Assembly (NCBI RefSeq): GCF_041261445.1
Contig: NZ_JBGCCU010000025.1
Span: forward strand, 62,001-126,000
Direction of reading: 5' to 3'
Source of the DNA: Catenulispora sp. EB89
Lineage (GTDB): Bacteria > Actinomycetota > Actinomycetes > Streptomycetales > Catenulisporaceae
Length of the DNA stretch: 64,000 bases
Made by a program: the position numbers and the translations under genes. The notes beneath the pieces are model-generated. The model was not told the DNA's origin. It did not search any database and was given only the letters and a program-made list of their open reading frames with translations. Positions 1-64,000 of this stretch are shown in pieces; positions within the stretch are counted from its first letter, which is position 1; the number at the start of each line of letters is the position of its first letter.

Positions 1-57
1 AAGGCGCAGATCACCAGCGGCGCGATCAAGATCAAGTCGCCGTCCCAGCCGAAGTAA
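1..57 (+). CDS. C-terminal tail of a BMP-family nucleoside-binding lipoprotein (partial)
   Basis: Only the last 18 codons and a TAA stop are in the window, read in frame from base 1. The tail (ITSGAIKIKSPSQP) looks like the C-terminus of Bmp/Med-type substrate-binding lipoproteins, and it lies 31 bp upstream of the ATPase of a BMP-type nucleoside ABC transporter. This family delivers nucleosides or simple sugars to the membrane permeases encoded just downstream. The assignment rests mainly on position, because the diagnostic part of the protein is outside the window. Confidence 0.6.
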   Translation, partial: KAQITSGAIKIKSPSQPK

Positions 58-88
58 GCAAAACCCTTTCGAGAAGCGATCAACATCG

Positions 89-1895
<1,807 letters not shown>

Positions 1896-1903
<8 letters not shown>

Positions 1904-3131
1904 CCGGCTGAAGCGAACACTCGCCGCCATCGGCTCGGCGAACAGCGTCACCGTGACCGCGCTGGCCTTCGTGCTGTCGGTGGTGATCGGCGGGATCCTG
2001 ATGATCCTGTCCGACCAGCACCTGCTGTCCGAGTGGGGCTACGTCTTCAGCAGGAACTGGAGCGACGCGCCGACCGACTCCTGGCGCAAGGTCGCCAGCG
2101 GCTACACCGCGATGTTCCACGGCGCGGTCTACGACCCGCACGCCAAGCAGGCGCTGCGGCCGATCGAGAACACGATCGTCGAGGCCACCCCGCTGGTCTT
2201 CGCGGGCCTGGCGGTCGCGCTGCCGTTCCGCGCCGGCCTGTTCAACATCGGGGGCCAGAGCCAGCTGATCGTCGGCGCGATCTTCGCGACCTGGGTCGGC
2301 TTCACGGTCTCGGCCCCGATGCCGCTGACCGTCCTGCTGGTGGTCCTGGCCGGCATCGTCGGCGGTGCCCTGGTCGGCGGCCTGACCGGTCTGCTCAAGG
2401 CCCGGTTCGGCGCGCACGAGGTGATCAGCTCGATCATGCTGAACAACATCGCGCTCGGCGTGCTGGCCTGGGTGATCAAGACCAAGGCGTTCCACGACCC
2501 GAGCCGCCAGGACGCGATCAGCAAGCCGGTCAAGAACTCCGCGCTGCTGCCCGCGATCTCCGGCAGCAGCCCCGAGCTGAACCTCTCGACGGTGCTGGCG
2601 ATCCTGGCCGTGCTGCTGGTCTGGTGGCTGCTGACCCGCTCCACCCTCGGTTTCCGGCTGCGCGCCCTGGGCTCGAACCCGGACGCCGCGCGCACCGCGG
2701 GCATCGCGGTCTCGCGCAACCAGGTGTACGCGATGCTGCTGGCCGGCGCCCTGATGGGGCTGGTCGGGGTGACTCAGATCAGCGGCACGCTGTCGGCCTC
2801 GCACGCGATGACCAACTCCCTGGACAACGGCTTCGGCTTCACCGGCATCACGGTGGCGCTGCTGGGCCGCGGCAAGCCGGTCGGCGTGGCGCTGGCGGCG
2901 CTGCTGTTCGGCGCGCTGACCGCGGGCGGCGTGGCCATGGAGGCCGCGACGACGCCCACCATCCCGCACGACGTGGGCACCGTGGTGCAGGCTGTGATCG
3001 TGGTCTTCGTCGCCGCTCCCATGCTGGTGAAGGAGATCTTCCGGCTGCGCGAGGTCCGCCGCGAGGGCACCGGCGCCGCCCCGTCGGTCGCGCCGGCCAC
3101 GGCGGTCGACTCCCCGGCGGAGGCGGTGTGA
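1896..3131 (+). CDS. ABC transporter permease, nucleoside import (YufP type)
   Basis: This is the first permease of the nucleoside importer, about 411 aa, with an N-terminal membrane segment followed by many hydrophobic segments. It contains the family pattern of BPD_transp_2 permeases, with GLFNIGGQSQ, EVISSIMLNNIA and a GFTGITVALLG stretch. ATG 1896 is preferred because it gives the classic ATGAGTGA overlap with the ATPase stop; a GTG at 1884 would add four residues. It forms the membrane channel together with the second permease and sits in the same transcription unit. Confidence 0.9.
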
Positions 3132-3196
3132 TGCGCGCTCTGTCGACGTACGTTCCCCAATCGGCCCAGGGGGCCTCGAAGGTGGAGGGCTCCTGA
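3131..3196 (+). CDS. Possible 21-codon linker ORF between the two permeases
   Basis: An ATG overlapping the stop of permease 1 (TGATG) opens a 21-codon reading frame whose own TGA overlaps the ATG of permease 2 (again TGATG). The peptide has no recognisable family. The arrangement could carry ribosomes from one permease gene to the next by reinitiation, so the translation itself may matter more than the product. It may equally be coincidence, because a purine-rich GGTGGAGG sits before permease 2 and could serve as an independent ribosome binding site. Confidence 0.3.
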   Translation: MRALSTYVPQSAQGASKVEGS

Positions 3197-4500
3197 TGGC
3201 CGTAGCGACGATCGCCCCGGCACCGGCCGTGGTGGCCGGCGGCACCGAGGCCGACGCCCGGCGGTACTCCGCCGGCGTCACGCAGATCATCATGGGCCTG
3301 GTCACGCTGTTCGGCTTCGGCCTGGGCACCCGCACCGCGCACGGCGGTAGCACCACCTTCGGCTTGACCCTGGTCTCCAAGCAGGGCACGCACGTCCCGG
3401 ACTGGGTGTTCCCGGCCCGGCCGGTGATCGTGGCGCTGGCCGTGGTCGTCATCGCGGTCGGCGTGGCCCGGCTGGCGCTCCAGCTGCCGCGGCGCTGGCG
3501 GCTGATCGGGACCTCGGCGGTCCTGTTCTGCTTCACCTTCGCGTTCATGGCCTGGAGCGCCGCGGACCCCAAGGGCGGCGAGCGGCTGGTCATCCCGTCC
3601 GTGCTGGACTCGATGGTGATCGCGGCGGTGCCGCTGGTGCTCGGCGCGCTCGGCGGGGTGATCGGCGAGCGCTCCGGCGTGGTCAACGTGGCGATCGAGG
3701 GCCAGCTGCTGTTCGGCGGCTTCATGACCGCGCTGGTCGGCACGGCCGCGCACAGCCTGTGGATCGGCGTGCTCGCCGGGGTGCTGGCCGGCGCGCTGAT
3801 GGGCCTGCTGCTCGCGGTGCTGGCCATCCGGTACCTGATCGAGCAGGTCGTGCTCGGCGTGGTGCTGAACCTGCTGGCGCTGGGCGTCACCGGGTTCCTG
3901 TTCAAGTCGCTGATGCAGACGAACCAGAACTCGTACAACAACCTGACGCCGTTCACCACGGTCCGGATTCCGGGCCTGGCCTCGCTGTGGGTCCTCGGCC
4001 CGGTGCTGTTCGACCAGCCGCTGATCGTCTACATCACGGTGTTCCTGGTGGTGGCGGTGCACGTGGGTCTGTTCCACACCCGGTGGGGCCTGCGGACCCG
4101 GGCGGTCGGCGAGCACCCGGCCGCCGCCGACACCGTCGGTATCAAGGTGCTGCGTCTGCGCTACCGCAACGTGGCGCTCGGCGGCGCGCTGGCCGGGCTG
4201 GGCGGGGCGTGGCTGGTCGGCAACGTCGGCAACTTCACCGAGTCGATGACCAACGGCAAGGGCTTCATCGCGCTGGCCGCGGTGATCTTCGGACGCTGGT
4301 CGCCGTTCGGGGCGCTGGCCGCGGCGGCGTTGTTCGGCTTCACCGACGCGCTGGCCAGCCAGACCTCGTCGCTGCAGCTGCCGATCCCCTCGGACCTGCT
4401 GACCACGCTGCCGTACGTGGCGACGCTGTTCGCGGTGGCCGGTCTGATCGGCCGGGTGCGGGCTCCCGCGGCCGACGGTAAGCCGTACATCAAGGGCTGA
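3196..4500 (+). CDS. ABC transporter permease, nucleoside import (YufQ type)
   Basis: This 434-aa integral membrane protein is the second permease of the nucleoside importer. It carries the typical GERSGVVNVAIEG segment and a GFIALAAVIFGRWSPFGAL segment of BPD_transp_2 permeases, plus an N-terminal extension with several hydrophobic helices before the conserved core. A purine-rich site GGTGGAGG lies about 8 bases before ATG 3196. It ends 17 bp before cdd, so transporter and deaminase are probably cotranscribed. Confidence 0.9.
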   Translation: MAVATIAPAPAVVAGGTEADARRYSAGVTQIIMGLVTLFGFGLGTRTAHGGSTTFGLTLVSKQGTHVPDWVFPARPVIVALAVVVIAVGVARLALQLPRRWRLIGTSAVLFCFTFAFMAWSAADPKGGERLVIPSVLDSMVIAAVPLVLGALGGVIGERSGVVNVAIEGQLLFGGFMTALVGTAAHSLWIGVLAGVLAGALMGLLLAVLAIRYLIEQVVLGVVLNLLALGVTGFLFKSLMQTNQNSYNNLTPFTTVRIPGLASLWVLGPVLFDQPLIVYITVFLVVAVHVGLFHTRWGLRTRAVGEHPAAADTVGIKVLRLRYRNVALGGALAGLGGAWLVGNVGNFTESMTNGKGFIALAAVIFGRWSPFGALAAAALFGFTDALASQTSSLQLPIPSDLLTTLPYVATLFAVAGLIGRVRAPAADGKPYIKG

Positions 4501-4517
4501 GAGCTAACCTGATCACC

Positions 4518-4919
4518 ATGGAGATCGACTGGGCCGCCCTGCGCACCGCGGCGCGAGAGGCGATGGCGCACGCGTACGTGCCGTACTCGAAGTTCCCGGT
4601 GGGCGCGGCGGCCCTGGTCGAGGACGGCCGGATCGTCAGCGGCTGCAACGTGGAGAACGCCTCGTACGGCCTGACGCTGTGCGCCGAGTGCGGGCTGGTG
4701 TCCGCGCTGCACGCCTCCGGCGGCGGCCGCCTGGTCGCCTTCGCCTGCGTCGACGGCGCGGGCGCGGCCCTGATGCCCTGCGGCCGCTGCCGCCAGCTGC
4801 TCTTCGAGTTCGGCGGCGCGGCGCTGCGGGTGGATCTGGGCCCTGACACCGCTCCGACGACGATGGCGGAGCTCCTGCCCCGCGCTTTCGGCCCGGACAA
4901 TCTCAGCAATCACAGCTAG
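4518..4919 (+). CDS. cdd: Cytidine deaminase
   Basis: This cytosolic enzyme deaminates cytidine and deoxycytidine to uridine and deoxyuridine, feeding the phosphorylase encoded next. At 133 aa it has the usual length of tetrameric zinc cytidine deaminases. The active-site segment CNVENASYG is followed by CAE (zinc-ligand Cys and the proton-shuttling Glu), and PCGRCRQ supplies the other two zinc cysteines. It lies between the nucleoside permease and thymidine phosphorylase, which fits import-coupled pyrimidine salvage. Confidence 0.96.
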   Translation: MEIDWAALRTAAREAMAHAYVPYSKFPVGAAALVEDGRIVSGCNVENASYGLTLCAECGLVSALHASGGGRLVAFACVDGAGAALMPCGRCRQLLFEFGGAALRVDLGPDTAPTTMAELLPRAFGPDNLSNHS

Positions 4920-4929
4920 GGAACAGCTC

Positions 4930-6219
4930 ATGGACGCCATCACCGTCATCCGCGCCAAGCGCGACCGTGCGGAGCTCACCGACGGGCAGATCGACTGGAT
5001 CCTCGCCGCCTACACCGACGGCCGGGTGGCCGACGAGCAGATGGCCGCGCTGGCGATGGCGATCCTGCTGAACGGCATGAACCGGCGCGAGATCGCGCGC
5101 TGGACGCAGGCGATGATCTCCTCCGGCGAGCGCATGGACTTCTCCGCGCTCGCCCGGCCGACCGTGGACAAGCACTCCACCGGCGGCGTCGGCGACAAGA
5201 TCACGCTGCCGCTGGCCCCGCTGGTGGCCGCGTGCGGCGCGGCGGTCCCGCAGCTGTCCGGCCGGGGCCTGGGCCACACCGGCGGCACCCTGGACAAGCT
5301 GGAGTCGATCCCCGGCTGGCGGGCGTCGCTGTCGAACGAGGAGATGCTGGCGGTCCTGGCCGACGCCGGCGCGGTGGTCTGCGCGGCCGGCGACGGCCTG
5401 GCCCCGGCCGACCGGAAGCTGTACGCGCTGCGCGACGTCACCGGGACCGTCGAGTCGATCCCGCTGATCGCGTCCTCGATCATGTCCAAGAAGATCGCCG
5501 AGGGCACCAGCGCCCTGGTGCTGGACGTGAAGTGCGGCAGCGGCGCGTTCATGAAGGACTTCGCGAACGCCCGCGAGCTGGCCGAGACCATGGTGGCGCT
5601 CGGCACCGACCACGGCGTCGCGACCACCGCGCTGATCACCGCGATGGACAACCCGCTGGGCCGCACCGCGGGCAACGCGCTGGAGGTGCGCGAGTCGGTC
5701 GAAGTTCTGTCCGGCGGCGGCCCGGCGGACGTCAGGGAACTGACACTGGCGCTGGCCCGCGAGATGCTGGCCGCGGCCGGCCTGGACGCCGTGGACCCGG
5801 CGGACAAGCTCGACGACGGCTCGGCCCTGGACTCCTGGAAGCGCATGATCCGCGCCCAGGGCGGCGACCCCGACGCCGACCTGCCGGTGGCGAAGGAGAC
5901 CCACGTGGTCACCGCCGACGCCGACGGCGTCCTGGTCGGCATGGACTCCTTCAAGGTCGGCGTGGCCGCCTGGCGCCTCGGCGCGGGCCGCGCCCGCAAG
6001 GAGGACGCCGTGCAGGCCGGCGCCGGCGTGCAGTGGCACGTGGTGCCCGGCGACGCGGTGCGGGCGGGACAGCCGTTGTTCACGTTGCACACCGACACTC
6101 CGGAGACGTTCGACACCGCGCTGGAAAGCCTGGCGGGCGCTTGCGATTTCGCCGCTCCGGGGACGGAGTTCACGCGGTCGCCGCTTGTTTTGGACCGAGT
6201 CGCCGCTTCGAACCGGTAG
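4930..6219 (+). CDS. deoA: Thymidine (pyrimidine-nucleoside) phosphorylase
   Basis: This enzyme phosphorolyses thymidine and deoxyuridine to the base and deoxyribose-1-phosphate. The 429-aa protein has the family phosphate- and substrate-binding motifs KHSTGGVGDK and GLGHTGGTLDKLES and the C-terminal PYNP-like domain. It follows cdd by 10 bp and is probably in the same operon. Its last 50 bp overlap, tail to tail, the 3' end of a disrupted tnpB on the other strand. The insertion may therefore have supplied the final few residues and the stop of deoA, although the core domains look complete. Confidence 0.95.
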   Translation: MDAITVIRAKRDRAELTDGQIDWILAAYTDGRVADEQMAALAMAILLNGMNRREIARWTQAMISSGERMDFSALARPTVDKHSTGGVGDKITLPLAPLVAACGAAVPQLSGRGLGHTGGTLDKLESIPGWRASLSNEEMLAVLADAGAVVCAAGDGLAPADRKLYALRDVTGTVESIPLIASSIMSKKIAEGTSALVLDVKCGSGAFMKDFANARELAETMVALGTDHGVATTALITAMDNPLGRTAGNALEVRESVEVLSGGGPADVRELTLALAREMLAAAGLDAVDPADKLDDGSALDSWKRMIRAQGGDPDADLPVAKETHVVTADADGVLVGMDSFKVGVAAWRLGAGRARKEDAVQAGAGVQWHVVPGDAVRAGQPLFTLHTDTPETFDTALESLAGACDFAAPGTEFTRSPLVLDRVAASNR

Positions 6220-7477
6220 TGACTCCGCCTACGGCGGACGCCGCAGGCTTCTCCCGCCGTCGGGCTTTCACCGACTCGGGAAGGACCAGCCCGGCCCTGA
6301 TCGCGATGTTGAGCGCGCCGACGCGATCGGCGTGATCGGCATGGCCACATTCGAGGCACAAGAACCTCTCTGCCTCACGGTTCTCCGCTGCCACGTGACC
6401 ACAGTCGGGGAGCGGGCATGTGCGGGAACTGTTACGAGGGTTCACGGGAATGACTTCACGACCGGCGCTTTCAGCCTTGTCCGCGAGGATGCCCAGGAAC
6501 ACCCCCCAACCCGCGTCCAAGATGCTGTGATTGAGACGAGCCTTCGCGCTGCTGCCGTTGGGCAGGAACGTACCTGGTTGGCCGAGATCGGGCTTCGGCT
6601 TCGGGGCACGCGTCATGCCCGCGATGTTCAAATGTTCGTGGGCGATGCGGTCGTAGTTTCGGACCAGGTCATGCGCGGTCTTGTGGGCGTGGTCGAGCCG
6701 CTGGCGGCTGATCTTGCGGTGGAGCTTCGCGACCTATGCGACCGCGCGGCGGTGTGCTGCAGTGCGGTCGTCGGGTTTGACTTTGCCGAATGCCTTGAGT
6801 GCCCGCTGAGAGTCTGCGAGGTCCTCTGCGCTCTGCTTGCCATGGCGCGGGTTCGGAACGTGTCGGCCGGCATGGGTGGTCAGGAAGTGTGTGACTCCCA
6901 TGTCGATCCCGACGACGAGGCCGGTGCCCGGAAGCGGTTCAGCGGGTACGTCGTCACAGGACAGGATGACGTACCAGCGGTTGCCTTCGCGCTTGACGCC
7001 GATCGTCTTGACTCGCCCCTTGACCGGCCGGTGTCGATGTACTCGGATGTGGCCGACGCCTTGCAGGCGGACGCGCGTCACCTTGTCGTCCGGCGTGGGG
7101 TCCCAACGGCACCCGCCGCCGTCTTTGGGGAACTCGACGGTGTCGAACCTGCTCAGGCTCCGGAAACGCGGGTAGCCGGGCCTTTCGCCTGCCTTCGCCC
7201 GACGGAAGAACGCGGAGAATGCTCTGTCCAAGCGGCGAAGAGTGGCTTGCTGGGATGAGAACGACCAGCGAGCCTGATCGGCGTCGTTGGCACGGATGGC
7301 CTTGAGCTGTGCGGACTGGTCGCCGTAATCGACAGTGGTCTTGGAGATGTGCCGCCAGGCATCACGGCGTTCCTGCAGAGCAGCGTTGTACAGCACGCAG
7401 TGGTCGTGCAGCATCGCTTTCAACGCGATCTCTTGGCGGGCGGTCGGACGAAGCACGAACTTGAATGCGCGTCTCAT
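6170..7477 (-). pseudogene. tnpB: TnpB-type RNA-guided nuclease gene interrupted by one in-frame amber codon
   Basis: Reading from ATG 7477, one frame encodes an IS200/IS605 OrfB (TnpB) protein down to 6172, broken only by TAG at 6734-6736. The two flanking open segments are in the same frame, so this is a nonsense mutation and not a frameshift. All RuvC-like parts survive on either side: GIDMGVTHFLTT (first Asp), the HEHLNIAGM segment with a Glu, a zinc-finger module (CPLPDCG then CLECG) and HADRVGALNI (last Asp). No tnpA is nearby. A guide RNA could still be made from its 3' end. Sequencing error or stop readthrough are alternatives to true decay. Confidence 0.85.
6224..6238. terminator. 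Perfect hairpin at the deoA/tnpB junction
   Basis: TCCGCC and GGCGGA flank the loop TAC, five bases after the deoA stop. The hairpin lies inside the 3' end of the disrupted tnpB, where the omega-RNA scaffold and right end of such elements usually lie. It could terminate deoA transcription, belong to the TnpB guide RNA, or both. No T-run follows. Confidence 0.45.
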
Positions 7478-7635
7478 GGCCGCCGCGCCCTTGAGTGACA
7501 CCTGATGCTGTCGCATCGGTCGACCAACCCCATGACGGCCATGTCGAAGACTATATACGTGGCGTTCATAAGCCGTTACGTGAAGCTACCAATGTGTTGG
7601 CCGATGCCCACATTCTCACCCGCTACGCTTCGCTG

Positions 7636-8739
7636 ATGGATGAAGAGCTGATCCGCAGGGCTCCGAAGGCCCTGCTGCACGACCACCTCGACGGTGGTCT
7701 GCGCCCGCAGACGGTGATCGAACTCGCCGACCAGTACGGTTACACCAACCTGCCGGAGTACGACGGCACCGCCGAGGGGCTCGGCCGGTGGTTCGCCGAG
7801 GCGGCCGATTCCGGGTCGCTGCCGCGGTATCTGGAGACGTTCGAGCACACGGTCGGGGTGATGCAGCACGCCGACGCGCTGTTCCGGGTGGCCGCCGAGT
7901 GTGCCGAGGATCTGGCGGCCGACGGGGTGGTGTACGCCGAGTCGCGGTACGCGCCCGAGCAGCATCTGGAGGCCGGGCTCAGCCTCGACGAGGTCGTCGA
8001 GGCCGTGGACGCCGGGTTCCGGGAGGGGGAGCGGCGCGCCGCCGCGGCCGGGAACCGGATCCGGGTCGGCACGCTGCTGACCGCGATGCGGCACGCCGCG
8101 CGCTCCTCGGAGATCGCCGAGCTGGCGGTGCGGCACCGGGACCGGGGCGTGTCAGGGTTCGACATCGCCGGGGCCGAGGCCGGGTATCCGCCCACCCGGC
8201 ACCTGGACGCCTTCGAGTACCTGCGCCGGGAGAACTTCCACTTCACGATCCACGCCGGGGAGGCCTTCGGGCTGCCGTCGATCTGGGAGGCGCTGCAGTG
8301 GTGCGGCGCGGACCGGCTCGGGCACGGCAACGCCATCATGGACGACATCCTGGTGGACGCCGACGGCAGGGCGACGCTCGGGCGGCTCGCGGCCTACGTG
8401 CGGGACAAGCGGATTCCGCTGGAGATGTGCCCGACCTCGAACCTGCAGACCGGCGCCGCGCGCTCCTACGAGTCGCACCCGATCGGGTTGCTTCGAGAAC
8501 TGCACTTTCGGGTGACGGTGAACACCGACAACCGGCTGATGAGTTCGACCTCGATGACGCGTGAGTTCAGCGAACTGCACAAGGCTTTCGGCTACGAGCT
8601 GGAGGACATGCAGTGGTTTACGATAAACGCTCTGAAGTCCGCGTTCCTGCCCTTTGACCAGCGGTTGGAGCTGATCAACGGGTATGTGAAGCCGACCTAC
8701 GAGCAGCTGCGCGCAGAGGTTTCCCCGCCCTCTGCCTAA
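7636..8739 (+). CDS. add: Adenosine deaminase
   Basis: This cytosolic zinc enzyme converts adenosine and deoxyadenosine to inosine and deoxyinosine, which the PNP encoded at about 22 kb can phosphorolyse. Key motifs are [10 protein letters not shown] (metal His-x-His), HAGE (catalytic Glu region), GHGNAI and NTDNRLMS near the C-terminus. I start it at ATG 7636, just before [13 protein letters not shown], which matches the usual N-terminus of actinobacterial Add. Upstream in-frame starts would read into the lower-GC flank left by the tnpB insertion. Confidence 0.94.
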
Positions 8740-8910
8740 GATCCGTCGACGGGTGGGGAAACCGGCCGGAGCGTTCTGTTATGAGGCCGGTGAACTCACC
8801 TTTTCGGCGGACGAGGTGTTGGATCCGCCCGACCGTTGTCTGTACCTTGCGTATTCGCCGCATCGCACACCGCGATGGCGGTCCCCTATGCAATCCGCGA
8901 GGTATCACCG

Positions 8911-9633
8911 ATGTCGAAGGTCACCCCCAGCGCGCTCCGCGGTCTGAGCGTCGCCGCCGGCACCGTCGGCCTGGCCGCCGTCGGGGCGGCGGCGATGGCC
9001 GGCCAGGCCAGCGCCGCGTCCGGCGTGCCGGGGCTCGCCGACGGCGGGCTGCCCGTGTCCACCAACGCCGTGCCCGCGGTCTTCGGGGCCGTGGCGCACA
9101 ACCACGGCACCATCGCCGGGATCCCGCTGGCGGGCCTGCCGGTGCTGAGCCAGCTCCCGGGGATCGCGGACGACGCCTCGCCGGCCTCGGACGCCCTCCC
9201 GGGCCTGGGCTACGCGGACCTCGGCGAGGTCCCGCTGTCCCGCAGCCGGCTGACCGAGCCGCAGCGCGCGGCGTACGTCCCGCAGCACGCGATGCGCACC
9301 ACGCACGCGCTCCACGCCGACCCCGCGGCCACCGCCCCGGCGGCGGCCCCGGCGGCACCGGCCCAGGGCCCCGCCCCGGCTGCCCCGCCCGCCGCCGCCC
9401 CGATGCCGCAGGCGCCCGCGCAGGCCCCGACCCAGCTCCCGCCGGCCCAGGCCGCGGCGGCGAAGGCCGGCCCGCTGGACAACGTCACCAACGCGCTGCA
9501 CGGCCTGCCGATCGCCGGCCAGCTCGCGGGCCCCGGCGGCAGCCTCCCGGTGGTCGGTGGCCTCACCGGCGGCGGCTCGCCGCTCGGCGGGCTGTCCGGG
9601 CTGGCCGGCGGGCTGTCGAACCTCGGCGGCTGA
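8911..9633 (+). CDS. Secreted Ala/Pro-rich protein of unknown function
   Basis: This 240-aa protein starts at ATG 8911, preceded by a GCGAGG site; an in-frame GTG lies 75 bp further upstream. It has a cleavable signal peptide (hydrophobic residues about 10-30, ending near AGQASA). The mature part is low in charge, with a Pro/Ala-rich linker around residues 130-195 and a Gly-rich C-terminus (GGLSGLAGGLSNLGG). I recognise no enzymatic motif. Its signal peptide and short hydrophobic repeats recall small secreted wall-associated proteins of Streptomyces, but no specific family can be claimed. Confidence 0.7.
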   Translation: MSKVTPSALRGLSVAAGTVGLAAVGAAAMAGQASAASGVPGLADGGLPVSTNAVPAVFGAVAHNHGTIAGIPLAGLPVLSQLPGIADDASPASDALPGLGYADLGEVPLSRSRLTEPQRAAYVPQHAMRTTHALHADPAATAPAAAPAAPAQGPAPAAPPAAAPMPQAPAQAPTQLPPAQAAAAKAGPLDNVTNALHGLPIAGQLAGPGGSLPVVGGLTGGGSPLGGLSGLAGGLSNLGG

Positions 9634-10129
9634 GTCCGGTCCTCGCGATCCGCTCGGCGGGCATCCGCCGGCGGATTGCGGATAGCGGATGACGGACGGC
9701 GAATAGCGGATCGCAGAGGATCGGATCGCAGAAGGCGGCGAGCGGTCGCCGGGGCGAATCAGGACCCTGGCGACACCCGCCGGCCGCAAAACCACTGCGG
9801 CTCCACTCCGACCCCACCGCAAGCCCGCCGCGACCCCGCCCGAGTCCTGCGAAACCGGCCCGGCCGCTGCGGGCGCGAACCCCACCCGGGGTCGCGACCA
9901 GCCGGCCGCCGGGCCCGCACCACCCGCACTACCGCCGCGGAAAACCCCGCGCACACAAAGCTTTCCCGACCCCGAACCCGGGCCGGCCGACAGTGAAGAC
10001 CGTCGGCCCGGATGCCATCCGTGCGATCAGGGCACGGACCCAACCCGGCGGAACAGCCGGTTCAGATAGTTGATTCTTGGCCGGTGGCCGTTCCGTCACG
10101 GGGCGGCCACCGAGCATTTCCGAGGCTGG
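9634..10129. other. Non-coding interval with GCGGAT-like repeats
   Basis: This 496-bp space separates two convergent genes. Bases 9670-9740 contain clustered short direct repeats (GCGGAT, GGATCGCAG and variants). Near 9977-10010 an imperfect GC-rich inverted repeat (GGGCCGGCCGAC against GTCGGCCCGG) may end transcription from both sides. The open frames here have no recognisable product and atypical codon use, so I annotate no gene. Confidence 0.5.
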
Positions 10130-10741
10130 TCAGCCCTCGGCGGTGCTCTTGCCGACCACGCCGGGCGCCGTCGGCTTGGCCGCCGCGCCGCCGGGGTTGG
10201 TCTGCACGACCCCTTCCGGGCAGTCCTGCCATTGGGTGTCGGACCCGGTGCTCGGCTCGATGAGCCTGGTGGTGGCGCGGATCTGCGGGTTGGGGTCGGG
10301 GTGCTGGATCCACCACTGGTCGAAGGTGCAGGTCAGCTGCTGCAGGGCCAGCGGGCCCAGCGGCGCCGGGCTGTAGACGAAGTACTGGTGTGCCTGCTGC
10401 GTCGGCTTCAGGGTGACGCCCGGCGGTACGTAGGTCGTGTACTGGTCGGCCTGTTCGTCGGCGGACAGTATGGCGAGTTCGTCCGGCAGGCTCATGGGGG
10501 CCGGTTCGTTCTGGACCGGGCGGTTGATCATCGTGCCCGGGCCCTTGTTGATCGTCGAGAACAGGAACAGCGACACCGTGTACGGGTACTGCGACGGTGA
10601 GGCCGTCTCCGGGCTGCTCGGCGGGGACGCGCCGAACGGGTCGAGCCGCGCCACGTTCACCCCGGTCGGCTGTACGCCGCAGCCGCCCACGGCCAGCACG
10701 GCGGCAGCCGCGGCGGCGGCGATCGCCCACCGGCGCCTCAT
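10130..10741 (-). CDS. Lipoprotein linked to the AfsQ system (SCO4905-like)
   Basis: This 203-aa protein begins with an Arg-rich N-terminus, a hydrophobic stretch and a lipobox-like VGGCG with Cys at about residue 21, so it should be lipid-anchored outside the cytoplasmic membrane. Its ATG overlaps the stop of the histidine kinase gene (ATGA), implying coupled translation. In Streptomyces a lipoprotein gene follows afsQ1-afsQ2 in the same position. A role in sensing or modulating AfsQ2 is plausible by context only. Confidence 0.75.
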   Translation of the reverse strand: MRRRWAIAAAAAAAVLAVGGCGVQPTGVNVARLDPFGASPPSSPETASPSQYPYTVSLFLFSTINKGPGTMINRPVQNEPAPMSLPDELAILSADEQADQYTTYVPPGVTLKPTQQAHQYFVYSPAPLGPLALQQLTCTFDQWWIQHPDPNPQIRATTRLIEPSTGSDTQWQDCPEGVVQTNPGGAAAKPTAPGVVGKSTAEG

Positions 10742-12276
10742 GCCGGCACCTCCGGCGCCGGGACGGTCGCACCCAGGGGCAGCCGCAGGGTGAAGACGGC
10801 ACCACCGCCCGGATGGTTCCCGCCGGTCAGCTCTCCGCCGTGGATGTGGGCGTTCTCGTAGGCGATCGACAGCCCCAGGCCGCTGCCCTCGGAGCGGACT
10901 CGGGCCTTGTCCGCCTTGTAGAAGCGCTCGAAGATGTGCTCCAGGGCGTCCGGCGGGATACCCGGCCCGTGGTCGCGCACCTGCAGGACCAGGTTCGGTC
11001 CGTACGCGCCGATCGACAGCTCCACCGGTCCCTCTCCGCCGTGCTTTATCGCGTTGCCGACCATGTTCGCCACGATCACGTCGATCCTGCGCTGGTCCAC
11101 GGCCACGACGAAGCCCGGCGGCACGTTGAGGGTGACGCGCCCGGTCCAGCCGCGGGCGTCCAGGCAGCCCTGTACGAGCGCCACCAGGTCGACTTCCTCG
11201 CGGCGCAGCTGTGCGGTGCCCGCGTCGAATCGTGAGATCTCCATCAAGTCCTCGACGAGTCGGGCCAGCCGTCTTGTTTCAGTGACGATGAGCTGCGCGG
11301 CCGGCGCGCTCTCGTCGCCGACGTCGGTCGCCTCCTCGAGCATGTCGGTGACGGCGGTCATCGCGGTGAGCGGCGTGCGCAACTCGTGGGAGACGTCGGC
11401 GACGAAACGCCGCGAGGAGGCTTCCAGGGAGCGCAGCTCGGCGATCGAGCGCTCCAGGGCCTCGGCGGTCTCGTTGAAGGTGCGCGACACGTCGGCGACC
11501 TCGTCATTGCCCCGCACCTCGACCCGGGTGTCCAGCTTCCCGGCGCCCAGCCGTCGCGCCGCGATGCCCAGGCGCCGCAAGGGGAGCAGCACGCCGCGCG
11601 AGGCGAGCAGACCCAGCAGCAGCGCTATCGCTATCGCGACGGCCGCCGCGATGGCGGAGTTCTGCGCCAGCCGGTCCAGGTCCACCTGCTGGGGTTCCAG
11701 GCTGACGAAGCTGTAGACCTCGATCCCGTTCGGCTGGACGGAGCTGCCGATGATCAGGTATGGCACGCCGCCCACGCGCACCCGCTGCCAGGCGATGCTC
11801 CTCTGCGCCGCGCCGCGCAGTGCCGGCGGGACCGAGTTGTAGGTGAGGTAGTTCTGGGTCGCGCCGTCTCCGATGCCGCGGCGGTGCAGCACCCAGTCGG
11901 TGCCGCTCGCGGCCTGGAGCTTGAAACTCAGGTTGGTCAGGGCGGGGGGCGGGTTTGCCGTGGGCGTGGCGTCCTCCAGCTGTTGCTGGTTCGAGGTCAC
12001 CGCCGCCCTGAACTGCTGCACCGAGGTCTGGTTTATGCGGTTCATCAACGACTGCCGCGTCAGCACATAGGAAACCCCGGTCACCGCCACCGACGTCATC
12101 AGCGCCACCGCCGCGAACGCCGCCAGCAACCGCATCCGCAGGCCGGTCAGCCGCAGCGGGCGCTTGTGCCGCCGGCGTTCCTGGTCGGCGCGGCGCGGCA
12201 GCTCCTGGACCTTCGGCGCCTTGGCTGCCTTGGCCACCTTGCCGCCCTTCGGCTTCTCCCTAAGCACGGGGCACAC
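10738..12276 (-). CDS. afsQ2: Sensor histidine kinase AfsQ2
   Basis: This 512-aa membrane kinase has a basic, Lys/Ala-rich cytoplasmic N-terminus, a first membrane helix near residues 48-70, an extracellular sensor region, a second helix near 205-230 and a HAMP segment. The HisKA box is VSHELRTPL (phospho-acceptor His), followed by HATPase motifs NMVGNAIKHG, DHGPGIP and GSGLGLSIA. It lies directly downstream of the AfsQ1-like regulator and next to divergent sigQ, the arrangement known from S. coelicolor. There AfsQ1/Q2 responds to nitrogen excess (glutamate) and affects antibiotic production. The 111-bp gap to afsQ1 is unusually long. Confidence 0.85.
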   Translation of the reverse strand: MCPVLREKPKGGKVAKAAKAPKVQELPRRADQERRRHKRPLRLTGLRMRLLAAFAAVALMTSVAVTGVSYVLTRQSLMNRINQTSVQQFRAAVTSNQQQLEDATPTANPPPALTNLSFKLQAASGTDWVLHRRGIGDGATQNYLTYNSVPPALRGAAQRSIAWQRVRVGGVPYLIIGSSVQPNGIEVYSFVSLEPQQVDLDRLAQNSAIAAAVAIAIALLLGLLASRGVLLPLRRLGIAARRLGAGKLDTRVEVRGNDEVADVSRTFNETAEALERSIAELRSLEASSRRFVADVSHELRTPLTAMTAVTDMLEEATDVGDESAPAAQLIVTETRRLARLVEDLMEISRFDAGTAQLRREEVDLVALVQGCLDARGWTGRVTLNVPPGFVVAVDQRRIDVIVANMVGNAIKHGGEGPVELSIGAYGPNLVLQVRDHGPGIPPDALEHIFERFYKADKARVRSEGSGLGLSIAYENAHIHGGELTGGNHPGGGAVFTLRLPLGATVPAPEVPA

Positions 12277-12387
12277 TCAAGCAGTCATGGCGCTGAGTGA
12301 GCAAGCCAGTGCTCTGCGTGCGCGCAGTCGCAGTCGCCCTTGCGGCCACCGTTGTGGTGAGTGTCGCAGCCGCTGCGGCTTCCGCGC

Positions 12388-13074
12388 TCATCGCGGCGGG
12401 TCCAGCCGGTACCCGACGCCGCGCACCGTCTTGATCAGCGTCGGTTCGGCCGGGATGTCCTCGACCTTCGCGCGCAGGCGCTGGACGCAGGCGTCGACGA
12501 GGCGGGAGTCGCCGAGGTAGTCGTGCTCCCACACCAGGCGCAGCAGCTGCTGGCGGGACAGGGCCTGGCCGGCGTGCCGGGACAGCTCCATCACCAGCTT
12601 CAGCTCGGTCGGGGTCAGCGGGATCGCGACGCCGCGCTTGCTCACCGTCATCGCCGAGCGGTCCACGGTCAGGTCGCCGTAGACCGCTATGTCGCTGGTC
12701 TCGCGCTCGCCGCGGCGCAGGACGGCGCGGATGCGGGCGTCCAGGACGCGGGGCTGGACCGGCTTCACGACGTAGTCGTCCGCGCCGGACTCCAGGCCGA
12801 CGACCACGTCGATGTCGTCGCTGCGCGCGGTGAGCAGGATGATCGGGAGCTGCTCGGTGCGGCGGATCTGGCGGCAGACCTCGAACCCGTCCACGCCGGG
12901 GAGCATCACGTCCAGGACGATCAGATCGGGGCGCACGGTCTTGTACGTGGCCAGTGCCTCCTCGCCGCTGGCCGCGACCGCGACCTGGTGACCCTGGCGG
13001 GTCAGCGCGAGCTGGAGCGCCGTGCGGATGGCGGCGTCGTCTTCGACGAGGAGCAGGGACGGCATGGCTGACAT
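12388..13074 (-). CDS. afsQ1: OmpR-family response regulator AfsQ1
   Basis: This 228-aa DNA-binding regulator has an N-terminal receiver (acidic EDD near residues 11-13, phospho-acceptor Asp about 55 in LIVLDVMLPG, Lys in VVKPV). Its C-terminal winged helix ends in IKTVRGVGYRLD. Segments such as LLTARSDDIDVVVGLESGAD and LVWEHDYLGDSRLVDACVQR match what I recall of Streptomyces AfsQ1. A second ATG three codons in (13065) fits the usual AfsQ1 N-terminus (PSLLLVEDD). It should be phosphorylated by AfsQ2 and act on the divergent sigQ promoter. Confidence 0.88.
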   Translation of the reverse strand: MSAMPSLLLVEDDAAIRTALQLALTRQGHQVAVAASGEEALATYKTVRPDLIVLDVMLPGVDGFEVCRQIRRTEQLPIILLTARSDDIDVVVGLESGADDYVVKPVQPRVLDARIRAVLRRGERETSDIAVYGDLTVDRSAMTVSKRGVAIPLTPTELKLVMELSRHAGQALSRQQLLRLVWEHDYLGDSRLVDACVQRLRAKVEDIPAEPTLIKTVRGVGYRLDPPR

Positions 13075-13120
13075 TCTGCCTTGACCTGGGGCGCTCTCAG
13101 GAAGTCTTCAGGTGGGGGCT

Positions 13121-13136
13121 GTTGCACTCCTGTGAC
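13121..13136. promoter_or_regulatory. Candidate AfsQ1 binding site
   Basis: The sequence GTTGC-N6-GTGAC differs at one base from the GTnAC-N6-GTnAC direct repeat reported for S. coelicolor AfsQ1. It sits between afsQ1 and the divergent sigQ, 46 bp before the sigQ start, where AfsQ1 is known to act in Streptomyces. The call is by eye, without a genome-wide background estimate. Confidence 0.5.
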
Positions 13137-13181
13137 ACGTCGGCGACGAAGCACGGAAGGGCGGCGGCGAGCCTTCTGGGT

Positions 13182-13721
13182 ATGACGGACCATGCTCCCC
13201 ACGTAAACGGCTCGCGCGAGGACTTCACGGAGTACGTCGCCGCGCGCCGTTCGACGCTGCTGCGCGCGGCCTGCCAGCTCACCGCCAACCCCGCCGACGC
13301 CGAGGACCTGCTGCAGGAAGGCCTGGTCAAGGTGTACGGGGCGTGGCACCGCATCGCCGACAAGCGGGTGGCGCACGCCTATGTGCGGCGCACCATGTCC
13401 AACCACCAGATATCGCAGTGGCGCCGGCACCGCGTCGAGGAGTACCCGGCCTCCGACGAGCTGCCCGACTCCGCCGTGTGGGATCTGGACACGGAGCGTG
13501 TCGAGTTGCGCACGGTCCTGCATCACGCGCTGGCCGCGCTCCCGCACCGCGACCGGCAGGTCCTGGCACTGCGCTATTACGGTTCGTACACGGACTCCGA
13601 GATCGCCGAGCGGCTCGGGATGTCCGTCGGCACAGTGAAGTCGACCTTGTGGCGCGCGTTGAGGAAACTGCGCGAGAACGGCGCCGTGCGGACTCTGCAC
13701 GCCGACCTGGTTGCCGCCTGA
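13182..13721 (+). CDS. sigQ: SigE-family ECF sigma factor SigQ
   Basis: This 179-aa protein has ECF sigma region 2 (FTEYVAARRSTLLRAACQL, then DAEDLLQEGLVKVY) and region 4 (SDSEIAERL-type helix, GMSVGTVKSTLWRALRKL). These are the hallmarks of the Streptomyces SigE-like family. It is transcribed divergently from afsQ1, as sigQ is in S. coelicolor, where AfsQ1 activates it. It would direct RNA polymerase to an envelope- or nutrient-related regulon. No anti-sigma gene adjoins it. The start at ATG 13182 follows a weak ribosome site. Confidence 0.85.
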   Translation: MTDHAPHVNGSREDFTEYVAARRSTLLRAACQLTANPADAEDLLQEGLVKVYGAWHRIADKRVAHAYVRRTMSNHQISQWRRHRVEEYPASDELPDSAVWDLDTERVELRTVLHHALAALPHRDRQVLALRYYGSYTDSEIAERLGMSVGTVKSTLWRALRKLRENGAVRTLHADLVAA

Positions 13722-13915
13722 CGACTCCCTGACGACCCCCTGTCACGCCTTTGGGACCCGCAGTACCGCAGAGTCTTGTATTTCTTTGGTAAAGGCAAAC
13801 CGGCGTCAATCCATAGATAACGCGATGACCTGAACGTTTCGTGTTCCCGCGCCTCTGGTTGTGTGGAAGGCTGTTCGGCGAAGACTGACCGACTCACAGT
13901 TAGGGGCTAGAGGTC

Positions 13916-14704
13916 ATGCCTCCGATAGCTCAGCGCCTTCGCGAACCGGCGGCCTTTGTGCTGCTCGCTTTCGGCGCGCTAAGCACGCTGTTCAACACGA
14001 TCACGTTCCTGTTCGGCCCGGGCGAGAACAACAACGGGCTCGGCGGCGGACCGTCCTTCTCCGACCGTGCGGCGGCCGAGGTCGGGAACCTGCTGAGCGT
14101 CGTCGTGGTCGCGGCCCTGGTCGGCTCCGTGGTGCTGGCCCATCTGCCGTCGCACCTGAAGCAGGTGAAGGTCATCTCGCTGGTCTCGCTGATCACCCTG
14201 GGTGTCGCGGACCTGTTCGGCGTGGTCGCGCTGTTCTCGGCCTTCGGCGCCAACGCCGCGACCGGCTGGGACAAGACCTCGACCTTCTTCATCTCGCTGG
14301 GCGAGCTGGCCGTCGCCGGCGTCGGCTCCTGGCTGGTGCTGGGCTACTTCCAGCAGCACCAGCCGGCCAAGCCGGCCGCCGGCTTCCAGCCGCCGCAGCA
14401 GCAGTGGGGCCCCGGCCCGCAGCAGCAGCCCCAGCAGCAGTGGCAGCAGCAGCCGCCGCAGCAGCAGGCGCCGCAGGGTCAGCCGTGGGGTCCGCCCCCG
14501 CCTCAGCAGCAGGCGCCCCAGCAGCCGGTTCCGCAGCAGCAGCCGCAGCCACAGTGGGGCCAGCCGCAGCCGCAGCACGACGCCGACTCGATGATGACGC
14601 AGGCCATCCCGACGGTGCCGCCGGCGCCGCAGGGCCAGCAGCAGCCGCCCCAGCCGCCCCAGCAGGACGGCGGGCTGCCGATCGGCAACTGGACCTCTGA
14701 GTGA
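13916..14704 (+). CDS. Four-helix membrane protein with Gln/Pro-rich cytoplasmic tail
   Basis: This 262-aa protein has about four membrane helices (near residues 10-30, 58-80, 85-107 and 125-145), then a long tail from about residue 150 made almost wholly of Gln, Pro, Gly and Trp (PQQQWGPGPQQQ and variants). The final part is acidic and ends GNWTSE. The family is unknown to me. Similar tails occur on actinobacterial envelope proteins and may be disordered interaction segments. The 194-bp upstream gap is relatively AT-rich (a TAGATAAC element near 13815) and probably contains its promoter. A strong hairpin follows. Confidence 0.7.
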   Translation: MPPIAQRLREPAAFVLLAFGALSTLFNTITFLFGPGENNNGLGGGPSFSDRAAAEVGNLLSVVVVAALVGSVVLAHLPSHLKQVKVISLVSLITLGVADLFGVVALFSAFGANAATGWDKTSTFFISLGELAVAGVGSWLVLGYFQQHQPAKPAAGFQPPQQQWGPGPQQQPQQQWQQQPPQQQAPQGQPWGPPPPQQQAPQQPVPQQQPQPQWGQPQPQHDADSMMTQAIPTVPPAPQGQQQPPQPPQQDGGLPIGNWTSE

Positions 14705-14747
14705 GGGCAGTGCCTGCGGAGTGACAGCAGGGCCTTAGCGGGAGGTG

Positions 14748-14775
14748 AAAGGGCCGGCCTTCGGGCCGGCCCTTT
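14748..14775. terminator. Perfect 12-bp hairpin with TTCG tetraloop
   Basis: The arms AAAGGGCCGGCC and GGCCGGCCCTTT enclose the stable loop TTCG. The hairpin lies 44 bp after the stop of the Gln/Pro-rich membrane protein gene and before the 3' end of a convergent secreted-protein gene. The A/T flanks give a U-run in both directions, so it should be a bidirectional intrinsic terminator. Confidence 0.85.
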
Positions 14776-14854
14776 CGCGTGCCCGGAACTGTGCCCGGAA
14801 CTGTGCCGGGAAGCGCCCCGGGATCTGTACCCGAACTGTGCCAGGGCCCCGTAA

Positions 14855-15199
14855 TCAGGGCAGCACGGTGCCCACGACGGGCACCTCGCGCAGCGGCAGC
14901 CCGTCCTTGAACGGCGCGGTCAGCGGGAACGTCGACAGGTCCATGCCGCCGACCGGCACCCGGAAGTTGTTCGACAGCAGGTCCAGCGGGGTGTGCGCGA
15001 GCGGGTACAGCGGGGTGGCGCCGAGCGCGGCGGTGGCCTGGTGGGTGGTGGCCATGGCCGCGGCGGTGCCGGCCTCGGCGCCGGTGATGTCGTCGTTCTG
15101 GGTGGCGGCGTGCGCGGCCGGAGCCGCGGCCAGGGCGAGGCCGGACAGCGCGGCGAGGCCGAGGACGCGCCGGGCGGCAGAGTGCGGGTTCTTGGACAT
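14855..15199 (-). CDS. Small secreted protein of unknown function
   Basis: This 114-aa protein starts at ATG 15199 with a signal peptide (positively charged start, hydrophobic core, probable cleavage after AAHAA). The short mature part has no recognisable motif beyond hydrophobic Pro/Leu-containing stretches and a single VPVVGTVLP end. It resembles in style the larger secreted protein at 8.9 kb. It is separated from the ALDH operon upstream by a hairpin, so it probably has its own promoter or depends on readthrough. Confidence 0.65.
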   Translation of the reverse strand: MSKNPHSAARRVLGLAALSGLALAAAPAAHAATQNDDITGAEAGTAAAMATTHQATAALGATPLYPLAHTPLDLLSNNFRVPVGGMDLSTFPLTAPFKDGLPLREVPVVGTVLP

Positions 15200-15213
15200 G
15201 TTCGCTCCAACGA

Positions 15214-15250
15214 CACTGGGTGTCCCGCCGTTACGACGGGACACCCAGTG
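15214..15250. terminator. 14-bp inverted repeat after the deoC-ALDH operon
   Basis: CACTGGGTGTCCCG and CGGGACACCCAGTG form a perfect stem with a 9-base loop, 21 bp beyond the stop of the last ALDH-like gene on the minus strand. It also lies just upstream of the small secreted-protein gene. It is a likely terminator for the deoC operon, although a regulatory or mRNA-stabilising role is also possible. Confidence 0.7.
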
Positions 15251-15270
15251 GAGTCTTAACGTGACAGTCT

Positions 15271-16311
15271 TCAGATTCCGATCGGGTGCCAAACCGTCTT
15301 CGTCTCCAGGAACGGCTTGATCCGCCCCAGCCCCGGGTCCGCGCTCCAGTCGTAGCCGGCCTTGGGCCGCACGACCCGCTTCAGGTTCTCCGCGGCCGCG
15401 ACCTCCAGGTCCCGCGCCAGGTCCGAACCGGCCGGCGCGCCGGCCAGGTCCAGCGCGTTCACGTCCAGGTGCGAGGCCAGCCACGGCGCCAGCTCGGCCG
15501 TGCCGCCGGTCAGGATGTTGACGACGCCGCCGGGCAGGTCGGAGGTCGCCATCACCTCGCCGAGCGTCACCGCAGGCACCGCGGAGGCGTCCGGAGCGAC
15601 CACCACGGCCGCGTTCCCGCCGACGATCGCCGGGGCGATCACGGAGGTCAGGCCGAGCAGTGTCGGTGCCGCCGGGGCCAGCAGCGCCACCACGCCGGTC
15701 GGCTCCGGCGAGGAGACGTTCCAGTACGGTCCGGCGACCGGGTTGGCCGAGCCGAGCACCTGCGCCAGCTTGTCCGACCAGCCCGCGTACCAGACCCAGC
15801 GGTCGACCGCGGCGTCCACCTGCGCGTAGGCCGCGGCGGACGGGACGCCCTCGACGCCGGCGATCTGCTGCGCGAACTGGTCGCGCCGCTCCTCCAGCAT
15901 CTCCGCGATCCGGTACAGGATCTGGCCGCGGTTGTAGGCGGTCGCCTTCGACCAGCCGGGCTGCGCGGCCCGCGCCGCGCGCACCGCGTCCCGCGCGTCC
16001 TTGCGCGACGCCTGCGCCGCGTTGGCGATGAACTCGCCGCTGCTCGCCGTCACGGCGTAGCTCCGTCCACTTTCCGACCGCGGGAAGGCGCCGCCGATGT
16101 AGAGCTTGTAGGTCTTGCGCACCGAGGAACGCGGCGCGGCGGCCGGAGTCGTCGGCTTCGGCTCGGCTTCTGCCACAGCGGCCTGCGATGCTTCCGCCAC
16201 CTTGGCTACCTTCGCCGTCGTCTGGGCTTCTGCGGACTTCACGGCCTTGACGGTCGTCGTGGCCTTCGCGGGCTTGGCCGCCTTCGCGGCCTTCTTCTTG
16301 GTCTCAGACAT
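15271..16311 (-). CDS. Truncated, catalytically dead aldehyde dehydrogenase-like protein with Lys/Ala-rich N-terminus
   Basis: This 346-aa protein keeps the N-terminal ALDH fold (YIGGAFPRSESGR, PEPTGVVALLAP, LPGGVVNILTGG). It lacks the LELGGK glutamate motif and the catalytic-cysteine segment, ends early, and should not oxidise aldehydes. Residues 1-50 are Lys/Ala-rich (KKKAAKAAKPAKATTT), histone-tail-like. Its ATG lies in the last codons of the active ALDH gene (8-bp overlap), so the two are made together. A structural or regulatory partner of the active enzyme is an inference. Pairs of this kind occur near deoC in other actinomycetes as far as I recall. Confidence 0.8.
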   Translation of the reverse strand: MSETKKKAAKAAKPAKATTTVKAVKSAEAQTTAKVAKVAEASQAAVAEAEPKPTTPAAAPRSSVRKTYKLYIGGAFPRSESGRSYAVTASSGEFIANAAQASRKDARDAVRAARAAQPGWSKATAYNRGQILYRIAEMLEERRDQFAQQIAGVEGVPSAAAYAQVDAAVDRWVWYAGWSDKLAQVLGSANPVAGPYWNVSSPEPTGVVALLAPAAPTLLGLTSVIAPAIVGGNAAVVVAPDASAVPAVTLGEVMATSDLPGGVVNILTGGTAELAPWLASHLDVNALDLAGAPAGSDLARDLEVAAAENLKRVVRPKAGYDWSADPGLGRIKPFLETKTVWHPIGI

Positions 16312-17773
16312 CGAGGTAAGCCTCCAGACCGTGGCGCCCGCCCTCGCGGCCGTACCCGGACTCCTTGTAGCCGCCGAACGGCGAGGTGGGGTCGAAGCGG
16401 TTGAACGTGTTCGCCCACACCACGCCGGCGCGCATCCGCTGCGCCAGCCACAGGATCCGCGAACCCTTGTCGGTCCACACGCCTGCGGACAGGCCGTAGG
16501 CGGTGTTGTTGGCCTTCTCCACGGCCTCGGCCGGGGTCCGGAACGTCAGCACCGACAGCACCGGCCCGAAGATCTCCTCGCGGGCGATCCGGTGGGCCTG
16601 CGAGACGCCGGTGAAGATGGTCGGGGCGAAGAAGAACCCGCGCTCGGGCAGCTCGCACGGCGGCGACCAGCGGGTCGCGCCCTCGGCCTCGCCGGCCTCG
16701 GTCAGCGTCCGGATCCGGGCCAGCTGCTCGGCGGAGTTGATCGCGCCGAGGTCGGTGTTCTTGTCCAGCGGGTCCCCGACGCGCAGCGTCTTCATCCGCT
16801 CGCGCAGCCGGTCCACGACCTCCTCGGCCACCGACTCCTGCACCAGCAGCCGCGACCCGGCGCAGCAGACGTGCCCCTGGTTGAAGAAGATCCCGTCGAC
16901 GATGCCCTCGATCGCCTGCTCCAGCGGCGCGTCGTCGAAGACCAGGTTCGCCGCCTTGCCGCCGAGCTCCAGCGTCACCTTCTTCGAGGTCCCGGCGACC
17001 TGTTTGGCGATCATCCGGCCGACCTCGGTGGACCCGGTGAACGCCACCTTGTCGACCCCGGGGTGCGCGACCAGGGCCGCGCCGGTGGCCCCGGCGCCGG
17101 TCAGGATGTTCACCACGCCCGGGGGCAGGTCCGCCTGCTGGCAGATCTCGGCGAACAGCAGCGCGGTCAGCGGCGTGGTCTCGGCCGGCTTGAGGACCAC
17201 GGTGTTGCCGCAGGCCAGCGCCGGCGCCACCTTCCACGCCAGCATCAGCAGCGGGAAGTTCCACGGGATCACCTGGCCGGCCACGCCCAGCGGCTTCGGG
17301 TCCGGGCCGAGATTCGCGTAGCCGAGCTTGTCCGCCCACCCCGCGTAGTAGAAGAAGTGCGCGGCGGCCAGCGGGATGTCGACGTCGCGCGACTCCCGGA
17401 TCGGCTTGCCGTTGTCCAGCGACTCCAGCACGGCCAGCTCGCGGGCCCGCTCCTGGATGATGCGCGCGATGCGGTAGATGTACTTGGCGCGCTCGGCACC
17501 CGGCATCCGCGACCAGACCTCGTCGTACGCCTTGCGCGCGACCGCGACCGCGCGGTCCACGTCGGCGGCGTCGGCCAGCGCGACCTCGGCCAGCACCTCC
17601 TCGGTGGCCGGGTTGACCGACTTGAAGGCGCCGCCGGAGCCCTCGACGAACTCGCCGCCGACGAACAAGCCGTAGGACGGCTTCAGGTCCACGACCGAGC
17701 GCGACTCGGGGGCCGGGGCGTACTCGAAGATGCCCGCGTTGCTTGTCTTCGCCATGACCTCTGTCTTCGCCAT
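16304..17773 (-). CDS. NAD-dependent aldehyde dehydrogenase (active)
   Basis: This 489-aa enzyme has the complete ALDH set: PWNFPL, FTGSTEVG cofactor loop, LELGGK with the general-base Glu, and the nucleophile in GHVCCAGSR. Its place directly after deoC suggests it oxidises the acetaldehyde released from deoxyribose-5-phosphate, though the substrate is inferred. The N-terminus contains a duplicated start: ATGGCGAAGAC occurs at 17773 and again 18 bp later at 17755, both in frame. The next gene overlaps its stop by 8 bp. Confidence 0.93.
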   Translation of the reverse strand: MAKTEVMAKTSNAGIFEYAPAPESRSVVDLKPSYGLFVGGEFVEGSGGAFKSVNPATEEVLAEVALADAADVDRAVAVARKAYDEVWSRMPGAERAKYIYRIARIIQERARELAVLESLDNGKPIRESRDVDIPLAAAHFFYYAGWADKLGYANLGPDPKPLGVAGQVIPWNFPLLMLAWKVAPALACGNTVVLKPAETTPLTALLFAEICQQADLPPGVVNILTGAGATGAALVAHPGVDKVAFTGSTEVGRMIAKQVAGTSKKVTLELGGKAANLVFDDAPLEQAIEGIVDGIFFNQGHVCCAGSRLLVQESVAEEVVDRLRERMKTLRVGDPLDKNTDLGAINSAEQLARIRTLTEAGEAEGATRWSPPCELPERGFFFAPTIFTGVSQAHRIAREEIFGPVLSVLTFRTPAEAVEKANNTAYGLSAGVWTDKGSRILWLAQRMRAGVVWANTFNRFDPTSPFGGYKESGYGREGGRHGLEAYLDV

Positions 17774-17776
17774 GAA

Positions 17777-18718
17777 TCAGTCCACCGTCACGTAGTCAGG
17801 GCCGGAGTACACCCCGGTGGCGAGCTTGCGGCGCTGCAACAACAGGTCGTTGAGCAGGCTGGAGGCGCCGAACCGGAACCAGTCCGGGTCCAGCCAGTCC
17901 GGGCCCGCGGTCTCGTTCACCGTCACCAGGTACTTGATGGCGTCCTTGGCGGTCCGGATGCCGCCGGCCGGCTTCACGCCGACCTGCCGGCCGGTCTGGG
18001 CGCGGAAGTCGCGCACCGACTCCAGCATCAGCAGCGTCACCGGCAGCGTGGCGGCCGGGCTCACCTTGCCGGTGGAGGTCTTGATGAAGTCGGCGCCGGA
18101 CAGCATCGCCAGCCAGGAGGCCCGCTTGACGTTGTCGTAGGTGGCCAGCTCGCCGGTCTCCAGGATCACCTTCAGGTGGGCGTCGTGCCCGCCGGTCCTG
18201 CAGGCTTCCTTGACGGCGGCGATCTCCTCGGCGACGGCCCCGTACCGGCCGGCCAGGAAGGCGCCGCGGTCGATCACCATGTCGATCTCGTCGGCCCCGG
18301 CCTCGACCGCGGCGGCGGTGTCGGCCAGCTTCACCGCCAGCGGCGCCCGGCCGCTGGGGAACGCGGTCGCCACGGCGGCCACCTTGACGCCGGAGCCGGC
18401 CAGCGCCGCCTTGGCGGTCTCCACCATGTCGCCGTAGACGCAGATCGCGGCCACGCTCGGGCAGTCAGGCTGGTCGGGCTCGGGGCGGATGCCCTTGGCG
18501 CACAGCGCCCGGACCTTGCCCGGGGTGTCGGCGCCCTCCAGCGTGGTGAGGTCGACCATGCGCACGGCCAGGTCCAGCGCCTCGGCCTTCGCGGTGGTCT
18601 TGATCGATCGGGTCCCCAGCTTGGCGGCGCGGGCGTCGGCGCCCACCTGGTCCACCGGCGGAAGGCCGTGGAGGAGGCGGCGCAGGCCCGCGTCGTCGAG
18701 GGCGAGTTGTGCGGTCAC
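17777..18718 (-). CDS. deoC: Deoxyribose-phosphate aldolase
   Basis: This Schiff-base aldolase splits 2-deoxyribose-5-phosphate into glyceraldehyde-3-phosphate and acetaldehyde. The 313-aa protein has the DeoC segments DEIDMVIDRG, HLKVILETGEL, ADFIKTSTGK (Schiff-base Lys) and VGVKPAGGIRT. It leads a three-gene operon with the active and dead ALDHs, three bases from the next start. It connects the nucleoside phosphorylases elsewhere in the window to central metabolism. The start is a GTG at 18718. Confidence 0.96.
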   Translation of the reverse strand: MTAQLALDDAGLRRLLHGLPPVDQVGADARAAKLGTRSIKTTAKAEALDLAVRMVDLTTLEGADTPGKVRALCAKGIRPEPDQPDCPSVAAICVYGDMVETAKAALAGSGVKVAAVATAFPSGRAPLAVKLADTAAAVEAGADEIDMVIDRGAFLAGRYGAVAEEIAAVKEACRTGGHDAHLKVILETGELATYDNVKRASWLAMLSGADFIKTSTGKVSPAATLPVTLLMLESVRDFRAQTGRQVGVKPAGGIRTAKDAIKYLVTVNETAGPDWLDPDWFRFGASSLLNDLLLQRRKLATGVYSGPDYVTVD

Positions 18719-18836
18719 GGGACCACGGTAGACGGTGCGCTCTACGTGGAGAAATGGCAGGTCTTGCCGATCACTACTTAGTCACAATCGCTTCTCGGTC
18801 TCGGAGCGTGGGACGGTCGGTGGCAGAATCGGGAGT

Positions 18837-19559
18837 ATGCGACTCAAATCCCCGGCCCCGACAGACGACACGACCGTGTCGCCGGTCGAGAAGCCCACCT
18901 CCTACCGGACCGTCGGATCCCTCGGGACCGGCGCCGTGCTGGTGGCCTTCGGCGCGCTCTTCCTGTTCGCGTTCGGCCTGGGATCGGAGAAGCACCCGGT
19001 CGGCTCCATGGTCGGTCTGGTGATGCTGGTCAGCGGCGTGGTCGGCGGTATCTACCCGGCCGCCTTCAGCCACGCGGACCACCTCACCATCCGCAACCCC
19101 TTCCGCCGCATCGACATCAGCTGGCCGCGCGTCGAGTCCGTCTCGGCCAAGCTGTCGTTGGTGGTCGAGACGGTCGCGGAGGAGGGCAAGGCGCGCAAGT
19201 TCACGATCTGGTCGGTCCCGGTCTCGATGCACGAGCGCCGCAAGTCCGACCGCTCGGTGGCGAAGCAGGCCCGCGTCGCCCGCGCCGAGTCCGCGCGGCA
19301 GGCCGCCGGCGCCGGCGACATCGCCGGCAGCGCGATCGGCGCCGCCGGCTACGGCCGCCCCAAGTCGTTGCGCGAGGACCCGCTGGAGCACATGGCGCTC
19401 GCCGACCAGGCAGTCGTGGAGATGCGGGACCGCCAGCGCGTGTGCACGACGTCGGTGGAGAACGCGGCGCCGACCGCGGTGACCTGGACCTGGTACACGC
19501 TGGCGCCGTTCGTGGTGAGCGTGGCGCTGCTGGTGGCGGCGATCGCCGGGGCTTTCTAG
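18837..19559 (+). CDS. PH-domain-like membrane protein
   Basis: This 240-aa protein has two N-terminal membrane helices (about residues 27-48 and 56-75) and a C-terminal one (about 215-238) around a cytoplasmic segment. That segment carries a LTIRNPFRRIDISWPRVESV stretch typical of bacterial PH (bPH2-like) domains. The middle is Ala/Arg-rich and probably helical. ATG 18837 follows GGGAG too closely for a standard ribosome site, so the start could be mis-set. It is divergent from deoC. No specific function is known. Confidence 0.7.
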   Translation: MRLKSPAPTDDTTVSPVEKPTSYRTVGSLGTGAVLVAFGALFLFAFGLGSEKHPVGSMVGLVMLVSGVVGGIYPAAFSHADHLTIRNPFRRIDISWPRVESVSAKLSLVVETVAEEGKARKFTIWSVPVSMHERRKSDRSVAKQARVARAESARQAAGAGDIAGSAIGAAGYGRPKSLREDPLEHMALADQAVVEMRDRQRVCTTSVENAAPTAVTWTWYTLAPFVVSVALLVAAIAGAF

Positions 19560-19577
19560 AGGCGTACGAAGACGTGT

Positions 19578-19611
19578 GAAGGGCGGCCGATCGAGTGATC
19601 GGCCGCCCTTC
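19578..19611. terminator. Perfect 15-bp hairpin between convergent genes
   Basis: GAAGGGCGGCCGATC and GATCGGCCGCCCTTC flank a GAGT loop. It lies between the PH-domain gene and the convergent phosphohexomutase gene, and its symmetry suits bidirectional termination. Confidence 0.85.
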
Positions 19612-19643
19612 TGCTTGCTCCGCGTCCTGCGCGAATCCGGTTG

Positions 19644-21443
19644 CTACGCGAACTGCGCGAACCACTCCTCAAGCTCGGCGCGCACGGCGGCGATCCGCGC
19701 CACCACCGGCGACCGGTCGGCGGCCGCGCGGTCGCCGAGCTCGATGTAGCACTTCAGCTTCGGCTCGGTCCCGCTGGGCCGCACCGCGATCCAGCCGCCG
19801 TCCAGCGCCAGCCGCAGCCCCTGCTCCGGCGGGAGCGCGGTGCCGTTGGCGGACAGGTCGCCGACCTCGGCGACCGCGACCCCGCCGAGCGCGGCCGGCG
19901 GGTTCCGGCGCATGGTGCGCATCATCGTCTGGATCTGCTCGGGGTCGTTGCTGCGGATCGACAGCTGCGTGGTGACCAGGTTGCCGGTGATCTTGTCGAC
20001 CTCGGCGAGGTAGTCCAGCAGCGTCCGGCCGTTCGCCTTGAGCCCGGCGACCAGCACGGCGGCGGTCAGTGCGGCGGTGACGCCGTCCTTGTCCTTCACG
20101 TGTGCGGGATCGACGCAGTAGCCGATCGCTTCCTCGTAGCCGAAGGCCAGGTCCGGGACCTTGGACAGCCACTTGAATCCGGTCAGCGTCCGTGCGTAGT
20201 CGACCTTCGCGTCGGCGGCGATCGCGGCCAGTCCCTCGGAGGAGACGATCGAGGTCGCGAAGGTTCCCCGGCGGCCCGCGGTGGCCAGGTGGTGGCCGAG
20301 CATCAGGCCGACGTCGTCGCCCGAGAGCCGGCGCCAGCCGCCCGGCGCCGCCTGGTCCGGCACGGCCAGTGCCATCCGGTCGGCGTCGGGGTCGTTGGCG
20401 ATGATGAGGTCGGCGTGGTGCTCCTCGGCGAGGGCGAACGCCAGGTCCAGCGCGCCGGGCTCCTCCGGGTTGGGGAACGAGACCGTCGGGAAGTCCGGGT
20501 CGGGCTTCTGCTGCTCCGGAACGCTGATCGGCTCGGGGAATCCGGCGTTCGTCAGGACTCTGCGGGCCAGTTCGTAGCCGACGCCGTGCATGGCCGTGTA
20601 GACGTAGGTGAGGTCCAGCTCGGGGGAGCCCGGCATCAGCTCCAACGACCGCGCCACATAGGACTCGATCACGCTCTCCGGCACGGCCTCCGCGTTCTCG
20701 ACCCGGCCCAGCGGCACGTCCGCCAGCGCCCCGACCGCGTCGATCTTCGCGGCGATCAGCGCGTCGTTCGGCTCCGTGATCTGCGAGCCGTCGCCGAGGT
20801 ACACCTTGTAGCCGTTGTCCCGTGCCGGGTTGTGGCTCGCGGTGACCATGACGCCGGCCTGCGCCCCGAGCGCCAGCACGCTGTACGCCAGCATCGGCGT
20901 GGGCAGCTCGCGCGGCATCAGGTACGGCCGGTGCCCGGCGCCGAGCATCACCTCGGCGGTGTCCTCGGCGAAGCGGCGCGAGTTGTGCCGGGCGTCGTAG
21001 CCGATCGCCACGACCTGCCCGGTGCCGTGCTGCTCGGTGACGAAGGCGGCCAGCCCGGCGGCGGCGCGCAACACGGTCACCCGGTTCATCCGGTTCGGGC
21101 CCGCGCCGAGCTCGCCGCGCAGGCCGGCGGTGCCGAACTGCAGGCGGCCGTCGAAGCGGTCCTCCAGGTAGCCGTACGCCACCGGGTCGCCGGACTCGGC
21201 GCCCTCCAGCAGGTCGGCGAGCTCCGTGCGGGTCGTCGGATCGGGATCCTCGGCCAGCCAGGCGCGGGCGGCGGCGAACAGCGCCTCGCTGATCGCGGTG
21301 CCAGTGCTGGTGCCGATGCTGGTGTCGGTGGCGGTGCTCTCGGCGGTGCCGGTGGCAGTGCTGGCGTCGGTGGCGGTGCTGGTCGTCGTGGAGCCGCCGG
21401 CACCGGCGTCCGGGCCGGTGCCTCGCTCAGTCCTCTGCGTCAT
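19644..21443 (-). CDS. Phosphohexomutase family enzyme (phosphomannomutase/phosphopentomutase-like)
   Basis: The 599-aa protein has the alpha-D-phosphohexomutase signature TASHNP (residues 201-206, phospho-Ser 203), the metal loop NDPDADRMA, a sugar loop (GYEEAIGYCVD) and the phosphate-binding C-terminal domain (RPSGTEPKLK). Beside purine nucleoside phosphorylase, it probably converts ribose- and deoxyribose-1-phosphate to the 5-phosphates, a phosphopentomutase role, although mannose or glucose phosphates are possible. Residues 1-50 are a Thr/Ser/Ala/Gly low-complexity extension not expected in the family; the true start may lie inside it. It follows the PNP gene by 20 bp. Confidence 0.9.
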   Translation of the reverse strand: MTQRTERGTGPDAGAGGSTTTSTATDASTATGTAESTATDTSIGTSTGTAISEALFAAARAWLAEDPDPTTRTELADLLEGAESGDPVAYGYLEDRFDGRLQFGTAGLRGELGAGPNRMNRVTVLRAAAGLAAFVTEQHGTGQVVAIGYDARHNSRRFAEDTAEVMLGAGHRPYLMPRELPTPMLAYSVLALGAQAGVMVTASHNPARDNGYKVYLGDGSQITEPNDALIAAKIDAVGALADVPLGRVENAEAVPESVIESYVARSLELMPGSPELDLTYVYTAMHGVGYELARRVLTNAGFPEPISVPEQQKPDPDFPTVSFPNPEEPGALDLAFALAEEHHADLIIANDPDADRMALAVPDQAAPGGWRRLSGDDVGLMLGHHLATAGRRGTFATSIVSSEGLAAIAADAKVDYARTLTGFKWLSKVPDLAFGYEEAIGYCVDPAHVKDKDGVTAALTAAVLVAGLKANGRTLLDYLAEVDKITGNLVTTQLSIRSNDPEQIQTMMRTMRRNPPAALGGVAVAEVGDLSANGTALPPEQGLRLALDGGWIAVRPSGTEPKLKCYIELGDRAAADRSPVVARIAAVRAELEEWFAQFA

Positions 21444-21463
21444 CGCGTCCCCTTCCGGGCCGG

Positions 21464-22273
21464 TCAGATCTTCTCGACGATGCCCTGGAGCAACGTGCCC
21501 AGGGACGCAGCCGACGCCGCACCGGTCTCCATGACCTCGGTGTGCGACAGCGGCTCGCCGGTCATGCCGGCGGCGAGGTTCGTCACCAGGGAGATACCCA
21601 TGACTTCGGCCCCCGCCTCACGCGCCGCGATGGCCTCCAGCGCGGTGGACATGCCGACCAGGTCGGCGCCCCAGCCGCGGAACATGCGGATCTCGGCCGG
21701 GGTCTCGAAGTGCGGGCCGCGCAGCGCCAGGTAGACGCCCTCGGCCAGGCTCGGGTCGACGGTGCGCGCGAGCTCGCGCAGCCGTGCGGAGTACAGGTCG
21801 GTGAGGTCCACGAAGCGGGCGCCGACGATCGGCGACTCGCTCTGCAGGTTCAGGTGGTCGCTGATCAGGACCGGCTGGCCGGCGTGCATGTCCGAGCGCA
21901 GCCCGCCGCAGCCGTTGGTGAGCACGACGGTCTTCACGCCGTTGGCCACCGCGGTGCGCACGCCGTGCGCGACCGAGGCGACGCCGCGGCCCTCGTACAG
22001 GTGCGTGCGGCCCAGGAAGACCAGGACCTTGGTGCCGCCGACGGTCACCGAGCGCACCTTGCCGGCGTGCCCGACGACGGTGGACGCGGCGAAGCCGGGC
22101 AGGGCGTCGACCGGGGACTCCCAGTCCGGGGTGCCGAGCGCGTCGGCGGCCTCGGCCCAGCCGGAGCCCATGACCACGGCGACGTCGTGCCGCCCGGCGA
22201 GCTCGGTGAGGCTGGCGCCGGCGGTCTCGGCAAGCTGGTAGGGGTCCTGGGTCGGGTCAGCGCTGTTCGTCAC
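21464..22273 (-). CDS. punA: Purine nucleoside phosphorylase
   Basis: This cytosolic trimeric-type PNP phosphorolyses inosine and guanosine (and deoxy forms) to base and pentose-1-phosphate. The 269-aa protein shows [10 protein letters not shown] (phosphate loop), [15 protein letters not shown], the [11 protein letters not shown] region and VTNLAAGM near the C-terminus. It is upstream of the phosphohexomutase gene in the same direction, giving a logical phosphorolysis-then-isomerisation unit. It starts with a GTG. Adenosine deaminase at 7.6 kb would supply its inosine. Confidence 0.95.
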
Positions 22274-22379
22274 CTGGTGAGCGTACAGCGCGGGGTTCGC
22301 GGACGGTGTCCCGGAGGTTGCGGACTCCGCAGGCCCCGCGAACCCTGCGGACCCTGCGAACCCCGCGGGCCCCCTGGCG

Positions 22380-23756
22380 TCAGACCGCCACGAACCCTGG
22401 AGCCGGCTCCTCGCCGAGCGGCGCGGTCAGGGTCGACAGCACCGGCGCGTCCGCCCGCAGCTGCCGCACCTGCGAGGACATGAACGTCAGCCCGGTCGCG
22501 CCGATGATCACCGCCCCGGCGCCGAGCTGCACCGCCCTGGTCCCGAACGCGTTCGCGGCGGGCCCGGCCACCAGCGATCCCAACGGGGACGCGCTCAGCG
22601 AGCCCAGCGCGTCGTAGGAGTAGACCCGCGCGAGCTTGTCCTGCGGGATGTGCCGGGTCAGCGCCACGGTCCACAGGATCATGAAGTACTCGCCGGAGAA
22701 CCCGGCCAGCACCGAGACCGCGGAGATGGCCCACAGCGGCCCGCCCAGGCCCATGACGATCGGCGGCAGCGCGAAGGCGAAGGTGAGGATCGTGCCGACG
22801 AACATCGGCCGCTTCACCTGGTAGATCAGCCCGGCGACGCCGCCGAGCAGGATGCCCAGGCCGTCGCAGCTGATGATCAGCGCCCAGGCCCCGGCGCCGC
22901 CGAGGCGGGCCTTGGCCACCTCCGGGCCGAGCACCGAGAACCCGCCGAACCAGCCCGCCAGCACGGCGGCGTAGCAGGCGATGACCGCCCACAGCCAGGT
23001 GCGCGAGCGGACCTCGATCCAGCCCTCGCGCAGCTCGTGCAGCATGCCCGGCGCCTTCTCGGCGGCGCGCTCCAGCGCGGTGACCGTGATCCGGAACAGC
23101 GGGAGCGTCCCGATCAGCAGCAGCACCGCGTCCAGGCCCATCGCCTCGCCCGGCCCGAAGGCCGTGACCAGGACGCCGCCCACCGCCGCGCCGAGCATCA
23201 GCATCGAGGACTGGGCCAGCCGGGACAGCGAGGAGGCGGCCTGCATCCGCTCCTCCGGCACCAGCCGCGGGATCAGCGACTGCGACGAGGGGTAGAACAG
23301 CGCGCCGCCGGTGCCCATGAGCAGGGCGGCGACCAGCAGGTTCCAGGTGTTCGCGGCGTGCGTGAGCATGAGCACCGCGGCCAGGCCCTCGCCGGCGGCG
23401 GCCGAGAAGTTGGCGGCCATCATCACCCGCTGCGGCCGGAACCGGTCCGCCAGCACCCCGCCGACCAGGGTGAAGACCAGCATCGGGGCCAGCTGCGCGG
23501 CCAGCACGAAGGAGACCGCGGCGGCGTTCCCGTCCGGGTGCGCGGCGGACCTGGTGACGGCGAGCACGGCGAAGGACAGCGCCACGGACGAGATGCCGGT
23601 CGCTGACGTGGACAGCAGGCGCTCCAACAGGACCAGCCGGAACTGGCTGATCCGCAGAACGGTGAGGGATTCGCGGAAGGTCTCCTTCAGAGACGGCGAT
23701 TCCGCTACCTGGCTGATGGGCGCGTCCGCCGCGAAGTCCTGGGCGGGGTTGCTCAC
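22380..23756 (-). CDS. MFS transporter (putative exporter, MFS_3/EntS-like)
   Basis: This 458-aa protein has around 10-12 hydrophobic segments with the MFS loop [15 protein letters not shown] after helix 2. It has a long soluble N-terminus (about 35 residues) and resembles the MFS_3 group of macrolide and siderophore exporters. The substrate cannot be read from sequence. The 106 bp between it and punA contain short imperfect GCGGACCCTGCGAACC-type repeats and no terminator that I can see. Start GTG 23756 follows AGGTAG. Confidence 0.85.
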
Positions 23757-23834
23757 GGTTATCTACCTGGTTTCCGACTAGTCGCTAGCCGATCCAGGCT
23801 ATCCGGTGACGCCAACTAGTTTTCGTGCGAGACA

Positions 23835-25250
23835 ATGGTGCACGTGACTCGGATCGTGATCATCGGCGGCGGACCTGGCGGCTACGAGGCGGCGCTGGTG
23901 GCCTCCCGACTCGGCGCGGAGGTCGTGCTCGTCGAGCACGAGGGCGTCGGCGGGGCTTCGGTGCTCACCGACTGTGTGCCGTCCAAGACGCTGATCGCGA
24001 CGGCCGATGTGATGTCGTCGTTCGAGTCGGCCGAGGAGCTGGGGATCCGCATCGGAGGCGTCTCGGTCGGCGGCAGCTGCGTGAGCGGCGTGAACCTGGA
24101 GAAGGTCAACCGCCGGGTGAAGAACCTGGCCTCGGCGCAGTCCGTGGACATCGCCGAGTCGCTGAGCAAGGCCGGGGTGCAGATCATCAAGGGCCGCGGC
24201 CGGCTGACCGCCGACCGCCAGGTCGAGGTGGACCTCCCGGACGGCACTGTCGCGGTCTACCACGCCGACGTGATCCTGCTGGCCACCGGCGTGCGCCCGC
24301 GCGAGATGGCCGAGGCGATGCCCGACGGCGAGCGCATCCTGAACTGGAAGCAGGTCTACAACCTCAAGGAGCTCCCGCCGGAGCTGATCGTGGTCGGCTC
24401 GGGCGTCACCGGCGCCGAGTTCGCCGGCGCCTACCAGGCGCTGGGCTCGGCGGTGACGTTGGTCTCCTCCCGCGACCGGGTCCTGCCCGGCGAGGACGCC
24501 GACGCCGCCGAGGTGCTGGAGAGCGTCTTCCGCCGCCGCGGCATGCGGGTGCTCTCGCGCTCGCGCATGGCCTCGGCGGTCCGCGACGGCGACCGGGTGA
24601 TCGTGACCCTGGAGGACGGCCGCACGGTCGAGGGCTCGCACGTGCTGGTGGCCGTCGGCTCGCTGCCGAACACCGAGGGCATGGGCTTGGAGGAGGCCGG
24701 CGTCGAGCTGACGAAGAGCGGCCACATCGAGGTGGACCGGGTCTCGCGCACCTCGGCGCCCGGCGTCTACGCGGCCGGGGACGTGACCGGCGTGCTGCTG
24801 CTGGCCTCGGTGGCCGCGATGCAGGGCCGGATCGCGATGTACCACGCGCTCGGCGAGGCGGTGTGGCCGATCAACCTCAAGCGGGTGTCGTCCAACATCT
24901 TCACCAGCCCCGAGGTCGCCACGGTCGGCCAGACGAACGTCAACGCGCACCACGACTCGCCCGGCTTCAACGAGTACAAGCTGGCGCTGGACTCCAACCC
25001 CCGCGCGAAGATGCTGGGCTTCAAGGACGGCTTCGTGAAGCTGTTCTCCCGCAAGGGCTCGGACACGATCGTCGGCGGCGTGGTCGTCGCCCCGCGCGCC
25101 AGCGAGCTGATCCACCCCATCACCATGGCCGTCGACCTGCACCTGACGGTGGACCAGGTCGCCTCGGTGTTCACGGTGTACCCGTCGCTGTCCGGCTCGA
25201 TCGCCGAGGCCGCGCGCCGGCTGCACGCGGACGTGAAGGACGAGGACTGA
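23835..25250 (+). CDS. lpdA: NAD(P)H-quinone dehydrogenase LpdA-like flavoprotein
   Basis: The 471-aa protein is a pyridine nucleotide-disulfide oxidoreductase: an FAD motif GGGPGGYEAA at the N-terminus, an NAD motif VVGSGVTGAEFAGAY, and TSAPGVYAAGDVTG. The redox-active centre should read CxxxxC; here it is GGASVLTDCVPSK, with only the second Cys. It therefore cannot act as a true lipoamide dehydrogenase. The same loss occurs in mycobacterial LpdA (Rv3303c), a quinone reductase. An alternative in-frame GTG lies at 23844. Confidence 0.85.
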   Translation: MVHVTRIVIIGGGPGGYEAALVASRLGAEVVLVEHEGVGGASVLTDCVPSKTLIATADVMSSFESAEELGIRIGGVSVGGSCVSGVNLEKVNRRVKNLASAQSVDIAESLSKAGVQIIKGRGRLTADRQVEVDLPDGTVAVYHADVILLATGVRPREMAEAMPDGERILNWKQVYNLKELPPELIVVGSGVTGAEFAGAYQALGSAVTLVSSRDRVLPGEDADAAEVLESVFRRRGMRVLSRSRMASAVRDGDRVIVTLEDGRTVEGSHVLVAVGSLPNTEGMGLEEAGVELTKSGHIEVDRVSRTSAPGVYAAGDVTGVLLLASVAAMQGRIAMYHALGEAVWPINLKRVSSNIFTSPEVATVGQTNVNAHHDSPGFNEYKLALDSNPRAKMLGFKDGFVKLFSRKGSDTIVGGVVVAPRASELIHPITMAVDLHLTVDQVASVFTVYPSLSGSIAEAARRLHADVKDED

Positions 25251-25279
25251 GGCCCCGCCTCAGTCCCGGTCCCGGCTCG

Positions 25280-25323
25280 GTCGCGCCCCGGTCCCGCCCC
25301 GGTCCCGCCCCGGTCCCGCCCCG
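25280..25323. repeat. Four tandem copies of an 11-bp GC repeat
   Basis: GTCCCGCCCCG is repeated at 25291, 25302 and 25313, with a first copy GTCGCGCCCCG at 25280, immediately after the lpdA stop. It is a candidate variable-number repeat. It forms no hairpin and lies between the lpdA stop and the DUF6215 gene. Confidence 0.85.
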
Positions 25324-25406
25324 GGGGTTGTCCGACCTCCGCCACCGCTGCCAGGATGGTCGCCTTCGGGCAGGTTACCGGCCGGTAGCGACAGGGGGCG
25401 ACATTC

Positions 25407-25988
25407 GTGAAGGACTCGCATCGCAGCACCCGTTTCCAGATCATCGCCGCCCTGGCGCTCGGCGGCGTCGTGGTGGCCGGAGCGGTGGCGCTGACCGTCA
25501 CCTGGAAGGACCCGAAACCGGACCCCTGCCAGGCGGCGTCGCAGAGCACCGCGGCCCAGGACGGCGCGAAACTGTGCACGGCGCTGGAAAAGGCGGAACT
25601 GCCGACGCTGCTGGGCGTCCCGAGCGCGCAGACCGCCTACGGCGGCCAGATGGCGGTCCCGGGCAGCACCCCGGCGGACTACCAGGAGGTCCACGTCGAG
25701 TGGGTCGTGGGCCAGTACGCGGTGATCCTGTCGACGAGCAAGAGCGCGACGCTGAAGCAGACGGAGCAGCTGGCCGGGCACCCGGCGGCGCTGCTGTCGG
25801 GAGCTTCGGGCGGGCATCAGGTGAACCGCCTGGAGGTGGCCTGGGCACCCAGCGGCGGGGCCGGGGTCTACGCGGTCGACGTGATGATGGCCGACGGGTC
25901 GGCGATGGCGCAGAGCGATGCCGGGCGGTTGGAGCGGACGGTGGCGGCGAAGGTGTTGCCGGGGTTGCCGGAGTGGCGGGCCGGCTGA
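25407..25988 (+). CDS. Membrane-anchored DUF6215-type protein
   Basis: This 193-aa protein has one N-terminal membrane anchor (about residues 11-30) and an extracytoplasmic domain. The segments AKLCTALEKAELPTLLG and AAKVLPGLPEW match the start and end of the Streptomyces DUF6215 family as I remember it. GTG 25407 follows AGGGGG by 8 bases. The function of the family is unknown. It stands alone, convergent with the SDR gene. Confidence 0.75.
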   Translation: MKDSHRSTRFQIIAALALGGVVVAGAVALTVTWKDPKPDPCQAASQSTAAQDGAKLCTALEKAELPTLLGVPSAQTAYGGQMAVPGSTPADYQEVHVEWVVGQYAVILSTSKSATLKQTEQLAGHPAALLSGASGGHQVNRLEVAWAPSGGAGVYAVDVMMADGSAMAQSDAGRLERTVAAKVLPGLPEWRAG

Positions 25989-26013
25989 GGCGCCAGGCAC
26001 TCCTGGAGCGCGC

Positions 26014-26835
26014 TCAGCCGCCTTGGGCGAGCTCAGCTATCGGCTGCCACTGGCGCCAGTTCTCGAGCCGGCTGGCGTATTCGTTCGTGGCGACAGTGAA
26101 TGGCACGGAGCCGAGGAACACCCGCAGCGGCGGCGTCTCGGCGTCGACGATTTTGAGTATCGCGGCGGCGGAAGCGTCCGGATCCCCGGGCGGGTTGGCC
26201 GACAATCGCTTCGCCGTCGCCTCGCGGACCGGCGCGTAGGCGTCGATCGGGGTCGCGCGCTTGGCCGAGGCGCCACCCCAGTCGGTCGCGTAGCTGGCCG
26301 GTTCGATCAGCGTCAGATGCACACCGAAGGTCTTGACCTCCTGTGCCAGGCTCTGGCTGAGGCCTTCGAGCGCCCACTTGGACGCGTGGTAGATCCCGAT
26401 CCCGGGGAACGCGGTGATCCCGCCGATCGAGGAGACCTGCAAGATGTGGCCCTTGCGGGCCTGGCGCAGGTAGGGCAGGGCGGCCTGGGCGACCCAGAGC
26501 GCACCGAACAGGTTCGTCTCGATCTGGTCGCGGGCCTCCTGTTCGGACAGTTCCTCGATCATCCCGAACTGGCCGTAGCCGGCGTTGTTGACGACGACGT
26601 CGAGTTCGCCGAAGTGGTCGTGGGCGGCCTTGACCGCGGCGAACACGGCTGAGCGGTCGGTGACGTCCAGGGCCAGCCCGAGGAAGGTGTCCGGATGACG
26701 CTCGGCGAGGTTGCCGATCGTGCGGGGGTCGCGAGCGGTCCCGACGACGCGGTCGCCGCGGTCGAGTGCCGCGGTCGCCCACCTGCGGCCGAATCCGCGA
26801 GAGGCGCCGGTCAGGAACCAGGTGCGTTGTGCCAT
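26014..26835 (-). CDS. Short-chain dehydrogenase/reductase
   Basis: The 273-aa enzyme has the classical SDR layout: cofactor loop TGASRGFG near the N-terminus, NNAG, catalytic Ser in VSSIGG and the YHASK Tyr/Lys pair. TARDP after strand 2 suggests NADPH preference. The substrate is unknown. It is four bases downstream of a SnoaL-like gene and divergent from a TetR gene, so the pair is probably induced together by a small hydrophobic ligand of that regulator. Confidence 0.92.
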   Translation of the reverse strand: MAQRTWFLTGASRGFGRRWATAALDRGDRVVGTARDPRTIGNLAERHPDTFLGLALDVTDRSAVFAAVKAAHDHFGELDVVVNNAGYGQFGMIEELSEQEARDQIETNLFGALWVAQAALPYLRQARKGHILQVSSIGGITAFPGIGIYHASKWALEGLSQSLAQEVKTFGVHLTLIEPASYATDWGGASAKRATPIDAYAPVREATAKRLSANPPGDPDASAAAILKIVDAETPPLRVFLGSVPFTVATNEYASRLENWRQWQPIAELAQGG

Positions 26836-26839
26836 GAGA

Positions 26840-27217
26840 TCACTGCTCCGGTCGTTGAAATGTCTGCGCCGCGCGCATGGCTGCCGTGTCGTGCACCTGG
26901 CGGATGAAGGTGATCTGGCCGTCGACCACCGTGAACTGCTCGGCGATCCGCAGCGGGCCGAGCGGGTCGAGCACCAGGTCGTAGACCATCACCGCCTCGC
27001 CCGGGCCGGCGCATGCGGACAACAGCTGGACGCTCGACACGCGTTCGCCGAACTTGCTGATCGCCTCCACGAATTCCCGCTTGTCCGCGAACACGCTGAC
27101 CGGAAGGTCCGTCGTGAGGCTGTCCGCGAGCAGCTGCGCGGCCGCATCGAAGTTCTTGGTCGTGGTCCAGGCCTCGTGGTAGCGGCGAACCACATCCAGT
27201 ACCGCTTCGTCAGTCAT
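26840..27217 (-). CDS. SnoaL/NTF2-like protein
   Basis: This 125-aa protein has the cone-shaped NTF2-like pattern: a helix with VVRRYHEAWTTKNF-type sequence, then beta strands, ending in QITFIRQVHD. Members are small cyclases, hydrolases or binding proteins. ATG 27217 is chosen because AGGA lies five bases upstream; ATG 27229 and 27250 are possible. It leads the two-gene unit repressed, presumably, by the divergent TetR protein. Confidence 0.8.
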   Translation of the reverse strand: MTDEAVLDVVRRYHEAWTTTKNFDAAAQLLADSLTTDLPVSVFADKREFVEAISKFGERVSSVQLLSACAGPGEAVMVYDLVLDPLGPLRIAEQFTVVDGQITFIRQVHDTAAMRAAQTFQRPEQ

Positions 27218-27271
27218 GTCGGTCCTCATCACCTTGGGAGAGTCGATCACCCGGTCGATGAAGCCAGGCTA

Positions 27272-27318
27272 CATACCGGTCGTTCAGTATGTCAACGACG
27301 TACCGAACGTTTAGTATG
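27272..27318. promoter_or_regulatory. Two operator-like repeats for the TetR regulator
   Basis: TACCGGTCGTTCAGTATG (27274-27291) and TACCGAACGTTTAGTATG (27301-27318) match at 15 of 18 positions, 27 bp apart. Each is partly palindromic; the first reads CATAC-N10-GTATG from 27272. They occupy the gap between divergent SnoaL-like and tetR genes, so they are likely binding sites controlling both directions. Confidence 0.7.
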
Positions 27319-27326
27319 CTGACCTC

Positions 27327-27890
27327 ATGACTCCTTCCCAGCGACGCGACATGCGGGCGGACATCCTCGACGCGGCGCGACAGCTGTTCGGGACCAAGGG
27401 CTACACGGTCACGTCGATCGCAGATCTCGCAGACGCGCTGGGCGTCACCAAAGGCGCGCTCTACTACCACTTCAAATCCAAGGAGGCCATCCTCTCCGCC
27501 CTGGTCGCGGAGCCGGCAGCCGAGATCGCGGCCATCGCCGAAGACGCCGCCGGCCGGACACCGCAGGAGTTGCTCACCGCTCTGATCGACCTACAGGCCA
27601 AACATCCGGCCGCCTACATGGCGTTGCAGTCCGGGGACGCTTCCGTGCTGCAGGAGCACTCCCAACGCCACGACTTCGTCGGGAAGACGGAGCTGATCAT
27701 CCTGGCCGTGGCGGGCCGAGACCCATCTCCCGTTCGTGTCATCCGCGCCCGGATGGCCGTCGCCGCCGTCAAGGAAGGCACGATGGCCGCACTCGTGGCA
27801 GGACAAGGCGAACTCGCCGACGACATGCGGGTGGAGCTGCTGGAAGCCGCCATGGCAACCCTCGATGCGGGCGGCCAGGCCGCCGACTGA
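27327..27890 (+). CDS. TetR-family transcriptional regulator
   Basis: This 187-aa repressor has the N-terminal TetR helix-turn-helix (ILDAARQLFGTKGYTVTS, then VTKGALYYHFKSKEAILSAL) and a divergent ligand-binding C-terminus. It starts nine bases after a pair of operator-like repeats and is divergent from the SnoaL/SDR pair, so it probably represses both them and itself. The ligand is unknown. Confidence 0.92.
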   Translation: MTPSQRRDMRADILDAARQLFGTKGYTVTSIADLADALGVTKGALYYHFKSKEAILSALVAEPAAEIAAIAEDAAGRTPQELLTALIDLQAKHPAAYMALQSGDASVLQEHSQRHDFVGKTELIILAVAGRDPSPVRVIRARMAVAAVKEGTMAALVAGQGELADDMRVELLEAAMATLDAGGQAAD

Positions 27891-28003
27891 GGCCGGCGGC
27901 ACGGCGAGCACGCACTCCGGCTGCCGGTGACACCCGGCTACCCGGCCACCCGGCTACCCGACCACAAGGCGGTTTCACGGAATCTGGGCCAGAGCCCCTG
28001 CGG

Positions 28004-29434
28004 TCACCAATCCCCGCCGCCGCCACCGCCCCAGTCCGAGCCGCCGCCGCCGGAGTCGCCGCCTCCGCCGCCCCAGTCGCTGCCGCCCCAGTCCGAGGAG
28101 CCGCCGGAGTCGCCCCAGCTGGAGCCGCCGCTGTCGCCTCCGCCGCCGGAGCCGCCGTCGCCCCAGCCGCCTCCGCCGCCGTTGTCGTAGTAGTTGTTCT
28201 CGACGTAGGTGTCGTGGCCGCCGAACATCGAGCCCATCACCGTGCCGATCATCAGCGCGGGCAGTACCGAGCCGCCGAAGTAGCCGCCGGCCCAGGGCGC
28301 GTAGGCCGGTCCTGCGTTGTAGTACGGCTGCGGTCCGTACGCCGTCTCCACCTGCCGCACCTGCGGCTCCTGTCCGGTGTCCACGCGCGTCATGTCCGCG
28401 GCGCACGCCGGTACGGGACGCGGCGCGCCGCCCGGGGGTGCCCACGTCACCTCGCCCACCGACGGGCCGTGGCGCGGGTCGAAGAAGCACGGCGGGCGCC
28501 GCGTCGGCAGCGGTGCTCCCGTGCGCCGGGCGTCCAGGGTGGCCAGCGCGAAGCGGCCCTCGTCCAGCGCCTCGGTGACGTTCTTCATGTCCTCCGGGCG
28601 CTGCGCCGCCGCGGCCGCCTTCTTCGCCGCCTCGTACTGATCCAGGGCCTTGCTGTAGTCGGCGCGCATCTCGTCGGTCGCGGCCGGGTCGCCGGGGGAG
28701 AAGTCCAGCCGGTCCAGCACCTCGCCGTAGGCGGTGATGTCCTCGTCGACCGCGCGCTTCAAGCCGTCCAGCTCGACCGCCCGCCGCTGGTTCGCCCGCC
28801 GCTTCTTGCGGCCGGCGACCGCCAGATACGTGCCGCCGGCGATGACCACCAGCACCACGATGAGGATGAGCGCGCCCGCTCCGGACTTGGAAGAAGAAGA
28901 CGACTTCCCGCCGGAGGTCGCGCGGCCGTCAGTGCTCACCGCGGAGTCGACGGAGGACACGAACGTCGTCAGCACCGTGTCCAGATTCCCGCCGCTGCCC
29001 TTGGCCGCCGCGACCGCCAGGCCGTTGGCCTGCCCGGTGTGCAGCGAGCCGGAGAAGTCCAGCGCCTGGAAGCTGTGGCCGACGCTCGCGGCGTAGACGC
29101 CCGACAGGCCGACCTTGTTCCGCAACTGTTGAAGCAGCGTGCCCTGATGGAACGTGGGGTTGTCCGGCAGGATCGCGATGAACACCGCGGTCCCGGAGTG
29201 CATCCCGTGGATCTGCGACACCACGGAGTCGATCTGCGCCGAGCTCAGCTGGACCGGCGCGCCCGGATCCACATAGACCGGCTTGTCCTTGAGCGCCGAA
29301 GCGACCGAGCCGATCGTCGAGTCGGCGGCACGTGCTGAGCCGCCGCTCCAGAAGAAGACTGAGAGCAGAAGAGCGAAGCCCGCAAGGAGGACGGCGGACG
29401 TCCTCCTTCCCCGGCGGGCAAGAAGGTGATCCAT
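28004..29434 (-). CDS. Secreted membrane-anchored protein with Gly/Trp/Asp/Ser-rich tail (TPM-like architecture)
   Basis: This 476-aa protein has a signal peptide (about residues 12-36), an extracellular alpha/beta domain with VYVDPGAPVQLSSAQID, a Ser-rich linker and a membrane helix near residues 185-207. A basic, charged helical segment follows, then a C-terminal tail from about residue 420 built of Gly with regularly placed Trp, Asp and Ser (DWGGSDWGGGGGDS style). Gly-rich tails of this kind end YgcG/TPM proteins. The assignment to that family is tentative and no function is known. Confidence 0.65.
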   Translation of the reverse strand: MDHLLARRGRRTSAVLLAGFALLLSVFFWSGGSARAADSTIGSVASALKDKPVYVDPGAPVQLSSAQIDSVVSQIHGMHSGTAVFIAILPDNPTFHQGTLLQQLRNKVGLSGVYAASVGHSFQALDFSGSLHTGQANGLAVAAAKGSGGNLDTVLTTFVSSVDSAVSTDGRATSGGKSSSSSKSGAGALILIVVLVVIAGGTYLAVAGRKKRRANQRRAVELDGLKRAVDEDITAYGEVLDRLDFSPGDPAATDEMRADYSKALDQYEAAKKAAAAAQRPEDMKNVTEALDEGRFALATLDARRTGAPLPTRRPPCFFDPRHGPSVGEVTWAPPGGAPRPVPACAADMTRVDTGQEPQVRQVETAYGPQPYYNAGPAYAPWAGGYFGGSVLPALMIGTVMGSMFGGHDTYVENNYYDNGGGGGWGDGGSGGGGDSGGSSWGDSGGSSDWGGSDWGGGGGDSGGGGSDWGGGGGGDW

Positions 29435-29565
29435 TCCCCGAGGCTAGCCGATCGCCACGGCGAAGGCCCGCCGCACGCGATCGCGTACGACGGGCCCACC
29501 GGCCACGCCGGCGTTCAGTCCTTGACCAGGCTCAGCCGTGGCGCCGCCTCAGCCGTGGACCCGCC

Positions 29566-31341
29566 TTAGTCCTTGATCTCGCAGAGCACCGTGCCGGCCG
29601 TGACCGTCGCCCCGACCTCGGCCGCGATCGACGTCACCGTCCCGGCCTTGTGCGCGTTGATCGGCTGCTCCATCTTCATCGCCTCCAGCACCACGATCAG
29701 GTCCCCGGCCGCGACTTCCTGGCCGGCCTCGACCGCGACCTTGACGATCGTGCCCTGCATCGGCGCGGTCAGCGCGTCGCCGGAGACCGCCGCGCCGCCC
29801 TTGGCGCCGCCGCCCCGCTTCGGCGCCGCCTTGCCGCCGGCGCGCCCGCCGGCCCCGCCACCGCCGCCGGTGGCCGACACCCCGAGCTCGGCTGGCAGCG
29901 TCACCTCCAGGCGCTTGCCGCCGACCTCGACGACGACCGTCGTGCGCTCGCCGGCCTCCGCGGCCTCGCCCGGCGTCCCGGCGTACGCCGGGATCGTGTT
30001 GTCGAACTCCGTCTCGATCCACCGGGTGTGGACGTGGAACGGGCCCTCCTCCGGGGTGAAGGCCGGGTCGTCCATCACCGCGACGTGGAACGGCAGCGCG
30101 GTCGGCATGCCGTCGATCTCGAACTCGGCCAGCGCCCGGCGCGCGCGCTCCACGGCCTGCTTGCGGTCCCGGCCCGAGACGATCAGCTTGGCCAGCAGCG
30201 AGTCGAAGTTCTGGCCGATCTCCGCGCCCTGCTCGATGCCGGAGTCCAGGCGCACGCCCGGACCCGACGGCGGCCGCCAGGTGGTGACCACGCCGGGGGC
30301 CGGCAGGAAGTTGCGGCCCGGGTCCTCGCCGTTGATCCGGAACTCGAACGAGTGACCGCGGACCTCCGGGTCGCCGTAGCCCAGCTCCTCGCCGTCGGCG
30401 ATCCGGAACATCTCGCGGACCAGGTCCAGGCCGGTGACCTCCTCGCTGACCGGGTGCTCGACCTGCAGGCGGGTGTTCACCTCCAGGAAGGAGATGGTGC
30501 CGTCCTGGCCGACCAGGAACTCGCACGTGCCCGCGCCGTAGTAGCCGGCCTCCTTCAGGATCGCCTTCGAGGCCCGGTACAGCTCCGCGATCTGCTCCTC
30601 GCTGAGGTACGGCGCCGGGGCCTCCTCGACCAGCTTCTGGTGCCGGCGCTGCAGCGAGCAGTCGCGGGTGGACACCACCACGACGTTGCCGTGCTGGTCG
30701 GCCAGGCACTGGGTCTCCACGTGCCGCGGCCGGTCCAGGTAGCGCTCGACGAAGCACTCGCCGCGGCCGAAGGCGGTGACCGCCTCGCGCACCGCCGACT
30801 CGTACAGCTCGGGGATCTCCTCCAGCGTCCGGGCGACCTTCAGGCCGCGGCCGCCGCCGCCGAACGCCGCCTTGATCGCCACCGGCAGGCCGTGCTCGCG
30901 GGCGAAGGCCACCACCTCGTCGGCGCCGGTCACCGGGTCCGGGGTGCCGGCCACCAGCGGGGCGCCGGCGCGCTGCGCGATGTGCCGGGCCGAGACCTTG
31001 TCGCCGAGCGAGCTGATCGCCGCCGGCGGCGGGCCGATCCAGGTCAGGCCGGCGTCGATGACCGCCTGCGCGAACTCGGCGTTCTCCGACAGGAAGCCGT
31101 AGCCGGGGTGCACCGCGTCCGCGCCGGAGTCGGCGGCGGCCTTCAGCAGCTTGGCGATGACCAGGTACGAGTCGCCGGGGGTGGAGCCGCCCAGGGCGTA
31201 CGCCTCATCGGCGACCCGGACGTGCAGCGCGTCCCGGTCCGGGTCGGCGTAGACCGCGACGGAGCCGATACCGGCGTCCCGGCACGCCCGGGCGACCCGG
31301 ACCGCGATCTCGCCACGATTGGCGATCAGAACCTTGCGCAC
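29566..31341 (-). CDS. accA2: Acyl-CoA carboxylase biotinylated alpha subunit
   Basis: This 591-aa protein fuses biotin carboxylase and biotin carboxyl carrier domains. It starts at GTG 31341 ([14 protein letters not shown]) after GGAAAGGG. It has the glycine-rich ATP loop [10 protein letters not shown], catalytic [10 protein letters not shown], and the biotinylation site EAMKM near the C-terminus. It carboxylates biotin for the PccB/PccE carboxyltransferase encoded at 42.6 kb, giving methylmalonyl-CoA or malonyl-CoA. The length matches the roughly 590-aa AccA1/AccA2 of S. coelicolor. Biotin would be attached by BirA (40.3 kb). A Gly/Ala/Lys-rich linker precedes the carrier domain. Confidence 0.94.
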
Positions 31342-31636
31342 GGGCAATCCCTTTCCTCGGGCCCATGCCCTGCCCCCGGTGTACAGGTCCGAAGGACCTA
31401 TACCGCGGGTGGGGTAGGGACAGTCGTTTCGCAGTTTAGGGCCGTCTGCGTGAACCGGCCGCACGATGCGGACGTGGTTCGCGCCACTTCGGTGGGCCCC
31501 CGGGACCACTCGCGAGGGCCGTATGCGCCTTTCGACGTCTCTTTTCTCCCTCTCAAGGTGGATGCGTCCTCGGACAGCGACCGCTACGCTTTTCCTGGAC
31601 TAACGCGATACAACGCGAAGACACTTGGGGGACCGG
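31342..31636. promoter_or_regulatory. Divergent control region between accA2 and the rhomboid gene
   Basis: This 295-bp non-coding stretch should hold promoters in both directions. AGGTCC-GAA-GGACCT (31385-31399) is a perfect small hairpin in the likely 5' leader of accA2. TACGCT near 31584 is a plausible minus-10 element for the rhomboid gene. I recognise no known riboswitch. Confidence 0.45.
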
Positions 31637-32401
31637 ATGGACGGGCCAGCGGACGGCCGCAGCGCCGAGGAAGTGCTGTACGAGGCGCGCAAAGCGCTGT
31701 ACGTCATGGTTGGCTTCATCGCCCTCATCTGGGCGGTGCAGGTGGTGAACTGGGCGACCAACTACCGGCTGTCCACCCACTTCGGCATCATCCCGCGCAA
31801 CGTCGGCCACCTCGGCGACATCGTCTCCTCGCCCTTCCTGCACTACAGCTGGCAGCACATCGAGAGCAACAGCGGTCCGCTGTTCGTCTTCGGTTTCCTG
31901 GCGGCCTATCGGGGAGTCCGCAAGTTCCTGATGGTGACCCTGATCATCACGCTCAGCAGTGGCCTGATGGTCTGGTTCGCGCAGGGCAACTCGAACACCG
32001 TCGGCGCCTCCGGCCTGGTCTACGGCTACTTCACCTACGTCATCGTGAAGGGCCTGTTCGACCGGCACCTGGTCGACGTGCTGATCGGCTGCGTCATGGC
32101 CCTGTCCTACGCCTACCTGCTCACCGCCGCGCTGCCCGGCGTGCCGCACGTGTCCTGGCTCGGCCACCTCGGCGGGGCGATCGGCGGCGTGCTGGCCGGC
32201 TGGCTGCTGCGCGAGCGCGGCGCGGCGGCGCTGGCGGGGCGCGGCGGGGGCGGCGAGACGCTGGGCGACGGCGGCCTGTCGGACACCAAGGTCCTGCCCG
32301 AACCGGCCAAGAGCGGTGGCCGGAAATCGGCCAAGGGCGGTAGTCTCCCGGGCAGCCCGCGGTCGGACCTCTTGAAGGAGCTCGACGATCTCGGGTTGTG
32401 A
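31637..32401 (+). CDS. Rhomboid-family intramembrane serine protease
   Basis: This 254-aa membrane protein has about six helices. The active-site serine is in GASG (Ser125), the catalytic histidine in LGHLGGAIGG (His177), and the HxxxxHxxxN motif lies at residues 69-78 (H69, H74, N78). It should cleave substrates within the membrane. ATG 31637 follows GGGGGA; a TTG at 31625 is a weaker alternative. The C-terminal 60 residues are cytoplasmic, polar and Gly/Lys-rich. The following gene encodes a secreted anchored protein, which could be a substrate, but this is speculation. Confidence 0.88.
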   Translation: MDGPADGRSAEEVLYEARKALYVMVGFIALIWAVQVVNWATNYRLSTHFGIIPRNVGHLGDIVSSPFLHYSWQHIESNSGPLFVFGFLAAYRGVRKFLMVTLIITLSSGLMVWFAQGNSNTVGASGLVYGYFTYVIVKGLFDRHLVDVLIGCVMALSYAYLLTAALPGVPHVSWLGHLGGAIGGVLAGWLLRERGAAALAGRGGGGETLGDGGLSDTKVLPEPAKSGGRKSAKGGSLPGSPRSDLLKELDDLGL

Positions 32402-32413
32402 TTCCCGAGAGGC

Positions 32414-33760
32414 GTGGGTGGGGTGCGGATACAACGCGGAGCACGGTCTGTCGTCGCGGGCATGGCGGGGGCCTGCCTGGTCACGGCGGCGGTAGGGATA
32501 CTCGCCGCGGAGCCGGCCCAGGCCGCCCGGGCGTCGGCGAACCTGACGCTGGGCCCGAACAGCGGCGCCCCCAACTCGCAGTTCACGGCCAGCTTCCACA
32601 TGAACGCGCGCAACGGCCCGGCGGGCTGCCTCGGCGGCTCGGTCACGTTCAACTTCGATGCCGTGCCCGCCGGCTCCGGCGCACTGGACCAGACCTGCAC
32701 CGCCACCGCGGTGATCACCGTCCCGCCGACCGCCAACGCCGGCCCGCACACGGTCATGGCGGCCGCTAGCGGCGCGGCGCAGAGCGCGTCGGCGAACGCG
32801 ACCTTCACGGTCACCGCCGGGCAGCCCACCCCGCCGTCCACGACCGGCGGGCCGACCACCCCGACCACGCCCGCGACCCCCACGTCGACGGCGCCACCCT
32901 CGTGGTCGAACTCGACGACGCCCTACCCGGGCTGGACCGCGCCGCCGTTCGCCAGCCAGGTGGTCCCGACGTCGGTAGGGAACTGCGACACCCAGAGCCA
33001 GCACGCGACGGCGGCCGGCAAGGGCTTCCTGCAGATACCCGCGTACTCGGTCGGCGCGCATCCGCCGAACAACGGCTCCACCGTGATCACCGAGCCGGCG
33101 GCCGGCTCGCTGCCGATCGTGTCGGTCGGCCCGAACGGCATGATCCCGCCGCAGCTGGGAGACGGCCGGCACCCGTATCAGAACCTGGAGTTGCTGGAGT
33201 CGATCGACGCGAACGTGTCGCCGAAGCTGCGGCTGGCCGCGGCGGCCGGGGAACCGTTCGGCTGCCTGCACGTGGAGTCGTTCGGCGGACCGGGCAGCGG
33301 ATACGGATACCTCTCGTACGCGCTCAAGGACGCGACGGTGATCAGCGTCCAGGACGCGAACCCCGACGGCTCGCTGTTCCAGACCGCCGAGCCGACCGTC
33401 GCCCCGCCGACGACGCCGGCCGCCCCGGCCTCCGGCGCCAAGGACAAGAAGGGCAAGGCACCCGCCTCGTCGCCGGCTCCGCCCCCGGCTCCCACGGCGA
33501 AGTTCGAGCGGGTCGTGCTCGGCTACTCGTCGCTGTCCTGGGAGTACCAGGAGGCGGCCGGCGGGGCGCAGGCGCCGATCCACCGCGGGGCCGGCACCAT
33601 CGTCCCCGCGCCGCCGTCCGCGCCGCTGTCCTACTCGAACCTGGTGTTCGCCTTCGGCGGTCTGGTCGCGGCCGCGGTCGCGTTGATGTTCGCGTACCAC
33701 TCGCGGCGGCGGGACCTGGCGCGGCGGCTGCGGCGTCGGCGCGCCACGCACGCTTCGTAG
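32414..33760 (+). CDS. Secreted, C-terminally membrane-anchored protein of unknown function
   Basis: This 448-aa protein has a signal peptide (cleavage after AQA), an Ig-like beta-rich region (about residues 40-135), a Thr/Pro-rich linker, a second conserved-looking domain with a pair of Cys residues, another Pro/Ala linker and a C-terminal membrane helix (about 410-432). It ends in an Arg-rich cytoplasmic tail. The topology resembles wall or envelope surface proteins anchored in the membrane. It starts 12 bp after the rhomboid protease gene and is probably cotranscribed with it. Confidence 0.65.
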   Translation: MGGVRIQRGARSVVAGMAGACLVTAAVGILAAEPAQAARASANLTLGPNSGAPNSQFTASFHMNARNGPAGCLGGSVTFNFDAVPAGSGALDQTCTATAVITVPPTANAGPHTVMAAASGAAQSASANATFTVTAGQPTPPSTTGGPTTPTTPATPTSTAPPSWSNSTTPYPGWTAPPFASQVVPTSVGNCDTQSQHATAAGKGFLQIPAYSVGAHPPNNGSTVITEPAAGSLPIVSVGPNGMIPPQLGDGRHPYQNLELLESIDANVSPKLRLAAAAGEPFGCLHVESFGGPGSGYGYLSYALKDATVISVQDANPDGSLFQTAEPTVAPPTTPAAPASGAKDKKGKAPASSPAPPPAPTAKFERVVLGYSSLSWEYQEAAGGAQAPIHRGAGTIVPAPPSAPLSYSNLVFAFGGLVAAAVALMFAYHSRRRDLARRLRRRRATHAS

Positions 33761-33766
33761 GGCGCG

Positions 33767-34324
33767 TCAGCCCTGATCGAAGCTGAGGTCGGCGGCGGTC
33801 ACGGTGCCGGCGGTCCGGCCCGGCGCCTCGTGGTACTGCCAGTACAGGTTCGTGTGCGCGATGACCGCGTCCGGAGCCGGGGCGCCGTAGGCCGTGCTGT
33901 CCTCGGTGGTGTGGGCGTCGCTCACCAGGAGGGCGTCGTAGCCGCGGGTGATGGCGCCGTGCAGCGTCGAGCGGATGCAGGCGTCGGTCTGCGCGCCGGT
34001 CACCACGAGGCTGCCGACCTTGAGGCCGGCCAGGACCGACTCCAGGTCGGTCTCCTCGAACGAGTCGCCCCAGTGCTTCTGCACCTGCGGCTCGTCCGCA
34101 CGCGGGTCGAGTTCCGGGACGATCTTCCACGGCTCCGAGCCGGCCTCCCGGTTCTCCCCGATGTCCTGGATCCAGACCACCGGGACGCCCGCGGTGCGCG
34201 CCTTGCCGACGACCGTGTCGATGTTGGCTACGACGGCGTCGCGCTCGTGGTTGCCGGCGACGACGCCGTTCTGGACGTCGATGACCAGCACGGCCTTGTT
34301 CGGCCGGTTTTCGAGTGTGCTCAT
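33767..34324 (-). CDS. Isochorismatase-family cysteine hydrolase
   Basis: The 185-aa protein has the isochorismatase-like triad: Asp16 in VIDVQNG, Lys83 in the QKHWGDSF loop, and nucleophilic Cys116 in GAQTDACIRS, with the usual cis-peptide segment before it. Members hydrolyse amides such as nicotinamide or biuret, or isochorismate. The substrate is not predictable here. It is convergent with the upstream secreted-protein gene and cotranscribed at most with P450. Confidence 0.9.
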   Translation of the reverse strand: MSTLENRPNKAVLVIDVQNGVVAGNHERDAVVANIDTVVGKARTAGVPVVWIQDIGENREAGSEPWKIVPELDPRADEPQVQKHWGDSFEETDLESVLAGLKVGSLVVTGAQTDACIRSTLHGAITRGYDALLVSDAHTTEDSTAYGAPAPDAVIAHTNLYWQYHEAPGRTAGTVTAADLSFDQG

Positions 34325-34381
34325 GACAGCAAACTAGCCGGGGCGGCCGACAAGCGCTCCTCTATTTGATCGCGTCCGATC

Positions 34382-35653
34382 TCATCCGATCTCGTAGCGG
34401 AGCCGCTTGATCCCGTTGATGAAGCTCGACGTCAGCCGGTCCGGCTCGCCGACGCTGCGGATGGTCGGCGCCCTGGTGAACAGCTCCCGCAGCAGTGCGG
34501 TCATCTCGGTCCGGGCCAGGTGCGCACCGAGGCAGAAGTGCGGGCCCGGGCCGCCGAAGCTGACGTGCGGGTTGGGGGAGCGGGTGATGTCGAAGCGGTC
34601 GGGGTCGGCGAAGACGTCCGGGTCGCGGTTGGCGGCGTTGTAGAAGAGCAGGACTTTGTCGCCCTTCTTCAGCGGCGTGCCGTTCAGGTCGTGGTCCTGG
34701 GTCAGGGTGCGGCGGAACTGCGTGACCGGGGTCGCGTAGCGCAGGATCTCGTCGAGGGCGCCGACGATGTGGCCGTCGAAGTCGCTCCGCAGCAGCTCCA
34801 TCTGGTCCGGGTGGTCGGTGAAGAGCTTCAGGCCGTGCGACAGCGCGGTGCGCGTGGTCTCGTTCCCGGCCACCACCAGCAGGATGAAGAACGAGCCGAA
34901 CTCCTGGTCGGTGAGGGCTTCGCCGTCGAGGTCGGCGTTCACCAGCCGGGAGGTCAGGTCGTCGGTGGGGCGCCGGCGGCGCTCGTGGCCCAGGGCCGCG
35001 GCCAGCCGGTGGAGCTGACGGCCGGAGCGGATCAGACGGTAGAGCGCCAGCGGGCCGACCAGCTTGGTGCGCAGCGGGCCCGCGTCCTCCGGGACGCCGG
35101 TGTACTCCTCGTCGCTGCCGGCCAGGATGCGGTTGGTGTGCGCGAGGATCATCGCGTGCTGCCGCTCGGGGATGCCCATCATGTCGCAGATGACCTGCAT
35201 CGGCAGGCGCGCGGCGGCCTCGGCGACGAAATCGCCGGTGCGGTGGGCCATGAGGTCGTCGACGATACGGCTCGAGGTGCTCTCGATGTTCGCTTTCAGG
35301 CCGTTGACCAGCTTCGGGGTGAAGGCGCGGGAGACGATGCGGCGGAGCCGGGCGTGCCGGGGGTCGTCCATGTTGATCATCGAGCCGAAGTAGCCCGCCA
35401 GGTAGCGCGGCATGTCCGGGATGCTGTTCGACGTCGGCTCGCTGCTGAACAGCTCCGGGTGGCGGCTGGCCGCGACGACGTCGGCGTGGCGGGTGAGGGC
35501 GTAGTAGCCGGCGCCGGGCTTGATGAGGGGGAAGCGGGGCTCGGCGAACAGCGGGGCCACGGGGCGCGCGCGGAGCTCGGCGAAGGCGGCCATGCGCTGG
35601 TCGTAGGGCAGGGACCAGAAGGCGTTGTCGGACAGGTCGATGTCGGTGGCCAT
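34382..35653 (-). CDS. Cytochrome P450
   Basis: This soluble 423-aa P450 has the oxygen-binding AGNETTR motif of the I helix, the K-helix pair EILR, and the haem loop FGGPGPHFCLG with Cys374 as iron ligand. It is of the bacterial class I type (CYP124/125/142-like in general sequence style, with STS-SEP and HARLRRIVSRAFTP). No ferredoxin or reductase gene adjoins it, and no biosynthetic cluster surrounds it, so it probably draws electrons from partners elsewhere. The substrate is unknown. Confidence 0.93.
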   Translation of the reverse strand: MATDIDLSDNAFWSLPYDQRMAAFAELRARPVAPLFAEPRFPLIKPGAGYYALTRHADVVAASRHPELFSSEPTSNSIPDMPRYLAGYFGSMINMDDPRHARLRRIVSRAFTPKLVNGLKANIESTSSRIVDDLMAHRTGDFVAEAAARLPMQVICDMMGIPERQHAMILAHTNRILAGSDEEYTGVPEDAGPLRTKLVGPLALYRLIRSGRQLHRLAAALGHERRRRPTDDLTSRLVNADLDGEALTDQEFGSFFILLVVAGNETTRTALSHGLKLFTDHPDQMELLRSDFDGHIVGALDEILRYATPVTQFRRTLTQDHDLNGTPLKKGDKVLLFYNAANRDPDVFADPDRFDITRSPNPHVSFGGPGPHFCLGAHLARTEMTALLRELFTRAPTIRSVGEPDRLTSSFINGIKRLRYEIG

Positions 35654-35774
35654 GGGTTTCAGCTTGACATCGAGGCCTGATACGTCAAGTGGGTCGCGGG
35701 GCGTGGGGTTGAGGGTCTGTGGGCCGTGGGAAGGGGCCGCGGATCGCGGATCGCCTCGCGGAACGCCTCGCGGG

Positions 35775-36884
35775 TCAGCGGCCGCGGCGTATTCGGCGGC
35801 GGTCGCGGGAGGCCGCGGAGCCGTCGGCAGCCGCCTCCTCGACTCGGATGAGGTGCCGCGTGGTGGCGGCGACCGGGCGCTGGATGCCCTCGTGCTTGGC
35901 CTCGTACTGCGCGGCGTCCGCGAGCCGGAAGAGGGTGTCCCGGCTGGCGACCGTGCCGGCCGGGCCGTCGGTGGCGGCGTAGCCGACCGCGGCCCCGGAG
36001 ATGCCCTCCAGCTTGGCGGCGCGGCCGGCCAGGTCCTCGGCCAGCTGGGTCACCGTCGACCAGGGCTGGCCGACCACCAGGACGCAGAACTCGTCGCCGC
36101 CTATGCGGGCCGCCAGGGCGCCGTTGACGGTGCCGGCGACCGCCGAGAGGTGCCCGGCCAGCTGCTCCAGGACGGCGTCCCCGGTGTCGTGGCCGGAGGT
36201 GTCGTTGACCTGCTTGAGGCCGTTCACGTCGCAGATGATCAGGGCCACCGGCAGCCCGGTGAGGCGGTGCAGCTCCATCGCCTCGTCCAGGCCGACCTCG
36301 ATGGCCCGCCGGTTGGCCAGGCCGGTCAGCTCGTCGGTGTAGGCCAGCCGCTCCAGGTACTCCTGCCGGTCGGCCTGCGCCAGGCCGGCGCTGACCAGGG
36401 CCGCGAGCGTGGCGGCGAAGTCCAGGTCGGCGTCGGTGTAGGGCTCCTGGTCGGCGGTGCGGGCCGCGTAGAGCTCGCCCCAGACCTGCCCGGCGAAGAA
36501 GATCGGCGAGATCAGCGCGCTGTGGCGCTCGCGGAGTCGCAGCGAGGCGGTGCGCCGGGGGTCGGCGTCGGCGTCGTCGCTGCGCAGGGTCCACGGCCGC
36601 GGGTACTCCTCGCTGACGATGCGCGGGAAGTCCGACGGCGCGTACCACTCCTCCTCCGGGAACCGCTCCTCGAACGGCAGCAGCTCCCCGTGGTTGATCA
36701 GCACGCGCAGCTGGCCGGTGGCGCGCACGTACTCCGACAGCGACACGACCCGCGCGTCCAGCGCCTTGCGGGACTCCTCGGCGACGACGGTGATGACCTC
36801 GCTGAACCCGTGGACCCGCGCCAGGGCGCGGGCCAGGTCGGTGAGCGCACGCAGGCGGATCGAGGCTTGATCTGTATTAGACAT
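35775..36884 (-). CDS. GAF-GGDEF diguanylate cyclase
   Basis: This 369-aa protein has a GAF-like sensor (about residues 15-170) and a GGDEF domain (about 175-350). The active-site motif is intact as GGDEF at 262-266, with the preceding DELTGLANR and DVNGLKQVND segments. It should make c-di-GMP. The RxxD inhibitory site expected five residues upstream reads VNGA, so product feedback at that site is unlikely. In Streptomyces c-di-GMP acts on BldD to block development. From memory, the synteny points to the SCO4931-type cyclase. Confidence 0.92.
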   Translation of the reverse strand: MSNTDQASIRLRALTDLARALARVHGFSEVITVVAEESRKALDARVVSLSEYVRATGQLRVLINHGELLPFEERFPEEEWYAPSDFPRIVSEEYPRPWTLRSDDADADPRRTASLRLRERHSALISPIFFAGQVWGELYAARTADQEPYTDADLDFAATLAALVSAGLAQADRQEYLERLAYTDELTGLANRRAIEVGLDEAMELHRLTGLPVALIICDVNGLKQVNDTSGHDTGDAVLEQLAGHLSAVAGTVNGALAARIGGDEFCVLVVGQPWSTVTQLAEDLAGRAAKLEGISGAAVGYAATDGPAGTVASRDTLFRLADAAQYEAKHEGIQRPVAATTRHLIRVEEAAADGSAASRDRRRIRRGR

Positions 36885-37008
36885 GGCCGCGTTGTCCGCC
36901 GTACGAAATCACGGGACCACGCTAGGTGATGTCCTCCGGCTGTGCCACTTCACCCGTCCGGGCGATGGTCCACGAGATCGACGCCCGGTGTCGGTACCGT
37001 GGCCCGAC

Positions 37009-37197
37009 GTGACCGGAGCCCAGCACCCCACCTCCTCGGCCGGCGACGGCCTGGCCGCCGCCCGCGCCCGGGCCGCCGAGTTGGGCGTGTCCGTGTCCGA
37101 ATACGTGCGCGACCAGCTGCGCCGCACGCGCGGCGAGGAGGCGTGGGAGCGGGCCTTGGCGCAGGCGGGGGAGGCGGCTCCGCCTAAGCGGGAGTAG
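37009..37197 (+). CDS. Small FitA/RHH-antitoxin-like protein
   Basis: This 62-residue product starts at GTG 37009. It has ARARAAELGVSVSEYVRDQL, the pattern of helix-turn-helix or ribbon-helix-helix FitA-like antitoxins. No toxin gene with a PIN or RelE pattern follows, so it may be a solitary regulator. TACCGT lies eight bases before the GTG, which would suit leaderless transcription, and no ribosome site is visible. Upstream in-frame starts reach back to 36883 but overlap the start of the divergent GGDEF gene. Confidence 0.55.
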   Translation: MTGAQHPTSSAGDGLAAARARAAELGVSVSEYVRDQLRRTRGEEAWERALAQAGEAAPPKRE

Positions 37198-37258
37198 CGA
37201 GCGGGTACCTGCGCGCCTCGGCTCAGCTCTGTTGCGCCCGGCTCAGCTCCGGCTCAGC

Positions 37259-38173
37259 TCAGCTCTGCGCCAGCCGCGTCCGCGGTCCGGCCCGCAGCAC
37301 CTGCGAGGGCAGCGTCCGGCCGACGGCGCGCTCGGCGTAGGCCGCCGTGTCCAGCAGCGCGTCCAGGTCCACGCCGGTGTCGATGCCCATGTCCTCGACC
37401 ATGTGCACCAGCTCCTCGGTGGCGATGTTGCCGGAGGCGCCGGGGGCGTAGGGGCAGCCGCCGAGGCCGCCGACCGAGGCGTCGAAGTCGGTGACGCCGA
37501 GCTGCAGCGCGGCCAGGACGTTCGCCAGGCCGGTGCCGCGGGTGTTGTGGAAGTGCAGGTTCAGCGGCTTGTCCGCGTGTGCCGAGCGGGTCTCGCCGAT
37601 CAGCCGGGTGACACGGGTCGGGGTGGCCATGCCGGTGGTGTCGCCGAAGGACAGGGAGTCGGCGCCGTGCGCGACCGCCGTGTCGACCACCCAGAGCACG
37701 CGCTCGGTGGGGACCTCGCCCTCGTACGGGCAGCCCCAGGCGGTGGAGACGATGACCTGGACCGTGGCGCCCCGGCCGTGCGCCAGGTCCATGATCGCGG
37801 CGATGTCGTCGAGGGATTCGGCGGTGCTGCGGTTCAGGTTCTTCTTGTTGTGCGTGTCCGAGGCGGAGACGACCACTTCGATCTCGTTGAAGCCGGCGTC
37901 CAGGGCCCGCTCGGCGCCCTTGAGGTTCGGCACCAGCGCCGAGTAGCGGATACCGTCGGCCCGGGTCATCTGCGCGGCGACCTCGGCGGCGTCGGCCATC
38001 TGCGGGATCGCGCGGGGGTGCACGAACGACACCGCCTCGATGCGGGAGACGCCGGTGTGGGAGAGCCGGTCGATCAGTTCGATCTTGGTTTCGGTGGAGA
38101 CCGGGTCCTCGTTCTGCAGGCCGTCGCGCGGCCCCACTTCCCGGAGCGACAACGCTGTCGGCATATCGGTCAT
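37259..38173 (-). CDS. Hydroxymethylglutaryl-CoA lyase
   Basis: This 304-aa TIM-barrel enzyme cleaves HMG-CoA into acetoacetate and acetyl-CoA, the last step of leucine breakdown. It has REVGPRDGLQNE at the N-terminus, the metal motif HFHNTRGTG and the active-site cysteine loop SVGGLGGCPYAPGASGN. It lies downstream of the cyclase gene on the same strand, near the acyl-CoA carboxylase genes, which fits branched-chain acyl-CoA metabolism. Confidence 0.94.
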   Translation of the reverse strand: MTDMPTALSLREVGPRDGLQNEDPVSTETKIELIDRLSHTGVSRIEAVSFVHPRAIPQMADAAEVAAQMTRADGIRYSALVPNLKGAERALDAGFNEIEVVVSASDTHNKKNLNRSTAESLDDIAAIMDLAHGRGATVQVIVSTAWGCPYEGEVPTERVLWVVDTAVAHGADSLSFGDTTGMATPTRVTRLIGETRSAHADKPLNLHFHNTRGTGLANVLAALQLGVTDFDASVGGLGGCPYAPGASGNIATEELVHMVEDMGIDTGVDLDALLDTAAYAERAVGRTLPSQVLRAGPRTRLAQS

Positions 38174-38268
38174 GCATATGACGCTAGCAGCGGTGTCTCA
38201 AAGTCTGGAATGTGAGGGCTGTCACCTTGGGGCGACCGGCTTGCGCTGAGCTGGCACTCAGCTGGCGC

Positions 38269-39576
38269 TCAGCCCCCGGTCAGCGCCGTCAGCGCGATCT
38301 CGCCGAGCCCGCGCACCATCCGCGTCCCGACCGGCTCCAGCGCGAACGAGGCGTCGTCGGCCAGCGCGTCGGCCAGCTCCGGGTCCACCACGATCTGGTC
38401 CGGCTCGGCCAGCGACGTCAGCCGTGCCGCCAGGTTGACCGTGGTCCCGTAGATGTCGCCGTTGCGCTGCACGACGTGCCCGTACGCCACGCCGATCCGC
38501 AGCTCGGGCACCGCCTCGGTGCGCCGCATCGAGGCCAGCAGGTCCAGCGCGATCCGCGCGGCCCGGGCCGGGGAGTCGGCGGCGAACATGATCTCGTCGC
38601 CCAGGGTCTTGATCAGCCGGCCGCCGCCGTAGGCCACGGTGTCGGCGGCGTTGGCCTCGAACACCGACACCAGCCGGGCCAGCTCCTCCTCGGTCAGCTG
38701 GCGCGAGAGCCGGGTGAAGGAGACCAGGTCGGCGAACCCGACGGCCTGCAGGCCCTCGGCGTGCTCCTGGAGCTGCTGCCGGACCCGGCCGGCGGCCGCG
38801 GCGAGCTGCCGGCGCCAGACGTAGACCAGCAGCTCCTCCAGCTCCGGCAGGACCCGGCGGCCGATCCGGTAGCCGAACTCGGCCATCTCCTCCGAGCCCA
38901 CGCCGGCCGTGTCGAAGGCATCGAACAGCACGTCGACCTGCCATTCGGCGAGCCGCGCCGTGGTCTGTCCCATGGAGCGCGCGACCTGGACCGCGAAGTC
39001 CTCGGTGAACAGCCCGCTGCGCGGCATGCCGCCGAGCCGGAGCAGGGCGTCGACGTCGGCGTCGGTGAAGGCGCGGGCCTGGCCGACGTCGGCGAAGCCC
39101 ATCGCGCGCCAGTAGCGGCGGGCCTCGTCGTAGGGGATGCCCGCGGCTTTGCAGACCTCGTAGGCGGTGTGCCGGGGGACGCCGCCGAGCAGGAGGGCTT
39201 CGAGCTCGTCGCCGTTGGCGGCCTTGCGCTTGGCGGCGCTGGAGGTGCCGGGGGTGGCGGGAGTGCCGGAGGCGCCGTTGGCTCCGCCGGCGGTGCCGTT
39301 CCGGGCGACTCCGGAGCCGCTGGCGGCGCCGGGACCGGCCACGCCGCCGATACCGCCGACGCCTCCGATGCCGCCCACGCCGGCGGCGCTGGCGGCGCCT
39401 CCGACGGCGCGGGAGCCGGAGGTCCGGGCAGCCCCGGCCGAGTCAGCCGAGTCAGCCGAGTCGGCCGAGCCAGCCGAATTGGCTGACCCAGCCGGCTCGC
39501 CCTCGGCCCGGCGCGCCCGGCCGCCGTTCTTCCCGGCCGCGTCGTGGCCACCGTCCCCCGGCACCCTGCGCGCCAT
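38269..39576 (-). CDS. cya: Class III adenylate cyclase
   Basis: This 435-aa protein has an Ala/Gly/Ser low-complexity N-terminus (to about residue 110), a helical regulatory domain and a C-terminal catalytic domain. The domain keeps the metal-binding aspartates in VSFADLVSF-like sequence and in KTLGDEIMF, and the DIYGTTVNLAARL segment with the transition-state Asn/Arg. It has no membrane helices. From memory the position matches Streptomyces cya (SCO4928), which makes cAMP for germination and development. Confidence 0.9.
   Translation of the reverse strand: MARRVPGDGGHDAAGKNGGRARRAEGEPAGSANSAGSADSADSADSAGAARTSGSRAVGGAASAAGVGGIGGVGGIGGVAGPGAASGSGVARNGTAGGANGASGTPATPGTSSAAKRKAANGDELEALLLGGVPRHTAYEVCKAAGIPYDEARRYWRAMGFADVGQARAFTDADVDALLRLGGMPRSGLFTEDFAVQVARSMGQTTARLAEWQVDVLFDAFDTAGVGSEEMAEFGYRIGRRVLPELEELLVYVWRRQLAAAAGRVRQQLQEHAEGLQAVGFADLVSFTRLSRQLTEEELARLVSVFEANAADTVAYGGGRLIKTLGDEIMFAADSPARAARIALDLLASMRRTEAVPELRIGVAYGHVVQRNGDIYGTTVNLAARLTSLAEPDQIVVDPELADALADDASFALEPVGTRMVRGLGEIALTALTGG
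39437..39490 (-). repeat. 9-bp tandem repeats in the cyclase N-terminal coding region
   Basis: The unit GCCGAGTCA (plus strand) is repeated about six times with increasing divergence. It encodes the Ser-Ala-Asp/Asn repeats in the disordered N-terminus of the cyclase. Copy number may vary between strains without shifting the frame. Confidence 0.8.
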
Positions 39577-39630
39577 CGTGTTCCGCAGCTCCTGCCCTGG
39601 TCGCCGTCGAATCGCCTGCGTCTGCTACTT

Positions 39631-40173
39631 CTACTTCTTCTTGCCGTGCTGCTCTTCGGGCTCGGCCAGCGCGGCCGTCCCGTCGGTGCCGACGTTGCTG
39701 ATCAGGTTGGTCAGCTCACGCTGCGTGGACTCCACGTGCGGGATGTCCTCCAGCTGCTCCTGGCCGTGCTCGCCGGCCGACTCCACCACCAGCGTGCCAC
39801 AGCCCAGGATGCGGTCCAGCAGGCCGTTGTGCTTGAACGACACGTCGTTGATCTTCACCAGGGGCATGTCGCGGCCCTCGCGGTGGATGAAGCCCTCGCG
39901 GATGATCAGACGCTTGTTCGTGACGATGTAGTTCTTGTTCAGCCAGATGACCCAGGGCCGGACCGTGAACACGATGATGTCGATCAGCGCCAGCGCGCCG
40001 ACCCCGATCGCTGCGACCTTCTGCGTGCTGCCGCTGGTCAGCCCGGCCGCGGCGCCGAACACGGCGACCGCGACGACCAGGTTCAGCACCGGGAGGATCA
40101 GCGCCTTCCAGTGCGGACGCAGCGCGAGGTCGATCTGCTCGCCGGGCGCCAGAAGGTGCTTGGGGTAACCCAT
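39631..40173 (-). CDS. PH-domain (YdbS-like bPH2) membrane protein
   Basis: This 180-aa protein starts at ATG 40173, with a GTG nine bases upstream as an alternative. Two membrane helices (about residues 23-45 and 50-72) precede a cytoplasmic PH-like domain (NKNYIVTNKRLIIREGF, with the characteristic K/R-L-I strand) and a Gly/Lys tail. Function is unknown; such proteins probably respond to membrane state. It lies between birA and cya. Confidence 0.85.
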   Translation of the reverse strand: MGYPKHLLAPGEQIDLALRPHWKALILPVLNLVVAVAVFGAAAGLTSGSTQKVAAIGVGALALIDIIVFTVRPWVIWLNKNYIVTNKRLIIREGFIHREGRDMPLVKINDVSFKHNGLLDRILGCGTLVVESAGEHGQEQLEDIPHVESTQRELTNLISNVGTDGTAALAEPEEQHGKKK

Positions 40174-40295
40174 TGCCGTCACTACTCCCTCAACTCCGCG
40201 CCTCCCCCCTGTGAGGAAGCGAAGGTGTCCTGTCGCCACGCATACTTGCAGACAATAGGAGCGCTTGGCAGTTACTTGCCGGTGACAGGGTCTTG

Positions 40296-41219
40296 TCACC
40301 TGAGATGAACGACATCCCCGGCCCCGAACGCGCGCTCCCCGTCGGCGTTCCGCACCAGCAGCCGGCCGTCGCCGTCGAGCCCCACAGCCTCCCCGACCAC
40401 GGGCTCCCCGCCGGGCAGCTCCACCCGCACCCGCCGCCCGAAAGTCGCGCACGAAGCGGCGTAGGCGGAGAGCAGCCCCGAGGCCATCGGGTCGCCCCCG
40501 GTGACGCTCCAGTCCGTGTACCAGCGCTCGAGCTCGCGCAGGATCGCGCGCAGCAGCGTGTCGCGATCGGCGGCCTTGGCGTTCTCCAGCAGCAGCGAGG
40601 TCGCGTGCGGCGCCGGCAGCTCATCGCGGCGCAACGAGACGTTGAGGCCGAGCCCCACGACCGCGGCCGCGCCACCCGGAGTCTCGACGCGCTCGACGAG
40701 GATGCCGCCGAGCTTTCGGGCGGCGCCGTAGGCGGTGTCCTTACTACTGTCGGTTTCATTGGGGGCGTCGGATCCATCGGGACCATCGTCGTCATCCACC
40801 ACGATCAGATCGTTCGGCCACTTCAACCGCACCGGAACATCACTGACCGCGTCCACAGCCGTCCGCACCGCGGTCCCAGCCAGCAACGGCAACCACCCCC
40901 ACCGCGTCGGAGGCACATCATCCGGCCGGAGCAACACCGACAGGAACAACCCCGACCGCGCCGGCGCCGTCCACGTCCGCCCCAACCGCCCCCGCCCGGC
41001 ACTCTGCGCCTCGGCGACGAGGACGTACCCCTCCGCCTTCCCAGCCCGCGCCGCCTCGGCCACGTCCGCGTTGGTGGACCCGGTCTCCCGCACCACTTCG
41101 ACGCGCCTCCACAGGCCGCCGGGGCGGACGACCGCCTTGTTCACTGCCAGCTCGCGCAGGGGTGGGCGGTCCAAATCATCGTAAGGCGATTGACGTCCGT
41201 CATCCTCTGCGCCGGTCAT
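40296..41219 (-). CDS. birA: Biotin-[acyl-CoA carboxylase] ligase
   Basis: The 307-aa protein activates biotin to biotinyl-AMP and transfers it to the AMKM lysine of carboxylase subunits such as AccA2. It has the ETGSTN segment, the biotinyl-AMP loop GRGRLGRTW, KWPNDL, KLGGILVE and VGLGLNV. No N-terminal DNA-binding domain is present, so it is the monofunctional type. Its ATG overlaps the stop of an inserted tnpB (ATGA), an odd junction: birA translation may now depend partly on tnpB. Confidence 0.94.
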   Translation of the reverse strand: MTGAEDDGRQSPYDDLDRPPLRELAVNKAVVRPGGLWRRVEVVRETGSTNADVAEAARAGKAEGYVLVAEAQSAGRGRLGRTWTAPARSGLFLSVLLRPDDVPPTRWGWLPLLAGTAVRTAVDAVSDVPVRLKWPNDLIVVDDDDGPDGSDAPNETDSSKDTAYGAARKLGGILVERVETPGGAAAVVGLGLNVSLRRDELPAPHATSLLLENAKAADRDTLLRAILRELERWYTDWSVTGGDPMASGLLSAYAASCATFGRRVRVELPGGEPVVGEAVGLDGDGRLLVRNADGERAFGAGDVVHLR

Positions 41220-42421
41220 GTCAGAACTCCTTCGCTTCGGTCGGTTCCTGCTTCATCGACGGCTGCCGGAACGCGTTCCGGTCTTACGCCCTCTCCACAG
41301 GCGTTTAGCCTCTCCCGGCGTCCCAGGGCGAGGATGTTGCGGGCAGCGTTCACATCACGATCATGACGCATTCCGCACGACGGGCAGTCCCATTCGCGGA
41401 TACGGAGCGTTATGCGCTCGACGCGAGTGCCACAGCACGAGCAGGTCTTCGTGGTCGGTGCGAACCGGTCGATCTTGGTGAACTCACGGCCGTACAACGC
41501 TGCCTTGTACTCCAGCATGTCCACGAACTGGGTCCAGCCGGCGTCATGGATCGATTTCGCCAGCCTGGTCCGCCCGAGAGCCGCCACGGCCAAGTCCTCC
41601 ACGAACACCGCTTGGTTTTCGCGGATGACGCGGGTGGACTCTTGGTGATGCCAGTCGCGGCGCCTGTCGGCGACCTTTGCGTGCTGTCGCGCCAGCTTCA
41701 GTCTGGCCTTCTGCCGGTTCGCAGAGCCTTTCTCCTTACGAGACAACTCTCGGTGTAGGCGTTTGAGCTTTCGCTGTGCCCGCCGGAGGAACCGCGGAGT
41801 CGCGATCTTGTCTCCGGCAGATGTCACGCCGAAATGGGTGAGGCCCAGGTCGATGCCACATTCGACGTCGGTACGGGGCAACGGTTGTTCCGCGACCTCG
41901 ACCACGAACGACGCCCAGTAGCGATGGGCCGCATCGCGCACGACCGTCACAGATGATGGCTCGGCGGGTAGCTTCCTTGACCAAACGACCTCGATGTTGC
42001 CAACTTTGGCGACGTAGAGCTTGCCATTGTTCCGAATGGTGAAGCCGTTCGACGTCAGCCGAATTGCCTGTCGTGCGTCACGTTTGGACTTGAAGCGCGG
42101 AAGGCCGACCGCCGGTCCGCGCCGCTCGGCCCGCCCTGACGCGAAATACGCTCGGTATGCGCAGTTCAGGTCGCGGAGCGACTGGACCAAGACGACTGAT
42201 GACACCTCAGACAGCCAGGCTCTTTCCGGTGTCCGCTTAGCCAGCGTGGTCACGCGCTTCTGGAGCTCACCGTCGTCGATGAACCCCTGCCCCGCCGCGA
42301 ACGCCTCCTGTCGCAGCCGTAGGCCGTCGTTGTACACGACCCGCGCACACCCGAATGCCCGGGCAAGCGCATCGCGCTGCAGGGCGTCCGGATACAGGCG
42401 GTACCTGTAGCGCAACAACAT
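41216..42421 (-). CDS. tnpB: TnpB-type RNA-guided nuclease (IS200/IS605 OrfB), intact
   Basis: This 401-aa protein starts at ATG 42421 ([11 protein letters not shown]). It retains every RuvC-like element: [13 protein letters not shown] (Asp), [12 protein letters not shown] (Glu), [11 protein letters not shown] (Asp) and a four-cysteine zinc finger (CSCCG, CPSCG). No tnpA accompanies it. The gene is less GC-rich than its neighbours. Its guide-RNA scaffold is expected to overlap its 3' end, next to birA. It belongs to a subgroup different from the disrupted TnpB at 6-7.5 kb. It separates birA from the promoter region it may once have shared with pccB. Confidence 0.92.
41266..41281. repeat. Perfect 16-bp palindrome in the 3' end of the intact tnpB
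   Basis: CCGGAACGCGTTCCGG reads identically on both strands. It lies 48-65 bp before the tnpB stop, and the nearby GAAGCAGGAACC stretch is a sequence I associate with right ends of actinobacterial OrfB elements. It is likely a stem of the omega (guide) RNA scaffold or part of the right end. Confidence 0.55.
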
Positions 42422-42570
42422 GTGACCGATGTTATGGATGTCCGGCGCGCCCGCGCCGAACACACGCGCGACGACAACCCGAACGAGTGATCGACTACCG
42501 ACTCGCAGGCGACCCGTGCGTGTGGACAGAATCACGGTCCGCCGCCCAAGGCATCGTGCCTGATACGCAT

Positions 42571-42576
42571 TACAGT
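42571..42576 (+). promoter_or_regulatory. Candidate minus-10 element for leaderless pccB
   Basis: TACAGT ends six bases before GTG 42583, and no ribosome binding site is visible. This is the geometry of leaderless transcripts common in actinobacteria. The tnpB insertion at 42.4 kb lies just upstream and could have changed the minus-35 region. Confidence 0.35.
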
Positions 42577-42582
42577 GACCAC

Positions 42583-44175
42583 GTGACCGACGCCGAAGCC
42601 CCCTCAAACGACGCACCCCACACCACGGCGGGCAAGCTCGCGGAACTCCGATCCCGCCTCGACACGGCGATCCACGCCGGCAACGAGCGTGCGGTGGAGA
42701 AGCAGCACGCCAAGGGGAGGATGACGGCCCGCGAGCGGATCGAGTATCTGCTCGACGACGGCTCCTTCATGGAACTGGACGAGCTGGCGGTGCACCGCTC
42801 GGCGCGCTTCGGGATGGAGCGGAACCGGCCGTACACCGATGGTGTGGTCACCGGGTTCGGGACCGTGGACGGCCGGCAGGTGTGCGTGTTCTCGCAGGAC
42901 GTCACGCTCTTCGGCGGGGCGCTCGGCGAGGTCTACGGCGAGAAGATCGTCAAGGTGCTGGACCTGGCGCTCAAGCTCGGGTGCCCGATCGTGGGGATCA
43001 ATGAGGGCGGCGGCGCGCGGATCCAGGAGGGTGTCGTCTCGCTCGGGCTCTACGGCGAGATCTTCCGGCGCAATGTGCTGGCCTCCGGTGTCATCCCGCA
43101 GATCTCGCTGATCATGGGTGCGGCGGCCGGCGGGCACGTCTACTCCCCGGCGCTGACCGACTTCGTGGTGATGGTCGACCAGACCTCGCAGATGTTCATC
43201 ACCGGCCCCGACGTCATCAAGACCGTCACCGGCGAGGACGTCTCGATGGAGGACCTCGGCGGTGCCCGGACGCACAACACCAAGTCCGGCAACGCGCACT
43301 ACATGGGCGCCGACGAGAAGGACGCCATCGACTACGTCAAGGGCCTGCTGTCCTTCCTGCCGAGCAACAACCTCGAGGACGCCCCCGAGTACGACGTCGC
43401 CGCCGACCTGGAGATCACGGCCGAGGACCGGGAGTTGGACACGCTGGTGCCGGACTCGGCGAACCAGCCCTACGACATCCACCGGGTCATCGAGCACGTG
43501 CTGGACGACGCCGACTTCCTGGAAGTCCAGTCCCTGTTCGCGCCGAACATCGTCGTCGGCTTCGGCCGGGTCGAGGGCCGTACCGTCGGCATCGTCGCCA
43601 ACCAGCCGATGCAGCTGGCCGGCTGCCTGGACATCGACGCCTCCGAGAAGGCCGCGCGCTTCGTCCGCACCTGCGACGCCTTCAACGTCCCGGTCCTCAC
43701 CTTCGTCGACGTCCCGGGCTTCCTCCCGGGCACCGACCAGGAGTGGAACGGCATCATCCGCCGCGGCGCGAAGCTGATCTACGCCTACGCCGAGGCCACG
43801 GTGCCGCTGCTGACCATCATCACCCGCAAGGCCTTCGGCGGCGCCTACGACGTCATGGGCAGCAAGCACCTCGGCGCCGACCTGAACGTCGCCTGGCCCA
43901 CCGCGCAGATCGCGGTGATGGGCGCGCAGGGCGCGGTGAACATCCTGTACCGCAAGGAGCTGGCGGCGGCCGAGGACCCCGCCGCCGAGCGTGCGCGGCT
44001 CATCCAGGAGTACGAGGACGAGCTCCTGAACCCCTACGACGCGGCCGAGCGCGGCTACGTCGACTCGGTGATCGAGCCGTCGCAGACCCGCACCTACGTG
44101 GTCAAGGCGTTGCGCGCACTGCGTTCCAAGCGCGAGACGCTGCCGCCGAAGAAGCACGGGAACATCCCGCTGTGA
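42583..44175 (+). CDS. pccB: Propionyl-CoA carboxylase carboxyltransferase beta subunit
   Basis: The 530-aa beta subunit transfers carboxyl from biotin on AccA2 to propionyl-CoA. It has two crotonase-like halves with the glycine-rich oxyanion segments [20 protein letters not shown] and (C-terminal) [21 protein letters not shown] and [17 protein letters not shown] 42583 is the start. Its stop overlaps the start of the epsilon subunit. It supplies methylmalonyl-CoA for fatty acid and polyketide synthesis. Confidence 0.95.
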
Positions 44176-44432
44176 GCGGCGCGGAGCAGGGTGGCGGAGT
44201 GCGGGCCGTACCCGAAGTCAAAGTCCTGCACGGCAATCCCACGGCCGAGGAAGTCGCCGTGGTGGTCGCCGTCGTCGCCGCGGCCGTCGCCGGTGCGGCG
44301 TCACGATCGAGTAACGACGGCAGCGGAGCCCGTCCGCGCAGCGGTTGGATGGCGCGGGAGCGGAACGTGCGCGCGCCGTTGCACCCCGGTCCCGGCGGAT
44401 GGCGCGCCTCGGCGTTCCCTCAAGCACGCTGA
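44172..44432 (+). CDS. pccE: Acyl-CoA carboxylase epsilon subunit
   Basis: This 86-aa protein starts at GTG 44172, overlapping the pccB stop (GTGA). It has the hallmark [19 protein letters not shown] helix and a C-terminal [10 protein letters not shown] segment of actinobacterial AccE/PccE subunits. These bind the carboxyltransferase and stimulate the complex. The intervening stretch is short and low in conservation. Confidence 0.9.
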
Positions 44433-44531
44433 GTGAGACGTCTGGCATCCCTGCGGCATACACCCCAGGGAGTAGTCGGGGAAGATCACGTCATCTGTAG
44501 GGGGATTCCCAGATTCCGCCTTAAGTCTCAT

Positions 44532-44549
44532 CCGGTCCGTCGGGACCGG
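44532..44549. terminator. Hairpin after pccB-pccE
   Basis: CCGGTCC and GGACCGG form a 7-bp stem with a GTCG loop, about 100 bp beyond the pccE stop and just before a promoter for the lipoprotein gene. It is a modest terminator candidate. Confidence 0.4.
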
Positions 44550-44558
44550 CGAGTACAG

Positions 44559-44587
44559 TTGACAGTGTTAGAAGAAAAGTTGTAGCT
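44559..44587 (+). promoter_or_regulatory. Promoter of the lipoprotein gene
   Basis: TTGACA at 44559-44564 and GTAGCT at 44582-44587 are separated by 17 bp, close to the vegetative SigA (HrdB) consensus. A GGGG-rich ribosome site and ATG 44612 follow. Confidence 0.6.
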
Positions 44588-44611
44588 CCGCAAAGTGGGG
44601 GGTACCCAGCA

Positions 44612-45733
44612 ATGCCAACGACGACGTCCATATCCACAAAGCGCCGCTCGATCCGCGCGCTGACGATGACGATCGCTGTCGGCGCCGTCGCCGGGCTCTC
44701 GCTGTCCGCGTGCTCCTCCTCGGGGAGCACCGACAGCGCGAATACCACCGGCAAGACGCCCACTGAGGCGCTGGCTGCCGCGGTGCACAACATCTCCAAC
44801 GGCAACGCCGAGTCCTTCCAGCTCTCGCTGAAGCCGGACGACGCGATGATCGCGGCCCTGAACAAGGACAGCAGCGACCCGCAGTCCGCGGCGATCGCCA
44901 AGAGCCTGTTCGGCAACGGCGGCATCGTCGTGAAGTTCACGGCCAGCTCCGACAAGCCGCTGAAGGACCTCAAGACCGGCGAGAGCCCGAACGTCGAGTT
45001 CGACCTGACCGCCGGCGGCACCGACCTGGTCGACGTGCGCAGCGTGGGCGGGGCGCTGTACGCGAAGCTCAACGTGCCGCAGTTCCTGCAGCTGTCCGGC
45101 AAGTCCGCGTCCTCGCTGAACAGCCAGCTCGGCCAGGTGCCGCCGGACTTCCAGGCGCCGCTGCAGGCCCTGATGGCCGGCAAGTGGATCGGCGTCAGCG
45201 CCTCGGACCTGAAGGGTCTGGAGCAGATGCTGCAGAGCTTCGGCGGGAGTGCCGGCGACCTCGGCTCCACGCCGACCTCCTCCTCCAGCGGCCCCGGCTC
45301 CCAGATGCTGTCCGGCCTGGAGACCGCGCTGATGAAGGCCCTGACCCAGGACGCCAACGTCACCGACAAGGGCAGCGGCCACTACGCGGTCAGCGGCAAG
45401 GTCAAGGTCATCGGCCAGGACGTGCTGCAGGCGATCGGCCCGGTGCTGAACACCGTGCCCGGCAAGTCGAAGACCGACATCGACAAGCTGCGCGAGGGCC
45501 TGAACAACGTGCCGGACAGTGAGAACGTCACGTTCGACATCTGGGTCAAGAGCGGGCAGATCAGCGAGCTGCAGGTGGACCTCGCGCAGTTCCTGCCGGC
45601 GGCCAAGACCGGCGGCGGCCACCTGCCGGTGGACGCGAAGTTCACGCAGAGCGCGAGCAGCGTCAGCGCGCCGAGCGACGTGACGAACGTCGACGTGCAG
45701 AAGCTGCTGTCCTCGTTCGGCAGCGGCCTGTAA
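44612..45733 (+). CDS. LppX/LprG-like lipoprotein
   Basis: The 373-aa product has a lipoprotein signal (LSLSAC lipobox, Cys at about residue 34), then a Ser/Thr linker and a repeated alpha/beta body. Segments such as VEFDLTAGGTDLVDVRSVGGALYAK and HYAVSGKVKVIG are similar to LppX_LprAFG-type lipid-carrier folds. It is probably an extracytoplasmic binding or transport lipoprotein. No operon partner lies within 100 bp; a hairpin follows. Confidence 0.75.
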   Translation: MPTTTSISTKRRSIRALTMTIAVGAVAGLSLSACSSSGSTDSANTTGKTPTEALAAAVHNISNGNAESFQLSLKPDDAMIAALNKDSSDPQSAAIAKSLFGNGGIVVKFTASSDKPLKDLKTGESPNVEFDLTAGGTDLVDVRSVGGALYAKLNVPQFLQLSGKSASSLNSQLGQVPPDFQAPLQALMAGKWIGVSASDLKGLEQMLQSFGGSAGDLGSTPTSSSSGPGSQMLSGLETALMKALTQDANVTDKGSGHYAVSGKVKVIGQDVLQAIGPVLNTVPGKSKTDIDKLREGLNNVPDSENVTFDIWVKSGQISELQVDLAQFLPAAKTGGGHLPVDAKFTQSASSVSAPSDVTNVDVQKLLSSFGSGL

Positions 45734-45773
45734 GTCTGGGCGGTTTGTTGCGTAGGCCGGCCTGAGCAAGCAT

Positions 45774-45809
45774 CGACGGCGGGGAGTCCTGACGGGCTCC
45801 CCGCCGTCG
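45774..45809. terminator. 13-bp hairpin between the lipoprotein and maf genes
   Basis: CGACGGCGGGGAG pairs with CTCCCCGCCGTCG around a 10-base loop, with T-rich sequence on the plus-strand side. It lies between convergent genes and should act in both directions. Confidence 0.85.
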
Positions 45810-45821
45810 TGTCGTCTCATT

Positions 45822-46460
45822 TCATTCCGCCGCGGCGTCGGCGCTCCAGTAAGCGGTGTAGTTCAGCCCCAGATCGGCCATCAGCTTGCGCAGCAACGGC
45901 TTCGACAGCCCGATCACGTTCGAGTGGTCGCCCTCGATCCGGTCCACGAAGGCGCCGCCGAGCCCGTCGATGGTGAACGCCCCGGCCACCCGCTCCGGTT
46001 CGCCGGTGGCGACGTAGGCCATGATCTCCTCGTCGCTGGGCTCCCCGAAGTGCACGACGGTCGCGGCGACCTCGCCGGTCTCCTTGCCGGTCGCGCGGTC
46101 GACCAGCCAGTGCCCGGTGAGCAGGACGCCGGAGCGGCCGCGCATCGCGTACCAGCGGGCCACCGCCTCCTCCGGGGTGTCCGGCTTGCCGAGCGGACGG
46201 CCCTCGAACTCCAGGACCGAGTCGCAGCCGACGACCAGGGCGCCGTCGGTCTCCGGGAGCGCGGCGACGGCGCGGGTCTTGGCCTGGGCCAGCGCGAGGG
46301 CGACCGCGCGGGGGGTGGCGTCCGGGCCGAGGGCTTCCTCGACGGCGTCCTCGTCCACGCCGCTGACCAGGACGCGGGGATCGAAGCCGGCGTTGCGCAG
46401 CAGCGTCAGCCGGGCGGGGGAGGCGGAGGCCAGGACGATCGGAGGCGGGGTTGTGGACAT
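45822..46460 (-). CDS. maf: Maf-like nucleotide pyrophosphatase
   Basis: This 212-aa protein belongs to the Maf/Ham1-related house-cleaning pyrophosphatases that hydrolyse non-canonical or modified NTPs. It has the N-terminal [17 protein letters not shown] loop, the [18 protein letters not shown] segment and [12 protein letters not shown]. Older names call it a septum formation inhibitor. It follows the membrane-protein gene on the same strand by 44 bp. Confidence 0.9.
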
Positions 46461-46504
46461 GCCCCGACTCTAACCGGGCCGCCGGGAACAGCTCCGGGGC
46501 GCCG

Positions 46505-46999
46505 TCAGGCGGTGGTCGGCGCGCCGTTGCCGGGCCGCGGGCCGGGGCTGCTGCCACCGGCCGGCGGTGCGGGCTCGACCGGGCCGGGCTCGGGCTTGGG
46601 CGCGGCCGGCGTCACCATCGCCACCGCGAGCGCGCCGGCCAGCAGCAGGAACACGCCGCCGAGGATGAACAGCTGGGTCCAGCCGGTCAGGCCGGTGACG
46701 ACTATCGTCACGAACAGCTGCAGCGCCGCTATGGCCATCATCAGGCCCTGCATGAAGTTGTTCAGCACCATGCCGAACGCGGACAGGACCAGGACGATCG
46801 CGCCCAGCATCAGCGCCGCGAACAGTCCCAGGTTCAGGCCGATGGCCACCAGCTTGAGCAGGCCGGGCCCGGCCGGGCCGAACTTCACGCCGTTGCCGAA
46901 GGAGACGAAGCCGTAGAAGCCGGCGGCCACGATCAGCGTCCCCAGCGCCTCGGCGGCCAGCGCCAAGGCTCCGGCGAGGATCAGTATCTTGCGTCCCAC
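46505..46999 (-). CDS. Small four-helix membrane protein
   Basis: From GTG 46999, preceded by GGGAG eight bases upstream, this encodes about 164 aa with four hydrophobic helices and a Pro/Ala-rich C-terminus (PAAPKPEPGPVEP). A longer reading from 47116 has no good ribosome site. No family motif is recognisable. It precedes maf and is probably cotranscribed with it. Confidence 0.65.
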   Translation of the reverse strand: MGRKILILAGALALAAEALGTLIVAAGFYGFVSFGNGVKFGPAGPGLLKLVAIGLNLGLFAALMLGAIVLVLSAFGMVLNNFMQGLMMAIAALQLFVTIVVTGLTGWTQLFILGGVFLLLAGALAVAMVTPAAPKPEPGPVEPAPPAGGSSPGPRPGNGAPTTA

Positions 47000-47178
47000 G
47001 GCTGCGGCTCCCGATCCCGATGACGGAGTATTGGACGGTTCGTTGAAAACTACTCGCCGGTAGCGGTCGGTACAAGAGGGTTGATGACTCCCGATCGGGT
47101 GAAACGCCGGTCGCACTTAAGGCGGCACGCGGACCAAACACCGGAAAACGGACGGTGGCGGACCTAGGATCTTGCGGC

Positions 47179-48090
47179 GTGAAGGCACCGGACCGACGTA
47201 CCGCGCTGCGGGCGGGATTGGCCGTGTTGGGCTCGGCCGCGTCGGCGGGCCTGGCGGCGTGCTCGGACGGGAAGGGCGCCGGGGCGGCCGGACCGGCCGC
47301 GGACGCCGCGCGCGGGTCGGGCGGCTCGAGCGGCTCGACCGGCGTGACCGGCTCGACCAGCACCACCGGCTCGGCTGGCACGGTCGGCTCGGCCACAGGC
47401 ACCGGCGCCAGCGGCTCGTCCGGCGCGGCCCAGCCCGGAGCCACCGCCGGGAGCTCCGCGTCCCCGGCCTCCCCCTCCAGCCGGACCCAGGCCCTCGCCG
47501 AGGTCGACCACGCCGCGTCCGGCCGTCCGCAGGTCGCCCTGACCTTCCACGGCGACGGCGACCCCCAGCTGGCCCAGGCCCTGCTCAAGGAGGCCGAGGC
47601 CGGCCAGGCCCGGCTCACCGTGCTGGCCGTCGGCCGCTGGCTCGGCGCGCATCCGGAGATGGCCCGGCGGGTCCTGGACGGCGGCCACGAGCTGGGCAAC
47701 CACACCGAGAACCACGTCGACGTCTCGCGGCTGTCGCCGGCCGCGGCCTTCGCAGAGATCGAGCAGTGCGCCGCGCGCCTGCAGAAGCTGACCGGCTCGC
47801 CGGGCATCTGGTTCCGGCCTTCACAGACCCAGCACGCCAACCCCATGCTGATCGAGCAGGCGCGCAAGGCCGGCTATCGCACGGTGCTGTCCTACGACGT
47901 GGACCCGCTGGACTACGAGGACCCCTCGGCCGCGCAGATCACCGAGCGGCTGCTGGCGGCGGTGCACCCGGGAGCCGTGGTGTCGATGCACCTGGGGCAC
48001 CAGCACACGGTGGCGGCACTGCCGGCCGTGCTCGCCGGGCTGAAGTCCCGCGGCCTGGCCGCCGTCACCGCATCGGAGCTGTTCTCGTGA
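47179..48090 (+). CDS. Tat-exported lipoprotein with NodB-like polysaccharide-deacetylase fold (variant active site)
   Basis: This 303-aa protein starts at GTG 47179 (AGGA nine bases upstream). It has a twin-arginine signal (DRRTALRAGLAVLG) and lipobox LAACS, then a Gly/Ser/Thr linker. The NodB barrel follows, but the usual TFDDGP is TFHGDGDP, so a catalytic aspartate position is His. The HTENH metal pair remains. Activity is uncertain; TFHG-type variants occur in actinobacteria as far as I recall. Its stop overlaps the start of the propeller gene. Confidence 0.8.
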   Translation: MKAPDRRTALRAGLAVLGSAASAGLAACSDGKGAGAAGPAADAARGSGGSSGSTGVTGSTSTTGSAGTVGSATGTGASGSSGAAQPGATAGSSASPASPSSRTQALAEVDHAASGRPQVALTFHGDGDPQLAQALLKEAEAGQARLTVLAVGRWLGAHPEMARRVLDGGHELGNHTENHVDVSRLSPAAAFAEIEQCAARLQKLTGSPGIWFRPSQTQHANPMLIEQARKAGYRTVLSYDVDPLDYEDPSAAQITERLLAAVHPGAVVSMHLGHQHTVAALPAVLAGLKSRGLAAVTASELFS

Positions 48091-49478
48091 CGCGCAGTGC
48101 GCACGGCCGCCGTTCCCAGCCGCCGCAGTCGTCTCGATCGCCGCGTTCGTCGAGGCCGTCGCGCCCGTCGCAGCCCACCATCCGGATGCGCCGGGCGGCG
48201 GCGACGCTGATCGCGACCGGGGTGATCGGCGCCGGCGTGTGGTTCGCCACCGATCGCGCTGTGTGGAACGACAACGGCAGCCCGGCCGCGAAGGGTTCCA
48301 GTTCCGGATCCGGCTCCGGTTCGGGCATGACCGGCATGACCGGGATGGATTCGAGCGCAGGACCGGGCCCGGCTTCCGCTCAGAACGCCGCCGGCGCGTC
48401 GGCCGCCACCCCCGCCGGGACACCGCGCAGCGCCGGGACGATGCTGCCCGCCGCGCTGCCCGGGATGCCCGCCTACGACCCCGCCGACCTGTACTCCTTC
48501 GACCGCCCGGGCATGGTGTCGCCGGTGATCGCGGCGGCGCTGCCCCGGGTCTACGTCCCGAACAGCGAGAGCGACACCGTCACGGTGATCGACCCGTCGG
48601 ACTACCACATCATCGAGACGATGAAGGTGGGCCACGAGCCGCAGCACGTGGTCCCGTCCTGGGACCTGAAGACCCTGTGGGTGAACAACGACCTGGGCAA
48701 CAGCCTGACCCCGATCGACCCCTTCACGGGCAAGGCGGGGGCGCCGATCCCGGTCCACGACCCCTACAACCTGTACTTCACGCCGGACGGGGCGTCCGCG
48801 GTCGTGATGGCCAGCAAGGACATGCAGCTGGTCTTCCGCGACCCGCACACCATGGCCGTGCAGAAGGTCCTGCCGGTCCCGTGCGAGGGCGTGAACCACG
48901 CGGACTTCTCGCCCGACGGCTCGTACTTCATCGTGTCCTGCGAGTTCTCCGGCCAGCTGCTGAAGGTGGACACCAAGAACCGCGCCATCCTCGGCGTCCT
49001 GGACCTGCCGCAGAAGGGCTCGATGCCGCAGGACGTGAAGATCTCCCCGGACGGCAAGGTCTTCTACATCGCGGACATGGTCGCCAACGGCCTGTGGACC
49101 GTGGACGGCGACGCGTTCAAGCTGACCGGCCTGATCCCCACCGGCAAGGGCGCCCACGGCCTGTACGTCTCCCGCGACTCGACGACGATGTACGTCTCCA
49201 ACCGCGGCGAGGGCAGCATCACCCTGCTGGACTTCGCCACCGGCAAGCCCCGCGCCAAGTGGCAGCTGCCCGACGGCGGCTCACCCGACATAGGAGGCGT
49301 CTCGGCGGACGGCAAGGTGCTGTGGCTGTCCGGCCGCTACAACGCCGAGGTCTACGCCATCTCCACGACGGACGGCCGGCTGCTGGCGCGCATTCACGTG
49401 GGCCGCGGGCCGCACGGGCTCGCGGTGTATCCGCAGCCGGGGCGGTATTCGCTCGGGCACACCGGGGTGTTTCGGTAG
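48087..49478 (+). CDS. Membrane-anchored YncE-type beta-propeller protein
   Basis: The 463-aa product starts at GTG 48087 within the stop of the NodB-like gene (GTGA). It has an Arg/Ser/Pro-rich N-terminus, one membrane anchor (about residues 40-57), a Gly/Ser linker and a seven-bladed propeller with repeated PDG/YV(P/S)N motifs (VYVPNSESDTVTVID, MYVSNRGEGSI). Such proteins bind ligands or partners outside the membrane. Coupling suggests it works with the NodB-like lipoprotein. Confidence 0.8.
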   Translation: MTRSAHGRRSQPPQSSRSPRSSRPSRPSQPTIRMRRAAATLIATGVIGAGVWFATDRAVWNDNGSPAAKGSSSGSGSGSGMTGMTGMDSSAGPGPASAQNAAGASAATPAGTPRSAGTMLPAALPGMPAYDPADLYSFDRPGMVSPVIAAALPRVYVPNSESDTVTVIDPSDYHIIETMKVGHEPQHVVPSWDLKTLWVNNDLGNSLTPIDPFTGKAGAPIPVHDPYNLYFTPDGASAVVMASKDMQLVFRDPHTMAVQKVLPVPCEGVNHADFSPDGSYFIVSCEFSGQLLKVDTKNRAILGVLDLPQKGSMPQDVKISPDGKVFYIADMVANGLWTVDGDAFKLTGLIPTGKGAHGLYVSRDSTTMYVSNRGEGSITLLDFATGKPRAKWQLPDGGSPDIGGVSADGKVLWLSGRYNAEVYAISTTDGRLLARIHVGRGPHGLAVYPQPGRYSLGHTGVFR

Positions 49479-49487
49479 CGGCGCACC

Positions 49488-50387
49488 TCAGCCGATAATC
49501 CGCTCCGCCCCGCAGTAGACGTTCGCCGTCCGCCCCCGCAGGAACCCGACCAGCGTCAGCCCCGACTCCGCCGCCAGGCTCACCGCCAGCGACGACGGCG
49601 CCGACACCGCGGCCAGCACCGGGATCCCGCCGGCCACCGCCTTCTGCACCAGCTCGAACGAGGCCCGGCCGCTCACCGCCAGCACGTGCTCGCGCAGCGG
49701 CAGCCGGCCGGCGCGCAGCGCCCAGCCGAGGACCTTGTCGACCGCGTTGTGGCGGCCGACGTCCTCGCGCAGGCACACCAGCTCGCCGTCGGCGGTGAAC
49801 AGGGCCGCCGCGTGGAGCCCGCCGGTCTTGGCGAAGATCTTCTGGGCCTCGCGCATTCGGTCCGGCAGCGTGAACAGGGTCGTGGCCGGGATCTTCACGT
49901 CGTCGTGCGCGACCGGCCAGCGCACCGCCGCGTGCACGGCGTCGATCGACGTCTTCCCGCACACCCCGCAGGCGCTGGTCACGTACGACGACCGGCGCAG
50001 CCGCTCCTCGGGCAGCTCCACGCCGGGGGCCAGGGTCACGTCCACGATGTTCAGCGGGTCGCCGTCGGCGAACGCCAGCGACGCCTCGCCGTCGACGTAC
50101 GCCGTGGAGGAACAGCCGTTGTCGGCCGAGCAGAACTTCATGCGGACCACGTCGTCCGGCGCGGCCAGCACGCCCTCGGCCGTCAGGTGCCCGGCCACCA
50201 GGTCGAAGTCGTCGCCGGGGGTCCGCATGGTCACCGTGAACGGCCGTCCGCCGATGCGCATCTCCAGCGGCTCCTCGGCGGCCAGGTGCTCCTCGCCGCC
50301 GCGGCGGCGGACCGGACCGGCCGTACCGTCGGCGTTCTCGGTGCCGTCCAGCCGCACCACACGCCGTCGTGCCGTCACCCTACTCAC
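49488..50387 (-). CDS. fdhD: Formate dehydrogenase accessory sulfurtransferase FdhD
   Basis: The 299-aa protein starts at GTG 50387 (SRVTARRRVVRL); longer versions up to 50468 have no conserved residues. It has AEEPLEMRIGG, MRTPGDDFDLVAG, the cysteine loop SACGVCGKTS and the C-terminal GRASFELVQKA and VSAPSSLAV. It transfers sulfur to the molybdenum cofactor of formate dehydrogenase. No formate dehydrogenase gene is in the window. Confidence 0.94.
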   Translation of the reverse strand: MSRVTARRRVVRLDGTENADGTAGPVRRRGGEEHLAAEEPLEMRIGGRPFTVTMRTPGDDFDLVAGHLTAEGVLAAPDDVVRMKFCSADNGCSSTAYVDGEASLAFADGDPLNIVDVTLAPGVELPEERLRRSSYVTSACGVCGKTSIDAVHAAVRWPVAHDDVKIPATTLFTLPDRMREAQKIFAKTGGLHAAALFTADGELVCLREDVGRHNAVDKVLGWALRAGRLPLREHVLAVSGRASFELVQKAVAGGIPVLAAVSAPSSLAVSLAAESGLTLVGFLRGRTANVYCGAERIIG

Positions 50388-50492
50388 GGGCCTCACCCAC
50401 ACTCGTCCCCAAGCCTTAGGATCCCAGGTTGCCCCGGTAATAGGCAAGTGATTTTCCACCACTGACATTCCCGCTTAAAAACCAGGTGAGAA

Positions 50493-52412
50493 GTGTCACG
50501 GGCATTCTCTACCATCCGACCTATGGAGTCGACGCCAGCAGAACCTGTCACCAGTAAACCCAAGATTCCAGACAGTACAGAGCTTCCCGACGAACCCAGG
50601 CGCGGCGCGTTCGTCTCGCTGCGCCGCCTGGCCCCCTTCGTCCGGCCCTACCGCGGCCAGATGGTCCTGATGACCCTGTCCGCGCTCGGGGCCACCCTGG
50701 TCGGCGTCGCCGTGCCGCTGCTGACCAAAGATCTCATCGACGGGCCGATCGCGCACCACGACAAGGCGGCCCTGTGGCCACTGGGCGGCCTTGTCCTCCT
50801 GTTCGGCATCGCCGAAGCCACGCTGTTCTGGCTCCGCCGGTGGTTCCTGCAACGCGCCGCCCTCGGCATCGAGGCCGACATCCGGAACGCCTTCTTCCGC
50901 CACCTGCAGAAGCTGCCGGTGGCCTTCCACGACTCCTGGCAGTCCGGTCAGCTCGTCTCCCGCATGTCCGGCGACATCAACAGCCTGCGCCGGTTCTTCG
51001 GCTTCGCGTTGATCTTCCTGGTGGTCAACGGCGCCACCTTCCTGCTCGTCGGCGGCGCCCTGGTCTTCATCCACCCGGTGATGGGCCTGATCATCTACGC
51101 CGCGGCGATCCCGCTGATCCTCTACGGCCGGCTCGCCGACCGCCGCTATCACCGCCAGTCCCGCGCCGCGCAGGACCAGGCCGGCGACGTCGCCACCCTG
51201 GTCGAGGAGTCCGCGCTGGGCATCCGCGCGGTCAAGGCCTTCGGCCGCCAGGGCCTGCTGTTCGGCCGCTTCGACGAGCGCGCGCAGACGCTGCGCACGC
51301 TGGAGCTCACGAAGATCAGGACCCTGTCGGAGCTCTGGGCGGTCTTCGCCCTGCAGCCGCAGGTGGTGCTCTCGCTGTGCGTGCTGATCGGCGCCTACGC
51401 GGTGTCCTCCGGCGTGCTGTCCCTGGGCACGCTGGTCGCGTTCATCTCGCTGTACCTGACGCTGCTGTGGCCGATCGAGTCCATGGCCTGGCTGATGGCG
51501 CAGAGCCAGGAGGCGAACTCGGCGGCCGAGCGCGTTCTGGAAGTGCTGGACATCGTGCCGACCATCGCCGACGCGGAGACCACACAGCGCCCGCGACCCG
51601 CCAGTGCCGGCGAGCTGGTCTTCGAGAACGTCAGCTTCAGCTACCCGAACTCCGACCGGCCGGTCATCTCCGGGTTCGACCTGCGCGTCGCCCCCGGCGA
51701 GACGGTCGCCCTGGTCGGCCCCACCGGCTGCGGCAAGACCACGCTGACCGCGCTGGTGCCGCGGCTGTACGACGCCACCGCCGGGCGGGTGCTGGTCGAC
51801 GGCGTCGACGTGCGCGACCTGCCGCTGGCCGAGCTGCGCAGCAAGGTCGCGTGCGCCTTCGAGGACCCGACGCTGTTCTCCGCCTCGGTGCGCGAGAACC
51901 TCACCATGGGCCTCCCGGACGCCACCGGGGAGCAGGTCGACGAGGCGATCGGGGTCGCGCAGGCCGGGTTCGTCAACGACCTGCCCTGGGCCCTGGACAC
52001 CCGGGTGGGGGAGCAGGGGCTGACGCTGTCCGGCGGGCAGCGGCAGCGCGTCGCGCTGGCCCGCGCGGTGCTGGGCCGGCCCTCGATCCTGGTGCTGGAC
52101 GACCCGCTGTCCGCGCTGGACATCCACACCGAGGGCAAGGTCGAGGAGGCGCTGCACAGCGTGCTGCGCGGCACCACCGGCCTGGTGGTCGCGCACCGGC
52201 CGTCCACGGTGCTGCTGGCCGACCGGGTGGTGCTGCTCTCGCCGCCGGGGCCGGAGGGCACGGCCATCGCGGCCGTCGGGACGCACCACGAGCTGTTGCA
52301 GACGTGTCCGGCGTACCGCGACATCCTTTCGCAGACTTCTGATCTGGCCGACGCGGCGGCGGAGTCCGAGCCCGACACCTCCGACAGCGAACTCGTGGAG
52401 GCGTCCCGATGA
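50493..52412 (+). CDS. Heterodimeric ABC exporter half 1 (degenerate ATP site)
   Basis: This 639-aa half-transporter has six membrane helices and an NBD with Walker A GPTGCGKTT, signature LSGGQRQRVALARA and Walker B ILVLDDPLSALD. The catalytic Glu after Walker B is Asp. In heterodimeric exporters (TM287/288, BmrCD) this marks the non-hydrolysing site partner, and the half downstream has the normal Glu. GTG 50493 follows AGGTGAG; ATG 50523 is a second choice. It exports an unknown compound. Confidence 0.9.
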   Translation: MSRAFSTIRPMESTPAEPVTSKPKIPDSTELPDEPRRGAFVSLRRLAPFVRPYRGQMVLMTLSALGATLVGVAVPLLTKDLIDGPIAHHDKAALWPLGGLVLLFGIAEATLFWLRRWFLQRAALGIEADIRNAFFRHLQKLPVAFHDSWQSGQLVSRMSGDINSLRRFFGFALIFLVVNGATFLLVGGALVFIHPVMGLIIYAAAIPLILYGRLADRRYHRQSRAAQDQAGDVATLVEESALGIRAVKAFGRQGLLFGRFDERAQTLRTLELTKIRTLSELWAVFALQPQVVLSLCVLIGAYAVSSGVLSLGTLVAFISLYLTLLWPIESMAWLMAQSQEANSAAERVLEVLDIVPTIADAETTQRPRPASAGELVFENVSFSYPNSDRPVISGFDLRVAPGETVALVGPTGCGKTTLTALVPRLYDATAGRVLVDGVDVRDLPLAELRSKVACAFEDPTLFSASVRENLTMGLPDATGEQVDEAIGVAQAGFVNDLPWALDTRVGEQGLTLSGGQRQRVALARAVLGRPSILVLDDPLSALDIHTEGKVEEALHSVLRGTTGLVVAHRPSTVLLADRVVLLSPPGPEGTAIAAVGTHHELLQTCPAYRDILSQTSDLADAAAESEPDTSDSELVEASR

Positions 52413-54328
52413 CCACGACGACCACCGACTGGCGCGGCGTCGCCGTCGAGAAGCAGGACGACCTGCCGGACAAGCGGGGCATCCGGCTGCGGGCGCGGAG
52501 CCGGCGGCTGCTCGGCGAGCTGGTCCGGCCGCATCGCAGAGAGCTGCTGTTCTGCACCGGAATGGTGCTGGTGCAGACCGTCTTCAACATGGCCGGGCCC
52601 TACCTGGTCTCCATCGGCATCGACCGCGGCATCCCGGCGCTGCGGCGCGGGGACTGGACGCCGATCATCTGGGTGTTCGTGCTGATGGTGGTCTCCGCCG
52701 TGCTGGCGTCGGGGCTGCGCGCGATCTTCCTGAACAAGGTCGGGCGCATCGGCCAGACCATGCTGCTGAACCTGCGCCGCATGGTGTTCAGCAAGTTCCA
52801 GGCGCTGCCGCTGGCGTTCCACGAGAACTACACCTCCGGGCGCGTGATCAGCCGGCTGACCTCGGACCCGGACGCGCTGAACGACCTGATCGACAACGGC
52901 CTGGACGGGCTGCTGGACGCACTGCTGACGGTGTCGGCGATCGGCATCATGATGGCGGTGCTGGACGTGCCGCTGGCGCTCGTGGTGGGGCTGGCGTTCC
53001 CGGCCATGCTGCTGCTGATGCGGTGGTTCTCGACGCACTCGGCGGTCGCCTACCGCCGGACGCGCGAGACGATCGCGGCGCTGATCGTGCACTTCGTGGA
53101 GACCTGCAACGGGATCCGCGCGGTGAAGGCGTTCCGCCGCGAGCCGCGCAACGAGGAGATCTTCCGGCAGCTGAACGACGACTACCGCCGGGCCAACGCG
53201 CGCGCGATGAACCTGCTGGCGATCTTCATCCCCGGGATGAAGACCATCGCGGCGTTCACCACGGCGGCCGTGGTGGTCTACGGCGGGCTGCGGGTGATGG
53301 ACGGGAACATCCAGATCGGCGTGCTGGTGGGCTTCGTGCTGTACCTGCGGCGGTTCTTCAACCCGCTGGAGGACATCGCGATGTTCTACAACTCCTTCCA
53401 GAGCGGAACGGCCGCGCTGGAGAAGCTGTCCGGCGTCCTGGCCGAGGCCAACGAGCTGCCGGAGCCGGCCGAGCCGAAGCCGCTGCCCTCGCCGCTGGCC
53501 GGCCGGGTCTCGTTCGACGGCGTGACCTTCGCCTACCCCAAGCGCGAGTCGGACGAGACCTCGGCGTCCGGCGCCGAGGCCGGGACCGGGGTCGGGGCCG
53601 GGGCCGGGGCTGAGGGTGAGGACATCGGCACCGGCGGCAAGGTGATCCTGCCGCTGCTGAACCTCCAGGTCCCGGCCGGCCAGACCCTGGCCCTGGTCGG
53701 CGCGACCGGCGCGGGCAAGTCCACCCTCGCGCGCCTGCTGTGCCGCTTCTACGACCCGCAGGACGGCGCCGTCCGCGTCGACGGCGTGGACGTCCGCGAC
53801 CTGGCCGACGCCGACCTCCGCCGCGCGGTGGTGATGGTGACGCAGGAGAACTTCCTGTTCGCCGGCTCGGTCGCGGACAACATCGCCTTCGGCCGCCCCG
53901 ACGCCACCCGCGAGGAGATCGAGGCGGCGGCCAAGGCCATCGGCGCCCACGAGTTCATCACGGCCCTGCCGGACGGCTACGACACGGACGTGAAGAAGCG
54001 CGGCGGACGCCTGTCCGCGGGCCAGCGCCAACTCGTCGCCTTCGCCCGAGCCTTCATCGCCGACCCGGCGGTCCTGGTCCTGGACGAGGCCACGAGCTCC
54101 CTGGACGTCCCCAGCGAGCGCATGGTCCAGCGCGCACTGCGCACCATCCTGGCCGACCGCACGGCACTGATCATCGCGCACCGCCTCTCGACCGTCGAGA
54201 TCGCCGACCGGGTACTGGTGATGGAGGACGGCCGCATCGTCGAGGACGGCGAGCCCGGCGCCCTGCTGGCTGCCGGGACCGGGCGCTTCGCGGGGCTGCA
54301 CCAGGCTTGGCGGGAGTCTTTGGTGTAG
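52409..54328 (+). CDS. Heterodimeric ABC exporter half 2 (canonical ATP site)
   Basis: The 639-aa partner overlaps half 1 by four bases (ATGA). It has six helices, then an NBD with Walker A GATGAGKST, signature LSAGQRQ and Walker B VLVLDEATSSLD. Between the first strand of the NBD and Walker A lies a Gly/Ala/Glu insertion (about residues 386-410) with no counterpart in half 1. The substrate cannot be predicted; no biosynthetic gene adjoins it. Confidence 0.92.
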   Translation: MTTTTTDWRGVAVEKQDDLPDKRGIRLRARSRRLLGELVRPHRRELLFCTGMVLVQTVFNMAGPYLVSIGIDRGIPALRRGDWTPIIWVFVLMVVSAVLASGLRAIFLNKVGRIGQTMLLNLRRMVFSKFQALPLAFHENYTSGRVISRLTSDPDALNDLIDNGLDGLLDALLTVSAIGIMMAVLDVPLALVVGLAFPAMLLLMRWFSTHSAVAYRRTRETIAALIVHFVETCNGIRAVKAFRREPRNEEIFRQLNDDYRRANARAMNLLAIFIPGMKTIAAFTTAAVVVYGGLRVMDGNIQIGVLVGFVLYLRRFFNPLEDIAMFYNSFQSGTAALEKLSGVLAEANELPEPAEPKPLPSPLAGRVSFDGVTFAYPKRESDETSASGAEAGTGVGAGAGAEGEDIGTGGKVILPLLNLQVPAGQTLALVGATGAGKSTLARLLCRFYDPQDGAVRVDGVDVRDLADADLRRAVVMVTQENFLFAGSVADNIAFGRPDATREEIEAAAKAIGAHEFITALPDGYDTDVKKRGGRLSAGQRQLVAFARAFIADPAVLVLDEATSSLDVPSERMVQRALRTILADRTALIIAHRLSTVEIADRVLVMEDGRIVEDGEPGALLAAGTGRFAGLHQAWRESLV

Positions 54329-54338
54329 GGGTGGGTAC

Positions 54339-54375
54339 GTGGCCGATGTCGTCACTTCGGGACGGTGTCGGCCAC
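54339..54375. terminator. Inverted repeat after the ABC exporter operon
   Basis: GTGGCCGA (54339-54346) pairs with TCGGCCAC (54368-54375), with CGTC/GACG pairing inside. It lies just after the exporter stop and before the end of the convergent membrane-protein gene. Confidence 0.55.
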
Positions 54376-54408
54376 TCCTATCAAGCTGGATGCCTCGACG
54401 AGGCCGGC

Positions 54409-55212
54409 TCAGTCGTCGTTGCGGCGCGGTGGGGTGTTGTGGGCACGCAGCCACCGCACGCCCCACGCCGCAGAGGGAACAGCGGTGGTCAAGAAGGTCG
54501 CGGCGGTAGCGCTGCCGGACTCCGCCCGGAAGACCACCGCTGCCCAACCCAGGACCCCGCCCACGACTATGCCTGTAGCGGCATTTGAATACAGTGCTCT
54601 GAGCCACAGCATTCGGACCATGCTGCCAGTCACGCACGCCACCGAGGCCAGTCGGAGGCGCGGCGCCGTGATCAGCAGCAAGTCGAGCGCGAACCGCAGC
54701 TTTCCGATGGCGGACATCGGAGCTTCCGCGCCTACCGGCCCAACCTCCAGTTCCGCCTGCCAAGCTTCCGCTGTCCAGACGTAATACGGCCCGGCGATTC
54801 TTGACGCGATATCAGCCAGAGTGGCGCTCGCTCTACCCAGCGTTGTGTTCCCGGCCACATCAGGTCTCATGGGCCATGGGGACGCATTCAGCACGAGCAG
54901 AATCCGCATGTCCGTGATGTAGAGGAGGTGGTGGAAGCCAGCAGGAGCTCTGCGACGCTGCCGACTGGGAAACCAGACACCGAACACAGCCAGAACCACT
55001 TCGGACGGCGCCATCGCGTTGATCGGGTAGTGAGCGACCCGGTGCCCCACGGCGAATCGGACACCGTCGACTTCCAGTGTCAACGACGTAGCGAACAATG
55101 CCGCATCGGTCACCGCTGAGCTCTTCGCCATCGACATGAAGTGCATCTGCTCGTCGGTGGCCTGTGCGAGCGGGACGCCATAGACCATCATTCCCCAACC
55201 GATTCCGAGCAT
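54409..55212 (-). CDS. PadR-coupled membrane protein of unknown function
   Basis: This 267-aa protein starts at ATG 55212 (or GTG 55215), overlapping the padR stop (TGATG). The first 160 residues are soluble with no known motif (VDGVRFAVGHRVAHYP and TEQM-like segments). The last third has hydrophobic helices around TAPRLRLASVACVTG and AATGIVVGGVLGWAAVVF. Genes coupled to padR in this way often encode the regulator's target membrane protein, an inference here. Confidence 0.6.
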   Translation of the reverse strand: MLGIGWGMMVYGVPLAQATDEQMHFMSMAKSSAVTDAALFATSLTLEVDGVRFAVGHRVAHYPINAMAPSEVVLAVFGVWFPSRQRRRAPAGFHHLLYITDMRILLVLNASPWPMRPDVAGNTTLGRASATLADIASRIAGPYYVWTAEAWQAELEVGPVGAEAPMSAIGKLRFALDLLLITAPRLRLASVACVTGSMVRMLWLRALYSNAATGIVVGGVLGWAAVVFRAESGSATAATFLTTAVPSAAWGVRWLRAHNTPPRRNDD

Positions 55213-55580
55213 CACGCACTTCCCGTTGCCGGAGTGGGCCGGATCAGTGAGATCAACGTGAACTTCGTGGACTCGGTGGTCAGGGCGGCGCGGGCCTGGA
55301 TCAGTCCGTCGGGCGACAGCCGATAGAAACGGCGGCGGGGCCCGGTACTGCGTTCGGCACCTACGCCGATGTCCTCCCACCGGGCCTCCACCCAGCCCAG
55401 ATCGTCCAGCCGGGTGAGCAGGGGATAGACCGTGCCTGACGGTAGCCGGGTCAGGTGGCAGATACGCAGCCCCCAGAGGTCGTCCTCGAAGCCGTCGCAC
55501 AGAACCTGCAGAACCGCGCGGGTGGTCCTGGTGAGACGCAGTTGTTGCGGCATGAGTTGAAGTGTAGGGCTCTGCGACAC
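55212..55580 (-). CDS. PadR-family transcriptional regulator
   Basis: The 122-aa protein has the PadR winged helix: TRTTRAVLQVLCDG, then LPSGTVYPLLTRLDDLGWVEARWED, and GPRRRFYRLSPDG. It should repress its own operon and sense a small ligand. GTG 55580 is the longest start, ATG 55553 also fits. A palindromic site with PadR spacing lies immediately upstream, and the NUDIX gene is divergent. Confidence 0.9.
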   Translation of the reverse strand: MSQSPTLQLMPQQLRLTRTTRAVLQVLCDGFEDDLWGLRICHLTRLPSGTVYPLLTRLDDLGWVEARWEDIGVGAERSTGPRRRFYRLSPDGLIQARAALTTESTKFTLISLIRPTPATGSA

Positions 55581-55592
55581 CAGTAGCTAGCT

Positions 55593-55608
55593 ATGTAGCT
55601 ATATACAT
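55593..55608. promoter_or_regulatory. PadR-type operator (ATGT-N8-ACAT)
   Basis: ATGTAGCTATATACAT matches the ATGT-N8-ACAT layout recognised by many PadR proteins. It lies 13 bp before the padR start in a locally AT-rich patch (TAGCTAGCTATGTAGCTA), and 21 bp before the divergent NUDIX gene, so one site could control both. Confidence 0.65.
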
Positions 55609-55628
55609 GTCGGTCGTAGGGTTCTGCG

Positions 55629-56120
55629 ATGACCGAGTTCCTGCCCCCGGCCGAGCACTACGCCCGCCTGCCCAAGAACATCGCCGGCGCCGGCGTCGTC
55701 TTCCACGACACCGCCGGCCGCATCCTCCTCGTCCGTCCGACCTACTGCACCGACACTTGGGAGATCCCCGGCGGCGCGCTGGACCCCGGCGAGCACCCCT
55801 GGGAGACCGCGCGCCGCGAGGTGTTGGAGGAGCTGGGTATTGACCGCGTTCCGGGCCGCCTGCTCGTCGTGGACTGGGTTCCGGCGCTGCCGGACGGTCG
55901 GCCGCCGCTCGCCAACTTCGTCTTCGACGGCGGGCTCGTCTCAGAAGACTGGCTGGCCGCCAATGTCGTGCTCCAGCAATCGGAACTCGCCGAGTGGCGC
56001 CTCGCGGACGCGTCCCAGCAGGAGGCTTTGCTCATGCCATTGTTGGCGCGTCGCCTCCGTGCGTGTGCCGCCGCGCTGGCCGACGGCAGTGCCGGCTACC
56101 TCCACGACGGTCATGCCTGA
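55629..56120 (+). CDS. NUDIX hydrolase
   Basis: This 163-aa pyrophosphohydrolase carries the complete NUDIX box: G-x5-E-x7-REVLEELGI, in the stretch around residues 53-75. It should hydrolyse a nucleoside diphosphate linked to another group; the exact substrate is unknown. It is divergent from padR and overlaps the convergent alpha/beta hydrolase gene by 10 bp. Confidence 0.92.
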   Translation: MTEFLPPAEHYARLPKNIAGAGVVFHDTAGRILLVRPTYCTDTWEIPGGALDPGEHPWETARREVLEELGIDRVPGRLLVVDWVPALPDGRPPLANFVFDGGLVSEDWLAANVVLQQSELAEWRLADASQQEALLMPLLARRLRACAAALADGSAGYLHDGHA

Positions 56121-56830
56121 GCGACGACCCGCGCCGTCTCGTTCCCCGCGCGCAGCACGCGCTCGTCCCGAGCCGGCAGACAGCGGTGCGCCTCCGGGTC
56201 GTACACGGTCATCACCACGCCGGCGTGGTCCGTGTCGAGCTCGCTGAGGGTGGTCGGCCAGCCTCGCTGTCGCAGCGCTGTGTGCAGGCGGCGGGCTTGC
56301 TCGACGTCGACGAGCGAATCGGCGGTGCCGTGAACCACCTGGACGGGAATCGGCGAGGCGAGCGCGTCGTCCTCGGCCAGCCGCTCCAGAGCCGCCCGGC
56401 CGGTCAGCGGATCCGGGCTCGTGTACCTGCCGGCGATGGCGACAACGGTGCGGGGCCTCCAGCCATCCAGCGCCGCGTCATCCAGAGCGACGGCCACTGC
56501 GGTCTTCCCGCCCAGCGACCATCCGGCCAGCGTGATCCGTGTGACGTCCCCGTTGAAGTCGGCCCCGTGCTGCCGAACGAAGAGCGCTGACTCACGCAGG
56601 TGTGTCCGCCCGCCGTCCTCGGCATCGGGTCGCCAGTCCGGCACGAAGCACACGGCGCCCAGCGAAGCGACCGCCCTGGCCAGCGGAGCAAGAACGTCGC
56701 GTTCGTCCGGCCCCCTCCCGTGCCACAACAACACAATGGGACACGACTCCGGCCGACCCTCAGGAACGTAAGCATCCAAACGCTGGCCGCTGTCCCCATA
56801 AGCGAGCCCGTCGAAAACCGAGACGTCCAC
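56111..56830 (-). CDS. Alpha/beta hydrolase (esterase/lipase-like)
   Basis: The 239-aa protein has an oxyanion segment HGRGPDE after strand 3, the nucleophile elbow GWSLGG (Ser) and a probable catalytic His in a DTDHAGVV segment near the end. GTG 56830 follows GGGGAG; a longer start at 56893 is possible but weakly conserved. It resembles BD-FAE-type carboxylesterases. Substrate unknown. Confidence 0.85.
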   Translation of the reverse strand: MDVSVFDGLAYGDSGQRLDAYVPEGRPESCPIVLLWHGRGPDERDVLAPLARAVASLGAVCFVPDWRPDAEDGGRTHLRESALFVRQHGADFNGDVTRITLAGWSLGGKTAVAVALDDAALDGWRPRTVVAIAGRYTSPDPLTGRAALERLAEDDALASPIPVQVVHGTADSLVDVEQARRLHTALRQRGWPTTLSELDTDHAGVVMTVYDPEAHRCLPARDERVLRAGNETARVVAQA

Positions 56831-57293
56831 TCGCTCCCCATCCCCCGACCGCGCGAAGCGGCGTTGCGTGGTGCCCAGCGGACACACGCACATTTTTAGC
56901 CAGCTTTACCCGCTCTCTCAAACCCCATTCAGCTTCCACACCCCCCACTTGCATCGCGCCGATGCCCGACCGTCTGCACGTGCGTCCGCCGCGTGCGCGA
57001 GCCCGGGAACGTTGCTGGTGAAGGCCATGGTGGCCACTCTGCGCATGCCTTACCGCTCCGCTGTGTAGTGCCAAGACTCGGCAAAGTCCCGGTCATCTTC
57101 GGGCCGTCTCCATTGAGACCGGACCGTGACCTCCGGCAGATTGCTCTCCCGACAGGCCTCGCGCGGGCGTTCGAAACGAACACCCCACACACCCCGCGCA
57201 CAGGAGGCGAAGTTCGGCGGAAGGCCTCTCTTGTCCGGCATATCCGGCTCCGGCTCCGGCAGACACGTAGCCAGCCACGCCAAGCCCGGGGCG
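56831..57293. other. Non-coding divergent region upstream of the lytic transglycosylase
   Basis: This 463-bp interval holds promoters for the alpha/beta hydrolase and the transglycosylase. It includes a relatively AT-rich stretch (56890-56940). I looked for the conserved core of the c-di-AMP (ydaO) riboswitch, which often precedes cell-wall lytic genes in actinomycetes, and did not find it. I see no supported small gene. Confidence 0.5.
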
Positions 57294-58073
57294 ATGACCC
57301 ACGCCAAGGGCAAGGTCAAGACCGCGGCCGCGGTGACGAGTGTCCTGGCCGTCAGCGGAGGCGTCGCCACCGCGTTCCACATGCATCAGGACGGGCTTCG
57401 CAACAGCGCGGAGGCCGCGTCCTCGGGGGACGCCAACACCTCCGCCGCGATCGCCGCCGCGAACGCGCTGGCGGTCCGGTCGAGCACCGCCGCGAACCGC
57501 GACCTGGCGCGCCCCAGCCTGACGCAGAGCTCGTCCGCCGCGCCGAGCACGTCCCAGGCGCCGACGTCGGCCGCCACGTCGAGCACGTCGAGCAGCACGC
57601 CGCCGGCGCCCACCTCGACGTCGACGACCAGCACCACGCCGCCGGCGCCGACGACCACCAAGTCGCCGATCCCGCTGCCGACGAAGACCTCGACGAGCAC
57701 GCCGACGCCGCCGAAGACCACGACGACGACGCCGACCTCGTCCAGCTCCTCCGGCTCCGGCACCGACATGGGCTACAACGCCACGCCGGCGCAGGCCAAG
57801 GCGATGGCCGAGCAGATCGTGCCGTCCGGCCAGTTCCTCTGCTTCTCGGACATCATCGAGCGCGAGTCGAGCTGGGACGTCCACGCCACCAACCCGTCCT
57901 CCGGCGCCTACGGCCTGGGCCAGGCACTGCCCGGCTACAAGATGGCCTCGATGGGCTCGGAGTGGCGCAACAGCGCCCTGGTCCAGATCAAGTGGGCGCT
58001 GTCGTACATGACCGGCCGCTACGGCTCGCCGTGCGCCGCGTGGGCCTTCTGGCAGGCCCACAACTGGTACTGA
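57294..58073 (+). CDS. Secreted lytic transglycosylase-like protein
   Basis: This 259-aa protein has a signal peptide (VTSVLAVSGG region), a long Thr/Ser/Pro linker (about residues 70-160) and a C-terminal soluble lytic transglycosylase fold: DIIERESSWDVHATN with the catalytic Glu, and SSGAYGLGQALPGYK. It should cut peptidoglycan in the wall, as in resuscitation or growth. The start ATG 57294 gives a normal signal peptide. Confidence 0.85.
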   Translation: MTHAKGKVKTAAAVTSVLAVSGGVATAFHMHQDGLRNSAEAASSGDANTSAAIAAANALAVRSSTAANRDLARPSLTQSSSAAPSTSQAPTSAATSSTSSSTPPAPTSTSTTSTTPPAPTTTKSPIPLPTKTSTSTPTPPKTTTTTPTSSSSSGSGTDMGYNATPAQAKAMAEQIVPSGQFLCFSDIIERESSWDVHATNPSSGAYGLGQALPGYKMASMGSEWRNSALVQIKWALSYMTGRYGSPCAAWAFWQAHNWY

Positions 58074-58217
58074 CGTACCGACCAGGTGGCCCGGGACCCC
58101 ACATCCGACCGTCGGCGCTTGCAGTCCTGAGCGTCGGCGCCGGACCCGGGCGGCCGCAAGACCGACCCGCGGCCGAACCCCCCACCGGCCCGCCGGGGCG
58201 GAACCAGGAAGGGTGCG

Positions 58218-59111
58218 TCAGCCGTCTGAGGCGGCGGCGAGCAGCGGGACCAGAACGTCGGACACCGGCGTCGGGATCCCGTGCCGCCGCCCCAGACGGC
58301 GAACCACCCCGTTGCGCGCGTCCCACTCCAGTTCCCGGCCCGCGAGCCGGTCGAACAGGATCGAGGACCCGATGTCCGGGTCCATCCGCTCGAAGATGCC
58401 GACCAGCGCCTCGGCCTCGCTCTCCGGCAGCGCCGCGCCCTCGGCCCGGGCCACCGCCAGCGTCTCCTGTGCCAGCGCCAGAACCAGCTCCCTGATGTCG
58501 GGGCGCTGGTAGATCGCCGCGCGGCGGCCGGTGGCCGCCATCACGCCGGCGATCGCGTTCGTGGTCAGCTTGCGCCAGGCCGCGGTGGTGAAGTCCGCGA
58601 CCAGCTCGATCTCGACCGCCGGCGCCCCCTCCAGCAGCCGCGCGAACTCCTCGCCGTCCGGGCCCGCCGGGACCTGGATCACCGAGGAGATGTTGTTGCG
58701 GACCGTGATCTCGCCGGGCCCCGTCGGCTCGGCGCTGATCCAGACGATGGCCGGCAGCACGTGCGCGTCGTTCGCGTACGGCGCGACCCGCTCCACGTGC
58801 TCCACGCCGTTCTGCAGCGCCACGACCGTCGTGGTCGGCTTGCACAGCGCGTCCAGGTATCCGGCGGCGCCGTCGGTCTGGTGCGCCTTCACCGCCAGCA
58901 GCACCCACTCGGCCGGCCCGGCCACCTCCGCCGGGGAGGTCAGGACCGGGGCTTCCAGATCCGTCGCGGTCCCCGAGACGTCGTCGACCACGCGCAGTGC
59001 CCCGGGATCGCGCCGTGCGCACAGCGTGACGGAATGCCGCCCCGTCTGCTGCGCCGCAAGCGCCGCGACCGAACCGATAGCGCCAGGCCCCACCACCGCT
59101 ATGTCCGCCAT
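58218..59111 (-). CDS. 2-Dehydropantoate 2-reductase family protein
   Basis: The 297-aa protein begins with the NADP motif VVGPGAIGS and has the ApbA/PanE features: a conserved Lys in VKAHQT, ALQNGVEH, and KLTTNAIAGVMAA. It may reduce ketopantoate in coenzyme A synthesis or another 2-oxo acid; paralogues of other specificity are common. It is alone between the transglycosylase and peptide transporter genes. Confidence 0.88.
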   Translation of the reverse strand: MADIAVVGPGAIGSVAALAAQQTGRHSVTLCARRDPGALRVVDDVSGTATDLEAPVLTSPAEVAGPAEWVLLAVKAHQTDGAAGYLDALCKPTTTVVALQNGVEHVERVAPYANDAHVLPAIVWISAEPTGPGEITVRNNISSVIQVPAGPDGEEFARLLEGAPAVEIELVADFTTAAWRKLTTNAIAGVMAATGRRAAIYQRPDIRELVLALAQETLAVARAEGAALPESEAEALVGIFERMDPDIGSSILFDRLAGRELEWDARNGVVRRLGRRHGIPTPVSDVLVPLLAAASDG

Positions 59112-59207
59112 GGGTCAAGAGCGTATTGGTTCGGTGGCACCCCGTGCGAGGCGACAACAGGTTGTGATCGCAGGTTACTGCCGAGTTCACAGGGTTGCGG
59201 CGGGCCG

Positions 59208-60707
59208 CTACCGCACGTCCCCCATCAGCCGGTTGATGACCGGCGCGGCCGCGAACACCAGCACCCCGATGACCGCCGCCACGAGCCCCAGCGACAGGAA
59301 GTAGCTGAAGTCGCTCATCGTGGTGCTGAGCTTGGTGACGTACACGTTCAGCGCGTTGCCGGTGGCCGTGGCCAGGAACCACAGCCCCAGCATCTGCCCG
59401 GCGAACCTCGGCGGCGCCAGCTGCGTGGTCACCGACAGGCCGACCGGCGACAGGCACAGTTCCCCGATCGTCTGCAGCAGGTAGGCGACCGCCAGGAAGG
59501 CGATCGACACCCGGTGCGTCGGCGTGGCGTCCTTGCCCGCGATGCTCATCACGAAGAACGAGCAGCCGATCACCACCAGCGCGATCGCGAACTTCACCGA
59601 GGTGCGCGGGGCCCGGTCGCCGAGCCGCTGCCACATCCAGGCGAAGATCGGCGCGAACACCATGATGTAGAAGGGGTTCGCGGACTGGAGCCAGACCGAG
59701 GGCATCTCCCAGCCGAAGATGTGCAGGTCCGTCTTGTCGGCGGCGAACAGGTTCAGCTGGCTGCCGGACTGGTCGTAGATCATCCAGAACACCGTCGCGC
59801 CGATGAAGAAGGCGACGAACGCCAGCAGCTTCGGCCGCTCCCCGGCCGACAGCCCGCCGCGGCTGAACATGTACCCGAAGTACACGAACGGCGTGGCGAT
59901 GATCGGTGCGGCCAGCCCGTCGGCGAAGGCCGAGACCGACCACTCGGTGATCGCCATCCAGCCCAGCACGATCGCCAGCACGATGGCCACGATCACCGCG
60001 CCGGCCTTCAGCGACCGCCGCAGCTCCGGCGGTGTGATCGGCTTCGGCGGCCGCAGCCCCACGGTGCCCAGGTGCTTGCCCTCCACGATGTACCAGACCA
60101 CCGCGAACGTCATGCCGATCGCCGCGCACCCGAAGCCCAGGTGGTAGTTGATGTGCTGGCCGATCCAGCCGGCGGTCAGCGGCGCCAGGAAGGCGCCCAT
60201 GTTGATCGCCATGTAGAACACCGTGAAGCCGGCGTCCCGCCGCTTGTCGTGCTCGTGGTAGAGCCCGCCGACCTGCGCGGAGATGTTCGGCTTGAGCAGA
60301 CCGGTGCCGAGCACGATGAGCCCCAGCCCGAGGAACGCCGTCGCCGAGGTCGGGACGGCCATCACATAGTGGCCCAGCGCGATGATGATGCCGCCCCACA
60401 GCACCGAGCGTCTGGCGCCCCAGATCCGGTCGGCGATCCAGCCGCCGGGCACCGCCATCAGGTAGACGAGGCTGTTGTAGATGCCGTAGAAGCTGTTCCC
60501 GGCCTCCTGGGAGAGCCCCAGGCCGTGGTGGGCCGCGGTGTCCGTGAGGAACAGCACCAGCAGCCCGCGCATGCCGTAGAAGCTGTACCGCTCCCAGAAC
60601 TCGGTGGCGAACAGTGTCTGCAGACCCTTGGGGTGACCGAAGAACGCTCGGTCCTCATCCTGCGGCGGCAGGCCCTGGGCGGGGGACGGAACGTTGTGGG
60701 TCGTCAT
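59208..60707 (-). CDS. POT-family peptide/nitrate transporter
   Basis: This 499-aa membrane protein has 12-14 helices and the PTR2 signatures: an EFWERYSFYGMRGLL segment with ExxER in helix 1, FYMAINMGAFLAP in helix 5, and GELCLSPVGLS further on. It imports di- and tripeptides with protons. A start at 60740 would add 11 residues. It is divergent from the two-component regulator at 60801. Confidence 0.93.
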   Translation of the reverse strand: MTTHNVPSPAQGLPPQDEDRAFFGHPKGLQTLFATEFWERYSFYGMRGLLVLFLTDTAAHHGLGLSQEAGNSFYGIYNSLVYLMAVPGGWIADRIWGARRSVLWGGIIIALGHYVMAVPTSATAFLGLGLIVLGTGLLKPNISAQVGGLYHEHDKRRDAGFTVFYMAINMGAFLAPLTAGWIGQHINYHLGFGCAAIGMTFAVVWYIVEGKHLGTVGLRPPKPITPPELRRSLKAGAVIVAIVLAIVLGWMAITEWSVSAFADGLAAPIIATPFVYFGYMFSRGGLSAGERPKLLAFVAFFIGATVFWMIYDQSGSQLNLFAADKTDLHIFGWEMPSVWLQSANPFYIMVFAPIFAWMWQRLGDRAPRTSVKFAIALVVIGCSFFVMSIAGKDATPTHRVSIAFLAVAYLLQTIGELCLSPVGLSVTTQLAPPRFAGQMLGLWFLATATGNALNVYVTKLSTTMSDFSYFLSLGLVAAVIGVLVFAAAPVINRLMGDVR

Positions 60708-60800
60708 GCGTTCGGTGCTTCCCGGACCAGATCCCAGCATTACAGACAATGCTCCGGATGGGGGAGCGACAGCAGGTCCACCCCGATTACCATCACACTC

Positions 60801-61469
60801 ATGACCCGAGTACTGCTCGCCGAGGACGACGCCGCCATTTCCGAACCGCTGGCGCGGGCGCTTCGACGTGAGGGCTACGAGGTCACCGTCCGCGCCGACG
60901 GTCCCGGGGCCCTGCTGGCCGGGCAGAGCGGCGTCGACCTGGTGGTTCTCGACCTCGGCCTGCCCGGCATGGACGGCCTGGAGGTCTGCCGCCGGCTGCG
61001 CGCCGACGGCCACACCTTCCCGGTGCTGGTGCTGACAGCCCGCGCCGACGAGGTTGACACCGTGGTCGGTCTGGACGCCGGCGCCGACGACTACGTCACC
61101 AAGCCGTTCCGGCTGGCCGAACTGCTGGCCCGGGTCCGCGCGCTGCTCCGGCGCGGCACCCCGGACCTGGGCAACGGCGTGCACGGGGTGCGGATAGACA
61201 TCGAGTCCCACCGCGCCTACCTGGGCGACCAGGAGCTGAACCTGACCGCCAAGGAGTTCGACCTGCTGCGGGTGCTGGTCCGGGAGGTCGGCCGGGTGGT
61301 CACCCGCGACCAGCTGATGCGCGAGGTCTGGGACACCACCTGGTGGTCCTCCACCAAGACCCTGGACATGCACATCTCCTGGCTGCGCAAGAAGCTCGGC
61401 GACGAGGCCTCGCGCCCCCGGTTCATCACCACGGTGCGGGGCGTCGGCTTCCGCTTCGAGCGCGGTTAG
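60801..61469 (+). CDS. OmpR-family response regulator
   Basis: This 222-aa regulator has a receiver with EDD, phospho-acceptor Asp in VVLDLGLPG, and DDYVTKPF, and a winged-helix effector ending in FITTVRGVGFRFE. Its kinase is encoded next, 18 bp downstream. It is divergent from the peptide transporter gene, which could be one target. Confidence 0.95.
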   Translation: MTRVLLAEDDAAISEPLARALRREGYEVTVRADGPGALLAGQSGVDLVVLDLGLPGMDGLEVCRRLRADGHTFPVLVLTARADEVDTVVGLDAGADDYVTKPFRLAELLARVRALLRRGTPDLGNGVHGVRIDIESHRAYLGDQELNLTAKEFDLLRVLVREVGRVVTRDQLMREVWDTTWWSSTKTLDMHISWLRKKLGDEASRPRFITTVRGVGFRFERG

Positions 61470-61487
61470 CGCGCGGGCCCGCCTGCT

Positions 61488-62798
61488 GTGCGCCGCCGCC
61501 TGGTCTCCTCCACGTTCCTCGTGGTGATGATGGTCGTCATCCTGCTCGGCGTGCCGCTGGCCGTGCTGGAGGTGCGCTCGGTCGACACCAGCACCAAGAC
61601 CGTGCTGGCCACCGAGGCCCGCATGCTCGCCCGGACGGTGTCGATGCAGGTCAGCAAGGCCAGCCTGGACGGCACCAACTCCGGGCCGCTGGGCAACTAC
61701 GTCTCGAACATGCAGCAGATGGTCGCCGCCGACCACACCGCCACCATCAACGTCGACGGGCAGAGCCCGATGCAGGTCAACGCCTCCGCGATCGCCCCGG
61801 GCGCGCCGACCTTCACCGCCACCTTCAACGAGGACAACGTGCTGCGCAACGTCGGCGTGCACGTCACCGTGCAGGCCCCGCGCGAGCCGGCCGACCAGCA
61901 GATCCGCAGCTCGATGTACCTGATCGGCGGCGTGGCGCTGGCCGTGCTGGTGGCCGCCACGGGCCTGGCCTACCTGCAGGCCCGCCGCCTGACCAAGCCG
62001 CTGGAGGAGCTGGCGGCCACCGCCGAGCGGCTGGGCTCCGGCGACCCGCGGCCCCGGCACCGCCGGTACGGCATCAGCGAGCTGGACCGGGTCGCCGAGG
62101 TCATCGACAGCTCGGCGGACCGGATCTCCACGATGCTGGGCTCGGAGCGCCGGCTGGCCGCCGAGGCCTCGCACGAGCTGCGCACCCCGCTGGCCGCGCT
62201 GTCCATGCGGCTGGAGGAGATCATCACGCTGGCCGACGACCCGCAGACCGTGCGCGACGAGGCCGAGGTGGCGCTGTCCCAGGTGGAGCGGCTGACCGAC
62301 GTGGTGCAGCGGCTGCTGACCACGGTGCGCACGCACCGCCGCTCGGACCTGGCGGTGCCGATCGAGGTGGACACCGTGATCCGCCAGCAGGTCCACGAGT
62401 GGCGCCCGGCCTACCAGTCGATGCGCCGCGGGATCGTGGTCTCCGGCGAGCGGCGGCTGATGGCCATGGCCACGCCCGGGGCGTTCTCCCAGATCCTGTC
62501 CACGCTGTTGGAGAACTCACTGATCCACGGCGCGGGCACGGTCACCGTGCACACCCGCGCGGTCGGCGGCTCGGTGGTGATCGAGGTCGGCGACGAGGGC
62601 GACGGCATAGCCCCGGACCTGGAGGCGAAGCTGTTCGAGCGCGGCGCCTCCTCCCGCGGGTCCACCGGGCTGGGCCTGGCGGTGGCGCGGGAGCTGGCCG
62701 AGGCCGACGGCGGCCGGCTGAACCTGGTGCTTCAGCGGCCGGCGGTGTTCGCCGTGTTCCTCACGGAGCACTCGCCGCTGTCGGTGATTGCGCGCTGA
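61488..62798 (+). CDS. Sensor histidine kinase
   Basis: The 436-aa kinase has a first membrane helix (about residues 8-28), an extracellular region, a second helix (about 142-162), a HAMP segment, HisKA (ASHELRTPLAALS) and an HATPase with GDEGDGIAPD and a GSTGLGLAVAREL box. It pairs with the regulator upstream. Its 3' end overlaps the convergent GtrA gene by 38 bp. Confidence 0.93.
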   Translation: MRRRLVSSTFLVVMMVVILLGVPLAVLEVRSVDTSTKTVLATEARMLARTVSMQVSKASLDGTNSGPLGNYVSNMQQMVAADHTATINVDGQSPMQVNASAIAPGAPTFTATFNEDNVLRNVGVHVTVQAPREPADQQIRSSMYLIGGVALAVLVAATGLAYLQARRLTKPLEELAATAERLGSGDPRPRHRRYGISELDRVAEVIDSSADRISTMLGSERRLAAEASHELRTPLAALSMRLEEIITLADDPQTVRDEAEVALSQVERLTDVVQRLLTTVRTHRRSDLAVPIEVDTVIRQQVHEWRPAYQSMRRGIVVSGERRLMAMATPGAFSQILSTLLENSLIHGAGTVTVHTRAVGGSVVIEVGDEGDGIAPDLEAKLFERGASSRGSTGLGLAVARELAEADGGRLNLVLQRPAVFAVFLTEHSPLSVIAR

Positions 62799-63306
62799 AG
62801 CCGTCGTCGGGGTCGGCGCCCTGGTTGGGGAGGGCGTCGTCGCCGTCGCCCGGCGCGGAGCCCGCAGGAGTCCCGGCGGCTTCGGGGAAGACGAACAGAT
62901 GCGAGGTCGTGAACCGGAACGCTCCGGCGATCGGCAGGCCCAGCACGAACTTCGCGACGTTGGCCGCGGCGATGCTGTGGAAGCCCAGTACCCGGTCCCC
63001 GACGAACACGAAGCTGTTCTCGATGATCAGGCCTATCAGGCTGATCAGCGCGAACATCGCCATCTCGCGGCGGCGGGCGTCGGCCGGCCGGTCGCGGAAG
63101 ACCCAGTAGCGGTTGCCGATGTAGGCGGTGACGGTGGCCGCACAGGTGCCGCCGACGGAGGCGACGGTGTGGCTCAGACCGGTGTACTTCCACAACAGGT
63201 TCGAACAGCCGATGTCGGAGGCCACTCCGATCGCGCCGACCACGCCGAACTTGAGCATCTCGGCGTACAGCTTGCGGACTGTCGAAACGACCTTGGCAAC
63301 GAGCAC
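62761..63306 (-). CDS. GtrA-family membrane protein
   Basis: This 181-aa protein has four hydrophobic helices with the GtrA pattern: FGVVGAIGVASD, YIGNRYWVFRDR and KFVLGLPIAGAFRF. GtrA proteins flip or carry polyprenyl-linked sugars for cell-surface glycans. GTG 63306 has no ribosome site; GATAAT (63313-63318) ends six bases before it, which suits leaderless translation. The C-terminus is acidic and Gly/Pro-rich. It overlaps the histidine kinase end. Confidence 0.8.
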   Translation of the reverse strand: MLVAKVVSTVRKLYAEMLKFGVVGAIGVASDIGCSNLLWKYTGLSHTVASVGGTCAATVTAYIGNRYWVFRDRPADARRREMAMFALISLIGLIIENSFVFVGDRVLGFHSIAAANVAKFVLGLPIAGAFRFTTSHLFVFPEAAGTPAGSAPGDGDDALPNQGADPDDGFSAQSPTAASAP

Positions 63307-63312
63307 AGGAGG

Positions 63313-63318
63313 ATTATC
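63313..63318 (-). promoter_or_regulatory. Minus-10 element for a leaderless GtrA gene
   Basis: GATAAT (minus strand) lies six bases before GTG 63306, with an extended TA in front of it (TAGATAAT). A complement-strand AGGAGG at the same place is on the wrong strand to be a ribosome site for this gene. Confidence 0.5.
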
Positions 63319-63340
63319 TACGCGAGAGACCGGAGCGTAC

Positions 63341-63934
63341 TCAGCGGCCTGCGGTCTCCGGGATGGGGCGCTGGTGGACGTGCGCCTGCTGGACGTGCGC
63401 CTGCGGGGCGAGCGCCGGGTAGCCGTTCTGCGCCGGCTGGCCGACCGGGTACAGCGGCGCGCTGGCCGCGGCCGGGACGACCTCGGGCTCCGCGCCCTCG
63501 GGGAAGACGAAGGTCCGGTAGCAGTACAGGCGGAACAGCATTCCGACCGGCATACCGAAGACGTACTTGGCGACATTGACCGCCAGCGTGCTGTCCTCGC
63601 CCAGGCCGTACTTGGCGATGAAGACGAACATCACCTCGATGACCGCGGCGACGCCGTTGATCAGGAAGAAGAAAAGCATCTCCCGGTGGCGGTCGATCTT
63701 GTCGCGGTCCTTGTACGTCCAGTAGCGGTTGCCGACGTACGCAACGCAGGTGGCCACCACGGTGGAGACGATGGTGGCGACGATCTGCTTGTCCTTGACG
63801 GCGAGCAGCATCCCGTTCAGCACGGCGATGTTGACCAAGAGGGCTGCCGCGCCCACGACGCCGAACTTCGACAGCTCGTGGACGAGGTGTTCGAAGCGGT
63901 TGTACAGAGAACGCACGACCGTCACGCCTGCCAC
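63341..63934 (-). CDS. GtrA-family membrane protein (paralogue)
   Basis: The 197-aa paralogue shows the same helices: FGVVGAAALLVNIAVLN, AYVGNRYWTYKDR, KYVFGMPVGMLFR. A Pro/Gln/His-rich tail (HVQQAHVHQR) ends it. It is upstream of the other GtrA gene, 34 bp apart. GTG 63934 follows GGAAG. The two probably serve in envelope glycan export; no glycosyltransferase lies inside the window. Confidence 0.88.
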   Translation of the reverse strand: MAGVTVVRSLYNRFEHLVHELSKFGVVGAAALLVNIAVLNGMLLAVKDKQIVATIVSTVVATCVAYVGNRYWTYKDRDKIDRHREMLFFFLINGVAAVIEVMFVFIAKYGLGEDSTLAVNVAKYVFGMPVGMLFRLYCYRTFVFPEGAEPEVVPAAASAPLYPVGQPAQNGYPALAPQAHVQQAHVHQRPIPETAGR

Positions 63935-64000
63935 CTGTCTTCCATCGGTTTTCTCCTAGCGACCCGAGGGTACCGTCCCTATCTGGGCCGCTTCGACAGC

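What the first reader, a model, noticed from the sequence alone, without database searches (positions are those of the whole stretch)
41214..42421. Intact TnpB whose stop codon overlaps the start of birA
The tnpB TGA and birA ATG share bases (ATGA). TnpB proteins process their own transcripts into omega RNA at the 3' end, with the guide being the flanking sequence. Here that flank is the essential birA gene. Expression of birA may therefore be coupled to, and perhaps cut by, TnpB RNA processing, and the guide would match the birA 5' end.
Basis: partly seen in the sequence, partly recalled or inferred. Interest (0 to 1): 0.6.

Follow-up and report, generated by a model that had tools for sequence, protein, structure and literature searches.

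The report
Transposon end became birA's start
A small transposon carrying the RNA-guided nuclease gene tnpB landed a few codons inside the biotin-ligase gene birA of a soil actinobacterium, and its right end, which also encodes the nuclease's guide-RNA scaffold, now supplies birA with its start codon and first ten amino acids.

Summary
The overlap is real: tnpB (42421-41216, minus strand) ends in a TGA that shares ATGA with the birA start. But the transposon does not end there. Six empty birA alleles from the same genus and a covariance model built from 13 related right ends place the right end at 41190, 30 bases inside the annotated birA ORF. The birA start codon, a Shine-Dalgarno-like AAGGAG and the first ten codons ([10 protein letters not shown]) are therefore transposon sequence, inside the omega-RNA scaffold. 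All four occupied alleles found keep this arrangement; the six empty ones start four codons before the junction. The scaffold lost its two right-most stems, so the guide RNA may be impaired. Yet TnpB keeps its catalytic motifs and shows purifying selection between two species (dN/dS 0.165, CI 0.109-0.236), with no Y1 transposase detected in ten genus genomes. Two species hold broken tnpB; a sister of one of them is empty. This resembles the homing-endonuclease cycle. RNA processing, cutting and effects on birA expression are untested.

The parts
41216..42421 (-). tnpB, 401 aa, RuvC-type nuclease of IS200/IS605-family elements
   Evidence: ORF; Pfam; ISDra2 TnpB 8bf8 E 1.9e-66; dN/dS 0.165 between G000 and G001, the latter Catenulispora rubra
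40296..41219 (-). birA (biotin-protein ligase); codons 1-10 are transposon-derived, codons from 41189 onward are ancestral
   Evidence: Pfam BPL domains; comparison with six empty alleles
41190..42530 (-). whole transposon insertion, 1341 bp; right end at 41190 well supported, left end at 42530 only inferred (first base after a TGAT in the diverged left flank)
   Evidence: Empty sites; coordinates printed
41190..41311 (-). omega-RNA scaffold region (3' end of tnpB plus right end); core kept with one non-standard pair in stem 1, right-most stems 3 and 4 missing
   Evidence: Covariance model R1 of 13 related right ends, 18 of 33 pairs with a two-sided change in at least one sequence; match and alignment
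41190..41219 (-). transposon-derived birA start codon and first ten codons ([10 protein letters not shown])
   Evidence: Only in-frame ATG, GTG or TTG between the upstream in-frame stop and TCGCCTTAC
41225..41234 (-). Shine-Dalgarno-like CGAAGGAGTT in the right end (AAGGAG here and in G001; AAGGGA in G009 and G004)
   Evidence: Read from sequence
41170..41189 (-). predicted guide: TCGCCTTACGATGATTTGGA, birA codon 11 onward
   Evidence: First bases after the right end; GTGAY plus these 20 bases has no other match within 3 mismatches in the own genome
42422..42434 (-). candidate -10 element TAACAT (42434-42429) and a 7-base spacer before the tnpB ATG (leaderless tnpB proposed)
   Evidence: Read from sequence; TAACAT in G000, G001 and G009, TAGCAT in G004; not a tool prediction

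Best explanation
This is a TnpB-only element of the IS200/IS605 family that inserted after a TGAC motif, four codons into birA, in an ancestor within the genus Catenulispora. SHOWN by comparison: the right-end boundary; that birA now starts inside the right end; that the terminal scaffold stems are gone where birA gained an open frame and a Shine-Dalgarno-like site; that tnpB is constrained between two species and broken in two others; that a sister species of a broken one is empty. INFERRED: tnpB and birA are co-transcribed from a promoter in the left end; the transcript carries a guide copied from birA; TnpB with that guide cuts (or once cut) birA alleles that lack the element, which favours the occupied allele during recombination (homing-like retention) until tnpB decays. 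Once birA depended on the right end, it could hardly be lost except by replacement with an empty allele, which is my reading of G007.
For: Six of ten genus genomes are empty and four occupied, all four with the same junction. A separate insertion of the nearest relative (L035 in G006, before a kinase-like gene) ends at the equivalent place, and its empty sites in three genomes also read TGAC at the junction; five of six empty birA alleles read GTGAC, one GTGAA. The scaffold model matches the four occupied loci and none of the three empty loci given to it. dN/dS of tnpB, G000 against G001: 0.165, CI 0.109-0.236; birA 0.15. Synonymous change is 0.039 in the last 31 codons, which overlap the scaffold, against 0.296 in the rest (permutation p 0.0006). 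No Y1 transposase detected in G000-G009 (the control rang in 5 of 14 known genomes). Tree of accD plus birA: G007 (empty) is sister of G009 (occupied) at 99/99, and a clade of the four occupied genomes is rejected, AU p 9.4e-5. The grouping G000 plus G001 is favoured at 9 of 24 informative sites in the left end and tnpB 5' half against 87 of 110 elsewhere, p 1.2e-4, which suggests recombination between occupied alleles (the split was chosen after seeing the pattern).
Against: Stems 3 and 4 of the scaffold are gone in all four occupied loci, so the guide RNA may not work. The G000 guide differs from the empty alleles of the other species within positions 10-12 in 6 of 6 cases (only at position 10 for G005) and the G001 guide in 5 of 6; in ISDra2 double mismatches at positions 1-12 abolish cutting (PMC10097598, passage). 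So cutting between species looks weak today; within a species it cannot be tested here. The low synonymous rate in the overlap is weaker against the nearer codons from 200 on: p 0.059, 0.052 and 0.019 at three cut points. The birA-only FastTree joins G009 with G004 (0.851), leaving G007 outside that pair, and the position of G002 and G008 is unresolved. The left flank of occupied alleles is strongly diverged from the empty ones, so the left end is inferred. No RNA or cleavage data exist.
Confidence: 0.72

Rival explanations
1. The element is a dying insertion. The right end persists only because birA needs a start codon; TnpB has no current function and the guide RNA is dead.
For: Two of four occupied genomes have tnpB broken in different ways: deletions and a nonsense codon in G004, deletions and an inversion of about 70 bp in G009. 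Stems 3 and 4 are lost in all four. No Y1 transposase detected in ten genus genomes.
Against: The stem loss is shared by all four, so it most simply predates the split of G000 and G001, yet tnpB shows dN/dS 0.165 (upper bound 0.236) between those two and keeps its catalytic motifs.
Confidence: 0.3
2. TnpB has become a regulator of birA: it binds the scaffold, which is the birA leader, hides the ribosome site and so tunes biotin-ligase levels.
For: Start codon and Shine-Dalgarno-like site lie inside the scaffold, so TnpB binding and initiation would compete; the TnpB protein is constrained although the scaffold is shortened.
Against: Two occupied species have broken tnpB and still carry birA, so such regulation is dispensable. 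The RuvC motifs are kept, unlike nuclease-dead TldR (recalled).
Confidence: 0.15
3. The right end stops at the tnpB stop codon and the overlap is an ordinary operon junction, with no transposon sequence in birA.
For: Four-base overlaps are common in bacteria (general knowledge).
Against: Empty alleles and the family right end (ending GTCAA) both place the end at 41190; birA N-termini of occupied and empty alleles differ up to that point and agree after it.
Confidence: 0.02

Closest known systems
IS200/IS605-family TnpB and its omega-RNA/reRNA (ISDra2 of Deinococcus radiodurans)
   Same: Protein homology over nearly the whole length (residues 6-382) with RuvC motifs and zinc finger; scaffold overlapping the tnpB 3' end, ending at the right end, with the flank as guide (PMC8612924 passages; PMC10097598 passages).
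   Different: Stems 3 and 4 are absent, the right end codes for the first ten residues of a host protein, no Y1 transposase detected in the genome, and the target motif is TGAC rather than TTGAT.
Homing endonucleases of introns and inteins (homing cycle)
   Same: Constrained, broken and empty states in related species; a conserved gene as host; a nuclease predicted to cut the empty allele (abstract of PMC1654191).
   Different: RNA-guided; not self-splicing, but tolerated because its end supplies a start codon; cutting not shown here.
[quoted passage not shown]
   Same: TnpB cutting element-free copies of its insertion site to bias inheritance (passages seen).
   Different: Shown on plasmids; here a chromosomal gene and only evolutionary evidence.
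TldR, TnpB-derived RNA-guided transcription factors
   Same: A TnpB relative tied to a host gene (start of the abstract of PMC13418256 in a search listing).
   Different: The window TnpB keeps its RuvC motifs (that TldR lacks them is recalled); no repression shown.

Membership tests
IS200/IS605-family TnpB | OrfB_IS605 and Cas12f1-like TNB domains above the Pfam cut-off | tested here: met
   91.7 and 91.1 bits against cut-offs 30.5 and 26.3
IS200/IS605-family TnpB | RuvC motifs with D, E, D and zinc finger | tested here: met
   GIDLG, VEDL, DRDVNAA, CSCC, CPSC, aligned with ISDra2 TnpB
IS200/IS605-family TnpB | Family right end, insertion 3' of a fixed motif, no target duplication | tested here: met
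   GGACGTCAA end; TGAC at the junction of empty sites for birA (5 of 6) and L035 (3 of 3); absence of a duplication read from the alignment, left end uncertain
IS200/IS605-family TnpB | Y1 transposase in the element or genome | tested here: not met
   No PF01797 match in G000-G009. Isolated tnpB genes belong to the family (PMC8612924 passage), so membership is not excluded
Functional omega-RNA (ISDra2-like) | Stem 1 and the pseudoknot strands kept | tested here: met
   Model alignment: one non-standard stem-1 pair in the window and in G001. The pseudoknot is outside the model and was read by eye; its GAC is GCC in G009, as in the related L050
Functional omega-RNA (ISDra2-like) | Stems 3 and 4 present | tested here: not met
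   Missing in the alignments of all four occupied loci. Scores are 64-81 bits against 91-142 for L035-L051, but the more distant L052, L053 and L058 score 71, 67 and 43, so the score alone proves nothing
Functional omega-RNA (ISDra2-like) | RNA-guided cutting of the empty site | not testable with these tools
   Needs biochemistry
Homing-endonuclease-like cycle | Intact, broken and empty states in close relatives, discordant with the species tree | tested here: met
   the tree rests on two linked genes
Homing-endonuclease-like cycle | Nuclease-driven spread | not testable with these tools
   Only purifying selection and a recombination signal were seen
TldR | Loss of the nuclease active site (recalled) | tested here: not met
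   Motifs present

The most novel reading that the evidence does not exclude
A guide-RNA scaffold has been turned into the translation-initiation region of a conserved biotin-ligase gene while its nuclease stayed under selection, so that TnpB and the ribosome compete for one RNA and the gene is held hostage: any allele without the element is a target, and loss of the right end removes the birA start codon.
Probability: 0.25. Interest if true: 0.78.

Novelty: new variant of a known kind. Interest (0 to 1): 0.55.

Why it matters
It gives a natural series (empty, intact, broken, empty again) for a chromosomal TnpB insertion in genomes where no Y1 transposase was detected, and so a way to test whether TnpB survives by homing-like retention. 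It also shows how an insertion in a conserved gene can become hard to reverse: the guide-RNA end is rewritten into coding sequence. If the shortened scaffold still works, it would show which omega-RNA stems are dispensable.

Tried and rejected
Rfam found nothing at 36000-48000 at gathering thresholds, so a scaffold model was built from relatives. The promoter and terminator scan found no sigma-70-like promoter and two overlapping terminator-like sites on the plus strand, near chance. An ordinary operon overlap and a nuclease-dead TldR were rejected (see rivals and membership). That G007 lost the element by transposase excision is less likely: no Y1 transposase was detected, and G007 has the left-flank sequence shared by other empty alleles that the occupied ones have lost; replacement by an empty allele, or independent gain in other lineages, fits better. 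The one genome-contig scan gave one close relative, Catenulispora rubra, and five distant ones. The left end could not be fixed by comparison with L035, whose left flank belongs to another gene. No structure prediction was run. Paper searches: TnpB with Catenulispora, 0 papers; TnpB with birA, 2 papers seen as a listing, neither titled on this; TnpB, start codon, downstream gene, purifying selection, 15 of 172 seen as a listing. In what was seen there was no such case, but most listed papers were not opened.

Full report
Observation. tnpB occupies 42421..41216 on the minus strand and its TGA shares ATGA with the birA ATG at 41219-41217. Pfam and a comparison with solved ISDra2 TnpB confirm both identities and the RuvC motifs and zinc finger. 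The window lies in an 11.9 Mb genome. The closest named relative is Catenulispora rubra DSM 44948, whose contig has the length of G001:C179, 66727 bases. That G004 is Catenulispora acidiphila is recalled from its genome size and comes from no call.

Where the element ends. Of the ten genus genomes held (G000-G009), each with one birA match, four hold the element before birA: G000, G001, G009 and G004. Six are empty: G002, G003, G005, G006, G007 and G008. In empty alleles birA starts ATG or GTG, then three codons, then TCGCCTTAC. In occupied alleles TCGCCTTAC is preceded by GGACGTCAA, like the end of related right ends. A model from 13 related right ends, in which 18 of 33 pairs show a two-sided change in at least one sequence, matches the window at 41311-41190 with 70.3 bits and the other three occupied loci with 72.0, 63.9 and 81.1 bits. 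In the three empty loci given (G007, G006, G008) it finds nothing; the only other hit up to E 10 is window 290-369 at 12.1 bits, E 0.28. L035-L051, 13 of which built it, score 90.7-142.4 bits; the more distant L052, L053 and L058 score 70.6, 66.5 and 42.7. The nearest relative, L035, has empty sites in G003, G004 and G005 that also read TGAC at the junction. So the right end is 41190 and the guide starts at 41189.

What it did to birA. In all ten alleles there is one in-frame ATG, GTG or TTG between the upstream in-frame stop and TCGCCTTAC. It lies inside the right end, 10 or 11 codons before TCGCCTTAC, in the four occupied alleles, and four codons before it in the six empty ones. G009 has three more bases here than the others, which keeps the frame. 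The occupied alleles carry AAGGAG or AAGGGA before the start. The tnpB frame runs open through its last 49 codons to the overlapping stop in all four, ATGA or GTGA, even where tnpB is broken upstream. Compared with L035 and L051, the 5' strand of stem 3 is changed and stem 4 is deleted. In ISDra2, stems 2 and 3a contact the RuvC domain and stem 4 the WED domain, while removal of stem 3b raised activity (PMC10097598, passages). One related locus with an open tnpB frame, L039, also has a much shortened stem 4.

Expression. In all six empty alleles TAGCCT lies six bases before the birA start, which I read as a leaderless promoter. In occupied alleles this is degraded, and TAACAT or TAGCAT lies seven bases before the tnpB start. 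These promoters are my reading; the scan found no sigma-70-like one.

Selection and history. tnpB of G000 and G001: dS 0.343, dN 0.057, ratio 0.165, bootstrap 0.109-0.236; birA ratio 0.15. The last 31 codons, overlapping the scaffold, have synonymous change 0.039 against 0.296 upstream (p 0.0006), but against codons from 200 on the three cut points give p 0.059, 0.052 and 0.019, so this part is weak. G004 has larger internal deletions and a nonsense codon; G009 has several deletions and an inversion of about 70 bp. The tree of accD and birA, with the first 30 codon columns of birA removed, puts the empty G007 next to G009 (99/99), with G004 beside them (94/96), and rejects a clade of the four occupied genomes (AU p 9.4e-5); how G000 plus G001, G002 plus G008 and this group join is unresolved. 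Earlier FastTrees agreed for accD (G007 with G009, 0.998) but birA alone joined G009 with G004 (0.851). Informative sites favour the grouping G000 plus G001 in 87 of 110 cases elsewhere and in 9 of 24 in the left end and tnpB 5' half (p 1.2e-4, regions chosen after seeing the pattern), so occupied alleles have probably recombined. No Y1 transposase was detected in any of the ten genus genomes; several are drafts, and G003 and G006 are 81 and 77 percent complete.

Mechanism. The most likely course is insertion after TGAC at birA codon 4; rescue of birA by a start codon and ribosome site in the right end, at the cost of two scaffold stems; retention of the allele, perhaps because TnpB cut empty alleles; then decay in some lineages, and an empty allele back in G007. 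The G000 guide mismatches the six empty alleles within positions 10-12 in 6 of 6 cases and the G001 guide in 5 of 6, whereas that of G009, whose tnpB is broken, matches the empty allele of its sister G007 at positions 1-14. The own genome has no further target within three mismatches and no second scaffold by DNA search. TnpB trims the 5' but not the 3' side of its RNA in vitro (PMC10278001, passages), so processing would leave the birA start on the product. Whether this happens is untested.

Assessment. The anatomy is strong; TnpB function is inferred. In the searches named I saw no report of a TnpB right end serving as a gene start; they are far from exhaustive.

Noticed in passing
window 6587-7468, minus strand: A second, distant tnpB (27 percent identity) with an in-frame TAG lies in the same window.
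   Followed up: no
L072 and L073 (G024, G026, order relatives): tnpB remnants also lie between birA and accD, on the opposite strand to birA, in two of the 46 order-level relatives; seen in a match list that was cut, so not a count.
   Followed up: partly
right-end flanks of L035-L053 and L058: In a rough ORF scan of 20 related copies, seven have a convergent reading frame that stops at the TGA formed by the right-end TCA, and four (L035, L038, L039, L042) have a same-strand start within about 40 bases; L036 is unclear. Gene calls are mechanical.
   Followed up: partly
L035 (G006): The nearest relative of this tnpB sits 13 bases before the start of a kinase-like gene (name from reading the translation), another insertion at a gene start.
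   Followed up: partly
window 41822-42530: The tnpB 5' part is far more diverged between G000 and G001 (dS 0.61 in codons 1-150) than birA (0.19) or accD (0.12), and lacks species-tree signal, as if exchanged between alleles.
   Followed up: partly
L064 (G009): The broken tnpB contains an inverted segment of about 70 bp.
   Followed up: yes
L064 and L066 (G009, G004): Although tnpB is broken upstream, its last 49 codons stay open in frame up to the overlap with birA; chance or translation coupling.
   Followed up: no
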